Shown here in pieces: positions 1 through 64,000 of a stretch of DNA of 64,000 nucleotides. The stretch lies in NCBI GenBank assembly GCA_025463515.1, contig JAODAQ010000028.1, positions 1-64,000 on the forward strand, read 5' to 3'. The notes under the pieces were generated by a model. The model saw nothing but the letters and a program-made list of their open reading frames with translations, did no database searches and was not told where the DNA came from. Every line of letters starts with the position of its first letter. The first letter of the stretch is position 1. The translations under genes were made by a program, and so were the position numbers. The DNA is from Rhodoglobus sp. Lineage in GTDB: Bacteria; Actinomycetota; Actinomycetes; Actinomycetales; Microbacteriaceae.

Positions 1-2004
1 TGTCGGCGCCCATTCGGCGTCGATCATGCGGTCCGGCTCCGTCAGCAGCGACTTCACGTTCAGGCAGTCGGCCTGATGCACCGAGACGCCTGTCCCACGG
101 GTGACGAATCCCACGATCGCGTCGCCGGGCACGGGAGTGCAGCATTTGGCGAGCTTGACCAGGATGTCGGGCGCGCCGCGCACGAGCACCCCGGAGTCGC
201 TGTTCTTGAGCGCGCGGCTGCGGCCCTTCGGCGCGAACTCGATCTCCGCGTCCTCGGTGTCCGCCTGCGTGTGCAGGGTCGCGAGGACCTTCTCGATCAC
301 GGACTGGGTCGAGACGTGCCCCTCGCCCACCGCTGCGTAGAGGGCCGTTACGTCGTCGTACCGCATCTGCGATGCGACCTCGGCGAACGAGTCCTGGCTC
401 ATGAGTTTCTGGAGGGGCAGGTTCTGCTTGCGCATGGCGCGGGCTATCGCATCCTTGCCCTGCTCGATCGCCTCGTCGCGCCGCTCCTTCGTGAACCAGG
501 CGCGGATCTTGTTGCGCGCACGGGTGCTCTTGACGAAGTTGAGCCAGTCCTGGCTGGGGGCCGCGTCGGGGTTCTTCGACGTGAAGACCTCAACGGAGTC
601 GCCGCTGTTGAGCGTGCTCTCGAGCGGCACCAGCCGGCCGTTGACCTTGGCGCCCATCGTGCGGTGGCCCACCTCGGTGTGCACGGCGTAGGCGAAGTCG
701 ACCGGGGTCGCACCCGCGGGAAGGCCGATGACCTTGCCCTGCGGCGTGAAGACGTAGACCTCCTTGGCGCCGATCTCGAAGCGCAGCGAGTCGAGGAACT
801 CCCCCGGGTCCTCCGTCTCGGCCTGCCAGTCGGTGATGTGGGCGAGCCAGGCCATGTCGCCGTCGTCGCGCCCGGTGGACCCGTCGTCGCCCTTGTTGCC
901 GTTGACGCGCGCCTTGTACTTCCAGTGCGCCGCAACGCCGAACTCGGCGCGCTGGTGCATCTCGTGCGTGCGGATCTGGATCTCGACCGCGCGGCCTCCG
1001 GGGCCGATCACCGTCGTGTGCAGCGACTGGTACAGATTGAACTTCGGGGTTGCGATGTAGTCCTTGAAACGACCGGGGATCGGGTTCCAGCGGGCGTGGA
1101 TCGACCCGAGCACGGCGTAGCAGTCGCGCACCGAGTTGACGAGCACCCGGATGCCCGTGAGGTCGTAGATCTCGTCGAACTCCCGGCCGCGCACGATCAT
1201 CTTCTGGTAGATCGAGTAGTACTGCTTCGGCCGGCCCGCGACGGAGCCCTTGATCTTCGCGGACTTCAGATCGTCGTTGACCGCGTCGATGACCTGCTGC
1301 ACGAACTCCTCGCGCTGCGGGGTGCGCTGCTTGACGAGGCTCTCGATCTCGACGTAGAGCTTCGGGTGCAGCACCGCGAATGACAGGTCCTCGAGTTCGA
1401 GCTTGATCGCCTGGATGCCGAGGCGGTGCGCGAGCGGCGCGTAGATCTCGAGCGTCTCCTGCGCCTTGCGGGTAGCGGATGCCTCCTCCACGAAGCCCCA
1501 CGTACGGGCGTTGTGCAGGCGGTCGGCGAGCTTGATGACGAGCACGCGGATGTCTTTCGACATCGCGACGATCATCTTGCGGACCGTCTCGGCCTGGGCG
1601 CTGTCGCCGTACTTGACCTTGTCGAGCTTCGTCACGCCGTCCACGAGCATGGCGATCTCGTCGCCGAAGTCGCGGCGCAGCATTTCGAGGTTGTAGTCGG
1701 TGTCTTCGACCGTGTCGTGCAGGAGGGCCGCGGCGAGGGTCTTGGCCCCGATGCCGAGGTCGGCCAGGATCTGCGCCACCGCGACCGGGTGGGTGATGTA
1801 CGGCTCGCCGCTCTTGCGCTTCTGGCCGGAGTGCGCCTTCTCGGCCGCGGAGTACGCCCGCTCGATCAGGGCGACATCGGCCTTGGGGTGGTGCGTGCGC
1901 ACCGTCTTGATCAGCCGGTCGACGGCTCCGGACGGCTGCGCGCGGGAGAACAGCCGGGGAAGCAGGGTGCGCAGGGAGGCGGTGCTCTGCGTCGTTTCCG
2001 TCAT
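1..2004 (-). CDS. relA: Bifunctional (p)ppGpp synthetase/hydrolase Rel (C-terminus cut by window edge)
   Basis: Rel makes and degrades the alarmone (p)ppGpp in the stringent response. The first 668 residues are in the window. Residues 58-102 hold the HD hydrolase signature (His58, His72, HD at 96-97, EDT at 100-102). The synthetase domain follows, with segments RFKDYIATPK and NLYQSLHTTV. A TGS domain comes next (VYVFTPQGKVIGLPAGATPV), then the beginning of the C-terminal regulatory region; the final ACT domain is off the edge. The start is ATG at 2004. It lies 37 bp after the rhodanese gene, at the end of the yajC-secD-secF run, which matches the secD-secF-rel order of other actinobacteria. 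The apt gene often found between secF and rel is absent. Confidence 0.95.
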   Translation of the reverse strand, partial: MTETTQSTASLRTLLPRLFSRAQPSGAVDRLIKTVRTHHPKADVALIERAYSAAEKAHSGQKRKSGEPYITHPVAVAQILADLGIGAKTLAAALLHDTVEDTDYNLEMLRRDFGDEIAMLVDGVTKLDKVKYGDSAQAETVRKMIVAMSKDIRVLVIKLADRLHNARTWGFVEEASATRKAQETLEIYAPLAHRLGIQAIKLELEDLSFAVLHPKLYVEIESLVKQRTPQREEFVQQVIDAVNDDLKSAKIKGSVAGRPKQYYSIYQKMIVRGREFDEIYDLTGIRVLVNSVRDCYAVLGSIHARWNPIPGRFKDYIATPKFNLYQSLHTTVIGPGGRAVEIQIRTHEMHQRAEFGVAAHWKYKARVNGNKGDDGSTGRDDGDMAWLAHITDWQAETEDPGEFLDSLRFEIGAKEVYVFTPQGKVIGLPAGATPVDFAYAVHTEVGHRTMGAKVNGRLVPLESTLNSGDSVEVFTSKNPDAAPSQDWLNFVKSTRARNKIRAWFTKERRDEAIEQGKDAIARAMRKQNLPLQKLMSQDSFAEVASQMRYDDVTALYAAVGEGHVSTQSVIEKVLATLHTQADTEDAEIEFAPKGRSRALKNSDSGVLVRGAPDILVKLAKCCTPVPGDAIVGFVTRGTGVSVHQADCLNVKSLLTEPDRMIDAEWAPT

Positions 2005-2041
2005 GCGAGCACCTCCTGCGGCAAGTCTAGGCTCGGCCGGA

Positions 2042-2371
2042 TCAGGCTTCGGTGGTGTTCGCCGACAGCGGTCCGCCGACCTGGGCCCACGCGCTCATGC
2101 CGCCCACGACGTTGATGGCGTCGACGCCCTCAGACCGCAGGAACGAGGTGGCGCGCAGTGACCGGCCGCCGCTATGGCAGATGATCAGCACGGGCTGGTC
2201 GGTCGGGATCTCGCCGACGCGCGACTGCAGCTCGGAGAGCGGCACCAGCCGGGCATCCGGAGAATGACCGGCGTCCCACTCGTCCTGCTCGCGCACGTCG
2301 ATCAGGATCGCGCCGGCCGCCGCGCGCTCGATCGCCTCATCGACAGCGATCTCGGGCAGTTCGTCAGCCAC
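2042..2371 (-). CDS. Single-domain rhodanese-like protein
   Basis: A 109-residue single rhodanese domain. Asp25-Val-Arg-Glu is the usual DxRE element. The active-site loop around Cys65 (CHSGGRS) keeps the persulfide-forming cysteine, so a sulfur-transfer or thiol role is likely; the physiological partner cannot be told from sequence. The gene starts 2 bp after secF stops and is therefore probably co-translated with it. It sits where apt (adenine phosphoribosyltransferase) sits in mycobacteria. No signal peptide or membrane segment is visible, so it is cytoplasmic. Confidence 0.9.
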   Translation of the reverse strand: MADELPEIAVDEAIERAAAGAILIDVREQDEWDAGHSPDARLVPLSELQSRVGEIPTDQPVLIICHSGGRSLRATSFLRSEGVDAINVVGGMSAWAQVGGPLSANTTEA

Positions 2372-2373
2372 GC

Positions 2374-3381
2374 TCAGCGCACCGCACCCGACGTCGCGCG
2401 GGCTACCGCTGTCGTCTTCTTCTTGTCGGAGTCGCGCACGATCGTCTCACCCTGCCGGAAGGTCGCATAGAGCGGCGCGGCGATGAAGATCGTCGAGTAG
2501 GTGCCCACGAGCACGCCGATGAAGAGGGCGAGCGAGATGTCGCGGAGGGTTCCCGCGCCGAGCACGAACGCACCGATGAACAGGATCGACCCGATCGGCA
2601 GCAGCGCCACGACAGACGTGTTGATCGAGCGCACGAGGGTCTGGTTCACCGCCAAGTTCACCGATTCGCCGAACGTTCGGGCGGTGCCCTCCGCCGTGTT
2701 CTCGCGGATCTTGTCGAACACCACGACGGTGTCGTACAACGAGTAGCCGAGGATCGTCAGGAAGCCGATGACTGCTGCCGGCGTGACCTCGAAGCCGAGG
2801 ATGCCGTACACGCCCGCGGTGATGATGAGGTCGTGGAACAGGGCGATGAGGGCCGCGAGCGACATCTTCCAGGTTCGGAAGTACAGCGCCATGACGATCG
2901 CCGCCAGCAGGATGAACACCACGAGCGCGGTGAGCGCCTGCCGGGTGATGTCCGCGCCCCACGTCGCGCCGATGAAGGACGAGGTGACCTCGTCGGTCTC
3001 GACGTCGTAGGCGGTCGCGAGGGAGTCGCGCACCTCGTTGAGCTCGGCGTTCTTGAGGAGATCGGTCTGGACACGAATAGCGTCGCCGCCGTTGACGATC
3101 GAGATCTTGGGGGTCGCGTTCGGAAGCACGCCAGTGACGGCGTCCGAGGCGAGCCCCTGGTCGATCGTGCCGTCGGACTGCTTGGCCGGGTTGGAGACCG
3201 TGAACTCGGAGCCGCCGCTGAACTCGATGCCGAACACGAACCCGCCGCGCAGGAACGGGACGACGATCGCCGCCACGACCATCACGATCGCGATCGTGAA
3301 CCAGATCCTGCGGCGCTTGACGAAGTCGAACGAGCGCTTGCCCGTGTAGAGGTCATTGCCGAACTGGGAGAAGCTCGCCAT
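2374..3381 (-). CDS. secF: Protein translocase subunit SecF
   Basis: SecF is the smaller half of the SecDF accessory complex, which uses the proton motive force to pull exported proteins through SecYEG. It has 335 residues with an N-terminal membrane segment at about 27-47, a periplasmic P4-type domain to about residue 140, and five further membrane helices. The helix carrying the conserved Asp is visible in GYSLYDTVVVFDKIREN. The start codon overlaps the secD stop by one base (TGATG), which indicates translational coupling and supports the chosen start. Confidence 0.97.
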   Translation of the reverse strand: MASFSQFGNDLYTGKRSFDFVKRRRIWFTIAIVMVVAAIVVPFLRGGFVFGIEFSGGSEFTVSNPAKQSDGTIDQGLASDAVTGVLPNATPKISIVNGGDAIRVQTDLLKNAELNEVRDSLATAYDVETDEVTSSFIGATWGADITRQALTALVVFILLAAIVMALYFRTWKMSLAALIALFHDLIITAGVYGILGFEVTPAAVIGFLTILGYSLYDTVVVFDKIRENTAEGTARTFGESVNLAVNQTLVRSINTSVVALLPIGSILFIGAFVLGAGTLRDISLALFIGVLVGTYSTIFIAAPLYATFRQGETIVRDSDKKKTTAVARATSGAVR

Positions 3382-5126
3382 CAGGAATCCTTCCCCTTGT
3401 TGCGCGCGGCCTCGGCTTCTGCCGCCTTGCGCTCAGCGATGGTCTGGCGCTTGAGCGCCTCACGGCTGCTCGTCATCTGCTTGGTACCGGGCACGCTCAC
3501 CGGGGTGCGGAACTGCGCGCGCCCTCGGTAGACCGCGCCGAGCGCCTTCGCGTCGAGCCCGCTGAGCGGATGCCCCTCGCCGAAGAACTTCGTGCGCGCG
3601 ATGAGCTGCAGCACCGGGTGGGTGAAGAGCGAGACCACGATGATGTCGACCACGGTCGTGACGCCGAGCGTGAGCGCGAACCCGCGGACGTTGCCGACCG
3701 CGAGGGCGAACAGGATGCCCGCCGCCAGGAAGTTGACCGCGTCCGAGGCGAGGATCGTGCGGATCGCGCGCCGCCACCCGGCTTCGACCGCGGACTCGAG
3801 CCCCCGGCCGTCGCGCAGCTCGTCACGGATGCGCTCGAAGTACACGATGAACGAGTCGGCAGTGATACCGATCGCCACGATGAGCCCCGCGACACCGGCG
3901 AGGGACAGCCGGAAGCCCATGAACAGGACCAGCAGGTAGGTGATCGCCGCCGCCACGATGAGAGAGGCGATCGTGACGAAGCCGAGCGTGCGGTACTGGA
4001 CGAGCGAGTAGAGCACCACCAGGATGAGCCCGATAAGGCCCGCGAGCAAGCCGCTCACGAGCTGTGAGGAGCCGAGCGTCGCGGAGATCGTGTCGTTGGA
4101 CTGCACCTCGAAGCTCAGCGGCAGCGCGCCGAACTTGAGCTGGTCGGCCAGGGTCTTCGCGGTCTCCTGCGTGAACGAGCCGCTGATCTGCGGCTTGCCG
4201 TCGAGGATGGCCGCCTGGGTGCTCGGCGCGGAGATGACCTTGCCGTCGAGCACGATCGCGAACCGGTTGCGCGGGTCGCGGTTGGGGCTGCCGGCGTTGG
4301 CCGGGTCGATCGCGTTGAGGCGGGTCGTGACCTTGGCGAAGTCGTCGGTGCCCTGGGCGTTGAACGTGATGAACACGCCCCAGACACCGGTGCTGACGCC
4401 CTGGCTGTTGCCGATGACGCCGCTCGTCGCGTCGGAGATCTGCTCGCCCGAGATCTCGACCGGGCCGAGGATGTACTTGGCGCTGCCATCCGCCTCACAG
4501 GTGATGAGCGGCTGGTCGGTCGGCGCGACGTTAGTCTGCGCCTTGTCGAGGCTCGCGCAGTCGAAGTCGGTGAACTCGGCCATCAGCGCCGGAGTCACCC
4601 AGTTCGGGTCGCTCGCGTCGGTGGGCGACGCCGTCGGGGTGGACACGAGGGACTCCGTCGGAGTCGGCGTCGGAGTCGGGGTAGCGGTCGAGCCGTCGCC
4701 CTCGGTTCCGTCGCCCACAGAGCTCGTGGACGGCGCACCCGTGAAGATCACCGGGCGGAACTCGAGCTTCGCCGAGGACTCGATGCGGCGCAGGGTCTCG
4801 TCATCAGGGCGGCCGGGGATCGACACCACGATGTTCTGCGGGCCCTGAGTGCTGATCTCAGCCTCGGAGACACCGCTCGCGTCGATGCGCTGGCGGATGA
4901 TCGCCACTGCCTGGTCGAGCTGGTCCTGTGTCGGGGTCTGGCCGCTCTCGAGCTTCGGAGCGAGAATGATCTGCGTTCCGCCCTCGAGGTCGAGCGCGAG
5001 CTTGGGAGCCCAGCTACCGCCGTTGAAGAGCACCTGGGCGAGGTTCGCACCGACCAGGACGAGTGCGATGACTCCAAGCCCGATTAGCGCGTTCACCGCC
5101 TTACGCGCGGAGGTCGATCTTGCCAC
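3381..5126 (-). CDS. secD: Protein translocase subunit SecD
   Basis: The larger half of SecDF, 581 residues from a GTG start. It has an N-terminal membrane segment (about 10-32), then a long extracytoplasmic region with the P1 motif (LDLEGGTQIILAPKLESGQ). A low-complexity Thr/Pro linker (TPTPTPTPTES) lies at about residues 155-170, and the other five membrane helices follow from about residue 355. The helix with the proton-path Asp reads GITADSFIVYFERIRDE, as in other actinobacterial SecD proteins. The last 60 residues are a Lys/Glu/Ala-rich cytoplasmic tail. The gene is preceded by a hairpin separating it from yajC, so secDF may have its own expression level. Confidence 0.97.
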   Translation of the reverse strand: MARSTSARKAVNALIGLGVIALVLVGANLAQVLFNGGSWAPKLALDLEGGTQIILAPKLESGQTPTQDQLDQAVAIIRQRIDASGVSEAEISTQGPQNIVVSIPGRPDDETLRRIESSAKLEFRPVIFTGAPSTSSVGDGTEGDGSTATPTPTPTPTESLVSTPTASPTDASDPNWVTPALMAEFTDFDCASLDKAQTNVAPTDQPLITCEADGSAKYILGPVEISGEQISDATSGVIGNSQGVSTGVWGVFITFNAQGTDDFAKVTTRLNAIDPANAGSPNRDPRNRFAIVLDGKVISAPSTQAAILDGKPQISGSFTQETAKTLADQLKFGALPLSFEVQSNDTISATLGSSQLVSGLLAGLIGLILVVLYSLVQYRTLGFVTIASLIVAAAITYLLVLFMGFRLSLAGVAGLIVAIGITADSFIVYFERIRDELRDGRGLESAVEAGWRRAIRTILASDAVNFLAAGILFALAVGNVRGFALTLGVTTVVDIIVVSLFTHPVLQLIARTKFFGEGHPLSGLDAKALGAVYRGRAQFRTPVSVPGTKQMTSSREALKRQTIAERKAAEAEAARNKGKDS

Positions 5127-5173
5127 CTGTGCAACTCAGCTTTCTGTACGGGAGGTCGTGCGAACAACCGAAA

Positions 5174-5205
5174 GGTGCTGGTCACTGCACTCAGTGACCA
5201 GCACC
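5174..5205 (-). terminator. Perfect 14-bp hairpin between yajC and secD
   Basis: GGTGCTGGTCACTG (5174-5187) is followed by a 4-base loop and its exact complement (5192-5205). Read leftward, with the genes, the stem is followed by TTTCGGTTGTT, a weak T-tract. It lies between the yajC stop (5218) and the secD start (5126). It could terminate or attenuate transcription entering secDF, or protect an mRNA end. Confidence 0.6.
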
Positions 5206-5217
5206 CAAGGCTAGTGG

Positions 5218-5679
5218 TTACTCCGCGGTCTTCTTCGTCGTGCGGCGCACGGGCTTCTTCGCCTCGGTCGCGGCTTCGATCTGGCCGATCCGCTCGCCGT
5301 ACTGGGGGTCAACGGCATCCTTGGCGGCGGCGGCCTCGCGCTCCTCGGCCTCGCGGTTCGCGATGGCCATGGCCTCTTCGACCGAGCGCGGTGCGCCGTC
5401 GACCGTGCCCGCAACCTCGTCGACGACCTTCGCGATCGTCTGGCTGTGCACGCGGACGATGTTGCCGGGCGCGACCTCGAGCTCAGCGACCTTGCTGACC
5501 TCGTCGACCGAGATGAGTTTGCCGAACAGGCCGAAGTTGGTCATCACGTCGGCGCCGGGGACGATCTGCTTGCGCAGCTCCTCCTGCTGGGCCTTGCGCT
5601 TGCGGCTGTTGCGGAACATGAAGAAGACGAGGACGGCAAGGACCGCCAGCATCGCAATTGTCAAACCATCGAACTGCAT
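5218..5679 (-). CDS. yajC: Preprotein translocase subunit YajC
   Basis: YajC is a small single-span partner of SecDF. It has 153 residues: a membrane helix at about 6-22, a basic stretch (RNSRKRKAQQEE) just after it, then the YajC core with VMTNFGLFGKLISVDEVSKV and an Ala/Glu-rich cytoplasmic tail ending in Lys/Arg-rich residues. This is longer than the roughly 110 residues of E. coli YajC because of the C-terminal extension, which is common in actinobacteria. It lies between ruvB (69 bp upstream) and secD (91 bp downstream), the classic ruvB-yajC-secD order. Confidence 0.95.
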   Translation of the reverse strand: MQFDGLTIAMLAVLAVLVFFMFRNSRKRKAQQEELRKQIVPGADVMTNFGLFGKLISVDEVSKVAELEVAPGNIVRVHSQTIAKVVDEVAGTVDGAPRSVEEAMAIANREAEEREAAAAKDAVDPQYGERIGQIEAATEAKKPVRRTTKKTAE

Positions 5680-5748
5680 GAGTTACCTTCCAAAGGGAGT
5701 CTGTAGGCCGGCAAGTCTAGGCAGCTTGCCTGAAGGGCCACCTGTGAA

Positions 5749-6783
5749 TTATAGGTCATCCCCGAAGAGCCCGACGGAGCCGTGGGCCGCGACCGGGCTC
5801 AGGCCGAAGTGCTTCCACGCCTCGCGGGTCGCGACGCGGCCCCGAGGAGTCCGCGTGAGCAGCCCGATCCGCACCAGGAAGGGCTCGACGACGGACTCGA
5901 TTGTGTCCGCCTCCTCCCCCACGGAGACGGCGAGGGTGTTGAGCCCGACCGGCCCGCCGTCGAAGCGCGTGAGCACGGTCTGCATCACGGCGCGGTCGAG
6001 CCGGTCGAGGCCGAGCTCGTCGACGTCGTACAGCTCGAGGGCCTTGTGCACTGCGTCAAGAGTCGCGCCCGTCCCGTGGACGAGCGCGTAGTCGCGCACC
6101 CGGCGCAGCAGTCGGTTCGCGATGCGCGGGGTGCCGCGGCAGCGCCCCGCGATCTCGGCGAGGGCCGTCCTGTCGATGTCGAGCTCGAGCAGCGCGGCCG
6201 CGCGCGTGAGTACCTGCTCGAGCTCTGCGTCGTCGTAGAACTCGAGGTGCGCCGTGAACCCGAAGCGGTCCCGCAGCGGGTTGGGCAGCATCCCCGACCT
6301 GGTCGTCGCGCCCACGAGGGTGAACGGGGCCAGATCGAGCGGTATGGATGTTGCGCCCGCCCCCTTGCCGACCATGATGTCGATCCGGAAGTCCTCCATG
6401 GCGAGGTACAGCATCTCCTCGGCGGAGCGCGCCATCCGGTGGATCTCGTCGATGAACAGCACTTCGCCCGGCACGAGGGAGGAGAGCACGGCCGCGAGAT
6501 CGCCCGCGTGCTGGATCGCCGGGCCGCTCGACATCCGCAGCGGCCGGCCGCCCTCGTAGGCGATGATCATCGCGAGCGTGGTCTTGCCGAGCCCGGGCGG
6601 GCCGGCGAGGAGGATGTGGTCGGGCGTCCGGTTCTGCATGGTCGCGGCCTGCAGCAGCAGCTGCAACTGGCCGCGCACCTTGGACTGCCCGACGAACTCG
6701 GCGAGGGACTTCGGGCGGAGTGCGCCCTCGAAGGCGAGCTCCGCCTCCGACTCCGGGGTCGGCTGGACTATCGAGTCGCTCAT
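5749..6783 (-). CDS. ruvB: Holliday junction branch-migration helicase RuvB
   Basis: RuvB is the hexameric AAA+ motor that drives branch migration of Holliday junctions together with RuvA. It has 344 residues. Walker A is GPPGLGKTT at 61-69 and Walker B is DEIHRM at 112-117. The C-terminal winged helix includes [16 protein letters not shown]. The start chosen is ATG at 6783, which overlaps the ruvA stop by 4 bases (ATGA), and the length equals the family norm. An open frame continues further upstream but lies inside ruvA and has no RuvB similarity. Confidence 0.98.
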
Positions 6784-7397
6784 GAGCCTCCTCCGGCCTG
6801 CTGCGGGCCGAGCTGTGCGAGAGCCAGGCGCAGCAGGGTCGGCACGGAAGTACGGTCCGCGTCGGAGGCGTCGGCGAGCGCATCCTCGACCGCCTGAATC
6901 GCAGTGCGCTCGGGCCAGCCGAGACCGACGAGCGCGACTGTCACGTTCTCGCCGATAGTCGAACGGCGCGGGGATGCCGCGGCGCGGGCCGTGGGCAGCA
7001 CCGCGAGCTTCCCGGCCAGGGACACGACGATGAGCTTGGCCGTCTTCGGGCCGATGCCGCTCACCTTGCGGAACGCGGAGTCGTCCTCGAGCGCCACCGC
7101 CTGGGCGACCTCGGCGGGGCTCATGGCCGCGAGCACGCCCATAGCGCTCTTGGGGCCGACGCCCGTCACGCCGCGCAGCAGGTCGAAGACCGTGAGCTCC
7201 TCGGCCTCGGCGAACCCGAACAGGGAGAGGTCGTCCTCCCGGACGATGAGGGCGGTGCGCACGGTGGCCTCGGTGCCCACGCGGAGCGAGAGCGCGTGCT
7301 GCGGAGTGACCTGCACCGCGAGCCCGATGCCGCCCACCTCGATGACGGCGCTCGTGCCGACGGCCGAGAGCACCGTCCCCCGTACGGAGGAGATCAT
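6780..7397 (-). CDS. ruvA: Holliday junction DNA-binding protein RuvA
   Basis: RuvA forms tetramers that hold the four-way junction and load RuvB. It has 205 residues: an OB fold (1-65, starting [12 protein letters not shown]), a pair of helix-hairpin-helix motifs ([13 protein letters not shown] and [13 protein letters not shown]), a flexible linker and a C-terminal three-helix domain that contacts RuvB. It overlaps ruvC and ruvB by 4 bases each, so ruvCAB is tightly coupled. Confidence 0.98.
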
Positions 7398-7951
7398 GCG
7401 CGCGCCGCCTTCTTCTCGGCTGCGCGCCAGGCCTGCTGCGCGGGCGTGAGGGCGCCGCCCGCGACCACGAGGGACGGGCCCTTCCAGGCGTGGCAGAGCG
7501 CGATCGCGAGGGCATCGGCGGCGTCGGCAGGCCGCGGGATCTCGGTGAGCCCGAGCACTTTCGCGACCATGGTGCCGACCTGCTTCTTGTCCGCCGAGCC
7601 GTAGCCGGTGATCGCGGCCTTCACCTCGCTGGGCGTGTGCAGGCCGACGACGAGCCCCCGGGATGCCGCGATCTGCAGTGCGACGCCGCTGGCCTGGGCC
7701 GTGCCCATGACGGTGCGCAGGTTGTGCTGGGCGAACATGCGCTCCAGGCCCACGGCGACGGGCGAGAACCGGTCGAGTGCGTCCTCGATGCCGCGCGCGA
7801 TCGCGAGGAGCCGCTGCTCGAGGGGCAGATCAGGGGGCGTTGCGATGACCCCGACGTGCACGAGCGTCGCCGTGCGGGTGGCCGAGACATCCACAATGCC
7901 GATGCCGCAACGGGTGAGCCCTGGATCGATGCCCAGCACCCGAATCGTCAT
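7394..7951 (-). CDS. ruvC: Crossover junction endodeoxyribonuclease RuvC
   Basis: RuvC cuts Holliday junctions as a dimer. It has 185 residues. The RNase H-like catalytic carboxylates are visible: Asp9 ([10 protein letters not shown]), Glu70 (GLERMF), and Asp143/Asp146 (PADAADALA). The start is ATG at 7951, only 5 bp after the yebC stop. A short Ala/Lys-rich tail follows the catalytic core. Confidence 0.98.
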
Positions 7952-7956
7952 AGCGC

Positions 7957-8715
7957 CTATTCTTCGTCCAACTCCGCCTGAACCTCGGGCGACACGTCGT
8001 AATTCGAATATATGTTCTGTACGTCTTCGAGGTCTTCGAGAGCGTCGATGAGGCGCATGACCTTGCGAGCGGTCTCCGCGTCGACGTCGACGGTGAGGTT
8101 CGGGACGAACTCCGCCTCCGACGAGTCGTAGTCGATGCCGGCGGTCTGGAGCGCCTCGCGCGAGGCTACGAGGTGCGCGGTGTCGGTGATGACCTCGAAG
8201 CCCTCGCCGCGGTCGTTGACCTCTTCGGCGCCCGCGTCAAGCACGGCGAGCAGGATGTCGTCCTCGGTGACGGCATCGGTCTTCGTGATCGAGATGACGC
8301 CCTTGCGGGTGAAGTTGTAGGCGACGCTGCCGGGATCGGCGAGGTTGCCGCCGTTGCGGGTCATCGCGGTGCGCACCTCAGCGGCTGCGCGGTTCTTGTT
8401 GTCGGTGAGGCACTCGATCAGGAGGGCGACGCCACTGGGCGCATACCCCTCGTACATGATCGTCATGTAGTCGACGGCCTCGCCCAGCTGGCCCGAGCCG
8501 CGCTTGACCGCGGAGTCGATGTTCGAGTTGGGAACGGAGGTCTTCTTCGCCTTCTGGATGGCGTCGACGAGGGTCGGGTTGCCCGAGAGGTCGGCGCCTC
8601 CCATCTTGGCTGCGACTTCGATGTTCTTGATGAGCTTGGCGAACGACTTGGCGCGGCGCTGGTCCTTGATCGCCTTCTGGTGCTTCGTGGTTGCCCATTT
8701 GGAGTGGCCTGACAT
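7957..8715 (-). CDS. yebC: YebC/PmpR family DNA-binding / translation-assisting protein
   Basis: It has 252 residues and begins with the very conserved [19 protein letters not shown]. The family was first annotated as transcriptional regulators (PmpR); some members, like mitochondrial TACO1, help ribosomes translate difficult proline stretches. The three-domain YebC fold is intact ([13 protein letters not shown] and [18 protein letters not shown]). Its place directly upstream of ruvC is the standard bacterial neighbourhood. Confidence 0.96.
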
Positions 8716-8725
8716 TGAGAACAGA

Positions 8726-9325
8726 CTAGAGGCGCACTCCGGAGCTCTTCAGTTCGAGCTGGGCCAACGCGCGCATGACGGTCTCGTCGCCGCGCCGCCA
8801 CGCCGCCATGGCATCGGGGTCGACGGCCGCCAGCGCCGAGATCTTCTGGGTGGCGAGCGCCCGCAGGGCGAGCAGGTCGATGCCCGCTCCGGACTTCACA
8901 ATGGCCTTCGCGCGGCCCGCCTTGCGCACGAACCGGATGCGCGGCACGAGCCACAGCACCAGGATCATGATGATCGGCAGTACGGCAATGCCGATGCCGA
9001 GCCCGGTCGCGAGCTGGTTGACCGCTACCTGCTGGCTCTGGCCCGCGGCCTCGAGCGCGCCGCCGGCCCCGCTTGCGCCGTCGAACGGCGCCCGGATGCC
9101 GCCGCCGATGACCGGGATGCCGCCGAGCGTCTCCCCCACCTCGGTCATCGTGTCCTTGAAGCCCGCCCCGGCCTCCTCCATCTGCACCCCGAAGCCCGCG
9201 AGGTTCTCGACGAGCTGGTACACCGTGATGCCGAGCCACACCCACGCGGCGATCGCGGCGAGGGCGAGCACGTCGCCGACGATCTGGCGGGTCCTGCGGG
9301 GGCCGAAGTCCGAGTACAGTTTCAT
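8726..9325 (-). CDS. Two-span membrane protein of unknown function
   Basis: I do not recognise a named family. From ATG at 9325 it has 199 residues ([14 protein letters not shown]). A hydrophobic helix lies at about 16-38 ([20 protein letters not shown]). A Gly/Ala-rich extracytoplasmic loop carrying an amphipathic stretch follows, then a second helix at about 108-132 ([17 protein letters not shown]), and a cytoplasmic tail of about 65 residues. The open frame extends further upstream, but that part lies inside the DUF402 gene and has neither hydrophobic nor family character. It sits 10 bp before yebC and 14 bp after DUF402, so it belongs to the same operon. Confidence 0.75.
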
Positions 9326-9339
9326 GCCCCCAAACCTAC

Positions 9340-9948
9340 TCAGCGCGGGGCGTCCCAGCCGGGCTGCAGTTGCGGGACGTCGAGGTGCTCCGGCGGGAGC
9401 CACGCGTTCCAGTCCGCGTCGAAGGGCCACCCGCGCGCTTCCAGCACCCCGATCGACTCTCGCGCGGCGGACCAGATGCGCTCGAGCATCCCGCCATCGA
9501 AGCGGCCGGAGCCTGAAGCCCACGCCAGCTCGTCCTCGTCCTTGTACCGCCAGGAGAGGTCGTCGGCGACGAGCACGTCGAGTATCCAGTCCTCGGTGTC
9601 GAAGCCCGACTCCGTGCGGACCCACGGCTCCTCGAGGTTCACGTACCAGCTCTCCGACCACGTGCGCCGGGCGCTCAGCCAGCGCCACGTCGACCACGGC
9701 TGGCCGGGCCGGTGGACGCGCAGCGCGCCCTCGCCCGTCCAGACCCCCGGCGCGAAGCCGGTGTGCGGCGTGCCCGGTACGAGGTTGCGGCCGCGCGGTC
9801 CGCCCTTCGGACGGGTCGAGTGCATGCCGACGGTCCCGCCCGGCTCGAAGGTCGCGATGACGTCGGCGGAGTCCTCGAGCAGGTACACCGGATGCGCGGA
9901 CTCTACGTGGGCCTCGTGCATCCAGCGCAGGTTCACGACCTCAGGCAC
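9340..9948 (-). CDS. DUF402 domain protein (FomD/nucleoside-diphosphatase-like)
   Basis: It has 202 residues with the DUF402 beta-barrel pattern: WSESWYVNLEEPW followed by DTEDWILDVLVADDLSW and WKD-like YKDEDELAWA. Acidic residues in that stretch bind metal in characterised relatives (Ntdp, FomD), which hydrolyse nucleotide or phosphonate-nucleotide bonds. A hydrolase role here is inferred from the family. It overlaps pdxT by 8 bases, placing it in the pdxS-pdxT operon. Confidence 0.85.
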   Translation of the reverse strand: MPEVVNLRWMHEAHVESAHPVYLLEDSADVIATFEPGGTVGMHSTRPKGGPRGRNLVPGTPHTGFAPGVWTGEGALRVHRPGQPWSTWRWLSARRTWSESWYVNLEEPWVRTESGFDTEDWILDVLVADDLSWRYKDEDELAWASGSGRFDGGMLERIWSAARESIGVLEARGWPFDADWNAWLPPEHLDVPQLQPGWDAPR

Positions 9949-10537
9949 TGCCCACCTTTGTCAGGAAGTACTCGTGGAAGCGCGTGTCCCCGGTCATCTC
10001 GGGGTGGAAGGACGTACCGAGGAGGCCGCCCTGCTCTACCGCGACAACTCGTCCGTCGGGCAGTGCGGCAAGCACGCTCGCCCTCTCGCCCACGGTCTCC
10101 ACGATGGGCGCGCGGATGAAGACCGCGTGGACCGGGTCTGCCCCGATCGCCGGGACGTCCAGGTCCGTCTCGAACGAGTCGAGCTGTGAGCCGAAGGCGT
10201 TCCGGCGCACGACCAGGTCGAATCCGCCGAGGGTCTGCTGGCCGTCGATCGCATCGAGGACCGTGTCGGCGAGCATGATGAGCCCTGCGCACGTGCCGTA
10301 CACGGGCATCCCGGACGCAATGGCCGCCTTGAGCGGCTCCGCGAGGCCGAACATGCGGCTCAGCTTGTCCATGACGCTCGACTCGCCGCCGGGGATCACC
10401 AGGCCGTCGACTCTCGCGAGCTCCTCCGGGCGCTTGACCGGGACCGCGTTCGCCCCCAGGCCGTTCAGTACCGCGAGGTGCTCGCGGAAGTCGCCCTGGA
10501 GGGCGAGGACACCGACCCTCGGGCCGCTACCAGCCAC
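9941..10537 (-). CDS. pdxT: Pyridoxal 5'-phosphate synthase glutaminase subunit PdxT
   Basis: PdxT hydrolyses glutamine and channels ammonia to PdxS for direct vitamin B6 synthesis. It has 198 residues from GTG 10537. The substrate-binding [10 protein letters not shown], the nucleophile in [10 protein letters not shown] and the His-Glu pair in SFHPEMT complete the class I glutaminase triad. The start lies 11 bases inside the end of pdxS; I chose it because the conserved family N-terminus ([11 protein letters not shown]) follows immediately. Upstream sequence in this frame is only pdxS read out of frame. Confidence 0.96.
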
Positions 10538-11432
10538 GCTCGGACAGGCGGTGCGGCGCGGGCAGGTCGGAGACGTTGATGCCGACCATGGCCTCGCCGA
10601 GCCCGCGAGATGCCTCTGCGATGATCTCGGCGTCGTCGAAGAACGTGGTCGCCTTGACGATCGCTGCTGCGCGCTGCGCGGGGTTGCCCGACTTGAAGAT
10701 GCCCGAGCCGACGAACACGCCGTCCGCACCGAGCTGCATCATGAGCGCGGCGTCCGCCGGAGTCGCCACGCCGCCCGCGGTGAAGAGCACCACGGGAAGC
10801 TTGCCCGCCTCCGCGACCTCGCGCACGAGCTCGTAGGGGGCCTGAAGCTCCTTCGCCGCGACGTAGAGCTCGTCTTTCGACTTGCCCTTGAGCGCGTTGA
10901 TCTCGCCGAGGATCGTGCGGATGTGCTTGGTCGCCTCAGACACGTCGCCGGTGCCTGCCTCGCCCTTGGAGCGGATCATGGCCGCGCCCTCGGTGATTCG
11001 GCGCAGGGCCTCGCCGAGGTTAGTGGCACCGCACACGAAGGGCACGGAGAAGTTCCACTTGTCGATGTGGTTGACGTAGTCGGCGGGGCTCAGCACCTCG
11101 GACTCGTCGATGTAGTCGACCTTGAGCGCCTGCAGCACCTGGGCCTCGACGAAGTGGCCGATGCGCGCCTTGGCCATGACGGGGATGGACACCGCCGAGA
11201 TGATGCCGTCGATCAGGTCGGGGTCGCTCATGCGCGCCACGCCGCCCTGTGAGCGGATGTCGGCCGGCACTCGCTCGAGCGCCATGACCGCGACGGCCCC
11301 CGCGTCTTCGGCGATCTTCGCCTGGTCGGCGGTGACGACGTCCATGATGACGCCGCCCTTGAGCATTTCGGCAAGGCCGCGCTTGACGCGGGCCGTGCCT
11401 GTTGAGGAGCTCTGTCCCAGTTCTTCAGTCAT
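10527..11432 (-). CDS. pdxS: Pyridoxal 5'-phosphate synthase lyase subunit PdxS
   Basis: PdxS condenses ribose 5-phosphate, glyceraldehyde 3-phosphate and ammonia into PLP as a dodecamer. It has 301 residues. The TIM-barrel sequence [20 protein letters not shown] and the phosphate-binding [20 protein letters not shown] are typical. I start it at ATG 11432, which has TAGGA about 7 bases upstream; a TTG 45 bp further upstream is also in frame but adds residues not typical of the family. It directly follows the HIT gene and overlaps pdxT. Confidence 0.96.
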
Positions 11433-11477
11433 GTTCCTAGATTCTACGTTGGTGGTCTGGGTGGTTTCCCCGGCCAA

Positions 11478-12047
11478 TCACTGGCCGCTGGCCCACACTC
11501 CGGCGATCTCCTCGCGGACATCGCCGAGTAGGCGGGGAACCGCCTTCGTGCCGGCGATGATCGGGAAGAAGTTCGAGTCGGTGGCCCAGCGCGGCACGAT
11601 GTGCTGGTGCAGGTGATCGGCGATCCCCGCGCCGGCGATGCGGCCCTGGTTCATCCCGATGTTGAAGCCCTGCACGTTCGCCGTCATGGTGAGCACCCGC
11701 ATCGCCGTCTGGGTCAGGCTACCGATCTCCGCGATCTCCTCGGGCGTCGCCAGGTCATACGTCGCAACATGGCGGTACGGGCACACGAGCAGGTGGCCGC
11801 TGTTGTACGGGAAGAGGTTCAGCAGCACGTACGCGTGCTCGCCCCGGGCCACGATCAGGGACTGCTCATCCGACAGCTTGGGCGCCTCGCAGAACGGGCA
11901 CGCGTCGTCGGCCGGGGTCTCGCGGTGGTTCGACTCGATGTAGGCGTAGCGGTACGGAGTCCACAGTCGCTGGAACGCATCGGGCACCGCGGCGAAGCCG
12001 GATGCCGCCTCGCCCTCGCCGAGCTCGGTGCCGTCGTAGTCACGCAC
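11478..12047 (-). CDS. HIT-family nucleotide-binding protein (Ap4A phosphorylase-like)
   Basis: It has 189 residues with the histidine triad HLHQHIV in its C-terminal half (GIADHLHQHIVPRW) and the upstream CPFCEAP zinc-type CxxC motif. The position directly after thrS matches mycobacterial Rv2613c, a diadenosine tetraphosphate phosphorylase, so a similar role in removing Ap4A made by aminoacyl-tRNA synthetases is likely. In mycobacteria pgsA and mannoside genes follow; here pdxS follows directly. It is 3 bp from thrS. Confidence 0.88.
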   Translation of the reverse strand: MRDYDGTELGEGEAASGFAAVPDAFQRLWTPYRYAYIESNHRETPADDACPFCEAPKLSDEQSLIVARGEHAYVLLNLFPYNSGHLLVCPYRHVATYDLATPEEIAEIGSLTQTAMRVLTMTANVQGFNIGMNQGRIAGAGIADHLHQHIVPRWATDSNFFPIIAGTKAVPRLLGDVREEIAGVWASGQ

Positions 12048-12050
12048 GGG

Positions 12051-14009
12051 TCAGACCTGAGCGTGGTCGGCGATGGCCGTGGTGATCCGCGCGATCGCGT
12101 CGGGAATCGGAACGCCGTTCTCCTGCGTCCCGTCCCGGAAGCGGAAGCTCACCGAGCCGTTCTTGGCGTCCTCCTCGCCCGCGATGAGCTGGAACGGCAC
12201 CTTCATGGTGGTGTGCGTGCGGATCTTCTTCTGCATGCGCTCGCTGGATGCATCGAGCTCGGCGCGCACGCCGGCATCCCTGAGCTGCCGGATGACATCG
12301 CCGAGGTAGTCCTCGTAGGCCTCCGCGACGGGGATACCGACGACCTGCACCGGCGACAGCCACACCGGGAACTGGCCGGCGTAGTGCTCGAGCAGGATCG
12401 CGAAGAAGCGCTCGATCGAGCCGAAGAGCGCGCGGTGGATCATGATCGGCCGCTGCTTCGTGCCGTCCTTGTCGGTGAACTCGAGCTCGAAGCGCTCGGG
12501 CAGGTTGACGTCGACCTGCACGGTCGAGAGCTGCCAGGTGCGTCCGATCGCATCCTTCGTCTTGAGATCGATCTTCGGGCCGTAGAAGGCCGCCTCGCCG
12601 GGGACCTCGGTGAGCTTCAGACCGGTGCGCTGGGCGACGTGGCGCAGGGCGTTCGTCGAGTACTCCCAGAACTCGTCGGAGCCGATCCACTTGTCCTTCT
12701 CGTCGTCCTTCAGCGAGAGCTCGAGCTCGAAGTCCTCGAGTCCGAAGTCGCGCAGCATCGAGATGACGAAGTCGAGCACCTTCGCGACCTCGTCCTCGAG
12801 CTGCTCGGGCGTGACGAACAGGTGCGAGTCGTCCTGGGTGAACCCGCGCACGCGGGTGAGCCCGTGCAGGGCACCGGAGAGCTCGTTGCGGTACACGGTG
12901 CCGTTCTCGGCGAGCCGCATGGGCAGGTCGCGATAACTGCGGCCGCGCTCCTTGTAGATGAGGATGTGCATCGGGCAGTTCATCGGCTTGAGGTAGTAGT
13001 CGACGCCCTGCTTGGTGACGTTGCCCTCGTCATCGACCTCCTCGTCCATGCGGATGGGCGGGAACATGCCCTCCTTGTACGTGACGAGGTGGTTCGAGGT
13101 GATGAAGAGGTCGGCCTTGGTGATGTGCGGCGTGTACACGTAGGTGTATCCGCCCTCCTGGTGCCGCTTGCGCGCGTGCTGCTCGATCTCGCCGCGCACG
13201 ATGCCGCCGCGCGGGTGCCAGACCGACAGGCCCGAGCCGATCTCCTCCGGGAAGGAGAAGAGGTCGAGTTCCTTGCCGAGCTTGCGGTGGTCGCGCTTGG
13301 CCGCCTCGGCCTGGCGCTCCTGGTACTCGCGCAGCTCGTCCTTGGTGGGCCACGCGGTGCCGTAGATGCGCTGCAGCTGCTTGTTCTTCTCGGAGCCCCG
13401 CCAGTAGGCGGCGGCGTTGCGCACGAGCGACCAGCCGTTGCCGATCATCCGGGTGTTGGGCAGGTGCGGGCCGCGGCAGAGGTCCTTCCAGTAGACCTCG
13501 CCGGTCTTGCCGTCGACGTTGTCGTAGATGGTGAGCTCGGCGCCGCCGACCTCGACCGACTCGTTGTCGTCGGAGTGCGAGTCCCCCGCGCCCTTCAGGC
13601 CGATCAGCTCGAGTTTGTACGGCTCGTCGGCGAGCTCGGCGCGCGCCTCGGCATCCGTGACGACCCGGCGCTGGAAGCGCTGGCCCTGCCGGATGATCCG
13701 GTCCATTGCCTTCTCGATGGCCTTGAGGTCCTCGGGCTGGAAGGGCTCAGCGACGTCGAAGTCGTAGTAGAAGCCGTCGGTGACCGGCGGGCCGATGCCG
13801 AGCTTGGCCTCGGGGTTGATCGACTGCACCGCCTGGGCCATGACGTGCGCCGCTGAGTGCCGCAGGATGTTCAGGCCGTCGGGCGAGTCGATAGTGACGG
13901 GCTCGACGGTGTCCGTGTCCGTAGTCGTGGCGGCGAGGTCTTTGAGCTCGCCGTTGACGCGCATGGCGACGACGTTGCGGTCGGTGAACAGTTCGAATCC
14001 GGTACTCAC
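12051..14009 (-). CDS. thrS: Threonyl-tRNA synthetase
   Basis: Charges tRNA-Thr. It has 652 residues. A short N-terminal TGS region (1-60) precedes the editing domain with [12 protein letters not shown] and [11 protein letters not shown]. The class II catalytic core contains the zinc-binding [20 protein letters not shown] (motif 2) and the C-terminal anticodon-binding domain [14 protein letters not shown]. The GTG start at 14009 has no useful Shine-Dalgarno spacing. A TAAAGT hexamer on the same strand (14014-14019) ends 4 bases before it, so a leaderless transcript is plausible. It is divergent from the ArsR gene across 62 bp. Confidence 0.96.
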
Positions 14010-14031
14010 CCTGCAACTTTAGCCGTGTGTC

Positions 14032-14071
14032 TTGCCTCCCCCGTTCCGTTGCCCTAGAGTAACCGTTACTC
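14032..14071 (+). promoter_or_regulatory. ArsR promoter and palindromic operator, leaderless layout
   Basis: TTGCCT (14032-14037), a 17-bp spacer and TAGAGT (14055-14060) form a good sigma-A promoter. GAGTAACCGTTACTC (14057-14071) is a perfect inverted repeat with 7-base arms around one base; it overlaps the -10 and ends at the base before the ATG. Transcription would start at or just before the ATG, so the repressor should block its own promoter. Confidence 0.65.
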
Positions 14072-14347
14072 ATGAGCAACCATTCAGCGGAACTGGCCCT
14101 CGACGCCCTCGGAGACCCGATGCGGCGGCGCATACTCGAGCGCCTGAGCGCCGGAGCGCTCCCGGTCGGCGAGCTCGCCGAGCAACTGCCGATCGGGCGG
14201 CCCGCGGTCTCCAAGCACCTCCGCGTGCTCACCGGCGCGGGGCTCGTCGAGCACACGACCCGCGGCACTCGCAACCTGTACGCACTCGCCCCCGAGGGGC
14301 AGGTCGGCCTCCAGCAGTGGATCGTCTCGCTGTGGGACGACGCATGA
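14072..14347 (+). CDS. ArsR-family winged-helix regulator
   Basis: It has 91 residues covering one winged-helix domain: LDALGDPMRRRILERLSAG, then LPIGRPAVSKHLRVLTGAGL as the recognition helix region, and a wing with HTTRGTRNLYAL. No metal-binding CxC motif is present. This is the subtype that usually regulates a neighbouring SRPBCC (AHSA1/START-like) gene coupled by an ATGA overlap. Here the ATGA overlap survives, but only a short remnant of a partner follows. Autoregulation through the palindrome at 14057-14071 is likely. Confidence 0.88.
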   Translation: MSNHSAELALDALGDPMRRRILERLSAGALPVGELAEQLPIGRPAVSKHLRVLTGAGLVEHTTRGTRNLYALAPEGQVGLQQWIVSLWDDA

Positions 14348-14496
14348 CCGACCCGGATGCCTCGGCCGAGGAGTACCGCAACGGCTGGCCGGGCGTCCTG
14401 GGCGGCTACGCAGACTGGTACGCGCTGTTCTGGGGTTGTCAGTTATTTGGCGCGGGCCGTGAACCGCTCCCGGAGCCAGTCCAGAAAACCGGATGA
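14344..14496 (+). pseudogene. Probable remnant of an SRPBCC-type partner gene
   Basis: A 50-codon frame starts in the ATGA overlap with the ArsR gene. Its first part (ASAEEYRNGWPGVLGGYADW) resembles the C-terminal helix of SRPBCC/AHSA1 proteins; the rest (after about residue 31) is unrelated and runs into the 3' end of the convergent gene 14443-14868. I infer that most of the partner gene was deleted and the frame now ends by chance. It could instead be a genuine small protein. Confidence 0.45.
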
Positions 14497-14868
14497 ACGC
14501 GGTGCCGCCGAGCGTGCTACCGCGGCCTCGATCCGCTCGATGTCGACCTTGAGCTCCTTCAGCCGATCAAGAAGGTCCGCATCGTGTTTCGCTCGGCCGC
14601 GCGCGTCCCACGCTGCCATCGCACCGTAGCCGCCCACCGCAACCACAGCAGCGACTCCCACCAACCACCAGAGGTCGCCCCTGAGCGGGGCGCTGCTGAT
14701 CGCACCCACCACGACGCCGATGACCGCGATGAATCCGATGATGAGAAGAATTCGGACGACCACGGGCACCTCCCGCTTGCCCCACACACCCGACAGCGTG
14801 AAGGTCATCGCGAAGAAGGACACGATGCTGCCGGCAAAGAAGCTCAAGAGAGTTGAGGAAAGATCCAT
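14443..14868 (-). CDS. Small membrane protein of unknown function
   Basis: It has 141 residues: three likely membrane helices (about 5-25, 38-58 and 66-86), then a charged C-terminal half predicted to be helical or coiled (AKHDADLLDRLKELKVDIERIE), ending in LDWLRERFTARAK. I recognise no family. It lies alone between a truncated gene and the 3' end of the tRNA cluster, a typical site for acquired DNA, and its 3' end overlaps the remnant frame on the other strand by 54 bases. Confidence 0.65.
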   Translation of the reverse strand: MDLSSTLLSFFAGSIVSFFAMTFTLSGVWGKREVPVVVRILLIIGFIAVIGVVVGAISSAPLRGDLWWLVGVAAVVAVGGYGAMAAWDARGRAKHDADLLDRLKELKVDIERIEAAVARSAAPRSSGFLDWLRERFTARAK

Positions 14869-14928
14869 GATCGCGAGAATAGAAGCGGGAGCGTGCTGAA
14901 CACGGCACCGGCGCGCGGCAAAACCAGA

Positions 14929-14957
14929 AATGACCCGGACACATCGTCCGGGTCATT
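14929..14957 (-). terminator. Terminator of the tRNA-Gly-Cys-Val transcript
   Basis: AATGACCCGGAC (14929-14940) and GTCCGGGTCATT (14946-14957) form a perfect 12-bp stem with a 5-base loop. On the leftward strand it begins 3 bases after the tRNA-Val CCA end and is followed by TTTCTGGTTTTG. Confidence 0.85.
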
Positions 14958-14960
14958 AAA

Positions 14961-15035
14961 TGGTGGGCGGTACTGGGATCGAACCAGCGACCTCTTCCGT
15001 GTCAGGGAAGCGCGCTACCGCTGCGCCAACCGCCC
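14961..15035 (-). tRNA. tRNA-Val (anticodon GAC)
   Basis: A complete cloverleaf of 75 bases, including an encoded CCA end. The acceptor stem starts GGGCGGT, the D arm GGCGCAGCGGTAGCGC, and the anticodon stem CTTCC/GGAAG closes a loop with GAC. The T arm is GCTGGTTCGATCCCAGT. It is the last gene of a leftward Gly-Cys-Val cluster. Confidence 0.95.
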
Positions 15036-15049
15036 ATTACTTGAGTGGA

Positions 15050-15085
15050 GTTTGTTTGCGAAATCCGAAGGATTTGCAAACAAAC
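15050..15085 (-). other. AT-rich hairpin between tRNA-Cys and tRNA-Val
   Basis: GTTTGTTTGC (15050-15059) pairs exactly with GCAAACAAAC (15076-15085). Inside it AAATCC (15061-15066) pairs with GGATTT (15070-15075) around a 3-base loop, leaving one bulged G. The 16-bp stem is markedly AT-rich for this genome. It lies within the tRNA transcript, so a processing or stability role is possible. Confidence 0.6.
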
Positions 15086-15089
15086 ACCG

Positions 15090-15160
15090 AGGTGACGACC
15101 GGATTTGAACCGGTGTACACGGCTTTGCAGGCCGTTGCCTCGCCTCTCGGCCACGCCACC
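15090..15160 (-). tRNA. tRNA-Cys (anticodon GCA)
   Basis: 71 bases. The acceptor stem GGTGGCG pairs with CGTCACC, the discriminator base is U as expected for Cys, and the anticodon loop reads CTGCAAA with GCA. CCA is not encoded. Middle gene of the Gly-Cys-Val cluster. Confidence 0.94.
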
Positions 15161-15215
15161 GCGTGCAGGAGGGCCGGGGCTACTAAAACATCAGCAGAAC
15201 TGACACTCCTACTCG

Positions 15216-15287
15216 AGCGGATGACGAGATTCGAACTCGCGACCCTCACCTTGGCAAGGTGATGCGCTACCACTGCGCCACATCCGC
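15216..15287 (-). tRNA. tRNA-Gly (anticodon GCC)
   Basis: 72 bases. The acceptor stem GCGGATG pairs with CATCCGC, the D arm is GGCGCAGTGGTAGCGC, the anticodon stem CACCT/AGGTG encloses GCC, and the T arm is GCGAGTTCGAATCTCGT. The discriminator is U and CCA is not encoded. It is the first gene of the leftward cluster. Confidence 0.94.
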
Positions 15288-15312
15288 ACTGCCGCATTTC
15301 TGCGACTAGATG

Positions 15313-15342
15313 ACCATAGCCGATGTTCGGGGACGGAGCCAA
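15313..15342 (-). promoter_or_regulatory. Likely promoter of the tRNA-Gly-Cys-Val cluster
   Basis: On the leftward strand TTGGCT (15337-15342) and TATGGT (15313-15318) are separated by 18 bp and lie about 25 bases upstream of tRNA-Gly. The match to a sigma-A promoter is fair, not strong. Confidence 0.4.
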
Positions 15343-15405
15343 TCGTGTGACAGGCGGGTCGCGATCCTGTGGCAGGATACTTATTGCCGCTGAAAAGCAG
15401 GCCGC

Positions 15406-15478
15406 GGGCGATTGGCGCAGTTGGTAGCGCGCTTCCTTCACACGGAAGAGGTCATCGGTTCGAGTCCGGTATCGCCCA
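15406..15478 (+). tRNA. tRNA-Val (anticodon CAC)
   Basis: 73 bases. The acceptor stem GGGCGAT pairs with ATCGCCC, the D arm is GGCGCAGTTGGTAGCGC, and anticodon stem CTTCC/GGAAG encloses CAC. The T arm is ATCGGTTCGAGTCCGGT. It is divergent from the other three tRNAs and complements the GAC isoacceptor; CCA is not encoded. Confidence 0.94.
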
Positions 15479-15502
15479 CTCGATTCTCTCGAGGAGTCTT
15501 TA

Positions 15503-16303
15503 ATGAAGCGCACCCGGGAGTTCTTCACCGGTGTAGGCCTCTTGTTCCGCGGGTTCGGTACCTGGCGCACGGCCCCGGGTCGCATGGCGCTCGGCCTCAT
15601 CCCCGCCTTCATCGTCGCCGCCGTGTTCACGGCCGGCCTCATCGTCCTCGCGATCAACATCCAGGCGATCGCCACGGCTGTGACTCCGTTCGCCAACGAC
15701 TGGGACCGCGTCTGGCGCGACCTCACCCGCGTCGCCGTCGGAATCGCGTTCCTGATCGCGGCCGTACTGCTGATCTCGCTCACCTTCACGACGATCACCC
15801 TCATCGTCGGCCAGCCCTTCTACGAGCTGATCTGGCGGTCGGCCGAGTCGCGGTTCGGTGAGATTCCTGACAGCGCTCCCCGATTCTGGCGGTCGGTCGG
15901 TCTCGGCATCTCGAGTGCGCTCCGGATGCTCGTGCCAACGATCCTCGTCGGCATCGGGCTGTTCGCGCTCGGGCTGGTGCCCATCGTCGGGGCTGTCCTC
16001 TCCGCCGTGCTCGGCGCCCTCGTCGGCGGATGGTTCCTCGCCCTCGAGCTCACCGGGCTCGCGTTCGACGCGCGCGGGCTCGGGTTCCGCGAGCGCCGGA
16101 AAGCCCTCCGCTCACGCCGCGCACTCGTGCTCGGCTACGGCGCGGCGACGTACCTGCTCTTCCTCGTGCCGCTGGGCGCGGTGTTCGTGATGCCTGCTGC
16201 GGTCGCGGCATCCGTGCAGGTTGTCCGCCGCGTTCTGGGCGAGCCGCTACAGGTCGGTCCGCAGCACGGGCTTGCCGCTGTCGGCGAGCCTGATCTCCAC
16301 TGA
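15503..16303 (+). CDS. EI24-domain (CysZ-like) membrane protein
   Basis: It has 266 residues with four to six hydrophobic segments (about 28-50, 75-102, 145-185, 215-240). The family signature is visible as LIVGQPFYELIWRSAESRFG followed by a Gly-rich membrane pair (GALVGGWFLALELTGLAFDA) and FRERRKALRSRR. EI24/CysZ relatives include a sulfate permease, but most actinobacterial members are uncharacterised. The last 57 bases overlap the 3' end of the convergent anti-sigma gene, so the final 19 residues (after RRVLGE) are encoded by DNA shared with that gene. Confidence 0.85.
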   Translation: MKRTREFFTGVGLLFRGFGTWRTAPGRMALGLIPAFIVAAVFTAGLIVLAINIQAIATAVTPFANDWDRVWRDLTRVAVGIAFLIAAVLLISLTFTTITLIVGQPFYELIWRSAESRFGEIPDSAPRFWRSVGLGISSALRMLVPTILVGIGLFALGLVPIVGAVLSAVLGALVGGWFLALELTGLAFDARGLGFRERRKALRSRRALVLGYGAATYLLFLVPLGAVFVMPAAVAASVQVVRRVLGEPLQVGPQHGLAAVGEPDLH

Positions 16304-16915
16304 ACGGATCGTCGACGTCGGCACGCTCGACGACGCGACGAGCCCCTTCGCCGCGGCCCCCGCGGCCTCCCACGTCGCGACCGTGGTCTCGGCACCGGAG
16401 TCGTCGGTGACCACGAGGGCGTAGGTGATCGGCGTGTCCCACTCGTCAACCTCGTAGTTGCACGACCAGTCGAACCTGGTGCCCCAGCCGACCTCGGTCA
16501 GCTGCAGGGTCGCGGTCATGACGCCCGGTACGACCTCGTCCATCTGGACTGCCGCAACGGGAGGCGGGGCAGAGCCGAGGTTTCCGGCGACGAACCCGAC
16601 CACGACGAGCACGGCGGCGAGGGCGAGCACGCCGACGCCCGCGAGGACGCGGGTGCGCGTGCGACGACGGCGCACGGATGCCGCGAGCCTCCGCACCACG
16701 TCGGGCTCCCGTGCGGCCGGCGGCGCCACGTCGAGGAGCGCTACGGCCTCGTCGCGACCGAGCTTGCCGAGTATCCCGGGCATGCCCGCCAGTTCTGCGA
16801 CAGCAGCCGCGCAGGCGGGACAGGTCGCGAGGTGCCGCTCGAACGCGCGGCGCTCCTCGGGCCCGAGGGCGCCCAGCACGTAGGCCGCGTCCGAATCGCG
16901 GAAGGGGTCGGTCAT
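16247..16915 (-). CDS. Zinc-finger anti-sigma factor (RskA-like)
   Basis: A membrane anti-sigma factor of 222 residues. An N-terminal zinc-binding anti-sigma domain has His28-x3-Cys32-x2-Cys35 (HLATCPAC). A basic stretch (RRRRTRTR) precedes one membrane helix at about 88-112, and an extracytoplasmic RskA-type domain follows (TLQLTEVGWGTRFDWSCNYE). It overlaps the sigma gene by 4 bases, the usual coupling of a sigma factor and its inhibitor. Release probably depends on a redox or envelope signal and proteolysis, as known for this class. Confidence 0.9.
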   Translation of the reverse strand: MTDPFRDSDAAYVLGALGPEERRAFERHLATCPACAAAVAELAGMPGILGKLGRDEAVALLDVAPPAAREPDVVRRLAASVRRRRTRTRVLAGVGVLALAAVLVVVGFVAGNLGSAPPPVAAVQMDEVVPGVMTATLQLTEVGWGTRFDWSCNYEVDEWDTPITYALVVTDDSGAETTVATWEAAGAAAKGLVASSSVPTSTIRSVEIRLADSGKPVLRTDL

Positions 16916-17418
16916 TCCGTCACACCCCTCTCCTGCAGTGCGAGCCGCAGCGCGCGCAGGCCGTAGTGCAGGCGCGACTTGACGGTGCCCTCCGGGATGT
17001 CCTCCCGGCGCGCGATCTCGGCGATCGAGCGGCCGACGTAGTACGCGTTCACGACGACGGTCCGGTGCTCGATCGAGAGCGTGAGGAGCGCGTCCGAGAG
17101 CAGCCAGGCGTCGAGGGCCGAGTCGGTCGAGTCGTCGCCCGCGTGCTCGGGGAGCTCTGCCGTGGTGATCTCGCGGGAATACCGAGCGCTACGGCGATCG
17201 TCGATGACGAGGTTGCGCGTGACCGTGAAGAGCCAGGCGCGAGCGGCGTCCTCGCCCTGCTCGAGGATCGCGGGCCGGCGCCAGGCGCGCAGGAGCGCCT
17301 CCTGCACGACGTCCTGGGCGAAGGCGTGGTCGCCCGTGAGCCGCACGGCGTACCGCAGCAGCGCCGGCGCGTGCGCGTCGTGGAGCGCGCGGAGCAGCTC
17401 GTCCTGATCACTGGACAT
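16912..17418 (-). CDS. ECF sigma factor
   Basis: It has 168 residues. Region 2 includes DVVQEALLRAWRR and ARAWLFTVTRNLVIDDRR. Region 4 includes GRSIAEIARREDIPEGTVKS with its helix-turn-helix, then RLHYGLRALR. I chose ATG 17418 because AGGAGG lies 5 bases upstream; an earlier in-frame GTG would overlap that site. It is coupled to the anti-sigma gene and divergent from a secreted lipoprotein gene, which is a likely target. The spacing suits autoregulation from the region 17459-17494. Confidence 0.93.
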   Translation of the reverse strand: MSSDQDELLRALHDAHAPALLRYAVRLTGDHAFAQDVVQEALLRAWRRPAILEQGEDAARAWLFTVTRNLVIDDRRSARYSREITTAELPEHAGDDSTDSALDAWLLSDALLTLSIEHRTVVVNAYYVGRSIAEIARREDIPEGTVKSRLHYGLRALRLALQERGVTE

Positions 17419-17458
17419 CACCACCTCCTACCCCCAACAACGAACGGCGGACCGGAAA

Positions 17459-17494
17459 GGTTCACAACCTGTGAAAACTGCCAGCCGGTGAACC
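17459..17494. promoter_or_regulatory. Nested inverted repeats in the sigma/lipoprotein divergent region
   Basis: GGTTCAC (17459-17465) is repeated inverted as GTGAACC (17488-17494). Within this, TTCACA (17461-17466) and TGTGAA (17470-17475) form a second perfect inverted repeat around 3 bases. GGTTCAC on both strands could be the -35 elements of overlapping divergent ECF promoters; this is inference only. Confidence 0.4.
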
Positions 17495-17565
17495 GCTGGG
17501 CCCTCCCGCTCGTGGTCAGAGTAGCGGGGAATCCGCATCCAACCAGCGCACCAGGGAGTCTCATC

Positions 17566-18081
17566 GTGAAAACCAAGCTCATGCTCGCCGTCGCCGTCGC
17601 CGTCTCCACGCTCGCCCTCGCCGCTCTCGCGGGCTGCTCGAGCCCCACGGCCACGACGCCGCCGCCCGCCGAGTCCTCGGCTCCCGATACCTCGAGCTCC
17701 ACAGCAGAGCTGGCCGTCGGCAGCACGAGCCTCGGCGACATCGTCGTCGACGGCACGGGGATGACTGCCTACTTCTTCGACAAGGACACGGCCGGCTCCG
17801 GTACGAGCGCGTGCACCGGCCCGTGCGCAGACCTCTGGCCGGCCATCGAGTCCGCCGGCACGACGCCCGTGGTCGACGGCGTCACCGGCGAGATCGGCAC
17901 CATCACGGGCACCGACGGCGGCAACCAGATCACGATCAACGGCCGCCCGGTCTACACCTACACGCCCGACACGAAGGCCGGCGATGTCACGGGTCAGGGC
18001 TTCGGCGGAGTCTGGTGGGTAGTCTCCCCCTCCGGCGACGAGGTCATGGAGCCCGCTGCCAGCTCGGACTACGAGTACTAG
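17566..18081 (+). CDS. Secreted lipoprotein with repeat of unknown function (Lipoprotein_15)
   Basis: It has 171 residues from GTG 17566. A signal peptide ends in the lipobox LAGC, with lipidated Cys24. A Thr/Pro/Ser linker follows, then two copies of the secreted-repeat motif: MTAYFFDKDTAGSGTSACTG with CADLWPA, and RPVYTYTPDTKAGDVTGQGF with GVWWVVSP. Proteins of this type (COG4315) are commonly next to ECF sigma/anti-sigma pairs. The function is unknown; a redox or envelope-stress role is guessed from context. Confidence 0.9.
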   Translation: MKTKLMLAVAVAVSTLALAALAGCSSPTATTPPPAESSAPDTSSSTAELAVGSTSLGDIVVDGTGMTAYFFDKDTAGSGTSACTGPCADLWPAIESAGTTPVVDGVTGEIGTITGTDGGNQITINGRPVYTYTPDTKAGDVTGQGFGGVWWVVSPSGDEVMEPAASSDYEY

Positions 18082-18085
18082 GCGC

Positions 18086-18805
18086 TCAGCGGCGCGGGCG
18101 TCCGAACCACGTGGTGACGCCCGCGCTGTAGAGCACCGAGTCCGGTGCGCGGTCGGCGAGCCCGGGGATGCCCGCCCGCGCGAGCAGCGTGTCATCCAGT
18201 AGTTCCAGCTCGGCGGCAACCAGCGGCCACGGCTCGTGGTGGTTGCGCAGGTACGTCGTGCGCCCGAACCTGGTCGCGAAGAGCGCCCACCGCGCGGTCA
18301 GGAAGTCTGCCGTGGCATCCCCGGAGACGGCCTCGGTGCCCGGCCGCGCAACGATGCGCGAGGCGCCCGCACCGAGATGACGGACCGCCCGGTAGTCGAC
18401 CAGTCCGTCGTGCTCGGCCATCGAGGTGCGCGACCAGAAGTACGGGATCGAGAACGCCGCCCTCGCCGCGAGCACCGCAGCCAGTCGGGAGGCCTCGAGC
18501 GAGAGGAACACCACTCCCCTGCGACCCTGCTCATCGACGGCGTACAGGCGCACGTTGATCTCGGTGAACGCGCCGAAGTACGGCACCGGCGGACTTCCGA
18601 GCAGGGTGGCCCGGTCGAGGTAGAAGGCGATGAGGCCGACCCAGCTCGAGCCGTCGTGCTCGTCGGGCCGCACCCCCGCGGGCAGGAGCGGCGCGAGCAC
18701 GGATGCCTCGACCCGCCAGTGCAGGAACGTGGCCTTCGACCACCGCTGGCTCGCCGCCGGCCTGCCCTCGAGGGCGGGAGCCACGGTGCTGATGGCCTCG
18801 ATCAC
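18086..18805 (-). CDS. DUF2071 (YqjF-like) protein
   Basis: It has 239 residues from GTG 18805. It carries the DUF2071 pattern: FLHWRVEASVLAPLLPAGVR near the N-terminus, SWVGLIAFYL, FGAFTEINVRLYAVDEQGRR, and GVVFLSLEASRLAAVLAARA. The biochemical role of the family is unsettled (an acetoacetate decarboxylase-like fold). Its start overlaps the stop of the upstream Amt-like gene (GTGA), so the two are translated together. An open frame extends far upstream but is only the Amt-like gene read in another frame. Confidence 0.85.
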   Translation of the reverse strand: MIEAISTVAPALEGRPAASQRWSKATFLHWRVEASVLAPLLPAGVRPDEHDGSSWVGLIAFYLDRATLLGSPPVPYFGAFTEINVRLYAVDEQGRRGVVFLSLEASRLAAVLAARAAFSIPYFWSRTSMAEHDGLVDYRAVRHLGAGASRIVARPGTEAVSGDATADFLTARWALFATRFGRTTYLRNHHEPWPLVAAELELLDDTLLARAGIPGLADRAPDSVLYSAGVTTWFGRPRR

Positions 18806-19857
18806 GTCGCCGTCACCCGCTGCGCCGCGAGGGTGACCAACCACCGCAGCGGGAGCCACAGCGCCACGGAGACCGCTGTCGAGTACAGCGTCACGAGCAC
18901 GGTGCCCGCGACCTGGTTGATGATGAGGGCGATCGAGCCGGTGAAGAGGAACCCCATGCTCGTGGCGAGCAGGCCGAGCACGACGATCCCGACGGCGCCC
19001 GCGATGAGGTGCGACCCGACCACGAACCACTGCTGCCGCCGGCTGGACCCGACGCGCCGCAGCGTGAAGATGCAAGCGGCGCCACCGGCAAGGATGCCCG
19101 CCGCGATCGCCGACACGGGCGTGAACAGCGGCGCGCCCGCAGTGACGGCGACGAGCCCGCTCACGAGCCCCGCCGCGACCGCGTTGAGCGTCGTGGACTT
19201 GTGGCTCAGCCGCTGGACCACGAGCCAGCCGACCACACCGCCGCCCGCCCCGACGAGCCCGTTGAGCAGGATGCCCGGGGTGACGTCGTCGATCGCGAGC
19301 TCCGCGCCCACGAGCCAGAGGATCCAGCCGAGGCACAGTGCGACCATCGCGACGAGCCCCGTGACGCGGCCGATGGTCGCCGTGCGCAGGCGCGGGCCGC
19401 CCAGGAGCAGCACGCCCATCGCCGCCGCTCCGGCCGAGACGTTGACCGCGAGTGACCCGCCGTGGTCGACGGGCGCGATGCCGATGGGCCACGACGCGGC
19501 GTAGGGCGCGAAGGTGAGGATGGCGGTCGGGACGAACACGATGGCGCTCCACGCGAGCGCGAAGACGATCGTGGCGACCACGCCGCCGCCGACGGCACGG
19601 ACGGCGATCGTGGCGAGGTAGGAGGCGACTCCCGCGAGGGCCGCGATGGGGGCGAACAGGGTGCCGAGCACCTCCGGTGCGATGATCGGCGCGAGCACGA
19701 CCCAGGCGAGAGCGCCGGCGGCGGCGCACCCGAGGGAGAGCAGGACGGACCTGCGCCACGGGGCTGCGGGGAGCATCCGGGCGTCGACGACTGCCAACGA
19801 CACGAGCACCACGAGGATGGCGGCTACGGATGCCGCGACCACGCTCCAGTTGTTCAC
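18802..19857 (-). CDS. Degenerate Amt-family paralogue lacking one channel histidine
   Basis: A 351-residue protein with about ten hydrophobic segments that aligns to the neighbouring Amt over its C-terminal two-thirds (shared GWLVV-x-R, GLVA-x-T, FVVG/VVG-x-HL). In true Amt channels two histidines line the pore. Here the first is Asn139 (DHGGSLAVNVSAG against DFAGGTAVHINAG), while the second, His283, is kept. The pore segment FGWFGFNAGSEL has become LGWILWLVGAEL. The protein is also about 70 residues shorter. I infer it no longer conducts ammonium in the usual way and may be a sensor or have another substrate. Confidence 0.7.
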   Translation of the reverse strand: MNNWSVVAASVAAILVVLVSLAVVDARMLPAAPWRRSVLLSLGCAAAGALAWVVLAPIIAPEVLGTLFAPIAALAGVASYLATIAVRAVGGGVVATIVFALAWSAIVFVPTAILTFAPYAASWPIGIAPVDHGGSLAVNVSAGAAAMGVLLLGGPRLRTATIGRVTGLVAMVALCLGWILWLVGAELAIDDVTPGILLNGLVGAGGGVVGWLVVQRLSHKSTTLNAVAAGLVSGLVAVTAGAPLFTPVSAIAAGILAGGAACIFTLRRVGSSRRQQWFVVGSHLIAGAVGIVVLGLLATSMGFLFTGSIALIINQVAGTVLVTLYSTAVSVALWLPLRWLVTLAAQRVTAT

Positions 19858-19881
19858 GGGGCCCCCTCACGACAAACAGTA

Positions 19882-19911
19882 AAGGGTGCCGCTCTTGCGA
19901 GCGGCACCCTT
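19882..19911 (-). terminator. Terminator after amt
   Basis: AAGGGTGCCGCTC (19882-19894) and GAGCGGCACCCTT (19899-19911) make a perfect 13-bp stem with a 4-base loop. It starts 18 bases after the amt stop; leftward, TACTGTTTGTC follows. It separates amt from the degenerate paralogue. Confidence 0.85.
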
Positions 19912-19929
19912 CGACTGTGTGTTGTTCCG

Positions 19930-21204
19930 TTACGCCTTGGCGTCGGCGAGCACGTAGCCCTCTTCACCGTGGACGACGAGGTCGACGCCGGCGAGCTCGT
20001 CCTCGTTCTTGATACGGAAGCCGATGGTCTTCTCGATGATGAAGCCGATGATGAAGGCCAGCACGAACGAGTAGATCATCACCGAGAGCGCGGCTATCGC
20101 CTGCACCAGGAGCTGGTTGAAGCTGCCGCTGTTGATGAGGCCGGTGCCGTTGGCGAAGAAGCCCAGGAACAGGGTTCCCACGAGGCCGCCGACGAGGTGG
20201 ACGCCCACCACGTCGAGCGAGTCGTCGAAGCCGAGCTTGAACTTCAGGTCGATCGCGAGGGCGCAGATGATTCCGGCGAGGGCGCCGAGCACCAGGGCCC
20301 AGCCCGGTGTGAGCGAGCCACAGGCCGGGGTGATGGCGACGAGACCGGCGACAGCGCCCGAGGCAGCACCGACGGAGGTCGGCTTGCCGTCCTTGATGCG
20401 CTCGACGACGAGCCAGCCGAGCAGGGCCGCGGCGGGAGCGATGAGCGTGTTGACGAAGGCGATCGCCGCCGTGCCGTCAGCAGCCAGCTCGGAGCCGGCG
20501 TTGAAGCCGAACCAGCCGAACCACAGGAGGCCCGCACCGAGGAGCACGAACGGCGGGTTGTGCGGGACGGCGATGCCCTTCGCGAAGCCGACGCGCTTGC
20601 CGAGGACCAGCGCGAGTGCGAGAGCTGCAGCACCGGCGTTGATGTGGACGGCGGTACCGCCGGCGAAGTCGATCAGGCCGGTGCCGAAGACATCCTGCAG
20701 ACCGCGCGTGAGCCAGCCGCCGTAGGTGAAGGCGCCGTCAGCGAGACCGAAGTTGAACACCCAGCTCGCGACCGGGAAGTACACCACGGTTGCCCAGACA
20801 CCGGCGAAGATCATCCACGAGCCGAACTTGGCCCGGTCGGCGATCGCGCCGGAGATGAGAGCGACGGTGATGATCGCGAAGGTCGCCTGGAAGGCGACGA
20901 AGGCGAGCGCCGGGTACGCGCCGGCGGGTGCGGCAGCGTCAGCGGTCACGGCACCCAGCAGGAAGTTGCTCGGGTCGAACAGCCAGGGCGACGACGCCGT
21001 GCCGTCGATGGTGGGGAACGCGATCGCGTAGCCGTAGATCGCCCAGAGGACGCCGATGAGCCCGATAGCGCCGAAGCTCATCATCATCATGCTGATGACG
21101 GACTTCGCCTTGACGAGACCACCGTAGAAGAATGCCAGGCCAGGAGTCATCAGCAGCACGAGTGCCGTTGCGAGCAGAAGGAAGGCGGTATTGCCTTGAT
21201 CCAT
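19930..21204 (-). CDS. amt: Ammonium transporter Amt
   Basis: It has 424 residues and eleven predicted membrane helices. The pore histidines are His187 (DFAGGTAVHINAG) and His336 (DVVGVHLVGG), and the pore motif FGWFGFNAGSEL is intact. It imports ammonium under nitrogen limitation. A glnK (PII) gene, usual beside amt in actinobacteria, is not next to it: a degenerate paralogue follows downstream and nhaA is divergent upstream. A GTAAC-N6-GAAAC element 119 bp upstream suggests control by GlnR. Confidence 0.96.
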   Translation of the reverse strand: MDQGNTAFLLLATALVLLMTPGLAFFYGGLVKAKSVISMMMMSFGAIGLIGVLWAIYGYAIAFPTIDGTASSPWLFDPSNFLLGAVTADAAAPAGAYPALAFVAFQATFAIITVALISGAIADRAKFGSWMIFAGVWATVVYFPVASWVFNFGLADGAFTYGGWLTRGLQDVFGTGLIDFAGGTAVHINAGAAALALALVLGKRVGFAKGIAVPHNPPFVLLGAGLLWFGWFGFNAGSELAADGTAAIAFVNTLIAPAAALLGWLVVERIKDGKPTSVGAASGAVAGLVAITPACGSLTPGWALVLGALAGIICALAIDLKFKLGFDDSLDVVGVHLVGGLVGTLFLGFFANGTGLINSGSFNQLLVQAIAALSVMIYSFVLAFIIGFIIEKTIGFRIKNEDELAGVDLVVHGEEGYVLADAKA

Positions 21205-21322
21205 TGTGAACCTCTCTTTGTTACATGCGAAGGATGCACCGTCGGGTCCGCACGAGGGAGGAAGCCCGCCTCGGGTACGGAGCCAGTTTGGAGGGGGGAG
21301 GTTTCGCCGGGTGTGTCAGCGT

Positions 21323-21338
21323 GTTTCGGAACTGTTAC
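21323..21338 (-). promoter_or_regulatory. Putative GlnR binding site upstream of amt
   Basis: On the amt strand the sequence reads GTAAC, six bases, GAAAC, which equals the GlnR consensus known from Streptomyces (gTnAC-n6-GaAAC). It ends 119 bp upstream of the amt start, within the amt/nhaA divergent region. The presence of a GlnR in this organism cannot be seen in the window. Confidence 0.5.
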
Positions 21339-21414
21339 GCGGTCCCCGTGAATGTAAACATCGTGTTTCGACGGCCCACCGGTTCGCTGGAGATCGCTCC
21401 CCTAGGCTCGCGGT

Positions 21415-22524
21415 ATGGCATTACTGCGATCTGAGCGGTTCTCCGCGGTCCTCCTGCTCGCTGCAGCCGTGGTCGGCCTCGTTCTCGCCAACTCCCCTCT
21501 CGCAGCAGCCTCGAACGCCGTGGAGGCCTTCCACTTCGGAATTCCGGGCATCGACCTCTCGATCGGCCACTGGATCAAAGACGGCCTGCTCGCGGTGTTC
21601 TTCTTCCTCGCCGCGATCGAGTTGCGGCACGAACTGCGGCACGGCGAGCTCGACTCCCCAGCGAAGGCGCTCGTGCCCACGGTCGCCGCGGTGGGCGGGG
21701 TAATAGTCCCCGCGCTGCTGTTCCTCGTGATCGCCCGCGGCGACGGGCTGGACGCGGGATGGCCCATCCCGACCGCAACGGACATCGCCTTCGCCCTCGG
21801 CGTGCTGGCCATCGTGGGCAAGTCACTACCGCCCAAGTTCCGCGCTCTGCTGCTCGCTCTCGCGGTGATCGACGACTTGATCGCGATCCTCATCATCGCG
21901 GCGTTCTTCACGAAGGACCTGCAGCCGGTGCCCCTGCTGCTCGCCGTGCCCGTCATCCTGCTGTTCGGCTGGCTCAGCTACCGCGGCGGGCGGTGGCGGG
22001 TTCCCCTGCTCATCGTGCTCGGAGTGCTCGCGTGGGCCCTCGTGCTCCTGTCGGGCATCCACCCGACCATCGCCGGGGTCACCCTCGGGCTGGTGATGGC
22101 GGATGCCCCGGCCGCCCGCACCCGCCGCGCGCTCGAGCCGTGGTCGAACACGATAGTGCTGCCGCTCTTCGCGATCGTGGCGGCGCTCGTGCCGTTCCCG
22201 GACGCGAAGCCGAGCGAGCTCAGCCCGGCGTTCTGGGCGGTGATCGTCGCCCTGCCGGTCGGAAAGCTCATCGGCATCACCGCCGGGGCGGCGCTGGCGC
22301 AGGGGCTCGCTCGCGGAGACCGGCTGCCGCTGCCCGACATCGTCGCGATCGCGGCGCTCGGCGGAATCGGGTTCACCGTGTCACTGCTCATGAACGAGCT
22401 CGCGTTCGACGGCGCCGTGGCCGATGAGGTCACGCTCGCGGTGCTCATCGCGTCACTCATCGCCGCGGTCATCGGCGGGGTGCTGACTGCCCTGCGGAAC
22501 CGGCACTACCAGCGGGTCGAGTAG
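21415..22524 (+). CDS. nhaA: Na+/H+ antiporter NhaA
   Basis: It exchanges sodium for protons for pH and salt homeostasis. It has 369 residues, slightly shorter than E. coli NhaA (388). The conserved unwound-helix motif is PTATDIAFALG with Asp123, and the ion-binding pair is Asp153-Asp154 in VIDDLIAILII. The C-terminal half has GIGFTVSLLMNELAF. It is divergent from amt across 210 bp. Its stop codon lies in a sequence matching a repeat just downstream (22514-22587). Confidence 0.96.
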   Translation: MALLRSERFSAVLLLAAAVVGLVLANSPLAAASNAVEAFHFGIPGIDLSIGHWIKDGLLAVFFFLAAIELRHELRHGELDSPAKALVPTVAAVGGVIVPALLFLVIARGDGLDAGWPIPTATDIAFALGVLAIVGKSLPPKFRALLLALAVIDDLIAILIIAAFFTKDLQPVPLLLAVPVILLFGWLSYRGGRWRVPLLIVLGVLAWALVLLSGIHPTIAGVTLGLVMADAPAARTRRALEPWSNTIVLPLFAIVAALVPFPDAKPSELSPAFWAVIVALPVGKLIGITAGAALAQGLARGDRLPLPDIVAIAALGGIGFTVSLLMNELAFDGAVADEVTLAVLIASLIAAVIGGVLTALRNRHYQRVE

Positions 22525-22587
22525 GCCGCCCGCGGCGGTATAGACACCGGTTTCGATACAGGCGCCAGAGCGCCTTACTCGACCCCC
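22514..22587. repeat. Microbacteriaceae-type palindromic intergenic repeat plus inverted half-copy
   Basis: GGTTTCGATAC (from about 22549) to TACTCGACCCC (to 22587) encloses a small hairpin AGGCGC-CAGA-GCGCCT. Upstream, GGGTCGAGTAGGC (22514-22526) is an inverted near-copy of the right end, GCCTTACTCGACCC (22572-22585); it spans the nhaA stop codon. I know the TTTCGATAC...TACTCGACC type as a common 3'-end repeat in this family. It separates the convergent nhaA and zapE genes. Confidence 0.55.
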
Positions 22588-23595
22588 TCAGTTCGTCAGG
22601 GCGATCAGCCGCGAGACCGCGCGCAGGTACTTCTTGCGGTAGCCGCCCGCCAGCATCTCCTCGGGGAACACCTGGTCGAGGGGCGTGCCCTCGGCCGCGA
22701 TGCGCACCTGCGCGTCGTAGAGCCGGTCGACGAACGCGACGAAGCGCAGCGCGTCGGTCTGGTTGAGGAACGGATGCACGCCCGTGAGCCCGATGGCCGA
22801 GAGGCCGTCCACGAGCTTGACGTAGCGCGAGGGGTGGACGGTCGCCAGGTGGGCGAGCACGTCGTCGAAGGAGTCGAGCGTGGTCGTGCCGCCGATCGCC
22901 CCGACGGCGGCCGCGGCATCCGGGCTCACCAGAGCGTGCGCCTCGACGTCGCGGCGGCGGTAGTCGAGGCCGTCGATGCGCATGATCGTGAAGCGGGCCG
23001 CGAGGGAGTCGATCTCGCGGAGGAAGTCCTGCGCGGCGAACCGGCCCTCGCCGAGCGCGTTCGGCGGAGTGTTCGAGGTCGCGGCGATGCGGGTGCCGGT
23101 GTCGGCGAGTGCGCCGAGCAGCCGGGACATCAGTCGCGTGTCGCCCGGGTCGTCGAGCTCGAACTCGTCGATGCAGACGAGGGATGCGCCCTTGAACAGC
23201 GCGACCGCGGGAGCGTAGCCCAGCGCGCCGACGAGGGCGGTGTACTCGATGAACGTGCCGAAGTACTTGCGGCCAGGAGCGGCGTGCCACAGGGCCGCGA
23301 GGAGGTGGGTCTTGCCGACGCCGAACCCGCCATCGAGGTAGATGCCGGGCAGCACCTCCGGCGACTTCTTGCGCGAGAACAGGCCGCCCTTCGACGCCGA
23401 CCAGCCGGCCACGAAGTTGCGGATCGCGGCGACCGCCGACCCCTGCGACGGGTAGTCGCGGTCGGGCCGGTAGGAGTCGAGCGTGGCTGTCGCGAACTGG
23501 CGCGGCGGCACCAGCTGGGCGACCATCTCGGCCCCGGACAACTGCGGATTCCGGTCGATAAGACGCCCGGGTGCGGCCGGTGCTTCGGCACTCAT
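22588..23595 (-). CDS. zapE: Cell-division-associated ATPase ZapE (AFG1-like)
   Basis: It has 335 residues. Walker A is GGFGVGKTH at 89-97 and Walker B is [13 protein letters not shown], followed by the sensor-like [11 protein letters not shown] and the AFG1 family block [12 protein letters not shown]. In E. coli ZapE affects Z-ring stability; the mitochondrial AFG1 homologue handles unassembled proteins. I start it at ATG 23595 ([12 protein letters not shown]); a longer upstream extension is possible but has no family similarity. Convergent with nhaA and divergent from the sulfurtransferase. Confidence 0.92.
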
Positions 23596-23735
23596 TGAAT
23601 CAGCCTCAGTGTCTCTGTCACGCGCAGTGTGTCGAAGTCTTACGACGCCGGTCACGCGCTGCGCGTAGCCTCGTCTGTAGGGAGTCATTCAAGCCTAGCC
23701 GCCTCCCTTCCCGTCACTTCACACCGGAGGTACCC

Positions 23736-24638
23736 ATGGCCGTCGAGGTCGATTCAGCAGCGCAGTTCACCGAGTTCGCCCACCCCGAGCGGCTCGTCTC
23801 GGGCGACTGGCTGGAAGCGCACCTCGGCACCCCCGGGCTCGTCGTCGTCGAGTCCGATGAGGACGTTCTGCTCTACGAGACCGGCCACATCGCCGGCGCG
23901 GTGAAGATCGACTGGCACACCGACCTGAACGACCCGGTCGAGCGCGACTACATCGACGGCGAGGCCTTCGCCAAGCTCCTCGGCTCGAAAGGCATCTCCC
24001 GCGACACGACCGTGGTGATCTACGGCGACAAGAACAACTGGTGGGCCGCCTACGCCCTGTGGGTCTTCACCCTGTTCGGCCACGAGGACGTCCGCCTGCT
24101 CGACGGCGGCCGCGCCAAGTGGGAGGCCGACGGCCGCGCCTACACGACCGACCCCGAGTCGGCGACCACGGTCGACTACCCGGTCGTGGAGCGCAACGAC
24201 GCCCCCATCCGGGCCTACAAGGACGACGTGCTCGCGCACCTCGGCAACCCCCTCATCGACGTCCGCTCCCCCGAGGAGTTCAGCGGTGAGCGCACGACCG
24301 CGCCCGCCTATCCCGAGGAGGGCACCCTGCGCGCCGGCCACATTCCGAGCGCCGTCAACATCCCGTGGGCGAAGGCCGCTGCCGAGGACGGCACGTTCCG
24401 CCCACTCACCGAGCTCAACGCCCTCTACCGCGACCAGGCCGGCCTCAAGGACGGCGACAGCATCGTGGCCTACTGCCGCATCGGTGAGCGCTCGAGCCAC
24501 ACCTGGTTCGTGCTCACCCACCTCCTCGGCTTCGAGGGCGTGCGCAACTACGACGGCTCCTGGACCGAGTGGGGCTCCGCCGTGCGCGTGCCGATCGTGA
24601 AGGGCGCGGAGCCCGGCTCCGTTCCCGCCGCTCGCTAA
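23736..24638 (+). CDS. Thiosulfate/3-mercaptopyruvate sulfurtransferase
   Basis: A two-domain rhodanese of 300 residues. The N-terminal domain lacks a catalytic cysteine, while the C-terminal domain has the active Cys247 in [10 protein letters not shown]. The start is ATG 23736, preceded by GGAGG. It is followed after 9 bp by sufE, the same pairing as mycobacterial sseA (Rv3283) with Rv3284. The context suggests the sulfurtransferase and SufE act together in sulfur trafficking. Confidence 0.94.
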
Positions 24639-24647
24639 ACTCAAGAG

Positions 24648-25100
24648 GTGAACGACACACTCCCCGAACAGCTCGCCGAGATCCGGGACGACTTCCTGGG
24701 CCTCGAGGTGAAGGAGCGGCTGCAGCTGCTCCTCGAGTTCTCGAACGAGCTGCCCGCACTGCCCGAGCGGTACGCCGATCATCCGGATCTGTTCGAGCGC
24801 GTCGAGGAGTGCCAGTCCCCCGTGTTCATCTTCGTGGAGGTGGACGATGCCGCCATCGTCCACCTCTTCGCGATGGCGCCGAAGGAGGCACCGACCACCC
24901 GCGGGTTCGCCTCGATCCTCGCGCAGGGGCTCGCCGGCCTCACCGCTGACGAGGTCCTCGCCGTCGCGGACGACTTCCCGCAGGGGCTCGGCCTGACGGA
25001 GGCCGTGTCGCCGCTGCGCATCCGCGGCATGACGGCGATGCTCGCCCGCATCAAGCGGCAGGTGCGCGAGAAACTGAGTTCGTCAGAGACCCCGGCGTGA
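24648..25100 (+). CDS. sufE: SufE-family sulfur acceptor
   Basis: It has 150 residues from a GTG start. The sulfur-accepting cysteine is Cys55 in VEECQSPVFIF, and the conserved C-terminal RGMTAMLARIKRQV is present. SufE normally accepts persulfide from the cysteine desulfurase SufS and activates it. Here the partner next door is a sulfurtransferase, and no sufBCD genes are in the window. The stop overlaps the next start (GTGA). Confidence 0.93.
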   Translation: MNDTLPEQLAEIRDDFLGLEVKERLQLLLEFSNELPALPERYADHPDLFERVEECQSPVFIFVEVDDAAIVHLFAMAPKEAPTTRGFASILAQGLAGLTADEVLAVADDFPQGLGLTEAVSPLRIRGMTAMLARIKRQVREKLSSSETPA

Positions 25101-25816
25101 TCCTCCGCCGCGTGCATCCCGGCCCGGTCGAAAGCCTTGAACTGGATGCCGCCGGCACACGCGACCGCCTGCTCGACCTGTACCGCCCGCCCGCCGGGGC
25201 GTGGCTTCGCCTCAACCTCGTCACGAGCGTGAGCGGCAGCGCCGCGGGATCGGACGGCACGTCGGAGACGCTCACAAGCGCATCGGACCGGCGCATCCTC
25301 GGGGTGATCCGGGAGCTCGCCGACGTCGTCCTCGTGGGCGCGGAGTCGGTGCGCTCGGAGGGCTATGTGCGCCCGAAGCGCGCACCGCTCGCCGTGGTGA
25401 CCGGCAGCGGAGACCTCGAAGGGCACCGCATCGGCGGGACGGAGGGGCCGCCGGTCGTCGTGCTGTGCCCGGAGTCCGCGGTCGAGCGCGTGCGCGAGAC
25501 CCTCGCCGACGCGCAGGTCATCACGGTGCCGGGGCCGCGGATGCTTCCCGCCGACATCATCGCCGCTCTCCGCCACAACGGGTTCGTCTCGATCGTGTGC
25601 GAGGGCGGCCCCGGGCTGGCGCGGCAGCTCGTCGTCGCGGACCTCGTCGACGAGGTCTGCCTCACCACGAGCCCCAGGCTCACGGGCGTGACCCTGCCGC
25701 TGTTCGGCATCGAGTCGTTCCCCGAGGTGGCCGTCGAGCTCGCGCAGCTCCTCGTGGACGACGAGAGCGCGCTGTTCGCGCGCTGGCTCACACCAGGCGG
25801 TCGAGCCACCGCTTGA
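25097..25816 (+). CDS. RibD C-terminal domain / dihydrofolate-reductase-fold protein
   Basis: It has 239 residues with a single RibD_C fold: LRLNLVTSVSGSAAGSDGTS near the N-terminus, LADVVLVGAESVRSEGYV, and the nucleotide-binding SIVCEGGPGLARQLVVADLV. These proteins resemble the NADPH-dependent reductase half of RibD, but stand-alone members have varied or unknown substrates. Translation is coupled to sufE by GTGA. Its 3' end overlaps the convergent hydrolase gene by 29 bases. Confidence 0.85.
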   Translation: MILRRVHPGPVESLELDAAGTRDRLLDLYRPPAGAWLRLNLVTSVSGSAAGSDGTSETLTSASDRRILGVIRELADVVLVGAESVRSEGYVRPKRAPLAVVTGSGDLEGHRIGGTEGPPVVVLCPESAVERVRETLADAQVITVPGPRMLPADIIAALRHNGFVSIVCEGGPGLARQLVVADLVDEVCLTTSPRLTGVTLPLFGIESFPEVAVELAQLLVDDESALFARWLTPGGRATA

Positions 25817-26966
25817 TCGCGCCGTTCCAGCGCTCGGCGTCGTAGTTCCAGAGCTTCGTGTGGCGGGCGGTCGTGAAGCCCTCGAAGGTGACGATGTCGG
25901 GCCGGGCAACCGCGAGTGCCCTCGAGGCGGTCGACGGCACGAAGCCGTCGTCGTCGCTGTGCAGCAGGAGGATCGGCTTCGTGAGCTCCTTGGCACGGGC
26001 CACGAGATCCAGCCGCTTGAGGTCGATCGGCACGGACTGCCCCGTGAGGAACCTGCTCCACCTGCTGCTGAGCAGCGACAGGATGCCCAGCCGCACCACG
26101 CGCGGCAGCCGGTACATGACGCCCTGGTAGTGCAGGGCGGTGACCCAGTCCACGACGGGCGACTCCAGCACGACGCCCACCACGCGGTCGGCGAGAGCGG
26201 AGCGCGTGACGGCCTGAAGCACGGTCGCGCCGCCCATCGACCAGCCCATGAGCACGATGCGCTTGGCGCCGTGGTCGATCGCGTACTGCAGTGCGACCTC
26301 GACGTCGCGCCACTCGGTGTCGCCGAGGGAGTAGCGGTTGTCCGCGGTGCCGGGCGCGTCGCCGTCGTTGCGGTACGAGACCAGCAGCGAGTTGTAGCCC
26401 TCGTCACGGAAGACCGGGACCCCGCGCAGCGTCTCCTGCCGTCGCACGGCCCTGCCGTGCACCCCGATCATCCACTGGCTCGACGCCTTCTCGGCCGGGA
26501 TGAACCACGCCGGCGCCGGGCCCAGCTCCGTCTCGAGCTCGACGTCCTCGAACGGCACCCCGAGATCTGCGGGCGAGAGGTAGAACCAGCCGCTGAAGCG
26601 GCCGCGCAGGGCGCCGTCGAGGGTGCCGAAGTCGATGCCGAGCAGCTGCCGGGTAACCGTGTCTGCCGTGTAGGAGAGGATCTCGCCCACTCGCGCGTGG
26701 CCCTGGTCCTGGTGGAACCAGAGGCTGTAGCGACCGGGAGTCATCGAGTCCAGGGTCGCCGAGAGCGTGATGGTGCTGGCGTCGAACGCGAGGATCATGA
26801 CGTCCTCGTCGCGCTTCTTCGGCGGGGTGATGACGGTGCGCGCGAAGACCACGGCGATCACACCGGCAGTGATGGCTGCCCCCGCGACGAGGGCGCCTGC
26901 GCCGATGGCCGTGCCCGTGACGATCCGCCCCGCCACTGAATCGCGCTGCTGGCCCTGACCGGCCAT
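25788..26966 (-). CDS. Membrane-anchored alpha/beta hydrolase
   Basis: It has 392 residues. An N-terminal membrane helix (about 15-45) is followed by an unusual beta-rich segment and then an alpha/beta hydrolase domain. The nucleophile elbow is GWSMGGA, an acidic residue lies in LLHSDDDGFVP, and the likely catalytic His is in TARHTKLWN. I start it at ATG 26966 because AGGAG lies about 5 bases upstream; an in-frame ATG at 26981 is the alternative. The substrate is unknown. Convergent overlap with the RibD_C gene. Confidence 0.85.
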   Translation of the reverse strand: MAGQGQQRDSVAGRIVTGTAIGAGALVAGAAITAGVIAVVFARTVITPPKKRDEDVMILAFDASTITLSATLDSMTPGRYSLWFHQDQGHARVGEILSYTADTVTRQLLGIDFGTLDGALRGRFSGWFYLSPADLGVPFEDVELETELGPAPAWFIPAEKASSQWMIGVHGRAVRRQETLRGVPVFRDEGYNSLLVSYRNDGDAPGTADNRYSLGDTEWRDVEVALQYAIDHGAKRIVLMGWSMGGATVLQAVTRSALADRVVGVVLESPVVDWVTALHYQGVMYRLPRVVRLGILSLLSSRWSRFLTGQSVPIDLKRLDLVARAKELTKPILLLHSDDDGFVPSTASRALAVARPDIVTFEGFTTARHTKLWNYDAERWNGAIKRWLDRLV

Positions 26967-27036
26967 GGTTACTCCTGCCATCGCCCGAGCGGCGTGCCTC
27001 TATGTGGAATCTACCAATCAAGCCTAATCTTCACTC

Positions 27037-27633
27037 GTGCCCGACACGTCCCTTGGAACACCGCTTCCACACGCATTCGAGGCGGCCCTGCGCTCTCTGA
27101 AGCGTGCGGCAAACCGCCCGGAGCTCGCCGTGGCGGAGATCCCTGCGCCCGGCACCCTCGCGCCCTGGTCTTTCGCCCTTGCCGCGGATGTCACGCCCGC
27201 CCGTCACGGTAGCGACTCCGAGCTCGGCACCGGCCGCTTCGTGCTCCTCTACGACCCCGATGAGCCGGACGCGTGGGGCGGCGCCTACCGCGTCATCTGC
27301 TACGCGCAGGCCCCCCTCGAGATCGAGATGGGCGACGACCCCTTCCTGCTGGATGTCGCGTGGTCGTGGCTCGTCGACGCACTCGACGCGCGCGGGGCCA
27401 AGTACACAGCGGCGAGCGGCACTGCCACGCGCATCCTCTCCACCGGTTTCGGCGAGCTCGAGGCACAGGGCAACGGCGCCCAGATCGAGCTGCGCGCCTC
27501 CTGGACCCCCGCGGATGCCGACCTCGCGGCGCATGTGGAAGGCTGGGGTGAGCTGTTGTGCATGCTCGCCGGTCTTCCGCCGGCGATCGAAGGAGTGAGC
27601 CTGTTGTCTGCCCGCCGAGTGGGACGTGAGTAG
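27037..27633 (+). CDS. DUF3000 protein
   Basis: It has 198 residues and matches DUF3000, an actinobacterial family of unknown function found directly upstream of the ribonuclease D gene (Rv2680-Rv2681 in mycobacteria). Recognisable segments are FEAALRSLKRAANRPELAVA near the start and GRFVLLYDPDEPDAWGGAYR in the middle. Starts at GTG 27037 and overlaps rnd by 8 bases, so the two proteins are made together. Confidence 0.9.
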   Translation: MPDTSLGTPLPHAFEAALRSLKRAANRPELAVAEIPAPGTLAPWSFALAADVTPARHGSDSELGTGRFVLLYDPDEPDAWGGAYRVICYAQAPLEIEMGDDPFLLDVAWSWLVDALDARGAKYTAASGTATRILSTGFGELEAQGNGAQIELRASWTPADADLAAHVEGWGELLCMLAGLPPAIEGVSLLSARRVGRE

Positions 27634-28882
27634 CACGGACGAGCCCGCGTCCGAGCCGGCAGCCGTAGCCCCCATCCAGGCGGAGCATGTCGAGGTCGCG
27701 GTCATCGAGACGCGGGAGGGCTATCTCGCCGCCGTCGAGGCGATCGCCGCGGGCGAGGGGCCCATCGCGATCGACGCGGAGCGGGCATCCGGCTACCGAT
27801 ACTCGCAGCGCGCGTACCTGATCCAGATCTTCCGCAGGGGCTCGGGCACCTTCCTGTTCGACCCGCCCGCGATCGGCGACTTCGCCGAGCTCAACGCCGT
27901 GATCGCTCCGGAGGAGTGGATCCTGCACGCCGCGAGCCAGGACCTCACGTGCCTGCGCGAGATCGGCCTCGACCCCACGCGCCTGTTCGACACCGAGCTC
28001 GCAGCACGGCTCGCCGGCCTCCCCCGCGTCGGTCTCGGCGCCGTCGTGGAGGACCTGCTCGGCATCCACCTCGCCAAGGAGCACTCGGCCGCCGACTGGT
28101 CGACGCGCCCGCTCCCGCAGTCCTGGCTCGTGTACGCGGCGCTCGACGTTGAGCTGCTCGTCGACCTGCGCGAGGCCCTGGCCGGCGTACTCGAGCGCGA
28201 CGGCAAGACCGACATCGCCGAGCAGGAGTTCGCCTCCGTGCTCACGCGCGACTTCGTGATCGTGCGGCAGGAGCCGTGGCGGCGCCTGAGCGGCGTGCAC
28301 GCGATCCGCGGCGGGCGCAACCTCGCGGTCGCCCGCGAGCTGTGGCAGGCCCGCGACACCTACGCCCGCGAGATCGACACAGCGCCCGGACGCCTCGTGC
28401 CCGACTCCGCCCTGGTCGCCGCCGCCCGCGTGCTCCCCGAGACCAAGCGCGACCTCGCCGCCCTCAAGGAGTTCACCGGCCGCGCCAGCCGCTCGCAGAT
28501 CGACCGCTGGTGGAACGCCATCCAGACCGGCATGGCCAGCGACGACTTCCCCGTGCTCCGCCAGGTCGGCGAGACCATGCCGCCGCCCCGCGTGTGGTCG
28601 GACAAGAACCCCGAGGCGGACAAGCGGCTCAAGACCGCGCGCGCGGCCGTGACCGAGGTCGCCACCGAAAAGTCCATCCCCGTCGAGAACCTGCTCACGC
28701 CCGAGCTGCTGCGCCGCCTCGCGTGGTCCCCGCCCGTCCCCGCGGATGCCGAGACCATCGCCTCGACACTGCGCGAGTTCGGCGCCCGCGAGTGGCAGCT
28801 TGACGCTACGGCACAGGTAATCGCGGATGCCTTTGTAGAGGCCAGCCAACCCGTCGAGGACGCTCCCGACGCCGCTTCGTAG
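27626..28882 (+). CDS. rnd: Ribonuclease D-like 3'-5' exonuclease with HRDC domain
   Basis: It has 418 residues from a GTG start. The DEDD catalytic acids are visible in PIAIDAERASGY (Asp, Glu), LHAASQDLTCLRE (Asp), and the C-terminal YAALDVELL (Asp). An HRDC nucleic-acid-binding domain follows in the second half (IRGGRNLAVARELWQARDTY), then a further helical region. It trims the 3' ends of stable RNAs. Overlaps DUF3000 and is followed by a terminator-like hairpin. Confidence 0.93.
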   Translation: MSSTDEPASEPAAVAPIQAEHVEVAVIETREGYLAAVEAIAAGEGPIAIDAERASGYRYSQRAYLIQIFRRGSGTFLFDPPAIGDFAELNAVIAPEEWILHAASQDLTCLREIGLDPTRLFDTELAARLAGLPRVGLGAVVEDLLGIHLAKEHSAADWSTRPLPQSWLVYAALDVELLVDLREALAGVLERDGKTDIAEQEFASVLTRDFVIVRQEPWRRLSGVHAIRGGRNLAVARELWQARDTYAREIDTAPGRLVPDSALVAAARVLPETKRDLAALKEFTGRASRSQIDRWWNAIQTGMASDDFPVLRQVGETMPPPRVWSDKNPEADKRLKTARAAVTEVATEKSIPVENLLTPELLRRLAWSPPVPADAETIASTLREFGAREWQLDATAQVIADAFVEASQPVEDAPDAAS

Positions 28883-28911
28883 GAAGAATCAAACGATTCC
28901 TCCTGTGTTTT
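28882..28911 (+). terminator. Terminator after rnd
   Basis: GGAAGAATC (28882-28890) pairs with GATTCCTCC (28895-28903) at 8 of 9 positions around an AAAC loop, followed by TGTGTTTT. It lies directly after the rnd stop and ahead of the beta-oxidation operon. Confidence 0.65.
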
Positions 28912-28958
28912 CGCCCCGCTTAGGCTGAGGAAACACGCAAGACGATAGTGGAGGCATA

Positions 28959-30155
28959 GTGGCCGAGAGAGCTGAAGTCGTATTCGTTGACGGGGTTCGC
29001 ACCCCGTTCGGACGGGCCGGCGAAAAGGGCATGTACTGGAACACCAGAGCTGACGACCTGGTGGTGAAGGCCATGATCGGCCTGATCGAGCGCAACCCGA
29101 GCATCCCGAAGGACCGCTACGACGACGTCGCCATCGCCGCCACGACGCAGACCGGCGACCAGGGCCTCACCATCGGCCGCACCGCGGCACTACTCTCGGG
29201 CCTGCCGAAGTCGGTTCCCGGCTACGCGATCGACCGCATGTGCGCGGGCGCCATGACCTCCGTCACGACCATCGCCGGCGCGATCGCGTTCGGTGCGTAC
29301 GACATCGGCATCGCGGGCGGCGTGGAGCACATGGGACGCCACCCGATGGGCTTCGGCGCAGACCCGAACCCGCGCTTCCTCTCCGAGAAGCTCGTGAGCG
29401 GCGAGGCCCTCAACATGGGCAACACTGCCGAGCGCATTCACGACCGCTTCCCGCACCTGACCAAGGAGCGCGCGGACAAGTTCGCCATGGCCAGCCAGCA
29501 GAAGGCGTTCGCCGCCTACGAGAACGGCAAGCTGCAGCCCGACCTGATCCCGGTTGCCACTCGCAGCGAATCGGGCTGGGGCCTCGCCACCCGCGACGAG
29601 GCACTGCGACCGGAGACCACCCTCGAGGGGCTCGCGGGCCTCAAGACCCCGTTCCGGCCGCACGGCCGCGTGACGGCGGGCAACTCATCCGGCCTCAACG
29701 ACGGCGCCACCGCCTCGATCATCGCCTCGGCGGACGCGGCCAAGGAGTTCGGCCTCACGCCGAAGATGAAGATGGTCAGCTTCGCGTTCGCGGGCGTCGA
29801 GCCCGAGATCATGGGCATCGGCCCTGTCCCCTCGACCGAGAAGGCGCTCCGCAAAGCGGGTCTGACGATCGACGACATCGGGCTGTTCGAGCTCAACGAG
29901 GCGTTCGCCGTCCAGGTGCTCTCACTGCTCGACCACTTCGGCATCGCCGACGACGACCCGCGCGTGAACCAGTGGGGCGGCGCGATCGCCATGGGCCACC
30001 CGCTCGCCTCCTCGGGCGTGCGGCTCATGATCCAGCTCGCGGCGCAGTTCGCCGAGCGCCCGGACGTGCGCTACGGCCTCACCGCCATGTGCATCGGCCT
30101 CGGCCAGGGCGGGTCCGTCATCTGGGAGAACCCGAACTACAAGGGAGCGAAGTAA
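28959..30155 (+). CDS. fadA: Acetyl-CoA acyltransferase (3-ketoacyl-CoA thiolase)
   Basis: It catalyses the last step of fatty-acid beta-oxidation, thiolytic release of acetyl-CoA. It has 398 residues from GTG 28959, with GGAGG upstream. The catalytic Cys95 is in DRMCAGAM; the other active-site motifs are NEAF, GHPLASSG and CIGLGQGG. It overlaps the fadB-like gene by one base (TAATG), so the two subunits are co-translated. Confidence 0.96.
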   Translation: MAERAEVVFVDGVRTPFGRAGEKGMYWNTRADDLVVKAMIGLIERNPSIPKDRYDDVAIAATTQTGDQGLTIGRTAALLSGLPKSVPGYAIDRMCAGAMTSVTTIAGAIAFGAYDIGIAGGVEHMGRHPMGFGADPNPRFLSEKLVSGEALNMGNTAERIHDRFPHLTKERADKFAMASQQKAFAAYENGKLQPDLIPVATRSESGWGLATRDEALRPETTLEGLAGLKTPFRPHGRVTAGNSSGLNDGATASIIASADAAKEFGLTPKMKMVSFAFAGVEPEIMGIGPVPSTEKALRKAGLTIDDIGLFELNEAFAVQVLSLLDHFGIADDDPRVNQWGGAIAMGHPLASSGVRLMIQLAAQFAERPDVRYGLTAMCIGLGQGGSVIWENPNYKGAK

Positions 30156-32284
30156 TGACCTCGGCAACCGACTTCGACAAGCTCGCCTCCCTGGACCCCG
30201 ACGAGGTCGTCACGCACTCCTTCGTGCGCGACATCCCGATCGCCGGCGGCAAGGTGCTCGCCCTGATCACCCTCGACAACGGCAAGGACCACACCCGCCC
30301 GAACACGCTGGGGCCGCAGACGCTCCTCGAGTTCGCAGCGACGCTGGATGCCCTCACCGCCCGCGCGGCGGCCAAGGAGATCCACGGTGTCGCCGTCACG
30401 GGCAAGCCGTTCATCTTCGCGGCGGGCGCCGACCTCTCGAAGGTCAGCGAGATCCCCGACCGCGAGACCGGCAAGCAGATGGCGCAGCTCGGCCACTGGG
30501 CGCTCGGCAAGCTCAGCACGCTCGGCGTGCCCTCGTTCACGTTCATCAACGGGCTCGCGCTCGGCGGTGGCGTCGAGATCCCGCTCAACTCGGACTACCG
30601 CACCATCGACAGCTCGGTGCCGGCACTCGCGCTTCCCGAGGTCTTCCTGGGGATCATCCCGGGCTGGGGCGGCGCCTGGCTGCTGCCGAACCTGATCGGC
30701 ATCGAGAACGCGCTCGAGGTCATCATCTCGAACCCGCTCAAGAACAACCGGATGCTGCGCGGACCACAGGCCTTCGAGCTCGGGATCGCGGACGCGATGT
30801 TCGGCCCGGCGAACTTCATCGAGGACTCGATCGGGTGGGCATCCGGAGTCATCAACGGCACGACCAAGGTGAAGCGCCCGCACGAGCCCGGCAAGATCGA
30901 GCGCGTCGCGAAGTGGGACATCGCCATCGGCATCGCCCAGAAGACTCTCGAGAGCCGTATCGGCAAGGTCGCGAAGTCGCCGTACCGCGCGCTCGAGCTT
31001 CTCAAGGCAGCGAAGAACACCTCTCGCGCCGACGGTTTCGCAGCAGAGGATGAGGCCCTTGCCGACCTCATCTCGGGCGACCAGTTCCACGCCTCGATCT
31101 ACGCCTTCAACCTCGTGCAGAAGCGCGCGAAGCGCCCGGCCGGCGCGCCCGACAAGGCGCTCGCCCAGAAGGTCACGAAGGTCGGAGTGATCGGTGCCGG
31201 GCTCATGGCCCGCCAGTTCGCGCTGCTCTTCGTGCGCCGACTGCAGGTGCCCGTCGTCATCACCGACCTCGACCAGGGCCGCGTGGACGAGGGCGTCGCC
31301 TACATCCACAAGGAGATCCACGACCTCCTGGCCAAGGGCCGCATCTCGCAGGACGAGTCGAACCGGCTCGAGGCGCTGGTGTCGGGAACCACGAACAAGG
31401 CCGACTTCGCGGACTGCGACTGGGTGATCGAGGCGATCTTCGAGGAGCTGTCGGCGAAGCAGGACGTGTTCGCGGAGATCGAGCAGTACATCTCCCCCGA
31501 GGCGATCCTCGCGACGAACACGTCGTCGCTCTCGGTGGAGCAGATCGGCGCCAAGCTGAAGAACCCGGAGCGCGTTGTCGGCTTCCACTTCTTCAACCCG
31601 GTCGCGGTCATGCCGCTGATCGAGGTCGTTCGCACCCCGCTCACCACGGATGTCGCGCTGTCGACCGCCATGGTGACCGCGGCTGCGCTGCGCAAGAACG
31701 CGGTCATCACCACCGACACCCCCGGGTTCGTGGTCAACCGCATCCTCGCGAAGGTGCTCGGCGAGGCCATGCACGCCGTGGACACCGGCACTCCGTTCGA
31801 GGTCGTGGAGGAGTCGACGCGCCCGTTCGGGCTGCCGATGACCCCGTTCGAGCTGCTCGAGCTCGTCGGCCTCAAGGTCGGCGCGCACGTGCTGGACACG
31901 CACCACGCGGCCTTCCCCGACCGCTTCTTCGAGAGCCAGAACCTGCACAAGCTGGCCGACCTCGGCCACATCTTCGAGCGCGACGCCAAGGGCAAGATCA
32001 AGGGCATCGACAAGAAGGCGCGCGATATCGTGGCGGGCGGGACCACGCCCCTCACGGCGCCCGAGCTGCAGAAGCGCATCGAGGACGGCCTGGCCGACGA
32101 GATCCACCGGATGCTCGAGACCAACGTCGTGGCCGCTGCCGAGGACATCGACCTCTGCCTGATCCTCGGTGCGGGCTATCCGTTCCAGGCCGGCGGCATC
32201 ACGCCGTACCTCGACCGCGTGGGTGCCTCGGAGCGCGTCTTCGGCGACACGTTCCACCACCCCCGCATCGTCGGGGTGGCCTAG
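30155..32284 (+). CDS. fadB: Fatty oxidation complex alpha subunit (enoyl-CoA hydratase / 3-hydroxyacyl-CoA dehydrogenase)
   Basis: It has 709 residues with two enzymes in one chain. Residues 1-300 are the crotonase domain, with the oxyanion-hole segments FIFAAGADLSKVSE and NGLALGGGVEIPL. From about residue 340 the NAD-binding domain begins at VGVIGAGLMARQFA (GxGxxx motif); GFHFFNPVAVMPLIEVV and TPGFVVNRI mark the dehydrogenase. With FadA it should form the beta-oxidation complex. A palindromic element begins 17 bp after its stop. Confidence 0.95.
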   Translation: MTSATDFDKLASLDPDEVVTHSFVRDIPIAGGKVLALITLDNGKDHTRPNTLGPQTLLEFAATLDALTARAAAKEIHGVAVTGKPFIFAAGADLSKVSEIPDRETGKQMAQLGHWALGKLSTLGVPSFTFINGLALGGGVEIPLNSDYRTIDSSVPALALPEVFLGIIPGWGGAWLLPNLIGIENALEVIISNPLKNNRMLRGPQAFELGIADAMFGPANFIEDSIGWASGVINGTTKVKRPHEPGKIERVAKWDIAIGIAQKTLESRIGKVAKSPYRALELLKAAKNTSRADGFAAEDEALADLISGDQFHASIYAFNLVQKRAKRPAGAPDKALAQKVTKVGVIGAGLMARQFALLFVRRLQVPVVITDLDQGRVDEGVAYIHKEIHDLLAKGRISQDESNRLEALVSGTTNKADFADCDWVIEAIFEELSAKQDVFAEIEQYISPEAILATNTSSLSVEQIGAKLKNPERVVGFHFFNPVAVMPLIEVVRTPLTTDVALSTAMVTAAALRKNAVITTDTPGFVVNRILAKVLGEAMHAVDTGTPFEVVEESTRPFGLPMTPFELLELVGLKVGAHVLDTHHAAFPDRFFESQNLHKLADLGHIFERDAKGKIKGIDKKARDIVAGGTTPLTAPELQKRIEDGLADEIHRMLETNVVAAAEDIDLCLILGAGYPFQAGGITPYLDRVGASERVFGDTFHHPRIVGVA

Positions 32285-32301
32285 CCCCGGGTTGCTTCTG
32301 C

Positions 32302-32381
32302 CGAAAACGCAGGAGATTCTCGCCCTACGGCCCGCCCAGTGATCATGGCGGCCGTTTCGCGCGGGATCTCCTGCGTTTTCG
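32302..32381 (-). repeat. 80-bp palindromic element, copy 1 (inverted orientation)
   Basis: Left arm CGAAAACGCAGGAG (32302-32315) and right arm CTCCTGCGTTTTCG (32368-32381) are perfect complements with a 52-base core. The strongly conserved 19-base arm is on the left here, so the copy is inverted relative to copies 2-5. The right half forms the last twelve codons and stop of the DUF559 gene. Confidence 0.9.
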
Positions 32382-33278
32382 TTTTGGGGGCGGGCGATAC
32401 GGATGCACGCGCCGACGTGCGGCGAGGGCATCCGCGTCAGCTATTGCACGTTCGATGGCAGCGAGCACCGCGGGCCAGGCGCCCAGCAACTGCCGGTAGG
32501 TGATCCGGATAGTCTTGCCGCCCAGGGCCGCGATCGCCACGTCGCGCTCGTGGTCCTTCTCCCACTGACCGGGATCGCCGTGCTGGTCGCCGTCGACCTC
32601 GACGTAGAGGTTCTTGCGCAGCCGGAAGTCGAGCCACCCCACCCCGGCGACCTTGATCTGCTGCTCGCACTCGATGCCAGCGTCGCCCATCCAGAGGCGC
32701 GCGAAGGTCTCACCGTGGGATTCGTCCAGCGCGGAGGCGAGCCTCCGCCACGCCCGCCCCCGAACGGGCGCCCGCTCGAAGACGAGGTCGAGCTCCCATT
32801 CCCGCAGCGCGCCAGAGTGGAGCGCGGCGCTGCACGCGGCGACCGCGATATCCCGACCCTCGACCTGCAGTACCGCGACGAGCGCGTCAGCGACACTCAC
32901 CCGCCAAGGGCTCGCACTCGACCGGTGACTCCAGTGCACCGCCACACCCGACAGGCGCGTCAGCCGCTTGCGGCGGTCAGTCGGGCGGCGCAGCCGACAC
33001 GCCGTGGGGCGGACTGCGACCTGCAGCCGCGTTGGCCGAGGGACGAGCAGTCCGTAACTCTCGAGGGCCGACAGGGCCGTCAGGCGACCGCCAACGCGCA
33101 CGGCCCGGATGCCGGATTCCGGAGCGTCGGGGACCGAGTACCATCCCTGCCGCACACGGAAGATGCGCTTGCGCTCGAGCGCGGACTTGAGTTGGGCATC
33201 CGTGTACCCCATCGCCAGCAGGTCGCGGCGACGCAGGAAGAAGTCGTGACGGCGGATCACTCGCTCGACCGGAATCAT
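32343..33278 (-). CDS. AbiEi-like winged helix fused to DUF559 (PD-(D/E)XK-type nuclease) domain
   Basis: It has 311 residues from ATG 33278. Residues 1-110 resemble the AbiEi antitoxin-type winged helix (GYTDAQLKSALERKRIFRVR and QGWYSVP). Residues 205-275 are a DUF559/Vsr-like nuclease fold with Asp217 (GWLDFRL), Glu227 and Asp229 (YVEVDGDQH), then DHERDVAIAALGGKTIRITY. The last twelve residues (KRRRSRAKRPP tail) are encoded by palindromic element copy 1, and copy 2 lies 73 bp upstream of the start. Function unproven: a single-stranded or mismatch DNA nuclease or a toxin-antitoxin relative is possible. It is absent from the usual neighbourhood, so likely acquired. Confidence 0.82.
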   Translation of the reverse strand: MIPVERVIRRHDFFLRRRDLLAMGYTDAQLKSALERKRIFRVRQGWYSVPDAPESGIRAVRVGGRLTALSALESYGLLVPRPTRLQVAVRPTACRLRRPTDRRKRLTRLSGVAVHWSHRSSASPWRVSVADALVAVLQVEGRDIAVAACSAALHSGALREWELDLVFERAPVRGRAWRRLASALDESHGETFARLWMGDAGIECEQQIKVAGVGWLDFRLRKNLYVEVDGDQHGDPGQWEKDHERDVAIAALGGKTIRITYRQLLGAWPAVLAAIERAIADADALAARRRVHPYRPPPKRKRRRSRAKRPP

Positions 33279-33351
33279 GCGCCCATGCTCCCCGCCCGGC
33301 GCGTGCCCGGCGCTCGGATGGGCGGCGCCCGTGGACAACCCCCGCCGCTGC

Positions 33352-33431
33352 CGAAAACGCAGGAGATGTCACGTGAAAGAAGCGTCCCGAAGCGGACCGG
33401 GGCATTTCAGCGTGAATCTCCTGCGTTTTCG
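33352..33431 (+). repeat. 80-bp palindromic element, copy 2
   Basis: Arms CGAAAACGCAGGAG (33352-33365) and CTCCTGCGTTTTCG (33418-33431) with a 52-base core. The core begins and ends with a further imperfect inverted repeat (CACGTGAAAG and TTTCAGCGTG). It lies between the DUF559 start and the stop of the aldo/keto reductase gene. Confidence 0.9.
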
Positions 33432-33470
33432 GCAGGCAGGTCGGCAGGCAGTGGGGCAGGCGGGCGGCGC

Positions 33471-34444
<974 letters not shown>

Positions 34445-34448
<4 letters not shown>

Positions 34449-34828
34449 GCGTGTGTTGCCTTCTCCTTGTACAGGGCGATCTTCTTGTCGATCGCCGCGA
34501 GGCTCTTCGTGATGTCATCGAGTTGCGCGAGCACCGCCGAGCGGTGCCGGCCGAGCAGGTCGAGACGGTCTTCGGTCGTGGAATCGCCGCGCCGCACGAG
34601 CTCGGCGTACTCGCGGACGGTGGCGATGGGCATCCCGGTCAGTCGCAGCTTGGTGAGGAACTCGACCCAGTTGACGTCGCCCGCCGAGTAGCGGCGGTGG
34701 CTCGAAGACGCCCGGTCGACGGGGTCGAGCATGAGCCCGGCGCGCTCGTAGTACCGCAGCGTGTGCGCCGAGAGGCCGGTGGCCTGTGCCACCTCCGAGA
34801 TCGCGAGGCGGGCATCCGTGATGGTCAT
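34445..34828 (-). CDS. MerR-family regulator
   Basis: It has 127 residues. The winged helix covers [20 protein letters not shown] with ERAGLM and [20 protein letters not shown], and a long dimerisation helix follows ([20 protein letters not shown]). There is no cysteine in the effector region, so it is not a metal sensor of the classic type. The promoter at 34835-34865 has the 19-bp spacer that MerR proteins need, which suggests it activates itself and the aldo/keto reductase together. Confidence 0.93.
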
Positions 34829-34834
34829 GGTCTC

Positions 34835-34865
34835 AGGCTAGAACTTCGAGTGCGCTCTAAGTCAA
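34835..34865 (-). promoter_or_regulatory. MerR-type promoter with 19-bp spacer
   Basis: On the leftward strand TTGACT (34860-34865), a 19-bp spacer and TAGCCT (34835-34840). The spacer holds a dyad: GAG-N4-CTC with further TT/AA symmetry. The long spacer is the mark of MerR-controlled promoters, which are twisted open by the bound regulator. The -10 ends 6 bases before the ATG, so the transcript should be leaderless. Confidence 0.75.
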
Positions 34866-34875
34866 ACTCCCAGTG

Positions 34876-34904
34876 TTGCGTCATTTTCGAACATGTTCAA
34901 TAAT
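34876..34904 (+). promoter_or_regulatory. TetR promoter with operator in the spacer
   Basis: TTGCGT (34876-34881), a 17-bp spacer and AATAAT (34899-34904). The spacer contains the perfect palindrome GAACATGTTC (34889-34898). Transcription would begin near the ATG at 34911. This is a classic autorepression layout. Confidence 0.65.
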
Positions 34905-34910
34905 GAGGGA

Positions 34911-35564
34911 ATGGGTAAGAGTGAGACAACGAAACAGGCCATCACTGACATCGCACTGAGGTCGTTCGCCGAGCGCGGCTACGACGCCACGACCATCCGG
35001 CTCATCGCCTCCGAAGCCGGCATCTCGGTCGGCAGCGCCTACTACTACTTCCCCACCAAGAACCACATGGTGCAGCAGCTGTACGTACGCGTGCAGACCC
35101 ACCACCGCGAACTGGCCGAGGCCCGGATGCTCGGGGTCGCCGATCTCGCCAAGCGCCTCGAGATCGTGCTGCTGGCGGGGCTCGAGTCCCTCGCGCCGTA
35201 CCACGACACAGCACCCGGATTCCTCGCCGCCGCCATCAGCCCGGCATCCCCCGTGAACCCGCTCTCCGAGGACTCGGCAGAGGCCCGCGCCATCGTCGAG
35301 GGGCTGTTCGCCGAGCTCGTGGCGGGCAGCACCACGGGCATCCCGCCGTACCTCAGGGAACGGCTGCCCGAGGTGCTGTGGCTCGCGTACCTGGGGCTCG
35401 CGCTGTTCTGGGTCTACGACACCTCGCCCGGGCAGGCGAAGAGCCGACGGCTCGTCGCCAGAAGCGTGAAGCTGTTCGGCGCGCTGCTGCCGCTCACCAG
35501 GCTGCCACTGCTGCGCGGCCCTATCACCGAGGCGCTCGACATCGTGGTGGAGGCGCGGTCATGA
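34911..35564 (+). CDS. TetR-family regulator
   Basis: It has 217 residues from ATG 34911. The DNA-binding domain is intact: AITDIALRSFAERGYDATTI and SVGSAYYYFPTKNHMVQQLY. The C-terminal ligand domain has no close match that I recognise. I prefer the ATG at 34911 with GAGG just upstream; an in-frame ATG at 34893 lies inside the operator palindrome. It is coupled by ATGA to two membrane-protein genes, its likely targets. Confidence 0.92.
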   Translation: MGKSETTKQAITDIALRSFAERGYDATTIRLIASEAGISVGSAYYYFPTKNHMVQQLYVRVQTHHRELAEARMLGVADLAKRLEIVLLAGLESLAPYHDTAPGFLAAAISPASPVNPLSEDSAEARAIVEGLFAELVAGSTTGIPPYLRERLPEVLWLAYLGLALFWVYDTSPGQAKSRRLVARSVKLFGALLPLTRLPLLRGPITEALDIVVEARS

Positions 35565-36073
35565 GGGAACCGGGGAACGACGCGCTCGCACTGCTCGCGA
35601 GGCCGGCGTGGCACGACGTCTGGGTTGGCGCGCTCGCGCAGTGGCTCATCTTCGTCCCGCTGCTCAGCGTCCTGCTTGCGCTCTCAGGCATCGCCTTCAG
35701 CGTTCCCAACGGTCCGTTCTTCGCCCTCTTCTCCCCGATCTACAGCGCGGTCGTCGGTGCCGTGGTGACGATGGTGCTCGGCGTCCCGCTCGCGAAGGCG
35801 CTCTCGGTGCTGCTCGGGCGCTCGACTGCGTGGGTCGCACATCTCGTGGCGTACCTTGGGCTCGGGTTCCTCCTCGCCACCCTCCTCATCCATCTGTGGA
35901 TGCTCGCGACAGGCCTGCTCTGGGACAGCACGGCCTGGTGGGCCTCGATGTGGCTGCTCCTGCCGATCGCCTCCGCTGCAGCGCTCTCGGTCGGCGCAGG
36001 CTGGGGAATTGCGTGGCGGCGCGCGGTAGTACGGCGCAGAGTGATGCCGCTTCTCGAGGAGTCGTACGCATGA
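35561..36073 (+). CDS. Membrane protein of unknown function (first of a tandem pair)
   Basis: A 170-residue protein with four hydrophobic helices (about 25-45, 55-78, 88-115, 120-148). It starts in an ATGA overlap with the TetR gene and ends in an ATGA overlap with the next gene. The N-terminal segment (LLARPAWHDVWVGALAQW) matches the next protein (LLAQPTWDNVAKGALYTW), so the two are paralogues from a tandem duplication. I recognise no family; an exported or transporter-like role under TetR control is only a guess. Confidence 0.78.
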   Translation: MREPGNDALALLARPAWHDVWVGALAQWLIFVPLLSVLLALSGIAFSVPNGPFFALFSPIYSAVVGAVVTMVLGVPLAKALSVLLGRSTAWVAHLVAYLGLGFLLATLLIHLWMLATGLLWDSTAWWASMWLLLPIASAAALSVGAGWGIAWRRAVVRRRVMPLLEESYA

Positions 36074-36591
36074 GGCGCCCGACGCCCGCGGATGTGTCGC
36101 TCCTGGCACAGCCCACCTGGGACAACGTCGCGAAAGGTGCCCTCTACACCTGGGGCATCCTTCCGCTCGCGGTCGGCGTGATCGTCGTGGGCGCTATAGC
36201 CCCCAGTGGTCGGCAGACCCCGGCGATGGTCCCGGTCATCTTCCTGTTCGCCGTGCTGATGGCGGCGGTCGTCAGCGGCGTCATCATCGGAACCTGGGGC
36301 ATCCTGAGCGGCCTGCTCATCGGCAGGCTGCTCAAGCCGATCCCGTGGTGGGGAGTCCACGCGGTTGTGCACTTCGTCTGGGGCACCGCTACCGGGCTCC
36401 TGGTGGTGCTCATCTACCTGCTGGCGACGAGCGGCGAAGCCAACCCGTTCGCCCCGCCGATCTGGGCCACCTCCGTCGCCCTCATAGCCGCCACCGGCGT
36501 CTCCACCCTCGCAGGCTGGGCACTGGCCTGGCGCGCGGCAATCCGCCGCTCCGCCACCGAGGAGCCCGCGCTACCGCTCCTCGCGGAGTGA
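36070..36591 (+). CDS. Membrane protein of unknown function (second of a tandem pair)
   Basis: It has 173 residues, four membrane helices and a Trp/Gly-rich loop (PIPWWGVHAVVHFVWGTATG). It is paralogous to the preceding gene in N-terminal motif and helix pattern, and is coupled to it by ATGA. The C-terminal 21 bases overlap the convergent dxs gene, so the last residues (ALPLLAE) share DNA with the Dxs C-terminus. No enzymatic motif is visible. Confidence 0.78.
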   Translation: MRRPTPADVSLLAQPTWDNVAKGALYTWGILPLAVGVIVVGAIAPSGRQTPAMVPVIFLFAVLMAAVVSGVIIGTWGILSGLLIGRLLKPIPWWGVHAVVHFVWGTATGLLVVLIYLLATSGEANPFAPPIWATSVALIAATGVSTLAGWALAWRAAIRRSATEEPALPLLAE

Positions 36592-38511
36592 CTCCGCCAC
36601 ACTGTCCACGGGCAGTGGCCGCGCGACCGGGATCTTGCTCCCGAGCACCTGGGCAACAACGTCGCGCGCGATCGCCTGCGGGGTGAGGCCGACCTGCTCC
36701 ATGATGAAGTCGCGGCTGCCGTGCGGGAGGAACTGGTCGGGCAGCCCGAGTTCGGTGACCGCCGTGTCGACGCCAGCTGCGCGAAGGTCCTGCCGGATGC
36801 GCGTGCCGATGCCGCCGACGCGAACCCCGTCCTCGATCGTGACGACGATGCGGTGCTCGGCGGAGATGTCGATCACGCTCTGCGGAACAGGGACCACCCA
36901 GCGGGGGTCGATGACCGTCGCACCGATGCCCTGCGCCGCGAGCCGCTCGGCGACCTGGAGGCCGAGCTTCGCCATCGGACCGACCGTGACGATGAGCACG
37001 TCCTTGTGCGGAGCCTCCCGCAGCACATCCACTCCGTCGGAGGTGCGGCGCACAGCCTCGTACTCGGTACCGACGGTGCCCTTCGAGAAGCGCACAACCG
37101 TCGGACCGTCCTCCACGACGACGGCCTCACCGAGCTCCTCGCGCAACCGGGTCGCGTCGCGGGGGGCGGCGATCCGGATGCTCGGCACGACCTGCAGGAT
37201 CGCGAGGTCCCACATCCCGTGGTGGCTGGGGCCGTCGGGCCCGGTGACTCCGGCGCGGTCGAGCACGAAGGTGACGCCTGCCTTGTGCAGCGCGACATCC
37301 ATCAGCACCTGGTCGAACGCGCGGTTGACGAAGGTGGCATACATCGTGACCACCGGATGCATGCCGCCGAAGGCGAGGCCGGCAGCCGACGTCACGGCGT
37401 GCTGCTCGGCGATCCCGACGTCGAGCACACGGGCCGGGAACCGCTCGGCGAACTTGTGCAGCCCGGTCGGCCGCAGCATCGCGGCCGTGATGCCCACCAG
37501 CCGCTCGTTGCCCTCCGCCAGGTGCAGGATCTCGTCGGCGAACACGCTCGTCCACGACGGCTTGCTCGCGATCTCGATCGGCTCGCCGGTCTCGGGGTCG
37601 ATCTGCCCGACGGCGTGGAACTGGTCGGCGGTGTCGAGCAGCGCCGGCTGGTAGCCGCGGCCCTTCTCCGTGATCGCGTGCACGATCACCGGGGCGCCGT
37701 AGCGCTTCGCCTGCTCGAGGGCCTCGGTCAGGGCCGCGATGTCATGGCCGTGGATCGGCCCGAGGTACTTGATGTCGAGGTTCGAGTACAGCGCCTCGTT
37801 GTTGGTGAGCCGCGCGAGGAAGCCGTGCGTGCCGCCGCGGATGCCACGGTAGAGGGCGCGTCCGGGAGCGCCGAAGGCGTGGAAGAACCGGCGGCTCGTC
37901 GAGTACAGGTTGCGGTAGGAGCGGCGGGTGCGCACGTCGTTGAGGAAGTGCGCCATGCCGCCGATGGTCGGGGCGTACGAGCGGCCGTTGTCGTTGACGA
38001 TGATGACGAGGTTGCGGCTGTTGTCGTCGCTGATGTTGTTCAGCGCCTCCCAGGTCATACCGCCCGTGAGGGCGCCATCGCCCACGACGGCGACGACGTG
38101 CCGATCGGAGTGGCCGGTCATCGTGAAGGCTCGCGAGATGCCGTCCGCCCAGCTCAGCGAGCTCGACGCGTGCGAGCTCTCCACGATGTCGTGCTCCGAC
38201 TCGGAGCGCTGCGGGTAGCCGGCGAGGCCGTCCTCCTCGCGCAGCCTGCTGAAGTCCTGGCGGCCCGTGAGCAGCTTGTGGACGTAGCTCTGGTGACCGG
38301 TGTCGAACACGATCGCATCGTGCGGCGAGTCGAACACCTTGTGCATCGCGATGGTCAGCTCGACGACGCCGAGGTTCGGGCCGAGGTGCCCGCCGGTCTT
38401 CGAGACCTCGCGGACGAGGAACTCGCGGATCTCGGCCGCGAGCTCCACGAGCTGGTCGTTGCTGAGTCCGTCGAGGTCGCGCGGGCCGGTGATCCCCTCA
38501 AGCAACGTCAT
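36571..38511 (-). CDS. dxs: 1-deoxy-D-xylulose-5-phosphate synthase
   Basis: First enzyme of the MEP isoprenoid pathway; it condenses pyruvate with glyceraldehyde 3-phosphate using thiamine diphosphate. It has 646 residues. The ThDP motif is VVGDGALTGGMTWEALNNIS. The substrate-handling His residues lie in FDTGHQSYVHKLL, and the second domain has VGIAEQHAVTSAAGLAFGG. It is complete and of family length. The 208 bp upstream, towards acnA, carry element copy 3. Confidence 0.97.
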   Translation of the reverse strand: MTLLEGITGPRDLDGLSNDQLVELAAEIREFLVREVSKTGGHLGPNLGVVELTIAMHKVFDSPHDAIVFDTGHQSYVHKLLTGRQDFSRLREEDGLAGYPQRSESEHDIVESSHASSSLSWADGISRAFTMTGHSDRHVVAVVGDGALTGGMTWEALNNISDDNSRNLVIIVNDNGRSYAPTIGGMAHFLNDVRTRRSYRNLYSTSRRFFHAFGAPGRALYRGIRGGTHGFLARLTNNEALYSNLDIKYLGPIHGHDIAALTEALEQAKRYGAPVIVHAITEKGRGYQPALLDTADQFHAVGQIDPETGEPIEIASKPSWTSVFADEILHLAEGNERLVGITAAMLRPTGLHKFAERFPARVLDVGIAEQHAVTSAAGLAFGGMHPVVTMYATFVNRAFDQVLMDVALHKAGVTFVLDRAGVTGPDGPSHHGMWDLAILQVVPSIRIAAPRDATRLREELGEAVVVEDGPTVVRFSKGTVGTEYEAVRRTSDGVDVLREAPHKDVLIVTVGPMAKLGLQVAERLAAQGIGATVIDPRWVVPVPQSVIDISAEHRIVVTIEDGVRVGGIGTRIRQDLRAAGVDTAVTELGLPDQFLPHGSRDFIMEQVGLTPQAIARDVVAQVLGSKIPVARPLPVDSVAESLREER

Positions 38512-38586
38512 GCTTTGAGCCTAGCTCGCGCCGCCTCAACAATCACTTCGACGCGGGGCCCTTGCGCGGGCATCCGGCGGCACTGT

Positions 38587-38666
38587 CGAAAACGCAGGAG
38601 AAGCGGCGTGAAAGCGCCCGGATGCACCCGCCAACGCTCTCCGCGGGCAAATCTCCTGCGTTTTCG
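38587..38666 (+). repeat. 80-bp palindromic element, copy 3
   Basis: Arms CGAAAACGCAGGAG (38587-38600) and CTCCTGCGTTTTCG (38653-38666), 52-base core. Part of the core (GGCGTGAAAG) resembles the same position of copy 2 (CACGTGAAAG). It lies between the acnA stop and the dxs start, 54 bp beyond the acnA stop. Confidence 0.9.
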
Positions 38667-38679
38667 GCGCACAGCGGAA

Positions 38680-38707
38680 CGCCCGCCGCCCCGAAGGACG
38701 ACGGGCG
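38680..38707 (-). terminator. Hairpin after acnA with UUCG loop
   Basis: On the acnA strand, CGCCCGTCGTCC and GGGCGGCGGGCG can pair over about 12 bp (two G-U pairs) around a UUCG loop. It begins 12 bases after the acnA stop. No T-tract follows, so it may act as an mRNA end or a Rho-assisted terminator. Confidence 0.5.
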
Positions 38708-38719
38708 CTCGGCGTGCGG

Positions 38720-41527
<2,808 letters not shown>

Positions 41528-41612
41528 GTCGTCTCCCTTGCTGACCTACTGCCAATACTCGCGGGCCGCCCCGCCAACGGCTAGCAAGGCAAGCCTAAGA
41601 CTGCTGCGCCGA

Positions 41613-41638
41613 AAAGTATCTCGATATCAAGATACTTT
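41613..41638. promoter_or_regulatory. 26-bp near-perfect palindrome upstream of acnA
   Basis: AAAGTATCT (41613-41621) and AGATACTTT (41630-41638) are exact complements around a central GATATC; only one pair (C/A) of the whole 26 bp is mismatched. It starts 85 bp upstream of the acnA start and 5 bp beyond the ctpE-like stop. It looks like a MarR- or TetR-type operator; the regulator is not in the window. Confidence 0.6.
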
Positions 41639-41642
41639 AGCA

Positions 41643-43982
41643 TCACAGCCGGTCGTAGATCAGACCGCGCCGCCGGGCGTTTCGGTAGAAGAGCTCAACA
41701 GCAACGGCCCCGAGGATGCCCGCCCCGAGCCCCACGAGCAGTGGGGGCTCGAACCGCAGCGGCATGGCGAAGAACTCGCGCCCGAAGGGCACCGTGATCG
41801 CGAGGAGGAACGCCGCGACCATGGACGCGAGCAGCAGCGCCCGCCAGCGGTCGAGCGGCCTGGTGAGCACGCACAGGATCCAGAACGCGGTGATCCACAG
41901 CCCCACGGTTGTGATCGCGCGCGCCTGCTCGACGTCGACCATCCCGTGGAGGACGGCGTTCGCCGCGATCGTCGTCGCGGCGGCGATGAGGCCGGTGGGT
42001 GCTGCGTAGCGCAGGAGCCTCCCGAGGATGCCGGGATGGTAGATCCGCCGGTTCGGCGCGAGGGCGAGGAAGAACGCCGGGATGCCGATGGTCAGCGTCG
42101 AGACCAGGGTGAGCTGTCGCGGCAGGAACGGGAACTGCCACAGCAGCACCGCGAACACCACGGCGAACACGATGCCGTAGACGGTCTTGGCGAGGAAGAG
42201 GTTCGCCACCCGCTCGACGTTCGCAATCACCTGCCGGCCGTAGGCGAGCACGTTGGGCAGTCGCGAGAACTCGTTGTCGAGGAGCACGAGCCTCGCGACG
42301 GCCTTCGAGGCGCTCGTACCCGAGCCCATCGCGATGCCGAGGTCGGCGTCCTTGATCGCCATCGCGTCGTTCACGCCGTCGCCGGTCATCGCGACCGTGT
42401 GGCCGTCCTCCTGCAGCACCCGGACCATCGCGCGCTTCTGGTCGGGGGTGACCCGGCCGAAGATGCTGTGCTGGCCGAGGGCCGCCCGCAGTTCGTCATC
42501 GCCGCTCAGGGTCGAGGCGTCGATCGACGTCTCCCCCACGCCGAGCCCCGTGGCCAGCGCCGCGACCGTGATGGGGTTGTCGCCCGAGATCACCACGCAG
42601 CGCACGCCCTGCTCGGCGAAGTAGGTGAGGGTCGCGGCGGCATCCGCACGGATCGTCTCGCCGAAGAGCAGGACGGCGACGGGTGCGACGCCCTCCAGGA
42701 CGAGGTCGTCGGGGCCGGGCAGCCTGTCGACGCGGGCGAGGGCCAGCGTGCGGTGGCCGACGGCGGCATGGCCCGCGGCGAGAGCAGCGGCATCCGGATG
42801 CCCCGCCAGCACGCGCTCGGGGGCGCCGAGCACCCACGTGCTCACCACCCCGCCGCTGTGGCACTCGAGGCCGCTGTAGGCGCGCTTGCTCGCGAACGGG
42901 AGCCGCCGCCCCGCCACCGCTCCCACCTCGGGGAACGTCTCGGCGAGCGAGAGCGCGGTCGCATTCGCCTCGTCGACGCGCGCGAAGAGCGAGAGCGCCG
43001 CATCCATGTGCTCGTCGACCAGCAGCGGGTCGGCGCGCAGGAAGGCGACGTCGCCGCTCGTGAGCGTGCCGGTCTTGTCGAGGCACAGCACGTCGACGCG
43101 GGCGAGGATCTCGACGGCCGCGAGCTCCTGGATGAGCACTCGCTGCCGGGCGAGGCGGATCGCAGCCACGCCGAACGCGAGGCTGATGAGGAGGACGAGC
43201 CCCTCGGGGATCATCCCGACCACGCTCGCTACGATGCCGATGAGCGTCTCGCGCCAGCGGCCGTCCACGAAGGCCTGAACGTCGAACCGCCCGGCGAGGA
43301 ACTGGCTGCCGATCACGATCATCACGATCGGCCCGAGCAGCCAGGAGATGTAGACGAGGATGCGGTTGGTAGCCGTGCGCAGCTCGGACCGCGCGAGCGA
43401 GTGCCGGCGGATCTCGGAGGTGAGCCTGTTCGCGTAGGAGTGCGCGCCCACGGCCGTCACAACAGCGTGGCCCGTGCCCGTGGCGACGAGCGCCCCGGAG
43501 AGCACGGTGTCGCCCTCGCCCTTCTGGATCGGCTCCGACTCCCCGGTCAGCAGCGACTCGTTGATCGTGAGGTCCACCGAGTCGACCACGGTGCCGTCGG
43601 CCACGACCTGGTCGCCCGAGCGCAGCACGACCGTGTCGCCCAGGACCACCTCGCCCGGATGCAGCAGCACGACCTCCCCGTCGCGCAGCACGGCCACCAC
43701 CGGCGACGCGAGCAGCGCCAGCCGGTCGAGCGCGACCTTGGCCCGCACCTCCTGCACGATGCCGATGAGCGAGTTGGCGACCACGATCGCGTAGAACAGC
43801 CCGTCGCGCAGATCGCCGAAGACGGCGATGACCACGAAGCACACCGTGAGGATCGCGTTGAAGAGGGTGAGGACGTTGTCCCTGACGATGTGCCAGAGGG
43901 GGCGGGAGGTCGTGCGCTTCGTGGCGTTGGTCTCACCGCGCGCGACGCGGTCTGCTACCTCAGCTGCGCTCAGGCCGCGCAT
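41643..43982 (-). CDS. ctpE: CtpE-like cation-transporting P-type ATPase
   Basis: It has 779 residues. Phosphorylation site DKTGT lies in LCLDKTGTLTSGDV, the actuator motif is NESLLTGESEPI, and the hinge is MTGDGVNDAMAIKDADLGIA. The fourth membrane helix has MIPEGLVLLISLAFGV (PEGL), as in mycobacterial CtpE, a calcium-uptake pump of 797 residues. No N-terminal heavy-metal domain is present. I start it at ATG 43982, which lies 23 bases inside the DUF3159 gene; an upstream extension in frame has no ATPase similarity. Calcium specificity is inferred. Confidence 0.85.
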   Translation of the reverse strand: MRGLSAAEVADRVARGETNATKRTTSRPLWHIVRDNVLTLFNAILTVCFVVIAVFGDLRDGLFYAIVVANSLIGIVQEVRAKVALDRLALLASPVVAVLRDGEVVLLHPGEVVLGDTVVLRSGDQVVADGTVVDSVDLTINESLLTGESEPIQKGEGDTVLSGALVATGTGHAVVTAVGAHSYANRLTSEIRRHSLARSELRTATNRILVYISWLLGPIVMIVIGSQFLAGRFDVQAFVDGRWRETLIGIVASVVGMIPEGLVLLISLAFGVAAIRLARQRVLIQELAAVEILARVDVLCLDKTGTLTSGDVAFLRADPLLVDEHMDAALSLFARVDEANATALSLAETFPEVGAVAGRRLPFASKRAYSGLECHSGGVVSTWVLGAPERVLAGHPDAAALAAGHAAVGHRTLALARVDRLPGPDDLVLEGVAPVAVLLFGETIRADAAATLTYFAEQGVRCVVISGDNPITVAALATGLGVGETSIDASTLSGDDELRAALGQHSIFGRVTPDQKRAMVRVLQEDGHTVAMTGDGVNDAMAIKDADLGIAMGSGTSASKAVARLVLLDNEFSRLPNVLAYGRQVIANVERVANLFLAKTVYGIVFAVVFAVLLWQFPFLPRQLTLVSTLTIGIPAFFLALAPNRRIYHPGILGRLLRYAAPTGLIAAATTIAANAVLHGMVDVEQARAITTVGLWITAFWILCVLTRPLDRWRALLLASMVAAFLLAITVPFGREFFAMPLRFEPPLLVGLGAGILGAVAVELFYRNARRRGLIYDRL

Positions 43983-44667
43983 AGACCGTCCGCACCAGCA
44001 GCCACGTGACCCACAGCATTCCCGCGTAGAGCGGGACGCCCAGGATGAGCTTGAGAGTTGCGAGCGCCGCGGCGTTCTCCGCGAAGTAGAGCGGGAGCTC
44101 CACACCGAGGCGCAGGGCGAACAGCCCGCTCCACAGGATGGTGGCGATCAGCGCCACGCGGAACTTCGCCTTGTCGTCGCGCCAGGCCGACCCCTCGCTG
44201 CGGATGAGCGAGACGATCACGCCGATGAGCGGCCACCGCACCGCGAGGCTGACGAGCAGCGCGATGAGGAACGCGCCGTTGATGAAGAAGCCGAGCACGA
44301 AGTTGTCCTCGGCGCGGCCCGTGATGAGCGCGAGGCCCGCGGAGAGGGCGAGGCCGATCACGCCCGCGAGCGCGGAGCTCCACGGCGTCCTGGTGATCGC
44401 ACGCACGATCACGAACACGATGGCGAGGCCCACCGGGATCGCGACGGACAGGAAGAGGTCCTTCGTGACCGTGTAGATCACGAGGAAGGCGAGTCCCGGC
44501 AGGATCGACTCCACGAGCCCGCGCACGCCGCCCATCGCCTGGAGCAGCGCTCCGGCGCTCGGGGCCTCCCCGGGCTCGACAGCGCCGAAGCCCGACTTCC
44601 GGGCGGCCGCGGAGAGGCTCTCGCCGAGGGGCTTCAGGTTCGGGTCGTCGCCCGCGGAGTCGCTCAT
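43960..44667 (-). CDS. DUF3159 membrane protein
   Basis: It has 235 residues: an N-terminal acidic region (about 1-45), then five to six membrane helices (for example GLAFLVIYTVTKDLFLSVAI and GLALSAGLALITGRAEDNFV). DUF3159 is an actinobacterial family of unknown function found in the dut neighbourhood. It overlaps DUF3710 (ATGA, 4 bases) and the ATPase gene (23 bases), so all of these should form one operon with dut. Confidence 0.88.
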   Translation of the reverse strand: MSDSAGDDPNLKPLGESLSAAARKSGFGAVEPGEAPSAGALLQAMGGVRGLVESILPGLAFLVIYTVTKDLFLSVAIPVGLAIVFVIVRAITRTPWSSALAGVIGLALSAGLALITGRAEDNFVLGFFINGAFLIALLVSLAVRWPLIGVIVSLIRSEGSAWRDDKAKFRVALIATILWSGLFALRLGVELPLYFAENAAALATLKLILGVPLYAGMLWVTWLLVRTVYARPERS

Positions 44668-45284
44668 GCTTCGTCCGTCGTCGGTCCGGTCGCGGGCATG
44701 TGCAGCGGGATCAAGTCGCGCGGCGGCATCGGAGTCGTGCCGCGCACTACCACGATCGAGCGGAAGAGGTCCTCGACCTTCGCCGCGGCATCCGGATTCG
44801 TCGCGCCCTCGCCGGCGATCACGCCGCGCAGGAACCAGCGCGGGCCGTCGACGCCGACGAACCGCGCGAGGCGGCTTCCGCCGGGCTGGCCTGCGGCAAC
44901 GGGGATCTCGGCCAGGACCTCGGGCCCGAAGTTGCCCACGACGACCTGCGTGGTGCCGCCCTGCTTCTGGATCTGCTCGATGATCTGCTGGCGGATCTCG
45001 TGCCACAGCCCGCTGTTGCGCGGCGCGGCGAACGGCTGCACCTGGAGGGTCGAGCCCGCGTAGTCGAGGCCGACGGCGACGACGCGCTTGCTGCCCTCCT
45101 CGACCTCGAGGCGCAGTTGGAGCTCGGGGCGGGGAAGGATCTTGACGCCGCCGAGGTCGACGTAGGGGCGGACGGCGTTCGCCTCGCTCTCGTCGAGGGG
45201 CCCGGCGGTCGCGCGGTCGGAGGGGGCGGACTTGGGCTGCTCGGTGACGGCGCCCTCGATCTCCCTCGGTTCGATATCGCTCAC
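44664..45284 (-). CDS. DUF3710 protein
   Basis: A soluble 206-residue protein of the actinobacterial DUF3710 family. It has an acidic N-terminal tail (1-35), then the conserved YVDLGGVKILPRPELQLRLE, LDYAGSTLQVQPFAAPRNSG and RFVGVDGPRWFLRGVI. It is a constant neighbour of dut and DUF3159 in actinobacteria; its function is unknown. It overlaps both neighbours by 4 bases. Confidence 0.9.
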   Translation of the reverse strand: MSDIEPREIEGAVTEQPKSAPSDRATAGPLDESEANAVRPYVDLGGVKILPRPELQLRLEVEEGSKRVVAVGLDYAGSTLQVQPFAAPRNSGLWHEIRQQIIEQIQKQGGTTQVVVGNFGPEVLAEIPVAAGQPGGSRLARFVGVDGPRWFLRGVIAGEGATNPDAAAKVEDLFRSIVVVRGTTPMPPRDLIPLHMPATGPTTDEA

Positions 45285-45751
45285 GGAGCAACTCCTTCTC
45301 GTACTGGGGCGGTGCCCTTGGCGACGCCGGTCGAGCCGAAGCCCGCCTCGCCGCGATGACTGCCCGGCAGAGTCTCCACCGGGATGAACCTCGCCCGAGT
45401 TGCGGGCATGACGATGAGCTGGGCGATGCGGTCCCCCACCTCGATGGGGAACGGATGCCCGGCGTCGGTGTTGAGCAGTGTGATGCGGATCTCGCCGCGG
45501 TACCCGGCATCCACCGTCCCCGGGCTGTTCACGATAGTGATGCCGTGCTTCGCCGCGAGGCCCGAGCGCGGGACCACGAAGGCCACGAAGCCGTCGGGCA
45601 GGGCGATGGAGACCCCGGTGCCCACTGTCGCGCGCGCACCCGGCTCGAGCACGAGGGATTCGGCGGAGTGCAGGTCTGCGCCCGCGTCTCCAGGGTGCGC
45701 GTAGACCGGCACCTCACCAGAGGCGATCAGTACCTCGACGTTCTCGACCAC
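45281..45751 (-). CDS. dut: Deoxyuridine 5'-triphosphate nucleotidohydrolase
   Basis: dUTPase hydrolyses dUTP to dUMP, which keeps uracil out of DNA and feeds thymidylate synthesis. It has 156 residues from GTG 45751. All five trimeric dUTPase motifs are present: DAGADLHS, VPRSGLAAKHG, GTVDAGYRGEI, GDRIAQLIV and the C-terminal RGEAGFGSTG. It heads the dut-DUF3710-DUF3159-ctpE run and is divergent from DUF3093. Confidence 0.97.
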   Translation of the reverse strand: MVENVEVLIASGEVPVYAHPGDAGADLHSAESLVLEPGARATVGTGVSIALPDGFVAFVVPRSGLAAKHGITIVNSPGTVDAGYRGEIRITLLNTDAGHPFPIEVGDRIAQLIVMPATRARFIPVETLPGSHRGEAGFGSTGVAKGTAPVREGVAP

Positions 45752-45819
45752 GTGACGAGGGTAGTGCAGAACGCTGTACCCGCCGTGAACGTACGGCAGA
45801 GCAGTGTCTAATAGAGAGC

Positions 45820-46275
45820 GTGATCCACTACCGCGAACGACTCTGGCCCGCCCCGTGGCTGTTCATCAGCACGGCGCTCGTCATCCCCGCGAGCCTGCTC
45901 GTGTTCCTGCCGATCAACACCACGGTCGGCATCATCGTGGCGATCGTGCTGTATCTGGGATGCGTCGGGCTTCTGCTGCTCGGCTCCCCCGTGGTCGAGG
46001 TCACCGACACCCACTTCGTGGCGGGGAAGGCGCGCCTCCCGTTGGCCCTTCTGGGCTCCGTGGAGGAGTTCAGCGGAGACGAGGCGCGGATGGAGCGCGG
46101 ACAGCGTCTCGACGCTCGCGCATACCTATTGATCCGCGGCTGGGTGGACCCGGTCGTGAAGGTAGGGGTCGACGATGATGCCGACCCCACCCCCTACTGG
46201 GTCGTGTCGACGAGGAGCCCGTCGTCACTTGCCACAGTTCTCGAGGCCTCTAGGCAGCGCACTCCAGGCAAATAG
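45820..46275 (+). CDS. DUF3093 membrane protein
   Basis: It has 151 residues from GTG 45820. Two adjacent membrane helices (about 12-32 and 38-58) precede a soluble domain with VEVTDTHFVAGKARLPLALL and ARAYLLIRGWVDPVVKV. The family is actinobacterial, of unknown function, and conserved opposite dut (as Rv2698 in mycobacteria). Its 3' end overlaps the convergent DUF4193 gene by 26 bases. Confidence 0.9.
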   Translation: MIHYRERLWPAPWLFISTALVIPASLLVFLPINTTVGIIVAIVLYLGCVGLLLLGSPVVEVTDTHFVAGKARLPLALLGSVEEFSGDEARMERGQRLDARAYLLIRGWVDPVVKVGVDDDADPTPYWVVSTRSPSSLATVLEASRQRTPGK

Positions 46276-46543
46276 GCCCGAGCTTGGTCTCGTGGTCGAT
46301 CTGCGAGCGGTGCTTCACCAGGAAGCAGTTAACACACGTGAACTCGTCGGCCTGCGGCGGGAGCACGACGACATCGAGGTCGAGATCTGAGAGATCTGCG
46401 CCCGCGAGTTCGAAGCTGCCCGGGTTGTCTGCATCGTCGTTGTCGATCGAGCCCGACGTCTTGTCCGGAACGCGCTCCTTCAGTGCCTCGATCGACTCTG
46501 AGTCGTCGTCGGTCTTACGGGGTGCGTCGTAGTCGGTTGCCAT
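46250..46543 (-). CDS. DUF4193 zinc-ribbon-like protein
   Basis: It has 97 residues, beginning MATDYDAPRKTDDDSESIEA as is typical of the family; an in-frame ATG two codons upstream is the alternative. The centre is very acidic (LSDLDLDVVVLP). The C-terminus has two CxxC pairs, CVNC and CLEC, around FLVKHRSQ, which should bind zinc. RbpA-like or transcription-related roles have been suggested only by context. Rv2699c is the mycobacterial counterpart. Confidence 0.9.
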   Translation of the reverse strand: MATDYDAPRKTDDDSESIEALKERVPDKTSGSIDNDDADNPGSFELAGADLSDLDLDVVVLPPQADEFTCVNCFLVKHRSQIDHETKLGPICLECAA

Positions 46544-46754
46544 GCCCATCCACTTCTGTAAGCGTCACTTTTTATCTTCGGTAACGAAATCGGCGGGGAC
46601 AGTGTGCATGAATCCATTCGGAATAGCAAACCACTGAACGCCAGTCGCTTTCGCGCATCCCGTGCAACTTACGGCACGCCCGTTCTATTCCCCTGATATG
46701 GCGGCGCGCCGTGTCATCCTTGACCCGAATCGTGACGGCTGGAGGGCTTTCAGC

Positions 46755-47750
46755 ATGCAGGACCTGCGAGTAATCGGAGTCGAGAACGGGGCGCTTCTCG
46801 TCGCCGCGGATGACGGAACGCGATTCCGCATCCCCATCGACGAGGTGCTTCAGTCGAAGTTGCGCCAGAGCGTGCCCGACGCCGGCACCGGCCCCAAGCT
46901 GTCGCCGAAGGAGATCCAGGCCCACATCCGGTCGGGGATGTCCGCACAGGACGTCGCGTCGATCACCGGCGCACCGCTCGAGTACATCCAGCGGTTCGAG
47001 GGGCCCGTGGTCGCGGAGCGCGAGTTCGTGGTGACCTCCGCCCTCGATGTGCCGGTCCGTACTGCGGGCGACACCGACCCCATGAACCAGCCGCGCACGT
47101 TCGGGACCGCGATCCGCGAGCGCCTGCACGAGCTCGGCGCCATCAACGAGCGCTGGGCGAGCTGGAAGGAGGCCACCGGCTGGGTGGTCAAGCTCGCCTT
47201 CACCGCCAACCAGATCGACCACGACGCGCGCTGGCAGTTCGATCCGAAGAAGCAGGCGCTCTCGCCCCTCAACAACGAGGCGATCACCCTCTCCCAGCAG
47301 GGCGAGGCTGCCGGTTCGCTTATTCCGCGCCTCCGGGCCGTCACCGAGCCCGACCCCGACTCGACCCGCTTCGACAGCGGGGCATTCGCACTCAGCGAGT
47401 CGCAGCAGATCGCCCCTGAGCCCGTGAGCATTGCCCGCCCACGGGCCGAGGAGCGCGAGGCGAACCACGGCAACCAGACCGCCGACCTGCTCGAGGCGCT
47501 CCGCCGCCGCCGCGGGGAGCGCGAGGCCGCGACCTTCGACGACTACGGCGACAGCGAGGCGCGAGCCGCCCATCCGTCGACCGGGACGATCCGCATTGTG
47601 GATGTCCCGATCGAGGGCGTCGGCGAGGACGAGAAGGAGCCGCGCCAGACGTCTCCGCAGCCGCGCGTCGGCTCCAAGAAGGGCCGCACCGCGATGCCCA
47701 GCTGGGACGAGATCGTCTTCGGCGCCCGGCCCGACGACGACCTGGCGTAG
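46755..47750 (+). CDS. sepH: Cell division protein SepH (DUF3071)
   Basis: SepH is an actinobacterial FtsZ regulator that promotes Z-ring assembly. It has 331 residues from ATG 46755, chosen because GGAGG lies 9 bases upstream and the family N-terminus (MQDLRVIGVENGALLV) begins there; longer in-frame starts exist. A helix-turn-helix is at about 50-82 (LSPKEIQAHIRSGMSAQDVA). A long disordered, charged C-terminal part follows and ends in GRTAMPSWDEIVFGARPDDD, the conserved tail motif. Confidence 0.93.
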   Translation: MQDLRVIGVENGALLVAADDGTRFRIPIDEVLQSKLRQSVPDAGTGPKLSPKEIQAHIRSGMSAQDVASITGAPLEYIQRFEGPVVAEREFVVTSALDVPVRTAGDTDPMNQPRTFGTAIRERLHELGAINERWASWKEATGWVVKLAFTANQIDHDARWQFDPKKQALSPLNNEAITLSQQGEAAGSLIPRLRAVTEPDPDSTRFDSGAFALSESQQIAPEPVSIARPRAEEREANHGNQTADLLEALRRRRGEREAATFDDYGDSEARAAHPSTGTIRIVDVPIEGVGEDEKEPRQTSPQPRVGSKKGRTAMPSWDEIVFGARPDDDLA

Positions 47751-47752
47751 GC

Positions 47753-48874
47753 CTACTGCCCGAACGCTCCGAACCGCAGCAGCGGCACCCGCAGTTCCGC
47801 GGGCGACCACGAGCCATGCTGGCCGACCATCCCGCGCCCGTGCGGGTTCGCCAGCCGTCCGTCGTAGTAGGCGATGCTCTTCCGCGCGGCGACGAGCAGG
47901 TCGCCGATGCGCGGCAGCACCTCGGGCCGCACCTCGCCGAACCAGCCGGCCTCGACGGCCTCTGCGCGCGTCGCGATCCACGCGCGGTGGCCCTCCACCT
48001 CGCGCCAGCGCTCGGCGAGGGCATCCACGTCGGTGCCGGGCTCCACGTGCAGCTGCAGGCACCGCGGCTCCCCCGCGATGAAGCGCACCCCGTCGAGCAG
48101 CGGCCCCTCGAGCAGGACGTGAGAGTGCTGCGGGATGTCGAGCAGCCCGTGATCGGCAGTGACGAGAAGGCCGTCGCGGCGGCCGAGCGCCGCGGTGAGG
48201 GTGGCGGCAGCCGCGTCGAGATTCTCGAGCGCGCGGATCCACTCCGCCGAGTCGGCGCCGTGGGCGTGGGCCGCCTGGTCGAGCTCGGGGACGTAGACGT
48301 ACACGAGGTGGCGGCCGGGCTTCTTCAGCTCGGCGAGGGCGCGGGACATCCGGTCGGTTATCGACGCCGCCGGGATGTACCGCGCGCCGCGCAGCACGGC
48401 GTGGGTGAAGCCTGTGTCCAGGTAGCGCTCCGGGCCGATCGCAACGGCCTCGATGCCCTGGGCCGCCGCAGTCTCGAACAGGGTCGGGACGCCCTGCCAG
48501 GTGAAGGGATCGAGCTTGTCGTCCCAGCCGGAGAGCTGGTTGACGACGCGGTCATTGGCCGGGTCGAGGACCGTATAGCCGACGAGTCCGTGCTGCCCGG
48601 GCGCGACGCCCGTGGTCAGCGAGGCGAGGGCGGCGGCGGTCGTCGTCGGGAAGCCCGACTCGATCACCGATTTGCTCGTGAGGGCGGCGGAGAGGGCGCG
48701 GGCGTGGCCCGACCGCGACTTCAGGAGGTCGGCGCCGAGGCCGTCCACGAGCAGGACCACCGCGTTGTCGACGGGCGGGAGCGCCAGGCGATTGGGCTCT
48801 CCCAGAATCGCGCCGAGGCAACTTCTCAGTACATCGGCAAGGCTCAGCGCGTCGGATTTCAGCGCCGGTAGCAT
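47753..48874 (-). CDS. Alkaline phosphatase-superfamily nucleotide pyrophosphatase/phosphodiesterase
   Basis: It has 373 residues. Metal-binding and nucleophile segments are NAVVLLVDGLGADLL (Asp), ESGFPTTTAAALASLTTG (Thr nucleophile region), PELDQAAHAHG and VTADHGLLDIP. No signal peptide is obvious, so it is probably cytoplasmic. It is the usual neighbour of sepH and parC in actinobacteria. It converges on sepH with a 2-bp gap and is divergent from parC with only 12 bp between start codons. Confidence 0.88.
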   Translation of the reverse strand: MLPALKSDALSLADVLRSCLGAILGEPNRLALPPVDNAVVLLVDGLGADLLKSRSGHARALSAALTSKSVIESGFPTTTAAALASLTTGVAPGQHGLVGYTVLDPANDRVVNQLSGWDDKLDPFTWQGVPTLFETAAAQGIEAVAIGPERYLDTGFTHAVLRGARYIPAASITDRMSRALAELKKPGRHLVYVYVPELDQAAHAHGADSAEWIRALENLDAAAATLTAALGRRDGLLVTADHGLLDIPQHSHVLLEGPLLDGVRFIAGEPRCLQLHVEPGTDVDALAERWREVEGHRAWIATRAEAVEAGWFGEVRPEVLPRIGDLLVAARKSIAYYDGRLANPHGRGMVGQHGSWSPAELRVPLLRFGAFGQ

Positions 48875-48886
48875 GGGGGCAATCTT

Positions 48887-51328
<2,442 letters not shown>

Positions 51329-51362
51329 CCCGCCACTGGAGTCGGCGCGCTCGACCGCCCAT

Positions 51363-51443
51363 CGAAAACGCAGGAGTTCTTGCCGAACGACGCCGTCTGC
51401 GGTGCACGAACGTGCGTCAGCGACAGAATCTCCTGCGTTTTCG
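51363..51443 (+). repeat. 81-bp palindromic element, copy 4
   Basis: Arms CGAAAACGCAGGAG (51363-51376) and CTCCTGCGTTTTCG (51430-51443) with a 53-base core. It fills the gap between the convergent parC and carboxylesterase stops, 34 bp after parC and 8 bp after the esterase stop. Confidence 0.9.
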
Positions 51444-51451
51444 GCGTGGGT

Positions 51452-52981
51452 TCAGACGTGCGGCACGAACTCCTGCCACGCGAGGCGGCGCTCCCCGCGC
51501 GGATCCTGCTCGACACGGTCGACCCTGTCGATGATGAGCGTGCGGCGCTTGCGCTGCGTGTACTTCGGCCACGCGTCGCTCACGGTGCCGTCTCGGGCGA
51601 AGCTCAGCCACTCCGCCTGCATTCGCGCCCCGGCCCGTGTGAACGCGGCACGGCCGCCGAGCATCCCGAGCATGCGGCCGAAGAGGCCGTCCATGCGGTC
51701 GAAGAGCGCGAACAGTTCGAGACCGTGAGTGGCGTCGTGACCCGTAAGCCGAAGCAGCCGCGTCGCAATGTCGAACCGGTAGAAGTGCACCCGCGCGAAC
51801 CGTGCGTGGCGCTCGGCGACCTTGACGGACGGGTACCAGAATGCGAGGTCTCCCCCGAAGTCGGCCGCGGGCCGGCGCGCGGGCAGCCCCGGGTACAGCG
51901 CCTTGAGCGCCTTGCGCGAGCGCTTGCGGGTGTTGGCGAAGATGGCCCGGATGCGCGGGGGCGTCGTTGCGAGAATATCGAGCCGTCCGCGGAACAGTGA
52001 GCCCTCGCGGTCGTTCGTCCCGATGATGAGCGGCACTCGCGCGGCGCGCCCGGCCTTGAACGCGTCGAGCGGCCGCTCGGGCAGAAAGTCGCCGTCGATC
52101 ACGGGCGCGAGCACGACGGTGCCGGGTGCGCGGTCGGGCGTGAGGAGCTGCATCCGAGTGGTGGCCCGCACGAGGTCGTCGACGTCGGCCTCCGCCAGCA
52201 GCGTGCCGGCGTCTTCGGGCGAGGTGCTCTCGGTGCTCGAGTTGTCGACGACCTCACTCAGCAGCTCGACGTAGTCGCGCGCCCACGCGCCTGCTACAGC
52301 GGGCGGGTAGATGGCGTTGGCCGGCGAGCTCTGGGCGATCGCGCGCGCGAACAGCCCGGATGCCGCGGGCACGGCCATCAGCGTCGTCACGGCGTTGCCG
52401 CCCGCCGACTCGCCGAACAGTGTGACGTTGGCGGGGTCGCCGCCGAACACCGCGATGTTGTCCCGCACCCACTCGAGGGCGGCGACCTGGTCGCGAAGCC
52501 CGAGGTTGCTCTCGAACCGCCGAGCGCGCGTCGAGAACTGCGAGAAGTCGAGGTAGCCGAGCCCGCCGAGGCGGTAGTTGACGTTGACGAAGACCACCGG
52601 CCCCTGCCGCACGAGCCCCTCGCCCTGCTTGCGGATCTCCCGCGAGGATCCCACGCTGTAGGCACCGCCGTGCACGAAGACCATGACCGGCAGCGGATCG
52701 GTGGATGCCGCGGGCGCGATCACGTTGAGGGTCAGGCAGTCCTCCGACATCGGCACGCTCGTGGGCGGCCCGGCGAACTGCCCGTTGCGGTCCTGTGGCG
52801 CAACCGGCCCGAACTCGACGGCGGAGCGCACTCCCGCCCACGGCGCGAGTGGCTGCGGCGCCCGGAACCGCAGCGGACCGACAGGCGCGGCGGCGTACGG
52901 GATGCCCCGCCACATCCTCAGGCCGCGGCGCAGCACCCCCTGCAGCTCGCCGCCCGACACAGCGACGCGAAGGGACTCCAC
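51452..52981 (-). CDS. Carboxylesterase type B (paralogue 1)
   Basis: An alpha/beta-hydrolase of 509 residues from GTG 52981. The nucleophile is Ser192 in FGESAGGNAV, the oxyanion motif is FVHGGAYSVGSS, and SEDCLTLNVIAP is the family signature. No signal peptide is seen. It is a close paralogue of the next gene (53115-54623), with matching length and motif spacing, so they arose by tandem duplication. Both lie between parC and parE, which are adjacent in most actinobacteria. Substrate unknown; small acyl esters are likely. Confidence 0.92.
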   Translation of the reverse strand: MESLRVAVSGGELQGVLRRGLRMWRGIPYAAAPVGPLRFRAPQPLAPWAGVRSAVEFGPVAPQDRNGQFAGPPTSVPMSEDCLTLNVIAPAASTDPLPVMVFVHGGAYSVGSSREIRKQGEGLVRQGPVVFVNVNYRLGGLGYLDFSQFSTRARRFESNLGLRDQVAALEWVRDNIAVFGGDPANVTLFGESAGGNAVTTLMAVPAASGLFARAIAQSSPANAIYPPAVAGAWARDYVELLSEVVDNSSTESTSPEDAGTLLAEADVDDLVRATTRMQLLTPDRAPGTVVLAPVIDGDFLPERPLDAFKAGRAARVPLIIGTNDREGSLFRGRLDILATTPPRIRAIFANTRKRSRKALKALYPGLPARRPAADFGGDLAFWYPSVKVAERHARFARVHFYRFDIATRLLRLTGHDATHGLELFALFDRMDGLFGRMLGMLGGRAAFTRAGARMQAEWLSFARDGTVSDAWPKYTQRKRRTLIIDRVDRVEQDPRGERRLAWQEFVPHV

Positions 52982-53025
52982 GCCTGCAGCCTAGGCAGCG
53001 CAGATTAACGGCAGGTGCGGGCTGA

Positions 53026-53105
53026 CGAAAACGCAGGAGATTCGCCCGTTTGACGGTCGCGGGGACGGTATGTGGCCGATTTCAGCAGAATCTCCTGCGT
53101 TTTCG
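53026..53105 (+). repeat. 80-bp palindromic element, copy 5
   Basis: Arms CGAAAACGCAGGAG (53026-53039) and CTCCTGCGTTTTCG (53092-53105), 52-base core. It lies between the two esterase genes, 9 bp after the stop of paralogue 2 and 44 bp upstream of the start of paralogue 1. Confidence 0.9.
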
Positions 53106-53114
53106 GCGGCCGAG

Positions 53115-54623
53115 CTAGATGTGCGGGATGAACGCGTCCCACGCGAGGCGGCGAGACCGCCGCGGGTCGAGCTCGATCCGGTCGTCCGCGTCGATGACGA
53201 GGGTGGCCCGGTGGGTGGCGGAGTACTGCTCCCAGTCGTCTCCCACGGTGCCGTCGTGGGCGAACGCGAGCCAGCGCCCGCGCATCCGCGTCGCCGCCTG
53301 CTTGAACGCGAGCCGCCCGCCGAGAGCACCCGCTGCCCGCGCGATCGGGTTGTCGAGCAGGTCGAACACGGCGAAGAGCTCGATGCCGTGGGTGGCGTCG
53401 AGTCCCGCCCATTTCAGGGCCCTGGTCGCGATGTCGAAGCGGTAGAAGTGCACGGGCGCGACCTGGGCGTGGCCTTCCGCGAAGCGGATCGACGGGTACC
53501 AGAACGAGTAGTCACCGCCGAACTCCGCCGCGGAGCGGCGCGGCGGCAGCGCCCGGTACTCCTCGAACAGGCGCGCTCGCGCCTGCCGCTCGGTCTTGGC
53601 GAAGACCGCGCGGATACGCGGCTTCGTCGTGGCGAGCAGGTCGAGGCGGCCGCGGAAGAGCGTGCCCTCGCGCGAGTTCGTCCCGATGATCAGGGGCACG
53701 GGATGCGTGCGGCCGGCAGCCGCGGCATCGACTGGCCGCTCGGGCAGAACATCCCCGTCGATGACGGGCGAGAAGGCGATCGTGCCGGGCACCGCGTCCG
53801 GAGTGCGCTGGCGCATGATCGAGGCCGCCCGCACGAGGAGCGTGGGCGCCGTGGTGAGGAGGAGCTCGGGCGCCGGTGTCGTGGCGTCCCGGGTCACCTC
53901 GCGCAGGATGGCGACGTAGTCGGCGCCCCACTCGCGCGTGAGGGCGCTCGGGTACACGGCCTCGGGCGGCGCGCTCTCCGCGATAGCGCGGGCGAAGAGG
54001 TCCTTCGCAGACGGAACCGCAAGAAGGGTGGTGACCGCGTTGCCGCCCGCGGACTCGCCGAAGACGGTCACGTTGTCGGGATCGCCGCCGAACTGCGCGA
54101 TGTTCTCGCCCACCCACGCCAGGGCCGCAACCTGGTCGCGCAGGCCGAGATTGGCCTCGAGCGGTCGCTCGGGCGTGGAGAACGCCGAGAAGTCGAGGTA
54201 GCCGAGTGCTCCGAGCCGGTAGTTGAGGTTGACGAACACGACGCCGCCCTCGCGCACGAGCGCCTCGCCGAGGTGCGGGATCTCCCGCGACGAGCCGGTC
54301 GTGTAGGCGCCGCCGTGGATGAAGACCATGACCGGCCGGCCGATGCCGGGCTTCCGCGGCGCGATGACGTTGAGCGTGAGGCAGTCTTCAGACATCGGCA
54401 CACGCGAGATGCCCGCTACCTGGTGCGAGACGGGACCGAATGCCGAGGCATCCCGCACACCTTCCCACGGCACGACCGGCTGCGGGGCCCGCAGGCGCAA
54501 GTCGCCTGTCGGCGGGGCCGCGTAGGGAATCGCGCGCCAGTGGCGAAGCCCCTCGAGCTCGGTGCCCCGGATGCCGCCACCCGTGACCTCGACCTCAAGA
54601 CCGGTACTCAGGGTGATGCTCAC
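53115..54623 (-). CDS. Carboxylesterase type B (paralogue 2)
   Basis: It has 502 residues from GTG 54623. The nucleophile is Ser191 in FGESAGGNAV, the oxyanion motif FIHGGAYTTGSS, and SEDCLTLNVIAP is conserved. It aligns end to end with paralogue 1, including the tail (RRLAWDAFIPHI against RRLAWQEFVPHV). Each paralogue is followed at 8-9 bp by a copy of the palindromic element, as if the unit gene-plus-element had been duplicated, though the element arms are far better conserved than the genes. Confidence 0.92.
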   Translation of the reverse strand: MSITLSTGLEVEVTGGGIRGTELEGLRHWRAIPYAAPPTGDLRLRAPQPVVPWEGVRDASAFGPVSHQVAGISRVPMSEDCLTLNVIAPRKPGIGRPVMVFIHGGAYTTGSSREIPHLGEALVREGGVVFVNLNYRLGALGYLDFSAFSTPERPLEANLGLRDQVAALAWVGENIAQFGGDPDNVTVFGESAGGNAVTTLLAVPSAKDLFARAIAESAPPEAVYPSALTREWGADYVAILREVTRDATTPAPELLLTTAPTLLVRAASIMRQRTPDAVPGTIAFSPVIDGDVLPERPVDAAAAGRTHPVPLIIGTNSREGTLFRGRLDLLATTKPRIRAVFAKTERQARARLFEEYRALPPRRSAAEFGGDYSFWYPSIRFAEGHAQVAPVHFYRFDIATRALKWAGLDATHGIELFAVFDLLDNPIARAAGALGGRLAFKQAATRMRGRWLAFAHDGTVGDDWEQYSATHRATLVIDADDRIELDPRRSRRLAWDAFIPHI

Positions 54624-54678
54624 CTGTTAAGGCTACGACCGCCCACTGGACGCTGCCTTGGCGCTCGCTGTGAGCGGA

Positions 54679-56769
54679 TCAGACGTCGATGCGGTCGCGG
54701 TCGAGGCCCTCGCCCGCGATGATGAACTCCTTGCGCGGTGCGACGTCGTTGCCCATGAGCAGCTCGAACACGCGCGATGCCTCCTCGGCGGCCTCGGCGG
54801 TGACGGCGGTCACGCGGCGAAGGGTGCGGTACCGGCGGTCCATCGTGGTCTCCGAGAGCTGGTCGGCATCCATCTCACCGAGCCCCTTGTACCGCTGGAT
54901 CGGGTCCTGGTACTTCTTGCCCGACCTCCGCAGCCCGGCCAGCACGCCCTCGAGCTCCTTCTCGGAGTAGGTGTACAGCGTCTCGTTGGGCTTGGACCCC
55001 GGGTTCATGACGACGACGCGGTGCAGGGGCGGCACGGCAGCGTAGATGCGGCCCTCGTCGATCATCGGCCGCATGTAGCGGAAGAAGAGCGTGAGCAGGA
55101 GCGTGCGGATGTGGGCGCCGTCGACATCCGCGTCGCTCATGATGATGACCTTGCCGTAGCGGGCCGACTCGAGGTCGAAGGTGCGGCCGGATCCGGCCCC
55201 GATCACCTGGATGATCGACGCGCACTCGGCGTTGGAGAGCATGTCGCTCACCGACGCCTTCTGCACGTTGAGGATCTTGCCGCGGATCGGCAGCAGCGCC
55301 TGGTACTCGCTGTCGCGCGCGAGCTTCGCGGTGCCGAGCGCCGAGTCGCCCTCGACGATGAAGAGCTCGCTGTTGGCGACGTCGTTCGAGCGGCAGTCCA
55401 CGAGCTTCGCGGGCAGCGACGAGCTCTCCAGCGCGTTCTTGCGGCGCTGGGTCTCCTTGTGGGCGCGCGCGGAGATGCGCGACTTCATCTCGGAGACGAT
55501 CTTGTCGAGCACGAGTGCCGACTGGGCCTTGTCGTCGCGCTTCGAGGACGCGAACTTGTCGGACATGGCCTTCGAGATCACCTGCGACACGATGTTGCGC
55601 ACCGCGGGCGTGCCGAGGATCTCCTTGGTCTGGCCCTCGAACTGCGGCTCGGGCAGGCGCACCGTGAGCACGGCGGTGAGGCCCGCGAGGATGTCGTCCT
55701 TCTCGAGCTTGTCGTTGCCGAGCTTGAGCCGGCGCGAGTTCTTCTCCGCCTCGGCCCGCAGGAACTTGAGCATCCCCTGCTCGAAGCCGGCCTGGTGCGT
55801 GCCGCCCTTGGGCGTGGAGATGATGTTGACGAAGCTCTTGAACACGGTGTCGTAGCCGGTGCCCCAGCGCAGCGCGATGTCGACCTCGCAGTCGCGGGTG
55901 AGCTCGGTCGGGATCATGTGCCCGTTGTCCTGCAGCACCGGGACGGTCTCGGTGAAGGTGCCGCTGCCGGTCATCCGCCAGGTGTCGGTGAGGGGCGCGT
56001 CCGCCGCGAGGTGGTCGACGAACTCGCCGATGCCGCCCTCGAAGTGGAACGTCTCGTGCGTGGGCTCCGCCGGCCGGTCGTCGGTGATGTCGAGCCGCAG
56101 GTCGGGCACGAGGAACGCGGTCTGCCGCACGCGGTCGAGCAGCTCGTCGGTCTGGAACGAGGCGCCCTTGGTGAAGATCTGGCGGTCGGCCCAGTAGCGG
56201 ATCCGGGTGCCCGTGACGTTCTTCGCCACCTTGCCGACGGCGCGCAGCTCGCTGTTCGCGACGAACGGGGTGAACGGGGCATCCGGAGTCGGCTCTCCCC
56301 CGCGGTCGTCGAAGATGCCGGGCTCGCCCCGGTGGAACGACATCGCCCAGGTCTTGCCGTCGCGGTCAACCTCGACATCGAGGCGCTCCGAGAGGGCGTT
56401 GACCACCGAGGCGCCCACGCCGTGCAGGCCACCGGATGCCGCGTACGACCCCGACCCGAACTTGCCGCCCGCGTGCAGCTTGGTGAAGACGACCTCGACC
56501 CCCGAGAGCCCCGTCTTGGGCTCAATATCGACCGGGATGCCGCGCGCACGGTCGCGGACCGTGACGCTCTCGTCCTTGTGCAGGACGACGCTGATCTCGT
56601 TGCCGTGGCCACCGAGCGCCTCATCGACCGAGTTGTCGATGATCTCCCACAGGCAGTGCATGAGGCCGCGGGAGTCCGTCGAGCCGATGTACATGCCGGG
56701 GCGCTTGCGGACCGCCTCGAGGCCTTCGAGCACCGAGAGGTGCCGGGCTGAGTAGTCAGCGCTGGACAT
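54679..56769 (-). CDS. parE: DNA topoisomerase IV / gyrase-type subunit B (ParE)
   Basis: The ATPase subunit paired with ParC. It has 696 residues. The GHKL ATPase domain has EIIDNSVDEALGG and GGLHGVGASVVNAL. The Toprim domain has LFIVEGDSALGTAK and IIMSDADVDGAHIRTLLL. The C-terminus is RYKGLGEMDADQLSETTMD. The length and lack of a long insert agree with ParE/GyrB of actinobacteria. It is separated from parC by the two esterase genes and is on the opposite strand to it. Confidence 0.95.
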   Translation of the reverse strand: MSSADYSARHLSVLEGLEAVRKRPGMYIGSTDSRGLMHCLWEIIDNSVDEALGGHGNEISVVLHKDESVTVRDRARGIPVDIEPKTGLSGVEVVFTKLHAGGKFGSGSYAASGGLHGVGASVVNALSERLDVEVDRDGKTWAMSFHRGEPGIFDDRGGEPTPDAPFTPFVANSELRAVGKVAKNVTGTRIRYWADRQIFTKGASFQTDELLDRVRQTAFLVPDLRLDITDDRPAEPTHETFHFEGGIGEFVDHLAADAPLTDTWRMTGSGTFTETVPVLQDNGHMIPTELTRDCEVDIALRWGTGYDTVFKSFVNIISTPKGGTHQAGFEQGMLKFLRAEAEKNSRRLKLGNDKLEKDDILAGLTAVLTVRLPEPQFEGQTKEILGTPAVRNIVSQVISKAMSDKFASSKRDDKAQSALVLDKIVSEMKSRISARAHKETQRRKNALESSSLPAKLVDCRSNDVANSELFIVEGDSALGTAKLARDSEYQALLPIRGKILNVQKASVSDMLSNAECASIIQVIGAGSGRTFDLESARYGKVIIMSDADVDGAHIRTLLLTLFFRYMRPMIDEGRIYAAVPPLHRVVVMNPGSKPNETLYTYSEKELEGVLAGLRRSGKKYQDPIQRYKGLGEMDADQLSETTMDRRYRTLRRVTAVTAEAAEEASRVFELLMGNDVAPRKEFIIAGEGLDRDRIDV

Positions 56770-56962
56770 GCGTTCTCCTAGGGGTCGGGCGTGAGTCGGT
56801 TCAACACTATGTTCCGGGAGGCCTCCGACCCGGGACTGACACGGGACGGGCCGAGCTGTACGCGTTCAGCGAAATACCCCGCAATTGACGCCCCCCTCAC
56901 GCCCGACGTGCTTGTATTGAGGCACGGAAGTTTCCGCCCCACCAGCCCGAATGGAGCCGCAC

Positions 56963-57193
56963 ATGTCTCAGATCGCAACCGAGGACAGCCCCGTCGACGA
57001 GCTGGACTACACGCTCTCCGCTCTCGACCGCTGCGACAGCTGCGGCGCACAGGCCTACATCCGCGTCACGCTCAAGACCGGAGACCTCCTGTTCTGCGCC
57101 CACCACGGCAACGAGTTCAAGGACAAGCTCTTCCCGACCGCGCTGAACTGGCACGACGAGTCGGCCCGCCTGCTCGAGGACCGCACGGTCTAA
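56963..57193 (+). CDS. DUF7455 small zinc-binding protein
   Basis: It has 76 residues from ATG 56963 (MSQIATEDSPVDELDYTLSA), with GGAG upstream; an in-frame ATG 12 bases earlier is the alternative. CDSCGAQAYIRV and LLFCAHHGNEF supply Cys and His ligands that should bind zinc. The family is actinobacterial and commonly near the principal sigma-factor gene; its function is unknown. A strong terminator follows. Confidence 0.88.
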   Translation: MSQIATEDSPVDELDYTLSALDRCDSCGAQAYIRVTLKTGDLLFCAHHGNEFKDKLFPTALNWHDESARLLEDRTV

Positions 57194-57208
57194 CAGGCGA
57201 TAGATTTT

Positions 57209-57240
57209 GAGGACCGGGGCGACCCGGTCCTCGTCTTTTT
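57209..57240 (+). terminator. Rho-independent terminator after the DUF7455 gene
   Basis: GAGGACCGGG (57209-57218) and CCCGGTCCTC (57223-57232) form a perfect 10-bp stem with a 4-base loop, followed by GTCTTTTT. It is the best canonical terminator in the window. Confidence 0.93.
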
Positions 57241-57251
57241 AACGGAGCATC

Positions 57252-58253
57252 GTGAAGCGCATCAGGCACTACCTCTCCCGCCTCGTCACCCTGGACGTGA
57301 AGAACATGGGAGCCGTGGCGAAGGCTGTCGCGCAGGAGAGCGGGAAGCCGCGCATCCTCATCCTGCTCGACATGGCCTGGTGCTCTGTCGTCTACCAGGC
57401 CGGCTACCTCGACTACCAGGAGTTCGAGTTCTGGTCCCTCACCGCGCACGAGCGGCGCACCTGGATCACGAGCGGCAACGCCAACTCGATAGTCGTCAAG
57501 TACAACCAGCGCGAGTACCGCGAGCAGTTCTGGGACAAGCCGAAGTTCAACGCGCGGTTCCGCGAGTGGCTCGGGCGCGAGTGGCTCGACGTTCGCGAGT
57601 CCACGGCCGCGGAGCTCGAGACCTTCGTGAAGCGCAACCGGGTGGTCATGGCCAAGCGCATCGACGGGATGAGCGGCGCCGGCATCGAGAAGCACCTCGC
57701 GGCCTCCATCACCGACTACGAGGCCTTCCGCGCGGAGCTGCTGGAGAACAAGCAGTACCTCGTCGAGACCTTCCTGACGCAGCATCCGGTCATGGCCTCC
57801 CTCTCCCCCACCAGCGTGAACTCCCTGCGCATGATCACCTTCTTCGATGGCACTGACGTGCACGTCATGGAGGCGGTGCTGCGGATGGGCAACGGCGCCG
57901 ATGTCGACAACTACGGCCGCGGCGGCATGTACACGGTGATCGACGAGAAGACGGGCATCGCCCACTACGGCGCCTTCGACAAGTACGCGAACACCTTCAC
58001 GGCGCACCCGATCTCGGGCACGCCCATCGTGGGCTTCGAGGTGCCGCTCTACGCCGAGGTGCTCGCGACTCTCGACACGGTCTCGAGGATCGTGCCGCAG
58101 ATCCCCTACGTGGGCTGGGATGTCGCGATCGGCGAGCACGGCCCCGTGATCATCGAGGGCAACTACAACACCGGGGTGTTCCAGATGAAGCCGAGCCTCA
58201 CGGGCGACAAGATCGGGCTGCTGCCGAAGTTCCGCAAGGTCATCGACTTCTGA
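57252..58253 (+). CDS. ATP-grasp protein (sugar-transfer-associated type)
   Basis: It has 333 residues from GTG 57252. The ATP-grasp elements are visible: VMAKRIDGMSGAGIEKH, LVETFLTQHPVMASLSP, SVNSLRMITFFDG, and the metal-binding GPVIIEGNYNTGVFQMK near the C-terminus. The best fit is the family annotated as sugar-transfer-associated ATP-grasp, whose members ligate acids or amino acids to surface polymers. The substrate is unknown. Convergent overlap of 14 bases with the next gene. Confidence 0.82.
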   Translation: MKRIRHYLSRLVTLDVKNMGAVAKAVAQESGKPRILILLDMAWCSVVYQAGYLDYQEFEFWSLTAHERRTWITSGNANSIVVKYNQREYREQFWDKPKFNARFREWLGREWLDVRESTAAELETFVKRNRVVMAKRIDGMSGAGIEKHLAASITDYEAFRAELLENKQYLVETFLTQHPVMASLSPTSVNSLRMITFFDGTDVHVMEAVLRMGNGADVDNYGRGGMYTVIDEKTGIAHYGAFDKYANTFTAHPISGTPIVGFEVPLYAEVLATLDTVSRIVPQIPYVGWDVAIGEHGPVIIEGNYNTGVFQMKPSLTGDKIGLLPKFRKVIDF

Positions 58254-58569
58254 TTACCGCGTCGCCCAGGGCATCGATCAGGCGCTCGGCACTCTCAGCG
58301 GTCACCTCGATGAACATCGCCGGCCCGTCGCCCACGTAGGCCCAGGTCTCCTTCTCGCCGTCGACCCGGGACACCGCGACCTCGAACTCGGCAGCCTGCG
58401 TCGAACGCCGAAGCTCGGGACCGTCGAACGCCGTGCGCCTCGTCACGACGGGCACGGCCACCGCAGGACTGCGGTGCACCCGATCGTCCGGATGATCGTG
58501 CTCAGCATGGCCGCCGGCGCACCATGCCGGGCACGGGTCGACCTGCCAGCTAGGTCTCGTGTCGTCCAC
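58240..58569 (-). CDS. DUF6907-like small protein
   Basis: It has 109 residues. CPAWCAGGHAEHDHPDDRVH near the N-terminus (Cys-x2-Trp-Cys, His-rich) is the pattern of actinobacterial DUF6907-type proteins, and the C-terminal half (MFIEVTAESAERLIDALGDA) has their layout. The Cys/His cluster may bind a metal. Such genes often sit beside XRE regulators, as here (divergent from 58723-59007). Function unknown. Confidence 0.7.
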   Translation of the reverse strand: MDDTRPSWQVDPCPAWCAGGHAEHDHPDDRVHRSPAVAVPVVTRRTAFDGPELRRSTQAAEFEVAVSRVDGEKETWAYVGDGPAMFIEVTAESAERLIDALGDAVIRSR

Positions 58570-58722
58570 CGTGGACTTCCCTCCTCAGGTCGCGGCACGA
58601 CCCCTCAACTGCATCACGCGCCACCGACACTCAGGGGCTCCGGAGCGCCGATAGTATGAGCACGCGGATATTCCCATACATAGATGGCACCGTAGCGGGT
58701 CCACGTCTTTCAGGCTGGGGTT

Positions 58723-59007
58723 GTGCACACAGGCAAGGGCGACAGCGTCAGCATGGCCGACTTCTCCCGCGCGATGGGGGTGGCTCTTCAGCGACTGCGC
58801 CTCGAGCGCGGTCTCAGCCAGGAGCGACTGGCGCACATGGCTGGCATCGCGTCGTACACGTACCAGAAGTTCGAGAAGGGCGAGTCGAAGCCGGGCACCC
58901 CGATGAACCCGCGGCTGTTCACCCTCCTCGCCCTCGCCGAGGTGCTGGAGGTCACGCTGGAGGACATCGTGCCGGCCGACTGGCCCGACCTCACCGAGGG
59001 GCGCTAA
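58723..59007 (+). CDS. XRE-family helix-turn-helix regulator
   Basis: It has 94 residues from GTG 58723; an ATG at 58753 (MADFSRAMGVAL) is an alternative start. The HTH is LQRLRLERGLSQERLAHMAG and IASYTYQKFEKGESKPG. A short tail ends in VPADWPDLTEGR. It is divergent from the DUF6907-like gene, so the 153-bp region 58570-58722 probably holds both promoters. It overlaps the convergent ligase gene by 4 bases. Confidence 0.85.
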   Translation: MHTGKGDSVSMADFSRAMGVALQRLRLERGLSQERLAHMAGIASYTYQKFEKGESKPGTPMNPRLFTLLALAEVLEVTLEDIVPADWPDLTEGR

Positions 59008-59699
59008 GCCTTCCGGATGATCCCCATCGGGGTTGACTGGCGGTCCTGGCCCAGCGGATTGTCCTTGAGCACCCGCACCATCAGGTCGCTGAGTGCCCGC
59101 GTCGACGTCGACCCGAGGATGTTCCCGCCGAAGTCGTTGATGTCGACCACGAGCACGTCCAGCTGCTTGCCGAGCGCCGCCTTGATGTCGGCGGCCACCC
59201 CGTCCGGACGAGCCGGCCCGAGCACGACCTGCGAGTCGTACGGCGGGATGGTGTTCTTCGTCGGCCCATCGATCGCCCGCGCCTTCGGCCCGGCGATGCG
59301 GTAGAAGTCGCCGCGGCGTCCGAAGGCCTTCGTGACCGCGGCCACAGCGGCGGCGAACAGGATGCGCGGGGTGCCGCACTCGCGCAGCGCCATCTCCATC
59401 GTCTCGGGGATTCCCAGGCCGATGCCGTGCGAGGTCTTGGTCACGTACTTGGAGAGCGTCACCGCGAGCTTGCGCGGCTGGATCTCCTCGAGCGGGAACG
59501 CGCGCCCCTGGGTGATCCCGACGATCTTCTCCGTGACGAACAGCACGTCGCCGTCCTGCACGAGACTGCCAGCGTACTTCTGCACGACATCGAGCAGAAC
59601 GTCGTCCCGCATCACCACGTGGGTCTTGATCGGGATGCGCTGGTAGCGCACCCCGTCCACGACGACCTCGAGATTCTTGCCTTCGTTAGCCCCGGCCAT
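59004..59699 (-). CDS. CofE-like F420:gamma-glutamyl ligase family protein
   Basis: It has 231 residues. Recognisable blocks are LVQDGDVLFVTEKIVGITQG, RRGDFYRIAGPKARAIDGPT and VVDINDFGGNILGSTSTRAL. These match the coenzyme F420-0:L-glutamate ligase family. Many members outside F420 producers have unknown substrates, and no other F420 biosynthesis gene is in the window, so true CofE activity is uncertain. It directly follows rpoD (12 bp gap). Confidence 0.82.
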   Translation of the reverse strand: MAGANEGKNLEVVVDGVRYQRIPIKTHVVMRDDVLLDVVQKYAGSLVQDGDVLFVTEKIVGITQGRAFPLEEIQPRKLAVTLSKYVTKTSHGIGLGIPETMEMALRECGTPRILFAAAVAAVTKAFGRRGDFYRIAGPKARAIDGPTKNTIPPYDSQVVLGPARPDGVAADIKAALGKQLDVLVVDINDFGGNILGSTSTRALSDLMVRVLKDNPLGQDRQSTPMGIIRKA

Positions 59700-59711
59700 G
59701 TCCTCGACGGC

Positions 59712-61097
59712 CTACTCGAGGTAGTCGCGCAGCGACTGCGAGCGGGACGGGTGGCGCAGCTTGGCCATCGTCTTCGACTCGATCTGGCGGATGCGCTCGC
59801 GCGTCACGCCGAACGTGTCCCCGATCTGGTCGAGCGTCTTCGGCATACCGTCACCGAGGCCGAAGCGCATCCGGATGACACCCGCCTCGCGCTCGCTGAG
59901 GGAGTCGAGGAGCGACTCGAGCTGCTTCTGCAGCATCGTGAAGCCCACGGCGTCGGCGGGTACTACGGCCTCGGTGTCCTCGATGAGGTCGCCGAACTCG
60001 CTGTCGCCGTCCTCGCCGAGCGGCGTGTGCAGGGAGATCGGCTCGCGGCCGTACTTCTGCACCTCGATGACCTTCTCGGGAGTCATGTCGAGCTCGCGAC
60101 TGAGCTCCTCGGGCGTGGGCTCGCGGCCCAGGTCCTGCAGCATCTGCCGCTGCACGCGGGCGAGCTTGTTGATGACCTCGACCATGTGGACCGGGATGCG
60201 GATCGTGCGGGCCTGGTCGGCCATTGCGCGAGTGATCGCCTGGCGGATCCACCACGTTGCATAGGTTGAGAACTTGAAGCCCTTCGTGTAGTCGAACTTC
60301 TCGACTGCACGGATGAGGCCCAGGTTGCCCTCCTGGATCAGGTCGAGGAACTGCATACCGCGGCCGGTGTAGCGCTTCGCAAGCGAGACCACGAGGCGCA
60401 GGTTCGCGCCGAGCAGGTGGCTCTTGGCCCGCTGGCCGTCCTTGGCGACCCACTGCAGCTCGCGCCCGAGTGCGGAGCGCAGCTCGGCGGGAGTCATGTG
60501 GGAGAGCTTGTCCTCCGCGAACAGGCCGGCCTCGATGCGCATCGCGAGCTCGACCTCCTCTGCGGCGTTGAGCAGCGCGACCTTGCCGATCTGCTTCAGG
60601 TAGTCCTTGACCGGGTCAGCCGTGGCGCCGGTGATCGCGGACGAGTAGACGGGAACTTCGTCCTCGTCGTCCACCAGCGAGAGGACGAGCGCCCCGGTGG
60701 GCAGCTCCTCGTCCTTGCTGGTCGACTTCTCGTCGTCGTCATCGTCGTCGGAGGCGTCATCCTTGGCCTCGTCGGCCTCAGGGTCGACCTCGACTACGGC
60801 GACAACCGCCTCGATCTCCTCCTCGTCGATCTCTTCGATCTCCGCGGGCTCGTCGGTCTCCGCCTCGTCGTCATCGAGGTCGGCCGACTTGGGCTTGCGG
60901 CCGGCCGGGGCCTTCGCGGCGGCCTTGGCGGGAGCCTTCGCTCCGGCCTTGGCGGGAGCCTTCGCCGTGGTCTCTTCGACCTCTGCTGCGTCCTTCACGC
61001 CGGCGGCCTTCGTCTTCGTTGACGCAGCCTTGGCGGTCGCGGCCTTTGCAGGCGCAGTCTTCGTGGCCGCAGGTGCGGCCGTAGTCCGGGTTGCCAT
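59712..61097 (-). CDS. rpoD: Principal RNA polymerase sigma factor (SigA/HrdB)
   Basis: It has 461 residues from ATG 61097, with GGAAGG upstream. Residues 1-60 are Ala/Lys-rich, then a very acidic region follows ([20 protein letters not shown]). Region 1.2 is [20 protein letters not shown], and region 2 contains [20 protein letters not shown] with [11 protein letters not shown]. Region 4 is [20 protein letters not shown]. The longer in-frame ATG upstream is less likely. The Lys/Ala-acidic N-terminus is a hallmark of actinobacterial HrdB/SigA. Confidence 0.96.
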
Positions 61098-61268
61098 TCG
61101 AACACCTTCCAGGAGTTTTTGGGCAGTCTGTCTCATGCCGCCTCAAGGTTTCGGGGCAGCACTAAGACCCTTGTCAAGTCCCGTGCGCGCGCATCGAAGT
61201 GTGATGCGGCGAGCAACGGAAGAAGACCGGGTCTCGTACCCAATTATTGCACGTATTGGACGCGGCAC

Positions 61269-61296
61269 TTGACAGAAGGTGCCACTCGCGTGATAA
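61269..61296 (+). promoter_or_regulatory. Good sigma-A-like promoter with no gene downstream
   Basis: TTGACA (61269-61274), a 16-bp spacer and TGATAA (61291-61296) on the rightward strand. The only gene downstream, the MFS transporter, runs in the opposite direction, so a transcript would be antisense to its 3' end. Confidence 0.45.
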
Positions 61297-61316
61297 AACC
61301 CGTTCGCGCGGAGCGA

Positions 61317-62645
61317 TCAGGTTCTCGGACGCCGCCAATACCTCACTAGTGCAACCCACAAGGGCCCCACTTCTATGCCCTCCTCCTCGTGGAGAAGGTG
61401 CCGGGTGCGGCGCCGGGCGATCAGCAGGAACACCACTCCGACGCCGACCACGACGTACTGGACGAGGAAGGCATACCGGAAGGCGTCGAGCGAGTAGAGC
61501 TGAGCGGGGATGCCGTTGCCGCCTTGCGACCGGTCGACCAGGTCGAGCACCACGCCGGCGAAGAACATGATCACGAAGGACGCGAGGAATCCCCCGACGT
61601 TGACGATGCCGTTCGCCGAGCCGAGCGAGCGCAGCGGGTTGAACGAGCGCGCGAAGTCGAACCCGATGAGCGACCCTGGCCCGCCCACCGCGATGACGAG
61701 CAGGAGGACGACCACGAGCCACAGCGGGGGCTGGCCGGGCCACAGCAGCAGCACGGTCCACACGATCGCCATGGCGCTGACGATCCCGAGCACGAGGTTG
61801 CTGCGGCGCAGGGGGAATCGCGCGCACAGCATTCCGAGTACCGGGCCGCTGACGAGCACGCTCGCGACGGTCAGCGTCAGCAGTCCCGCTGCCGCCTGCG
61901 GGCCGTAGCCGAGAGCGACCGACAGGAACGGGAAGCCCCACAGCATGGCGAAGCTCGTCAGGGACGACTGCGACACGAAGTGCGACCAGAACCCGAGCTG
62001 GGTACCCGGGCGCGAGAGCGCGGTGCGGAGGTGATGGGCGGACTGCGCCCAGGTCTGGCGCTCGCGGCTCTCCAGGCGGTTGCCCGGCCCGCTCGAGACC
62101 AGGACGAGCAGGATGACGAGCACGATGGCGGACGCGGACGCGGCGAGGAGGTAGGTCGGAGTCCAGCCCCAGGCGTGCAGGGCGAGCCCGAGGGGGAAGA
62201 TCGCGACGATCTGGCCGAACTGGCCCAAGGAGCCGAACAGCTGCGAGACGAAGGTCAGCCGTCTGCCGTCGAACCACGATGCGAGCAGCCGGATGCCCGA
62301 GATGAACGTCATCGCGTCGCCCGCCCCGACGAGGACGCGGCCCACGATGGCCACGCCGAGGTTGTCGGAGAAGGCGAGGGTGGTCTGGCCGATGAGCATG
62401 AGCACGGCGCCGGTCGCGAGCAGGAACTTCGGGCCGACACGATCGACCATCACCCCGACAGGGATCTGCAGCGCGGCGTAGACGACGAGCTGCACGACGG
62501 CGAGTGTGGACAGGGCGGTAGCGGCGACCTCGTACCGGTGCGTCGCCTCCACTCCGGCGACACCGAGGGAGCTGCGCTGCAGGATGGCGACCATGTAGGT
62601 CAGCACGGCCGCGCCGTAGACCACCCAGGCTCGCCGCGAATTCAT
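61317..62645 (-). CDS. Major facilitator superfamily transporter
   Basis: It has 442 residues and twelve predicted membrane helices. The loop 2-3 signature appears as GVMVDRVGPKFLLATGA, and a similar element lies in FARSFNPLRSLGSANGIVNV. The best general match is the MFS group of anion:cation symporters and nitrate/nitrite-type or sugar-acid permeases; I cannot assign a substrate. It lies 20 bp after the PAC2 gene, so the two may be co-transcribed. Confidence 0.9.
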   Translation of the reverse strand: MNSRRAWVVYGAAVLTYMVAILQRSSLGVAGVEATHRYEVAATALSTLAVVQLVVYAALQIPVGVMVDRVGPKFLLATGAVLMLIGQTTLAFSDNLGVAIVGRVLVGAGDAMTFISGIRLLASWFDGRRLTFVSQLFGSLGQFGQIVAIFPLGLALHAWGWTPTYLLAASASAIVLVILLVLVSSGPGNRLESRERQTWAQSAHHLRTALSRPGTQLGFWSHFVSQSSLTSFAMLWGFPFLSVALGYGPQAAAGLLTLTVASVLVSGPVLGMLCARFPLRRSNLVLGIVSAMAIVWTVLLLWPGQPPLWLVVVLLLVIAVGGPGSLIGFDFARSFNPLRSLGSANGIVNVGGFLASFVIMFFAGVVLDLVDRSQGGNGIPAQLYSLDAFRYAFLVQYVVVGVGVVFLLIARRRTRHLLHEEEGIEVGPLWVALVRYWRRPRT

Positions 62646-62665
62646 CGTCGCAAGCCTATCGAGCG

Positions 62666-63589
62666 TCAGGCGGTCGGATCCTCATCGCCGGTGCGGCGAG
62701 TGGCCAGGAAGTTCTGCAGCTCCGCGGCGATCTCGTCCGCGGTCGGCAGCTCGCCGTCCTCGTCCGTCAGGGGCGAGCGCAGCGGGTTGTCCTGCATGTA
62801 GCTGTCGTGGCGGACCTCGAGGGTGCCGACGAGCTTCGCGAGCTCCTGGTTGTTCTCGACCTGGCCGTCGATCTTGGTCAGGAAGTCCCGCCCGTCCTCG
62901 CGGAGCTGGTCGGTCGGGAAGATGAGCCCGGTCGCTGCGCTCACGCTCTCGAGCGCCGTCACTGCGGCCGCGGGGTACTCCGTGTCGGCAAGGTAGTGCG
63001 GGATCAGCAGCACGAAGCCGGCGTTGGGATGCCCGAGCTCCTGCAGTCGGTACTCCAGCAGGTGCAGTGCGTTCGCCGGCACCTGGGTGCGCGGCTTCCA
63101 CACGGACATCGCGTCGATCAGCTCGGTGCGGTTGCCGCTCACCGTGACTCCGATGGGCCGGGTGTGCGGCACGGGCATCGGGATGGCGTGCACCCACGTC
63201 GTCGCCTTCACCTGGAAGCGGTCGATCAGGTCGAGCACGGCCGCCGTGAAGCGCTGCCACTGGAAGTCGGGCTCAAAGCCGGTCAGGAGCAGGAACGGCT
63301 GGGTGAGCTCATCGCGCATCAGGTACAGGTTGAGCGACTGCGGTCGGTAGTCGCTCAGGTGGTCCTGATCGAAGTAGATGGTGGGCCGGCGAGCGCGGTA
63401 GTCGAGAAGCTCGTCGGTATCGAACTCCGCGATCGTCTCGTGCTCGAGCGTGTCGAGCAGGTACTCGCTGACCTGCGTCACGGCGCTTCCAGCGTCGGCG
63501 AAACCGGTGAGTGCGGCCACGAGGTTGAGGCCGCGCGGAACCGCATCCGCATCAGCAGAGAGTTCGTAGAGGCCGTCCGGGTCGCGCAT
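62666..63589 (-). CDS. PAC2-family protein
   Basis: It has 307 residues of the PAC2 (proteasome assembly chaperone 2-like) family common in actinobacteria. Recognisable segments are GLNLVAALTGFADAGSAVTQ, ELLDYRARRPTIYFD, EPDFQWQRFTAAVLDLIDRF and HYLADTEYPAAAVTALE. Mycobacterial relatives form trimers of unknown role. The start is ATG 63589. It is divergent from the aminopeptidase gene over 102 bp. Confidence 0.92.
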   Translation of the reverse strand: MRDPDGLYELSADADAVPRGLNLVAALTGFADAGSAVTQVSEYLLDTLEHETIAEFDTDELLDYRARRPTIYFDQDHLSDYRPQSLNLYLMRDELTQPFLLLTGFEPDFQWQRFTAAVLDLIDRFQVKATTWVHAIPMPVPHTRPIGVTVSGNRTELIDAMSVWKPRTQVPANALHLLEYRLQELGHPNAGFVLLIPHYLADTEYPAAAVTALESVSAATGLIFPTDQLREDGRDFLTKIDGQVENNQELAKLVGTLEVRHDSYMQDNPLRSPLTDEDGELPTADEIAAELQNFLATRRTGDEDPTA

Positions 63590-63691
63590 GTTTCAACACT
63601 AATCCCGGGCTTCCACGCGATCGGGGCAAATGCGCCTCCCGGAGTAATGCCCACAGCGAACACGTTCAGCGCGGCTGGATACGATGGCGGG

Positions 63692-64000
63692 ATGACTGTG
63701 CCAGCGCTCTCCACGTCCGCCCTTCCCCTGCTCGAGATCGAGGGCGACGTGCTCGTCCTGGGGGTGCGCAAGACCGACGAGGGGCCCCAGCTCGCGACCG
63801 AGGACCCGGCTCTGGCCGACCTCCAGCTCGCCCTCGAGGCGATCGGCGTGACCGGCGCCCAGGACGAGGTGCGCCGCCTCCCCGGCACGCACGGCGCGAC
63901 CGAGAGCATCGCGCTTGTCGGCCTCGGCCAGGGCGAGGTCACCGCCAACGACCTGCGGTACGCGGCCGGCTCCGCCGCGCGGCAGCTGCGCGGCATCCAG
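63692..64000 (+). CDS. pepA: Leucyl aminopeptidase, N-terminal part (cut by window edge)
   Basis: The first 103 codons of a protein starting MTVPALSTSALPLLEIEGDV. The pattern (EGDVLVLGVRKTDEGPQLAT, ESIALVGLGQGE, RYAAGSAARQLRG) matches the N-terminal macro-like domain of M17 leucyl aminopeptidases. The catalytic zinc domain lies beyond the edge. TACGAT (63680-63685) ends 6 bases before the ATG, so the mRNA may be leaderless. Cytoplasmic peptide turnover is the expected role. Confidence 0.85.
   Translation, partial: MTVPALSTSALPLLEIEGDVLVLGVRKTDEGPQLATEDPALADLQLALEAIGVTGAQDEVRRLPGTHGATESIALVGLGQGEVTANDLRYAAGSAARQLRGIQ

Follow-up and report, generated by a model that had tools for sequence, protein, structure and literature searches.

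Judged from sequence, the locus studied here is one of a set of gene and palindrome pairs, in which a gene for a protein with an AbiEi-type winged helix and a DUF559 domain lies between two copies of a short dispersed element. The arm sequence of this element differs between lineages and tracks the protein tree. The pairing itself is almost certainly real. It is read as a REPtron- or REPIN-like partnership, in which a predicted Vsr-like PD-(D/E)XK nuclease takes the place of the HUH RAYT and would bind, cut and mobilise the element. The window was the whole 64,000-nucleotide stretch analysed, and its source genome was a draft assembly of 3.32 Mb in 78 contigs.

The gene, its protein and the element

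The first-pass annotation had placed the gene between two element copies, had described an AbiEi-like domain joined to DUF559, and had noted that the gene and one copy were merged; these observations held. Both copies were 80 bp long with perfect 16-nt arms, and the twelve final codons lay within copy 1 (Table 1). An alternative TTG start at 33338 would extend the protein to 331 aa. The neighbouring genes, named from their translations, presumably encode a fadB-like protein and an aldo/keto reductase.

Table 1. Coordinates of the gene, the element copies and the second palindromic family.
Feature	Position	Strand	Remarks
AbiEi-type winged helix + DUF559 (Vsr-like PD-(D/E)XK) protein	32343..33278	-	311 aa from ATG
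AbiEi_4 winged-helix region, residues 5-50	33129..33266	-	below Pfam cut-off; weak-model Foldseek match 6y8q
DUF559 match, residues 216-279	32442..32633	-	E190, D217, E227, D229, D242 conserved family-wide
Last 12 codons, read out of element copy 1	32346..32381	-	C-terminal RKRRRSRAKRPP
Element copy 1, 3' of gene	32302..32381	.	16-nt arm + 48-nt interior + 16-nt arm; holds gene 3' end
Element copy 2, 5' of gene	33352..33431	.	16-nt arms, 48-nt interior unlike copy 1
Dispersed copy	38587..38666	.	G007 has an element at the corresponding site; none found in G014, G019 or G012
Dispersed copy	51363..51443	.	81 bp, one arm mismatch
Dispersed copy	53026..53105	.	arm search
Degenerate candidate copy	50841..50923	.	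13-nt core, 2+1 mismatches
Second palindromic family, AAATGACGGA arms, 76 bp	G000:C36 (L054), C26, C38, C57, C65, C74		DUF559 paralogue partner

The window protein matched the Pfam model AbiEi_4 at 23.7 bits, just below the cut-off of 25, and DUF559 at 21.3 bits (cut-off 20.6); four and three of the five aligned orthologues, respectively, matched these models. Overall the Pfam matches comprised AbiEi_4, DUF559 and MTES_1575, and no HUH/Y1 tyrosine transposase was found at the gene between the repeats. DUF559 is still listed by Pfam as a domain of unknown function; among 14 control genomes, only Caulobacter vibrioides and Corynebacterium glutamicum matched it. Five acidic residues were conserved among 79 proteins (E190 in 79, D217 in 78, E227 in 77, D229 in 78 and D242 in 78), and these are predicted to be catalytic-type residues as in a Vsr-like/PD-(D/E)XK nuclease. 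The structure models, built from five sequences, were weak (full length: mean pLDDT 62, pTM 0.42; nuclease domain: mean pLDDT 68, pTM 0.65). Foldseek searches with these weak models ranked NGO0050 and the homing endonuclease domain of I-Bth0305I, a member of the EDxHD class, highest (E 7e-3 to 2e-2, probability 0.98-1.00); in the full-length search they were followed by the AbiEi antitoxin 6y8q (E 0.13-0.32). A PDB sequence search with a five-row profile gave no match at E<=1, and tblastn against plasmids and phages gave none at E<=1e-5.

The element had the architecture CGAAAACGCAGGAGAT-N48..50-ATCTCCTGCGTTTTCG, with near-invariant arms, unrelated interiors and a distance of 64-66 bp between the arm starts. 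About 21 copies were counted in the window genome. The 15-nt arm occurred 11 times in the window at <=2 mismatches (0.14 expected) and 43 times genome-wide at <=1 mismatch (reversed control 0), and by reading of the match list 40 of the 43 were accounted for by ~80-bp pairs. The own-genome set comprised 21 of the 23 copies found in the stretches taken; G000:C5:89165 and G000:C30:36444 were left out, with 4 and 5 arm mismatches. A 102-bp candidate in L095 was also discarded, being a second start of one element. Fifteen of the 21 own-genome copies were 80 bp long, four 81 bp and two 82 bp. Their arm columns were identical in 37-42 of 42 arms; among the 80-bp copies (n=15), interior columns were shared by 5-14. 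No consistent target-site duplication was detected, a 7-nt direct repeat being present at 1 of 69 copies. Interior folding had a mean z of -0.56 against mononucleotide shuffles, not clearly beyond the shuffles. Rfam at gathering thresholds found only four tRNAs in the whole window; their genes were clustered at 14964-15478.

Closely spaced elements, 34-148 bp from one another and differing in their interiors or sharing them in part, were present at L044 (7713-7906), L046 (12546-12775) and L047 (6760-7067). A coding-looking, similar sequence with arm-like ends occurred in two genomes (L045 6445-6525; G372:C70:37167-37243), and it was probably a chance look-alike in a conserved gene and not an element.

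Recurrence of the pair and agreement between arms and proteins

A pattern scan of genome_contigs returned 39 stretches, all titled Microbacteriaceae or one of four genera of this family. In four of them, from four genomes, tblastn found orthologues of 47-60% identity between elements. Relatives at E<=1e-50 were present in 21 of 398 Microbacteriaceae genomes, and these together with G007 and G012 from the genus made up the orthologue set (n=23). When an element was defined by one of six arm types with <=3 mismatches over both 11-nt cores, it was found close upstream in 20/23 and close downstream in 22/23 orthologues, and 30 sets of shuffled cores flanked at most 1/23. The expectation that the architecture would recur between copies in element-bearing genomes was thus borne out, and the gene without flanking copies was rare.

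The few incomplete cases were as follows. L115 and L123 had no close upstream copy, and their contigs ended 494 and 121 bp upstream; for L121 there was only a 3-mismatch candidate 631 bp away. The nearest downstream candidate of L128 was 1165 bp off. The stop codon lay inside the downstream element in 16/23 orthologues. In L126, L127 and L133 the reading frame ran right through that element, and in L130-L132 it stopped 39-128 bp before it.

A de novo flank test, in which no arm was named, required palindromes of 56-110 bp on both sides sharing >=10 consecutive arm bases. It was passed by 18/23 orthologues, 20/56 paralogues and 1/3000 random intervals from the fetched stretches. An earlier, narrower version gave 16/23 orthologues, 12/33 paralogues and 20 of ~2000 random intervals, the latter drawn from the window itself, which contains a real element pair; outside real element pairs, the wider version gave 0/600.

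The first-pass annotation had also proposed a REP/RAYT-like layout with the two copies in opposite orientation. Its flanking part stood (20/23 and 22/23), and the inverted orientation was not confirmed. At the 21 orthologous loci with both copies, the interior likeness was 0.478 in direct and 0.467 in inverted comparison, inverted being better at 10/21. The outer ends of the window copies matched directly (20 nt) and also inverted (26 nt, 96%). No orientation of copies 1 and 2 can be defined, because the element is a palindrome with an unrelated interior.

Six arm types were present among the orthologues (AAAACGCAGGA, AAAACGAAGGA, AAAACTGAGGA, AAAACGACGGA, GAAAGCGAGGA and AATTCGACGGA), the first four of which the family-wide pattern was able to show in any genome. 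Among the matches listed, the dispersed arms were of the gene-flanking type in 10/10 orthologue-bearing genomes (G055, G106, G125, G141, G165, G178, G299, G338, G342 and G426), single mixed copies in G342 and G426 being the exceptions. For G034, G109 and G155 there were counts only (6, 10 and 17 pattern matches). Eight more genomes agreed in arm type (G000, G007, G012, G048, G051 with 12 copies, G301, G374 and G428), which is weaker evidence because each was searched with a pattern made for its type. The AATTC arm type of G301, G374 and G428 escapes a pattern with a required leading G, which found 0 matches there; 220 kb of fetched sequence from these genomes contained 11 pairs of it, against 0 with shuffled cores.

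Arm types were assigned from the arms before the protein tree was built. This was a quick tree of 79 sequences with SH-aLRT only and 17 open forks; both it and the paralogue counts exclude the short fusion L057 and the duplicates L185, L190 and L194. On the tree, 47 typed tips with 21 types required 21 changes (shuffled minimum 30), the seven types with >=2 tips required 7 (shuffled minimum 18), and the 23 orthologues alone required 6 (shuffled minimum 9). The arm of L115 was type B with 2 mismatches, and the number of changes was the same without L115 and L128. The AAAACGAAGGA type was spread over more than one clade.

Some DUF559 paralogues were flanked by palindromes of their own. In the window genome, the paralogue L054 had flanking arms AAATGACGGA, and a search from these arms revealed a second family of seven matches on six contigs (reversed control 0). 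Six of the seven were exactly 76 bp and one was 60 bp; two flanked L054, the 60-bp one included, and five lay elsewhere. That this predicted family was found dispersed in its own genome supports the pairing. The 138 kb taken from G007 contained the AAATGACGGA arm beside that genome's own paralogue and at one further place. A third arm type (P3, AAATGCAGGA) was confined to the gene that it flanks, with 2 pairs in 138 kb. In the strict test, 36/56 DUF559 paralogues had no matching palindrome pair. A class-wide search passed 18/394 genomes in all and yielded only two loci from one other family, neither of which had a pair sharing >=10 arm bases (best 9, in L184); the pairing was therefore seen within Microbacteriaceae only.

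Gene and element presence had been expected to track each other, which was partly the case. At least one pattern match was found in 26/398 genomes (reversed control 0). Gene and pattern occurred together in 15 genomes, the gene only in 6, the pattern only in 11 and neither in 366 (Fisher p = 6e-16, relatedness ignored), and orthologue-bearing genomes had 4 to 73 matches. Four of the gene-only genomes (G051, G301, G374 and G428) had copies with arm types of their own at sites other than the gene, G233 had a variant arm beside the gene, and G281, 82% complete, had an element at the gene 3' end. Against strict tracking, 11/26 genomes with an element match had no orthologue at E<=1e-50. Three of these (G104, G218 and G267) had a single match only. 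G254 (12 matches), G134 (6) and G210 (11) were 98, 98 and 99% complete, and G175 belonged to the same 98-99% complete group; orphan element families are therefore real. Lacisediminihabitans profunda also has the element, and no orthologue was found in it. Profile matches in G448 (2e-54) and G254 (8e-53) were outside the orthologue clade and had other arms, and ten stretches around orphan elements (G210, G372, G448, G401, G254, G175 and G199) contained no DUF559 relative at E<=1e-6. Elements were clustered at G210:C26:7166-10302 (L263), where 2/3 had unlike arms (AAAACGAAGGA vs TCCGTCGTTTT) and the 20 kb taken had no DUF559 relative.

Proposed mechanism and alternative explanations

The best overall explanation is probably recognition of the arms by a Vsr-like nuclease that maintains or spreads the elements. 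The winged helix-nuclease protein would recognise the near-invariant 16-bp arms, inverted and at a fixed distance of 48-50 bp, probably as a dimer that sits either on duplex DNA or on an extruded hairpin. It might then nick or cut at the arms, and repair or strand transfer could copy or maintain the element at extragenic sites. Action of the protein on the arms, which the first-pass annotation had proposed for it or a relative, is very likely; that it drives the spread of the element is somewhat more likely than not.

Close relatives showed empty sites, that is, presence or absence between species by gain or loss. The arrangement of the window, in which gene and elements follow the fadB-like gene, was shared by G007 and G012. 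Both gene and element were absent, with the fadB-like and reductase genes adjoining, in G014 (89% nucleotide identity there), G019, G003, G008, G013 and G016. In G024, G006, G002, G022, G021 and G023, no element was present in the stretch taken and the reductase was not found there. By eye, three of the empty sites (L231, L232 and L233) carried a GC-rich hairpin in the gap between the reductase gene and the fadB-like one, as if the element replaced a terminator.

Gene calls from a simple GC-position rule placed 49 of 69 copies (gene-flanking ones included) in intergenic DNA and 11 within a predicted ORF; the other 9 were at an edge. The 49 intergenic copies comprised 27 in tandem, 16 in convergent and 6 in divergent gene pairs; the background pairs numbered 220, 74 and 74. 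These placements bear on an unlikely alternative, namely that the arms are operators to which the AbiEi-type winged helix binds, the copies at its own gene serving autoregulation and the dispersed ones forming a regulon or acting as terminators, with the nuclease domain used elsewhere and no mobilisation of elements. Such a role would be in keeping with AbiEi domains, which bind inverted repeats in the promoter of their own gene, with the upstream element, 75-262 bp before the start codon at the 20 loci with a close copy, with the almost constant arms at matching places, and with the GC-rich hairpin seen by eye between convergent genes in the locus-free G014, G019 and G003. However, the second copy overlaps the gene 3' end, which is unexpected for an operator, and copies favour tandem or convergent over divergent pairs. 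The catalytic-type residues are also kept across lineages of differing arm type.

Nine comparisons of matching places, which were not independent, showed 27-32 of 32 arm bases kept and interiors of 0.31-0.65 identity, against 0.36 (sd 0.06) for unrelated copies. In four of the nine the interiors were at background likeness, and independent arrival there is therefore possible. Interiors were more alike within genomes (0.487) than between them (0.424; 0/1000 permutations), an effect driven mainly by two assemblies and to which genome base composition could contribute. By eye, the 12 JANYGT loci (L074-L111) shared an interior motif in variants of TCGAGCAAAA...TTTTGCTCGA, and the JAODMT loci L076, L089 and L093 shared TTCACCAC...GTGGTGA. 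Such genome-specific motifs suggest within-genome copying or conversion.

Conversion would also be at work if the nuclease cut sites whose element was missing or damaged and an intact copy then served as the repair template that restored the arms, so that the elements underwent concerted evolution as protected marks and were not transposons. This homing or genome-marking explanation is improbable. The weak models do resemble a homing endonuclease domain, arms stay near-identical as interiors drift at the same place, and the interior likeness within genomes fits conversion equally well as transposition. Set against this, clean empty sites occur in gene-free close relatives, and element-free sites are therefore tolerated without the gene; no recognisable pre-site was defined either. 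That the elements are ordinary terminators or mobile debris, two of which came to enclose the gene by chance or through hitch-hiking, is barely credible: copies are mostly intergenic and 36/56 paralogues lack a matching pair in the strict test, but chance as such was already refuted by the de novo flank test (1/3000 random intervals vs 18/23 orthologues) and the shuffled-core test, the arm type tracks the protein, and the predicted second family was found.

Comparison with known systems

The element and gene resembled REP/REPIN-RAYT systems most in anatomy. A REPIN consists of a pair of invariant, inverted 16-mers whose starts are 71 bp apart, with a variable spacer whose length matters (PMC3116915), and RAYT genes lie between two inverted REPs, often very near or immediately downstream of the gene, with REPs usually at >100 copies (PMC2817692). 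Here too, copies of a palindrome dispersed outside genes lay on both sides of the gene, there were several gene-repeat pairs per genome, and the repeat sequence co-varied with the gene. The near-invariant inverted 16-mers stood at a fixed distance around a variable spacer, and the copies were mostly extragenic. The differences were a shorter start-to-start distance than the 71 bp of REPINs, arms that began CGAAAAC or variants and had no GTAG/GTGG head at their ends, copy numbers that remained below the usual REP figure, and no clear interior hairpin. The protein was predicted to be an AbiEi-type winged helix with a DUF559/Vsr-like PD-(D/E)XK domain and not an HUH/Y1 tyrosine transposase. Since the enzyme is unrelated, the window system is not a member of the REPtron family, despite the close anatomical match.

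The same nuclease fold is predicted, from weak models, as in Vsr-like nucleases, I-Bth0305I and the Caulobacter VsrA. DUF559 has been reported in VsrA, on which the DNA damage response in cells without cytosine methyltransferase depends (PMC12907096). Unlike the system described here, Vsr, I-Bth0305I and VsrA are tied to mismatch repair or homing, and the accessible parts of the sources name no dispersed palindrome partner for them. With the AbiEi antitoxins of type IV toxin-antitoxin systems the protein shared the N-terminal winged helix (AbiEi_4 in 4/5 orthologues), and it differed from them in its nuclease-type C-terminal domain. Among titles and abstract starts of the open-licence literature, no link of DUF559 or AbiEi proteins to dispersed palindromes was found, which is weak evidence of absence.

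The cognate dispersed element is a concrete candidate substrate for these DUF559 proteins, readable from the flanks of the gene, and the natural variety of arm types supplies arm-swap controls. We lean towards, with limited confidence, a second, non-homologous REPIN-RAYT-like class, in which Microbacteriaceae AbiEi-DUF559 nucleases would each drive their own palindrome family. The joint claim, with parallel pairs per genome, arm-protein co-evolution and perhaps occurrence in other bacteria too, is held with the same guarded preference. Spread or maintenance of the elements by the protein would mean at least two origins of REPIN-like systems, with unrelated enzymes, and the role of such repeats for the genome could then be tested in a second, independent system. 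CGTC-tagged REPs are short dispersed palindromes that 'apparently lack a dedicated transposase', and C. crescentus is among the species that have them (PMC3733652). The match of Caulobacter vibrioides to DUF559 stands beside these CGTC REPs of C. crescentus, and a link between the two is a question raised only. Should the second class exist, repeat families at present described as having no enzyme of their own could turn out to have DUF559-like partners.
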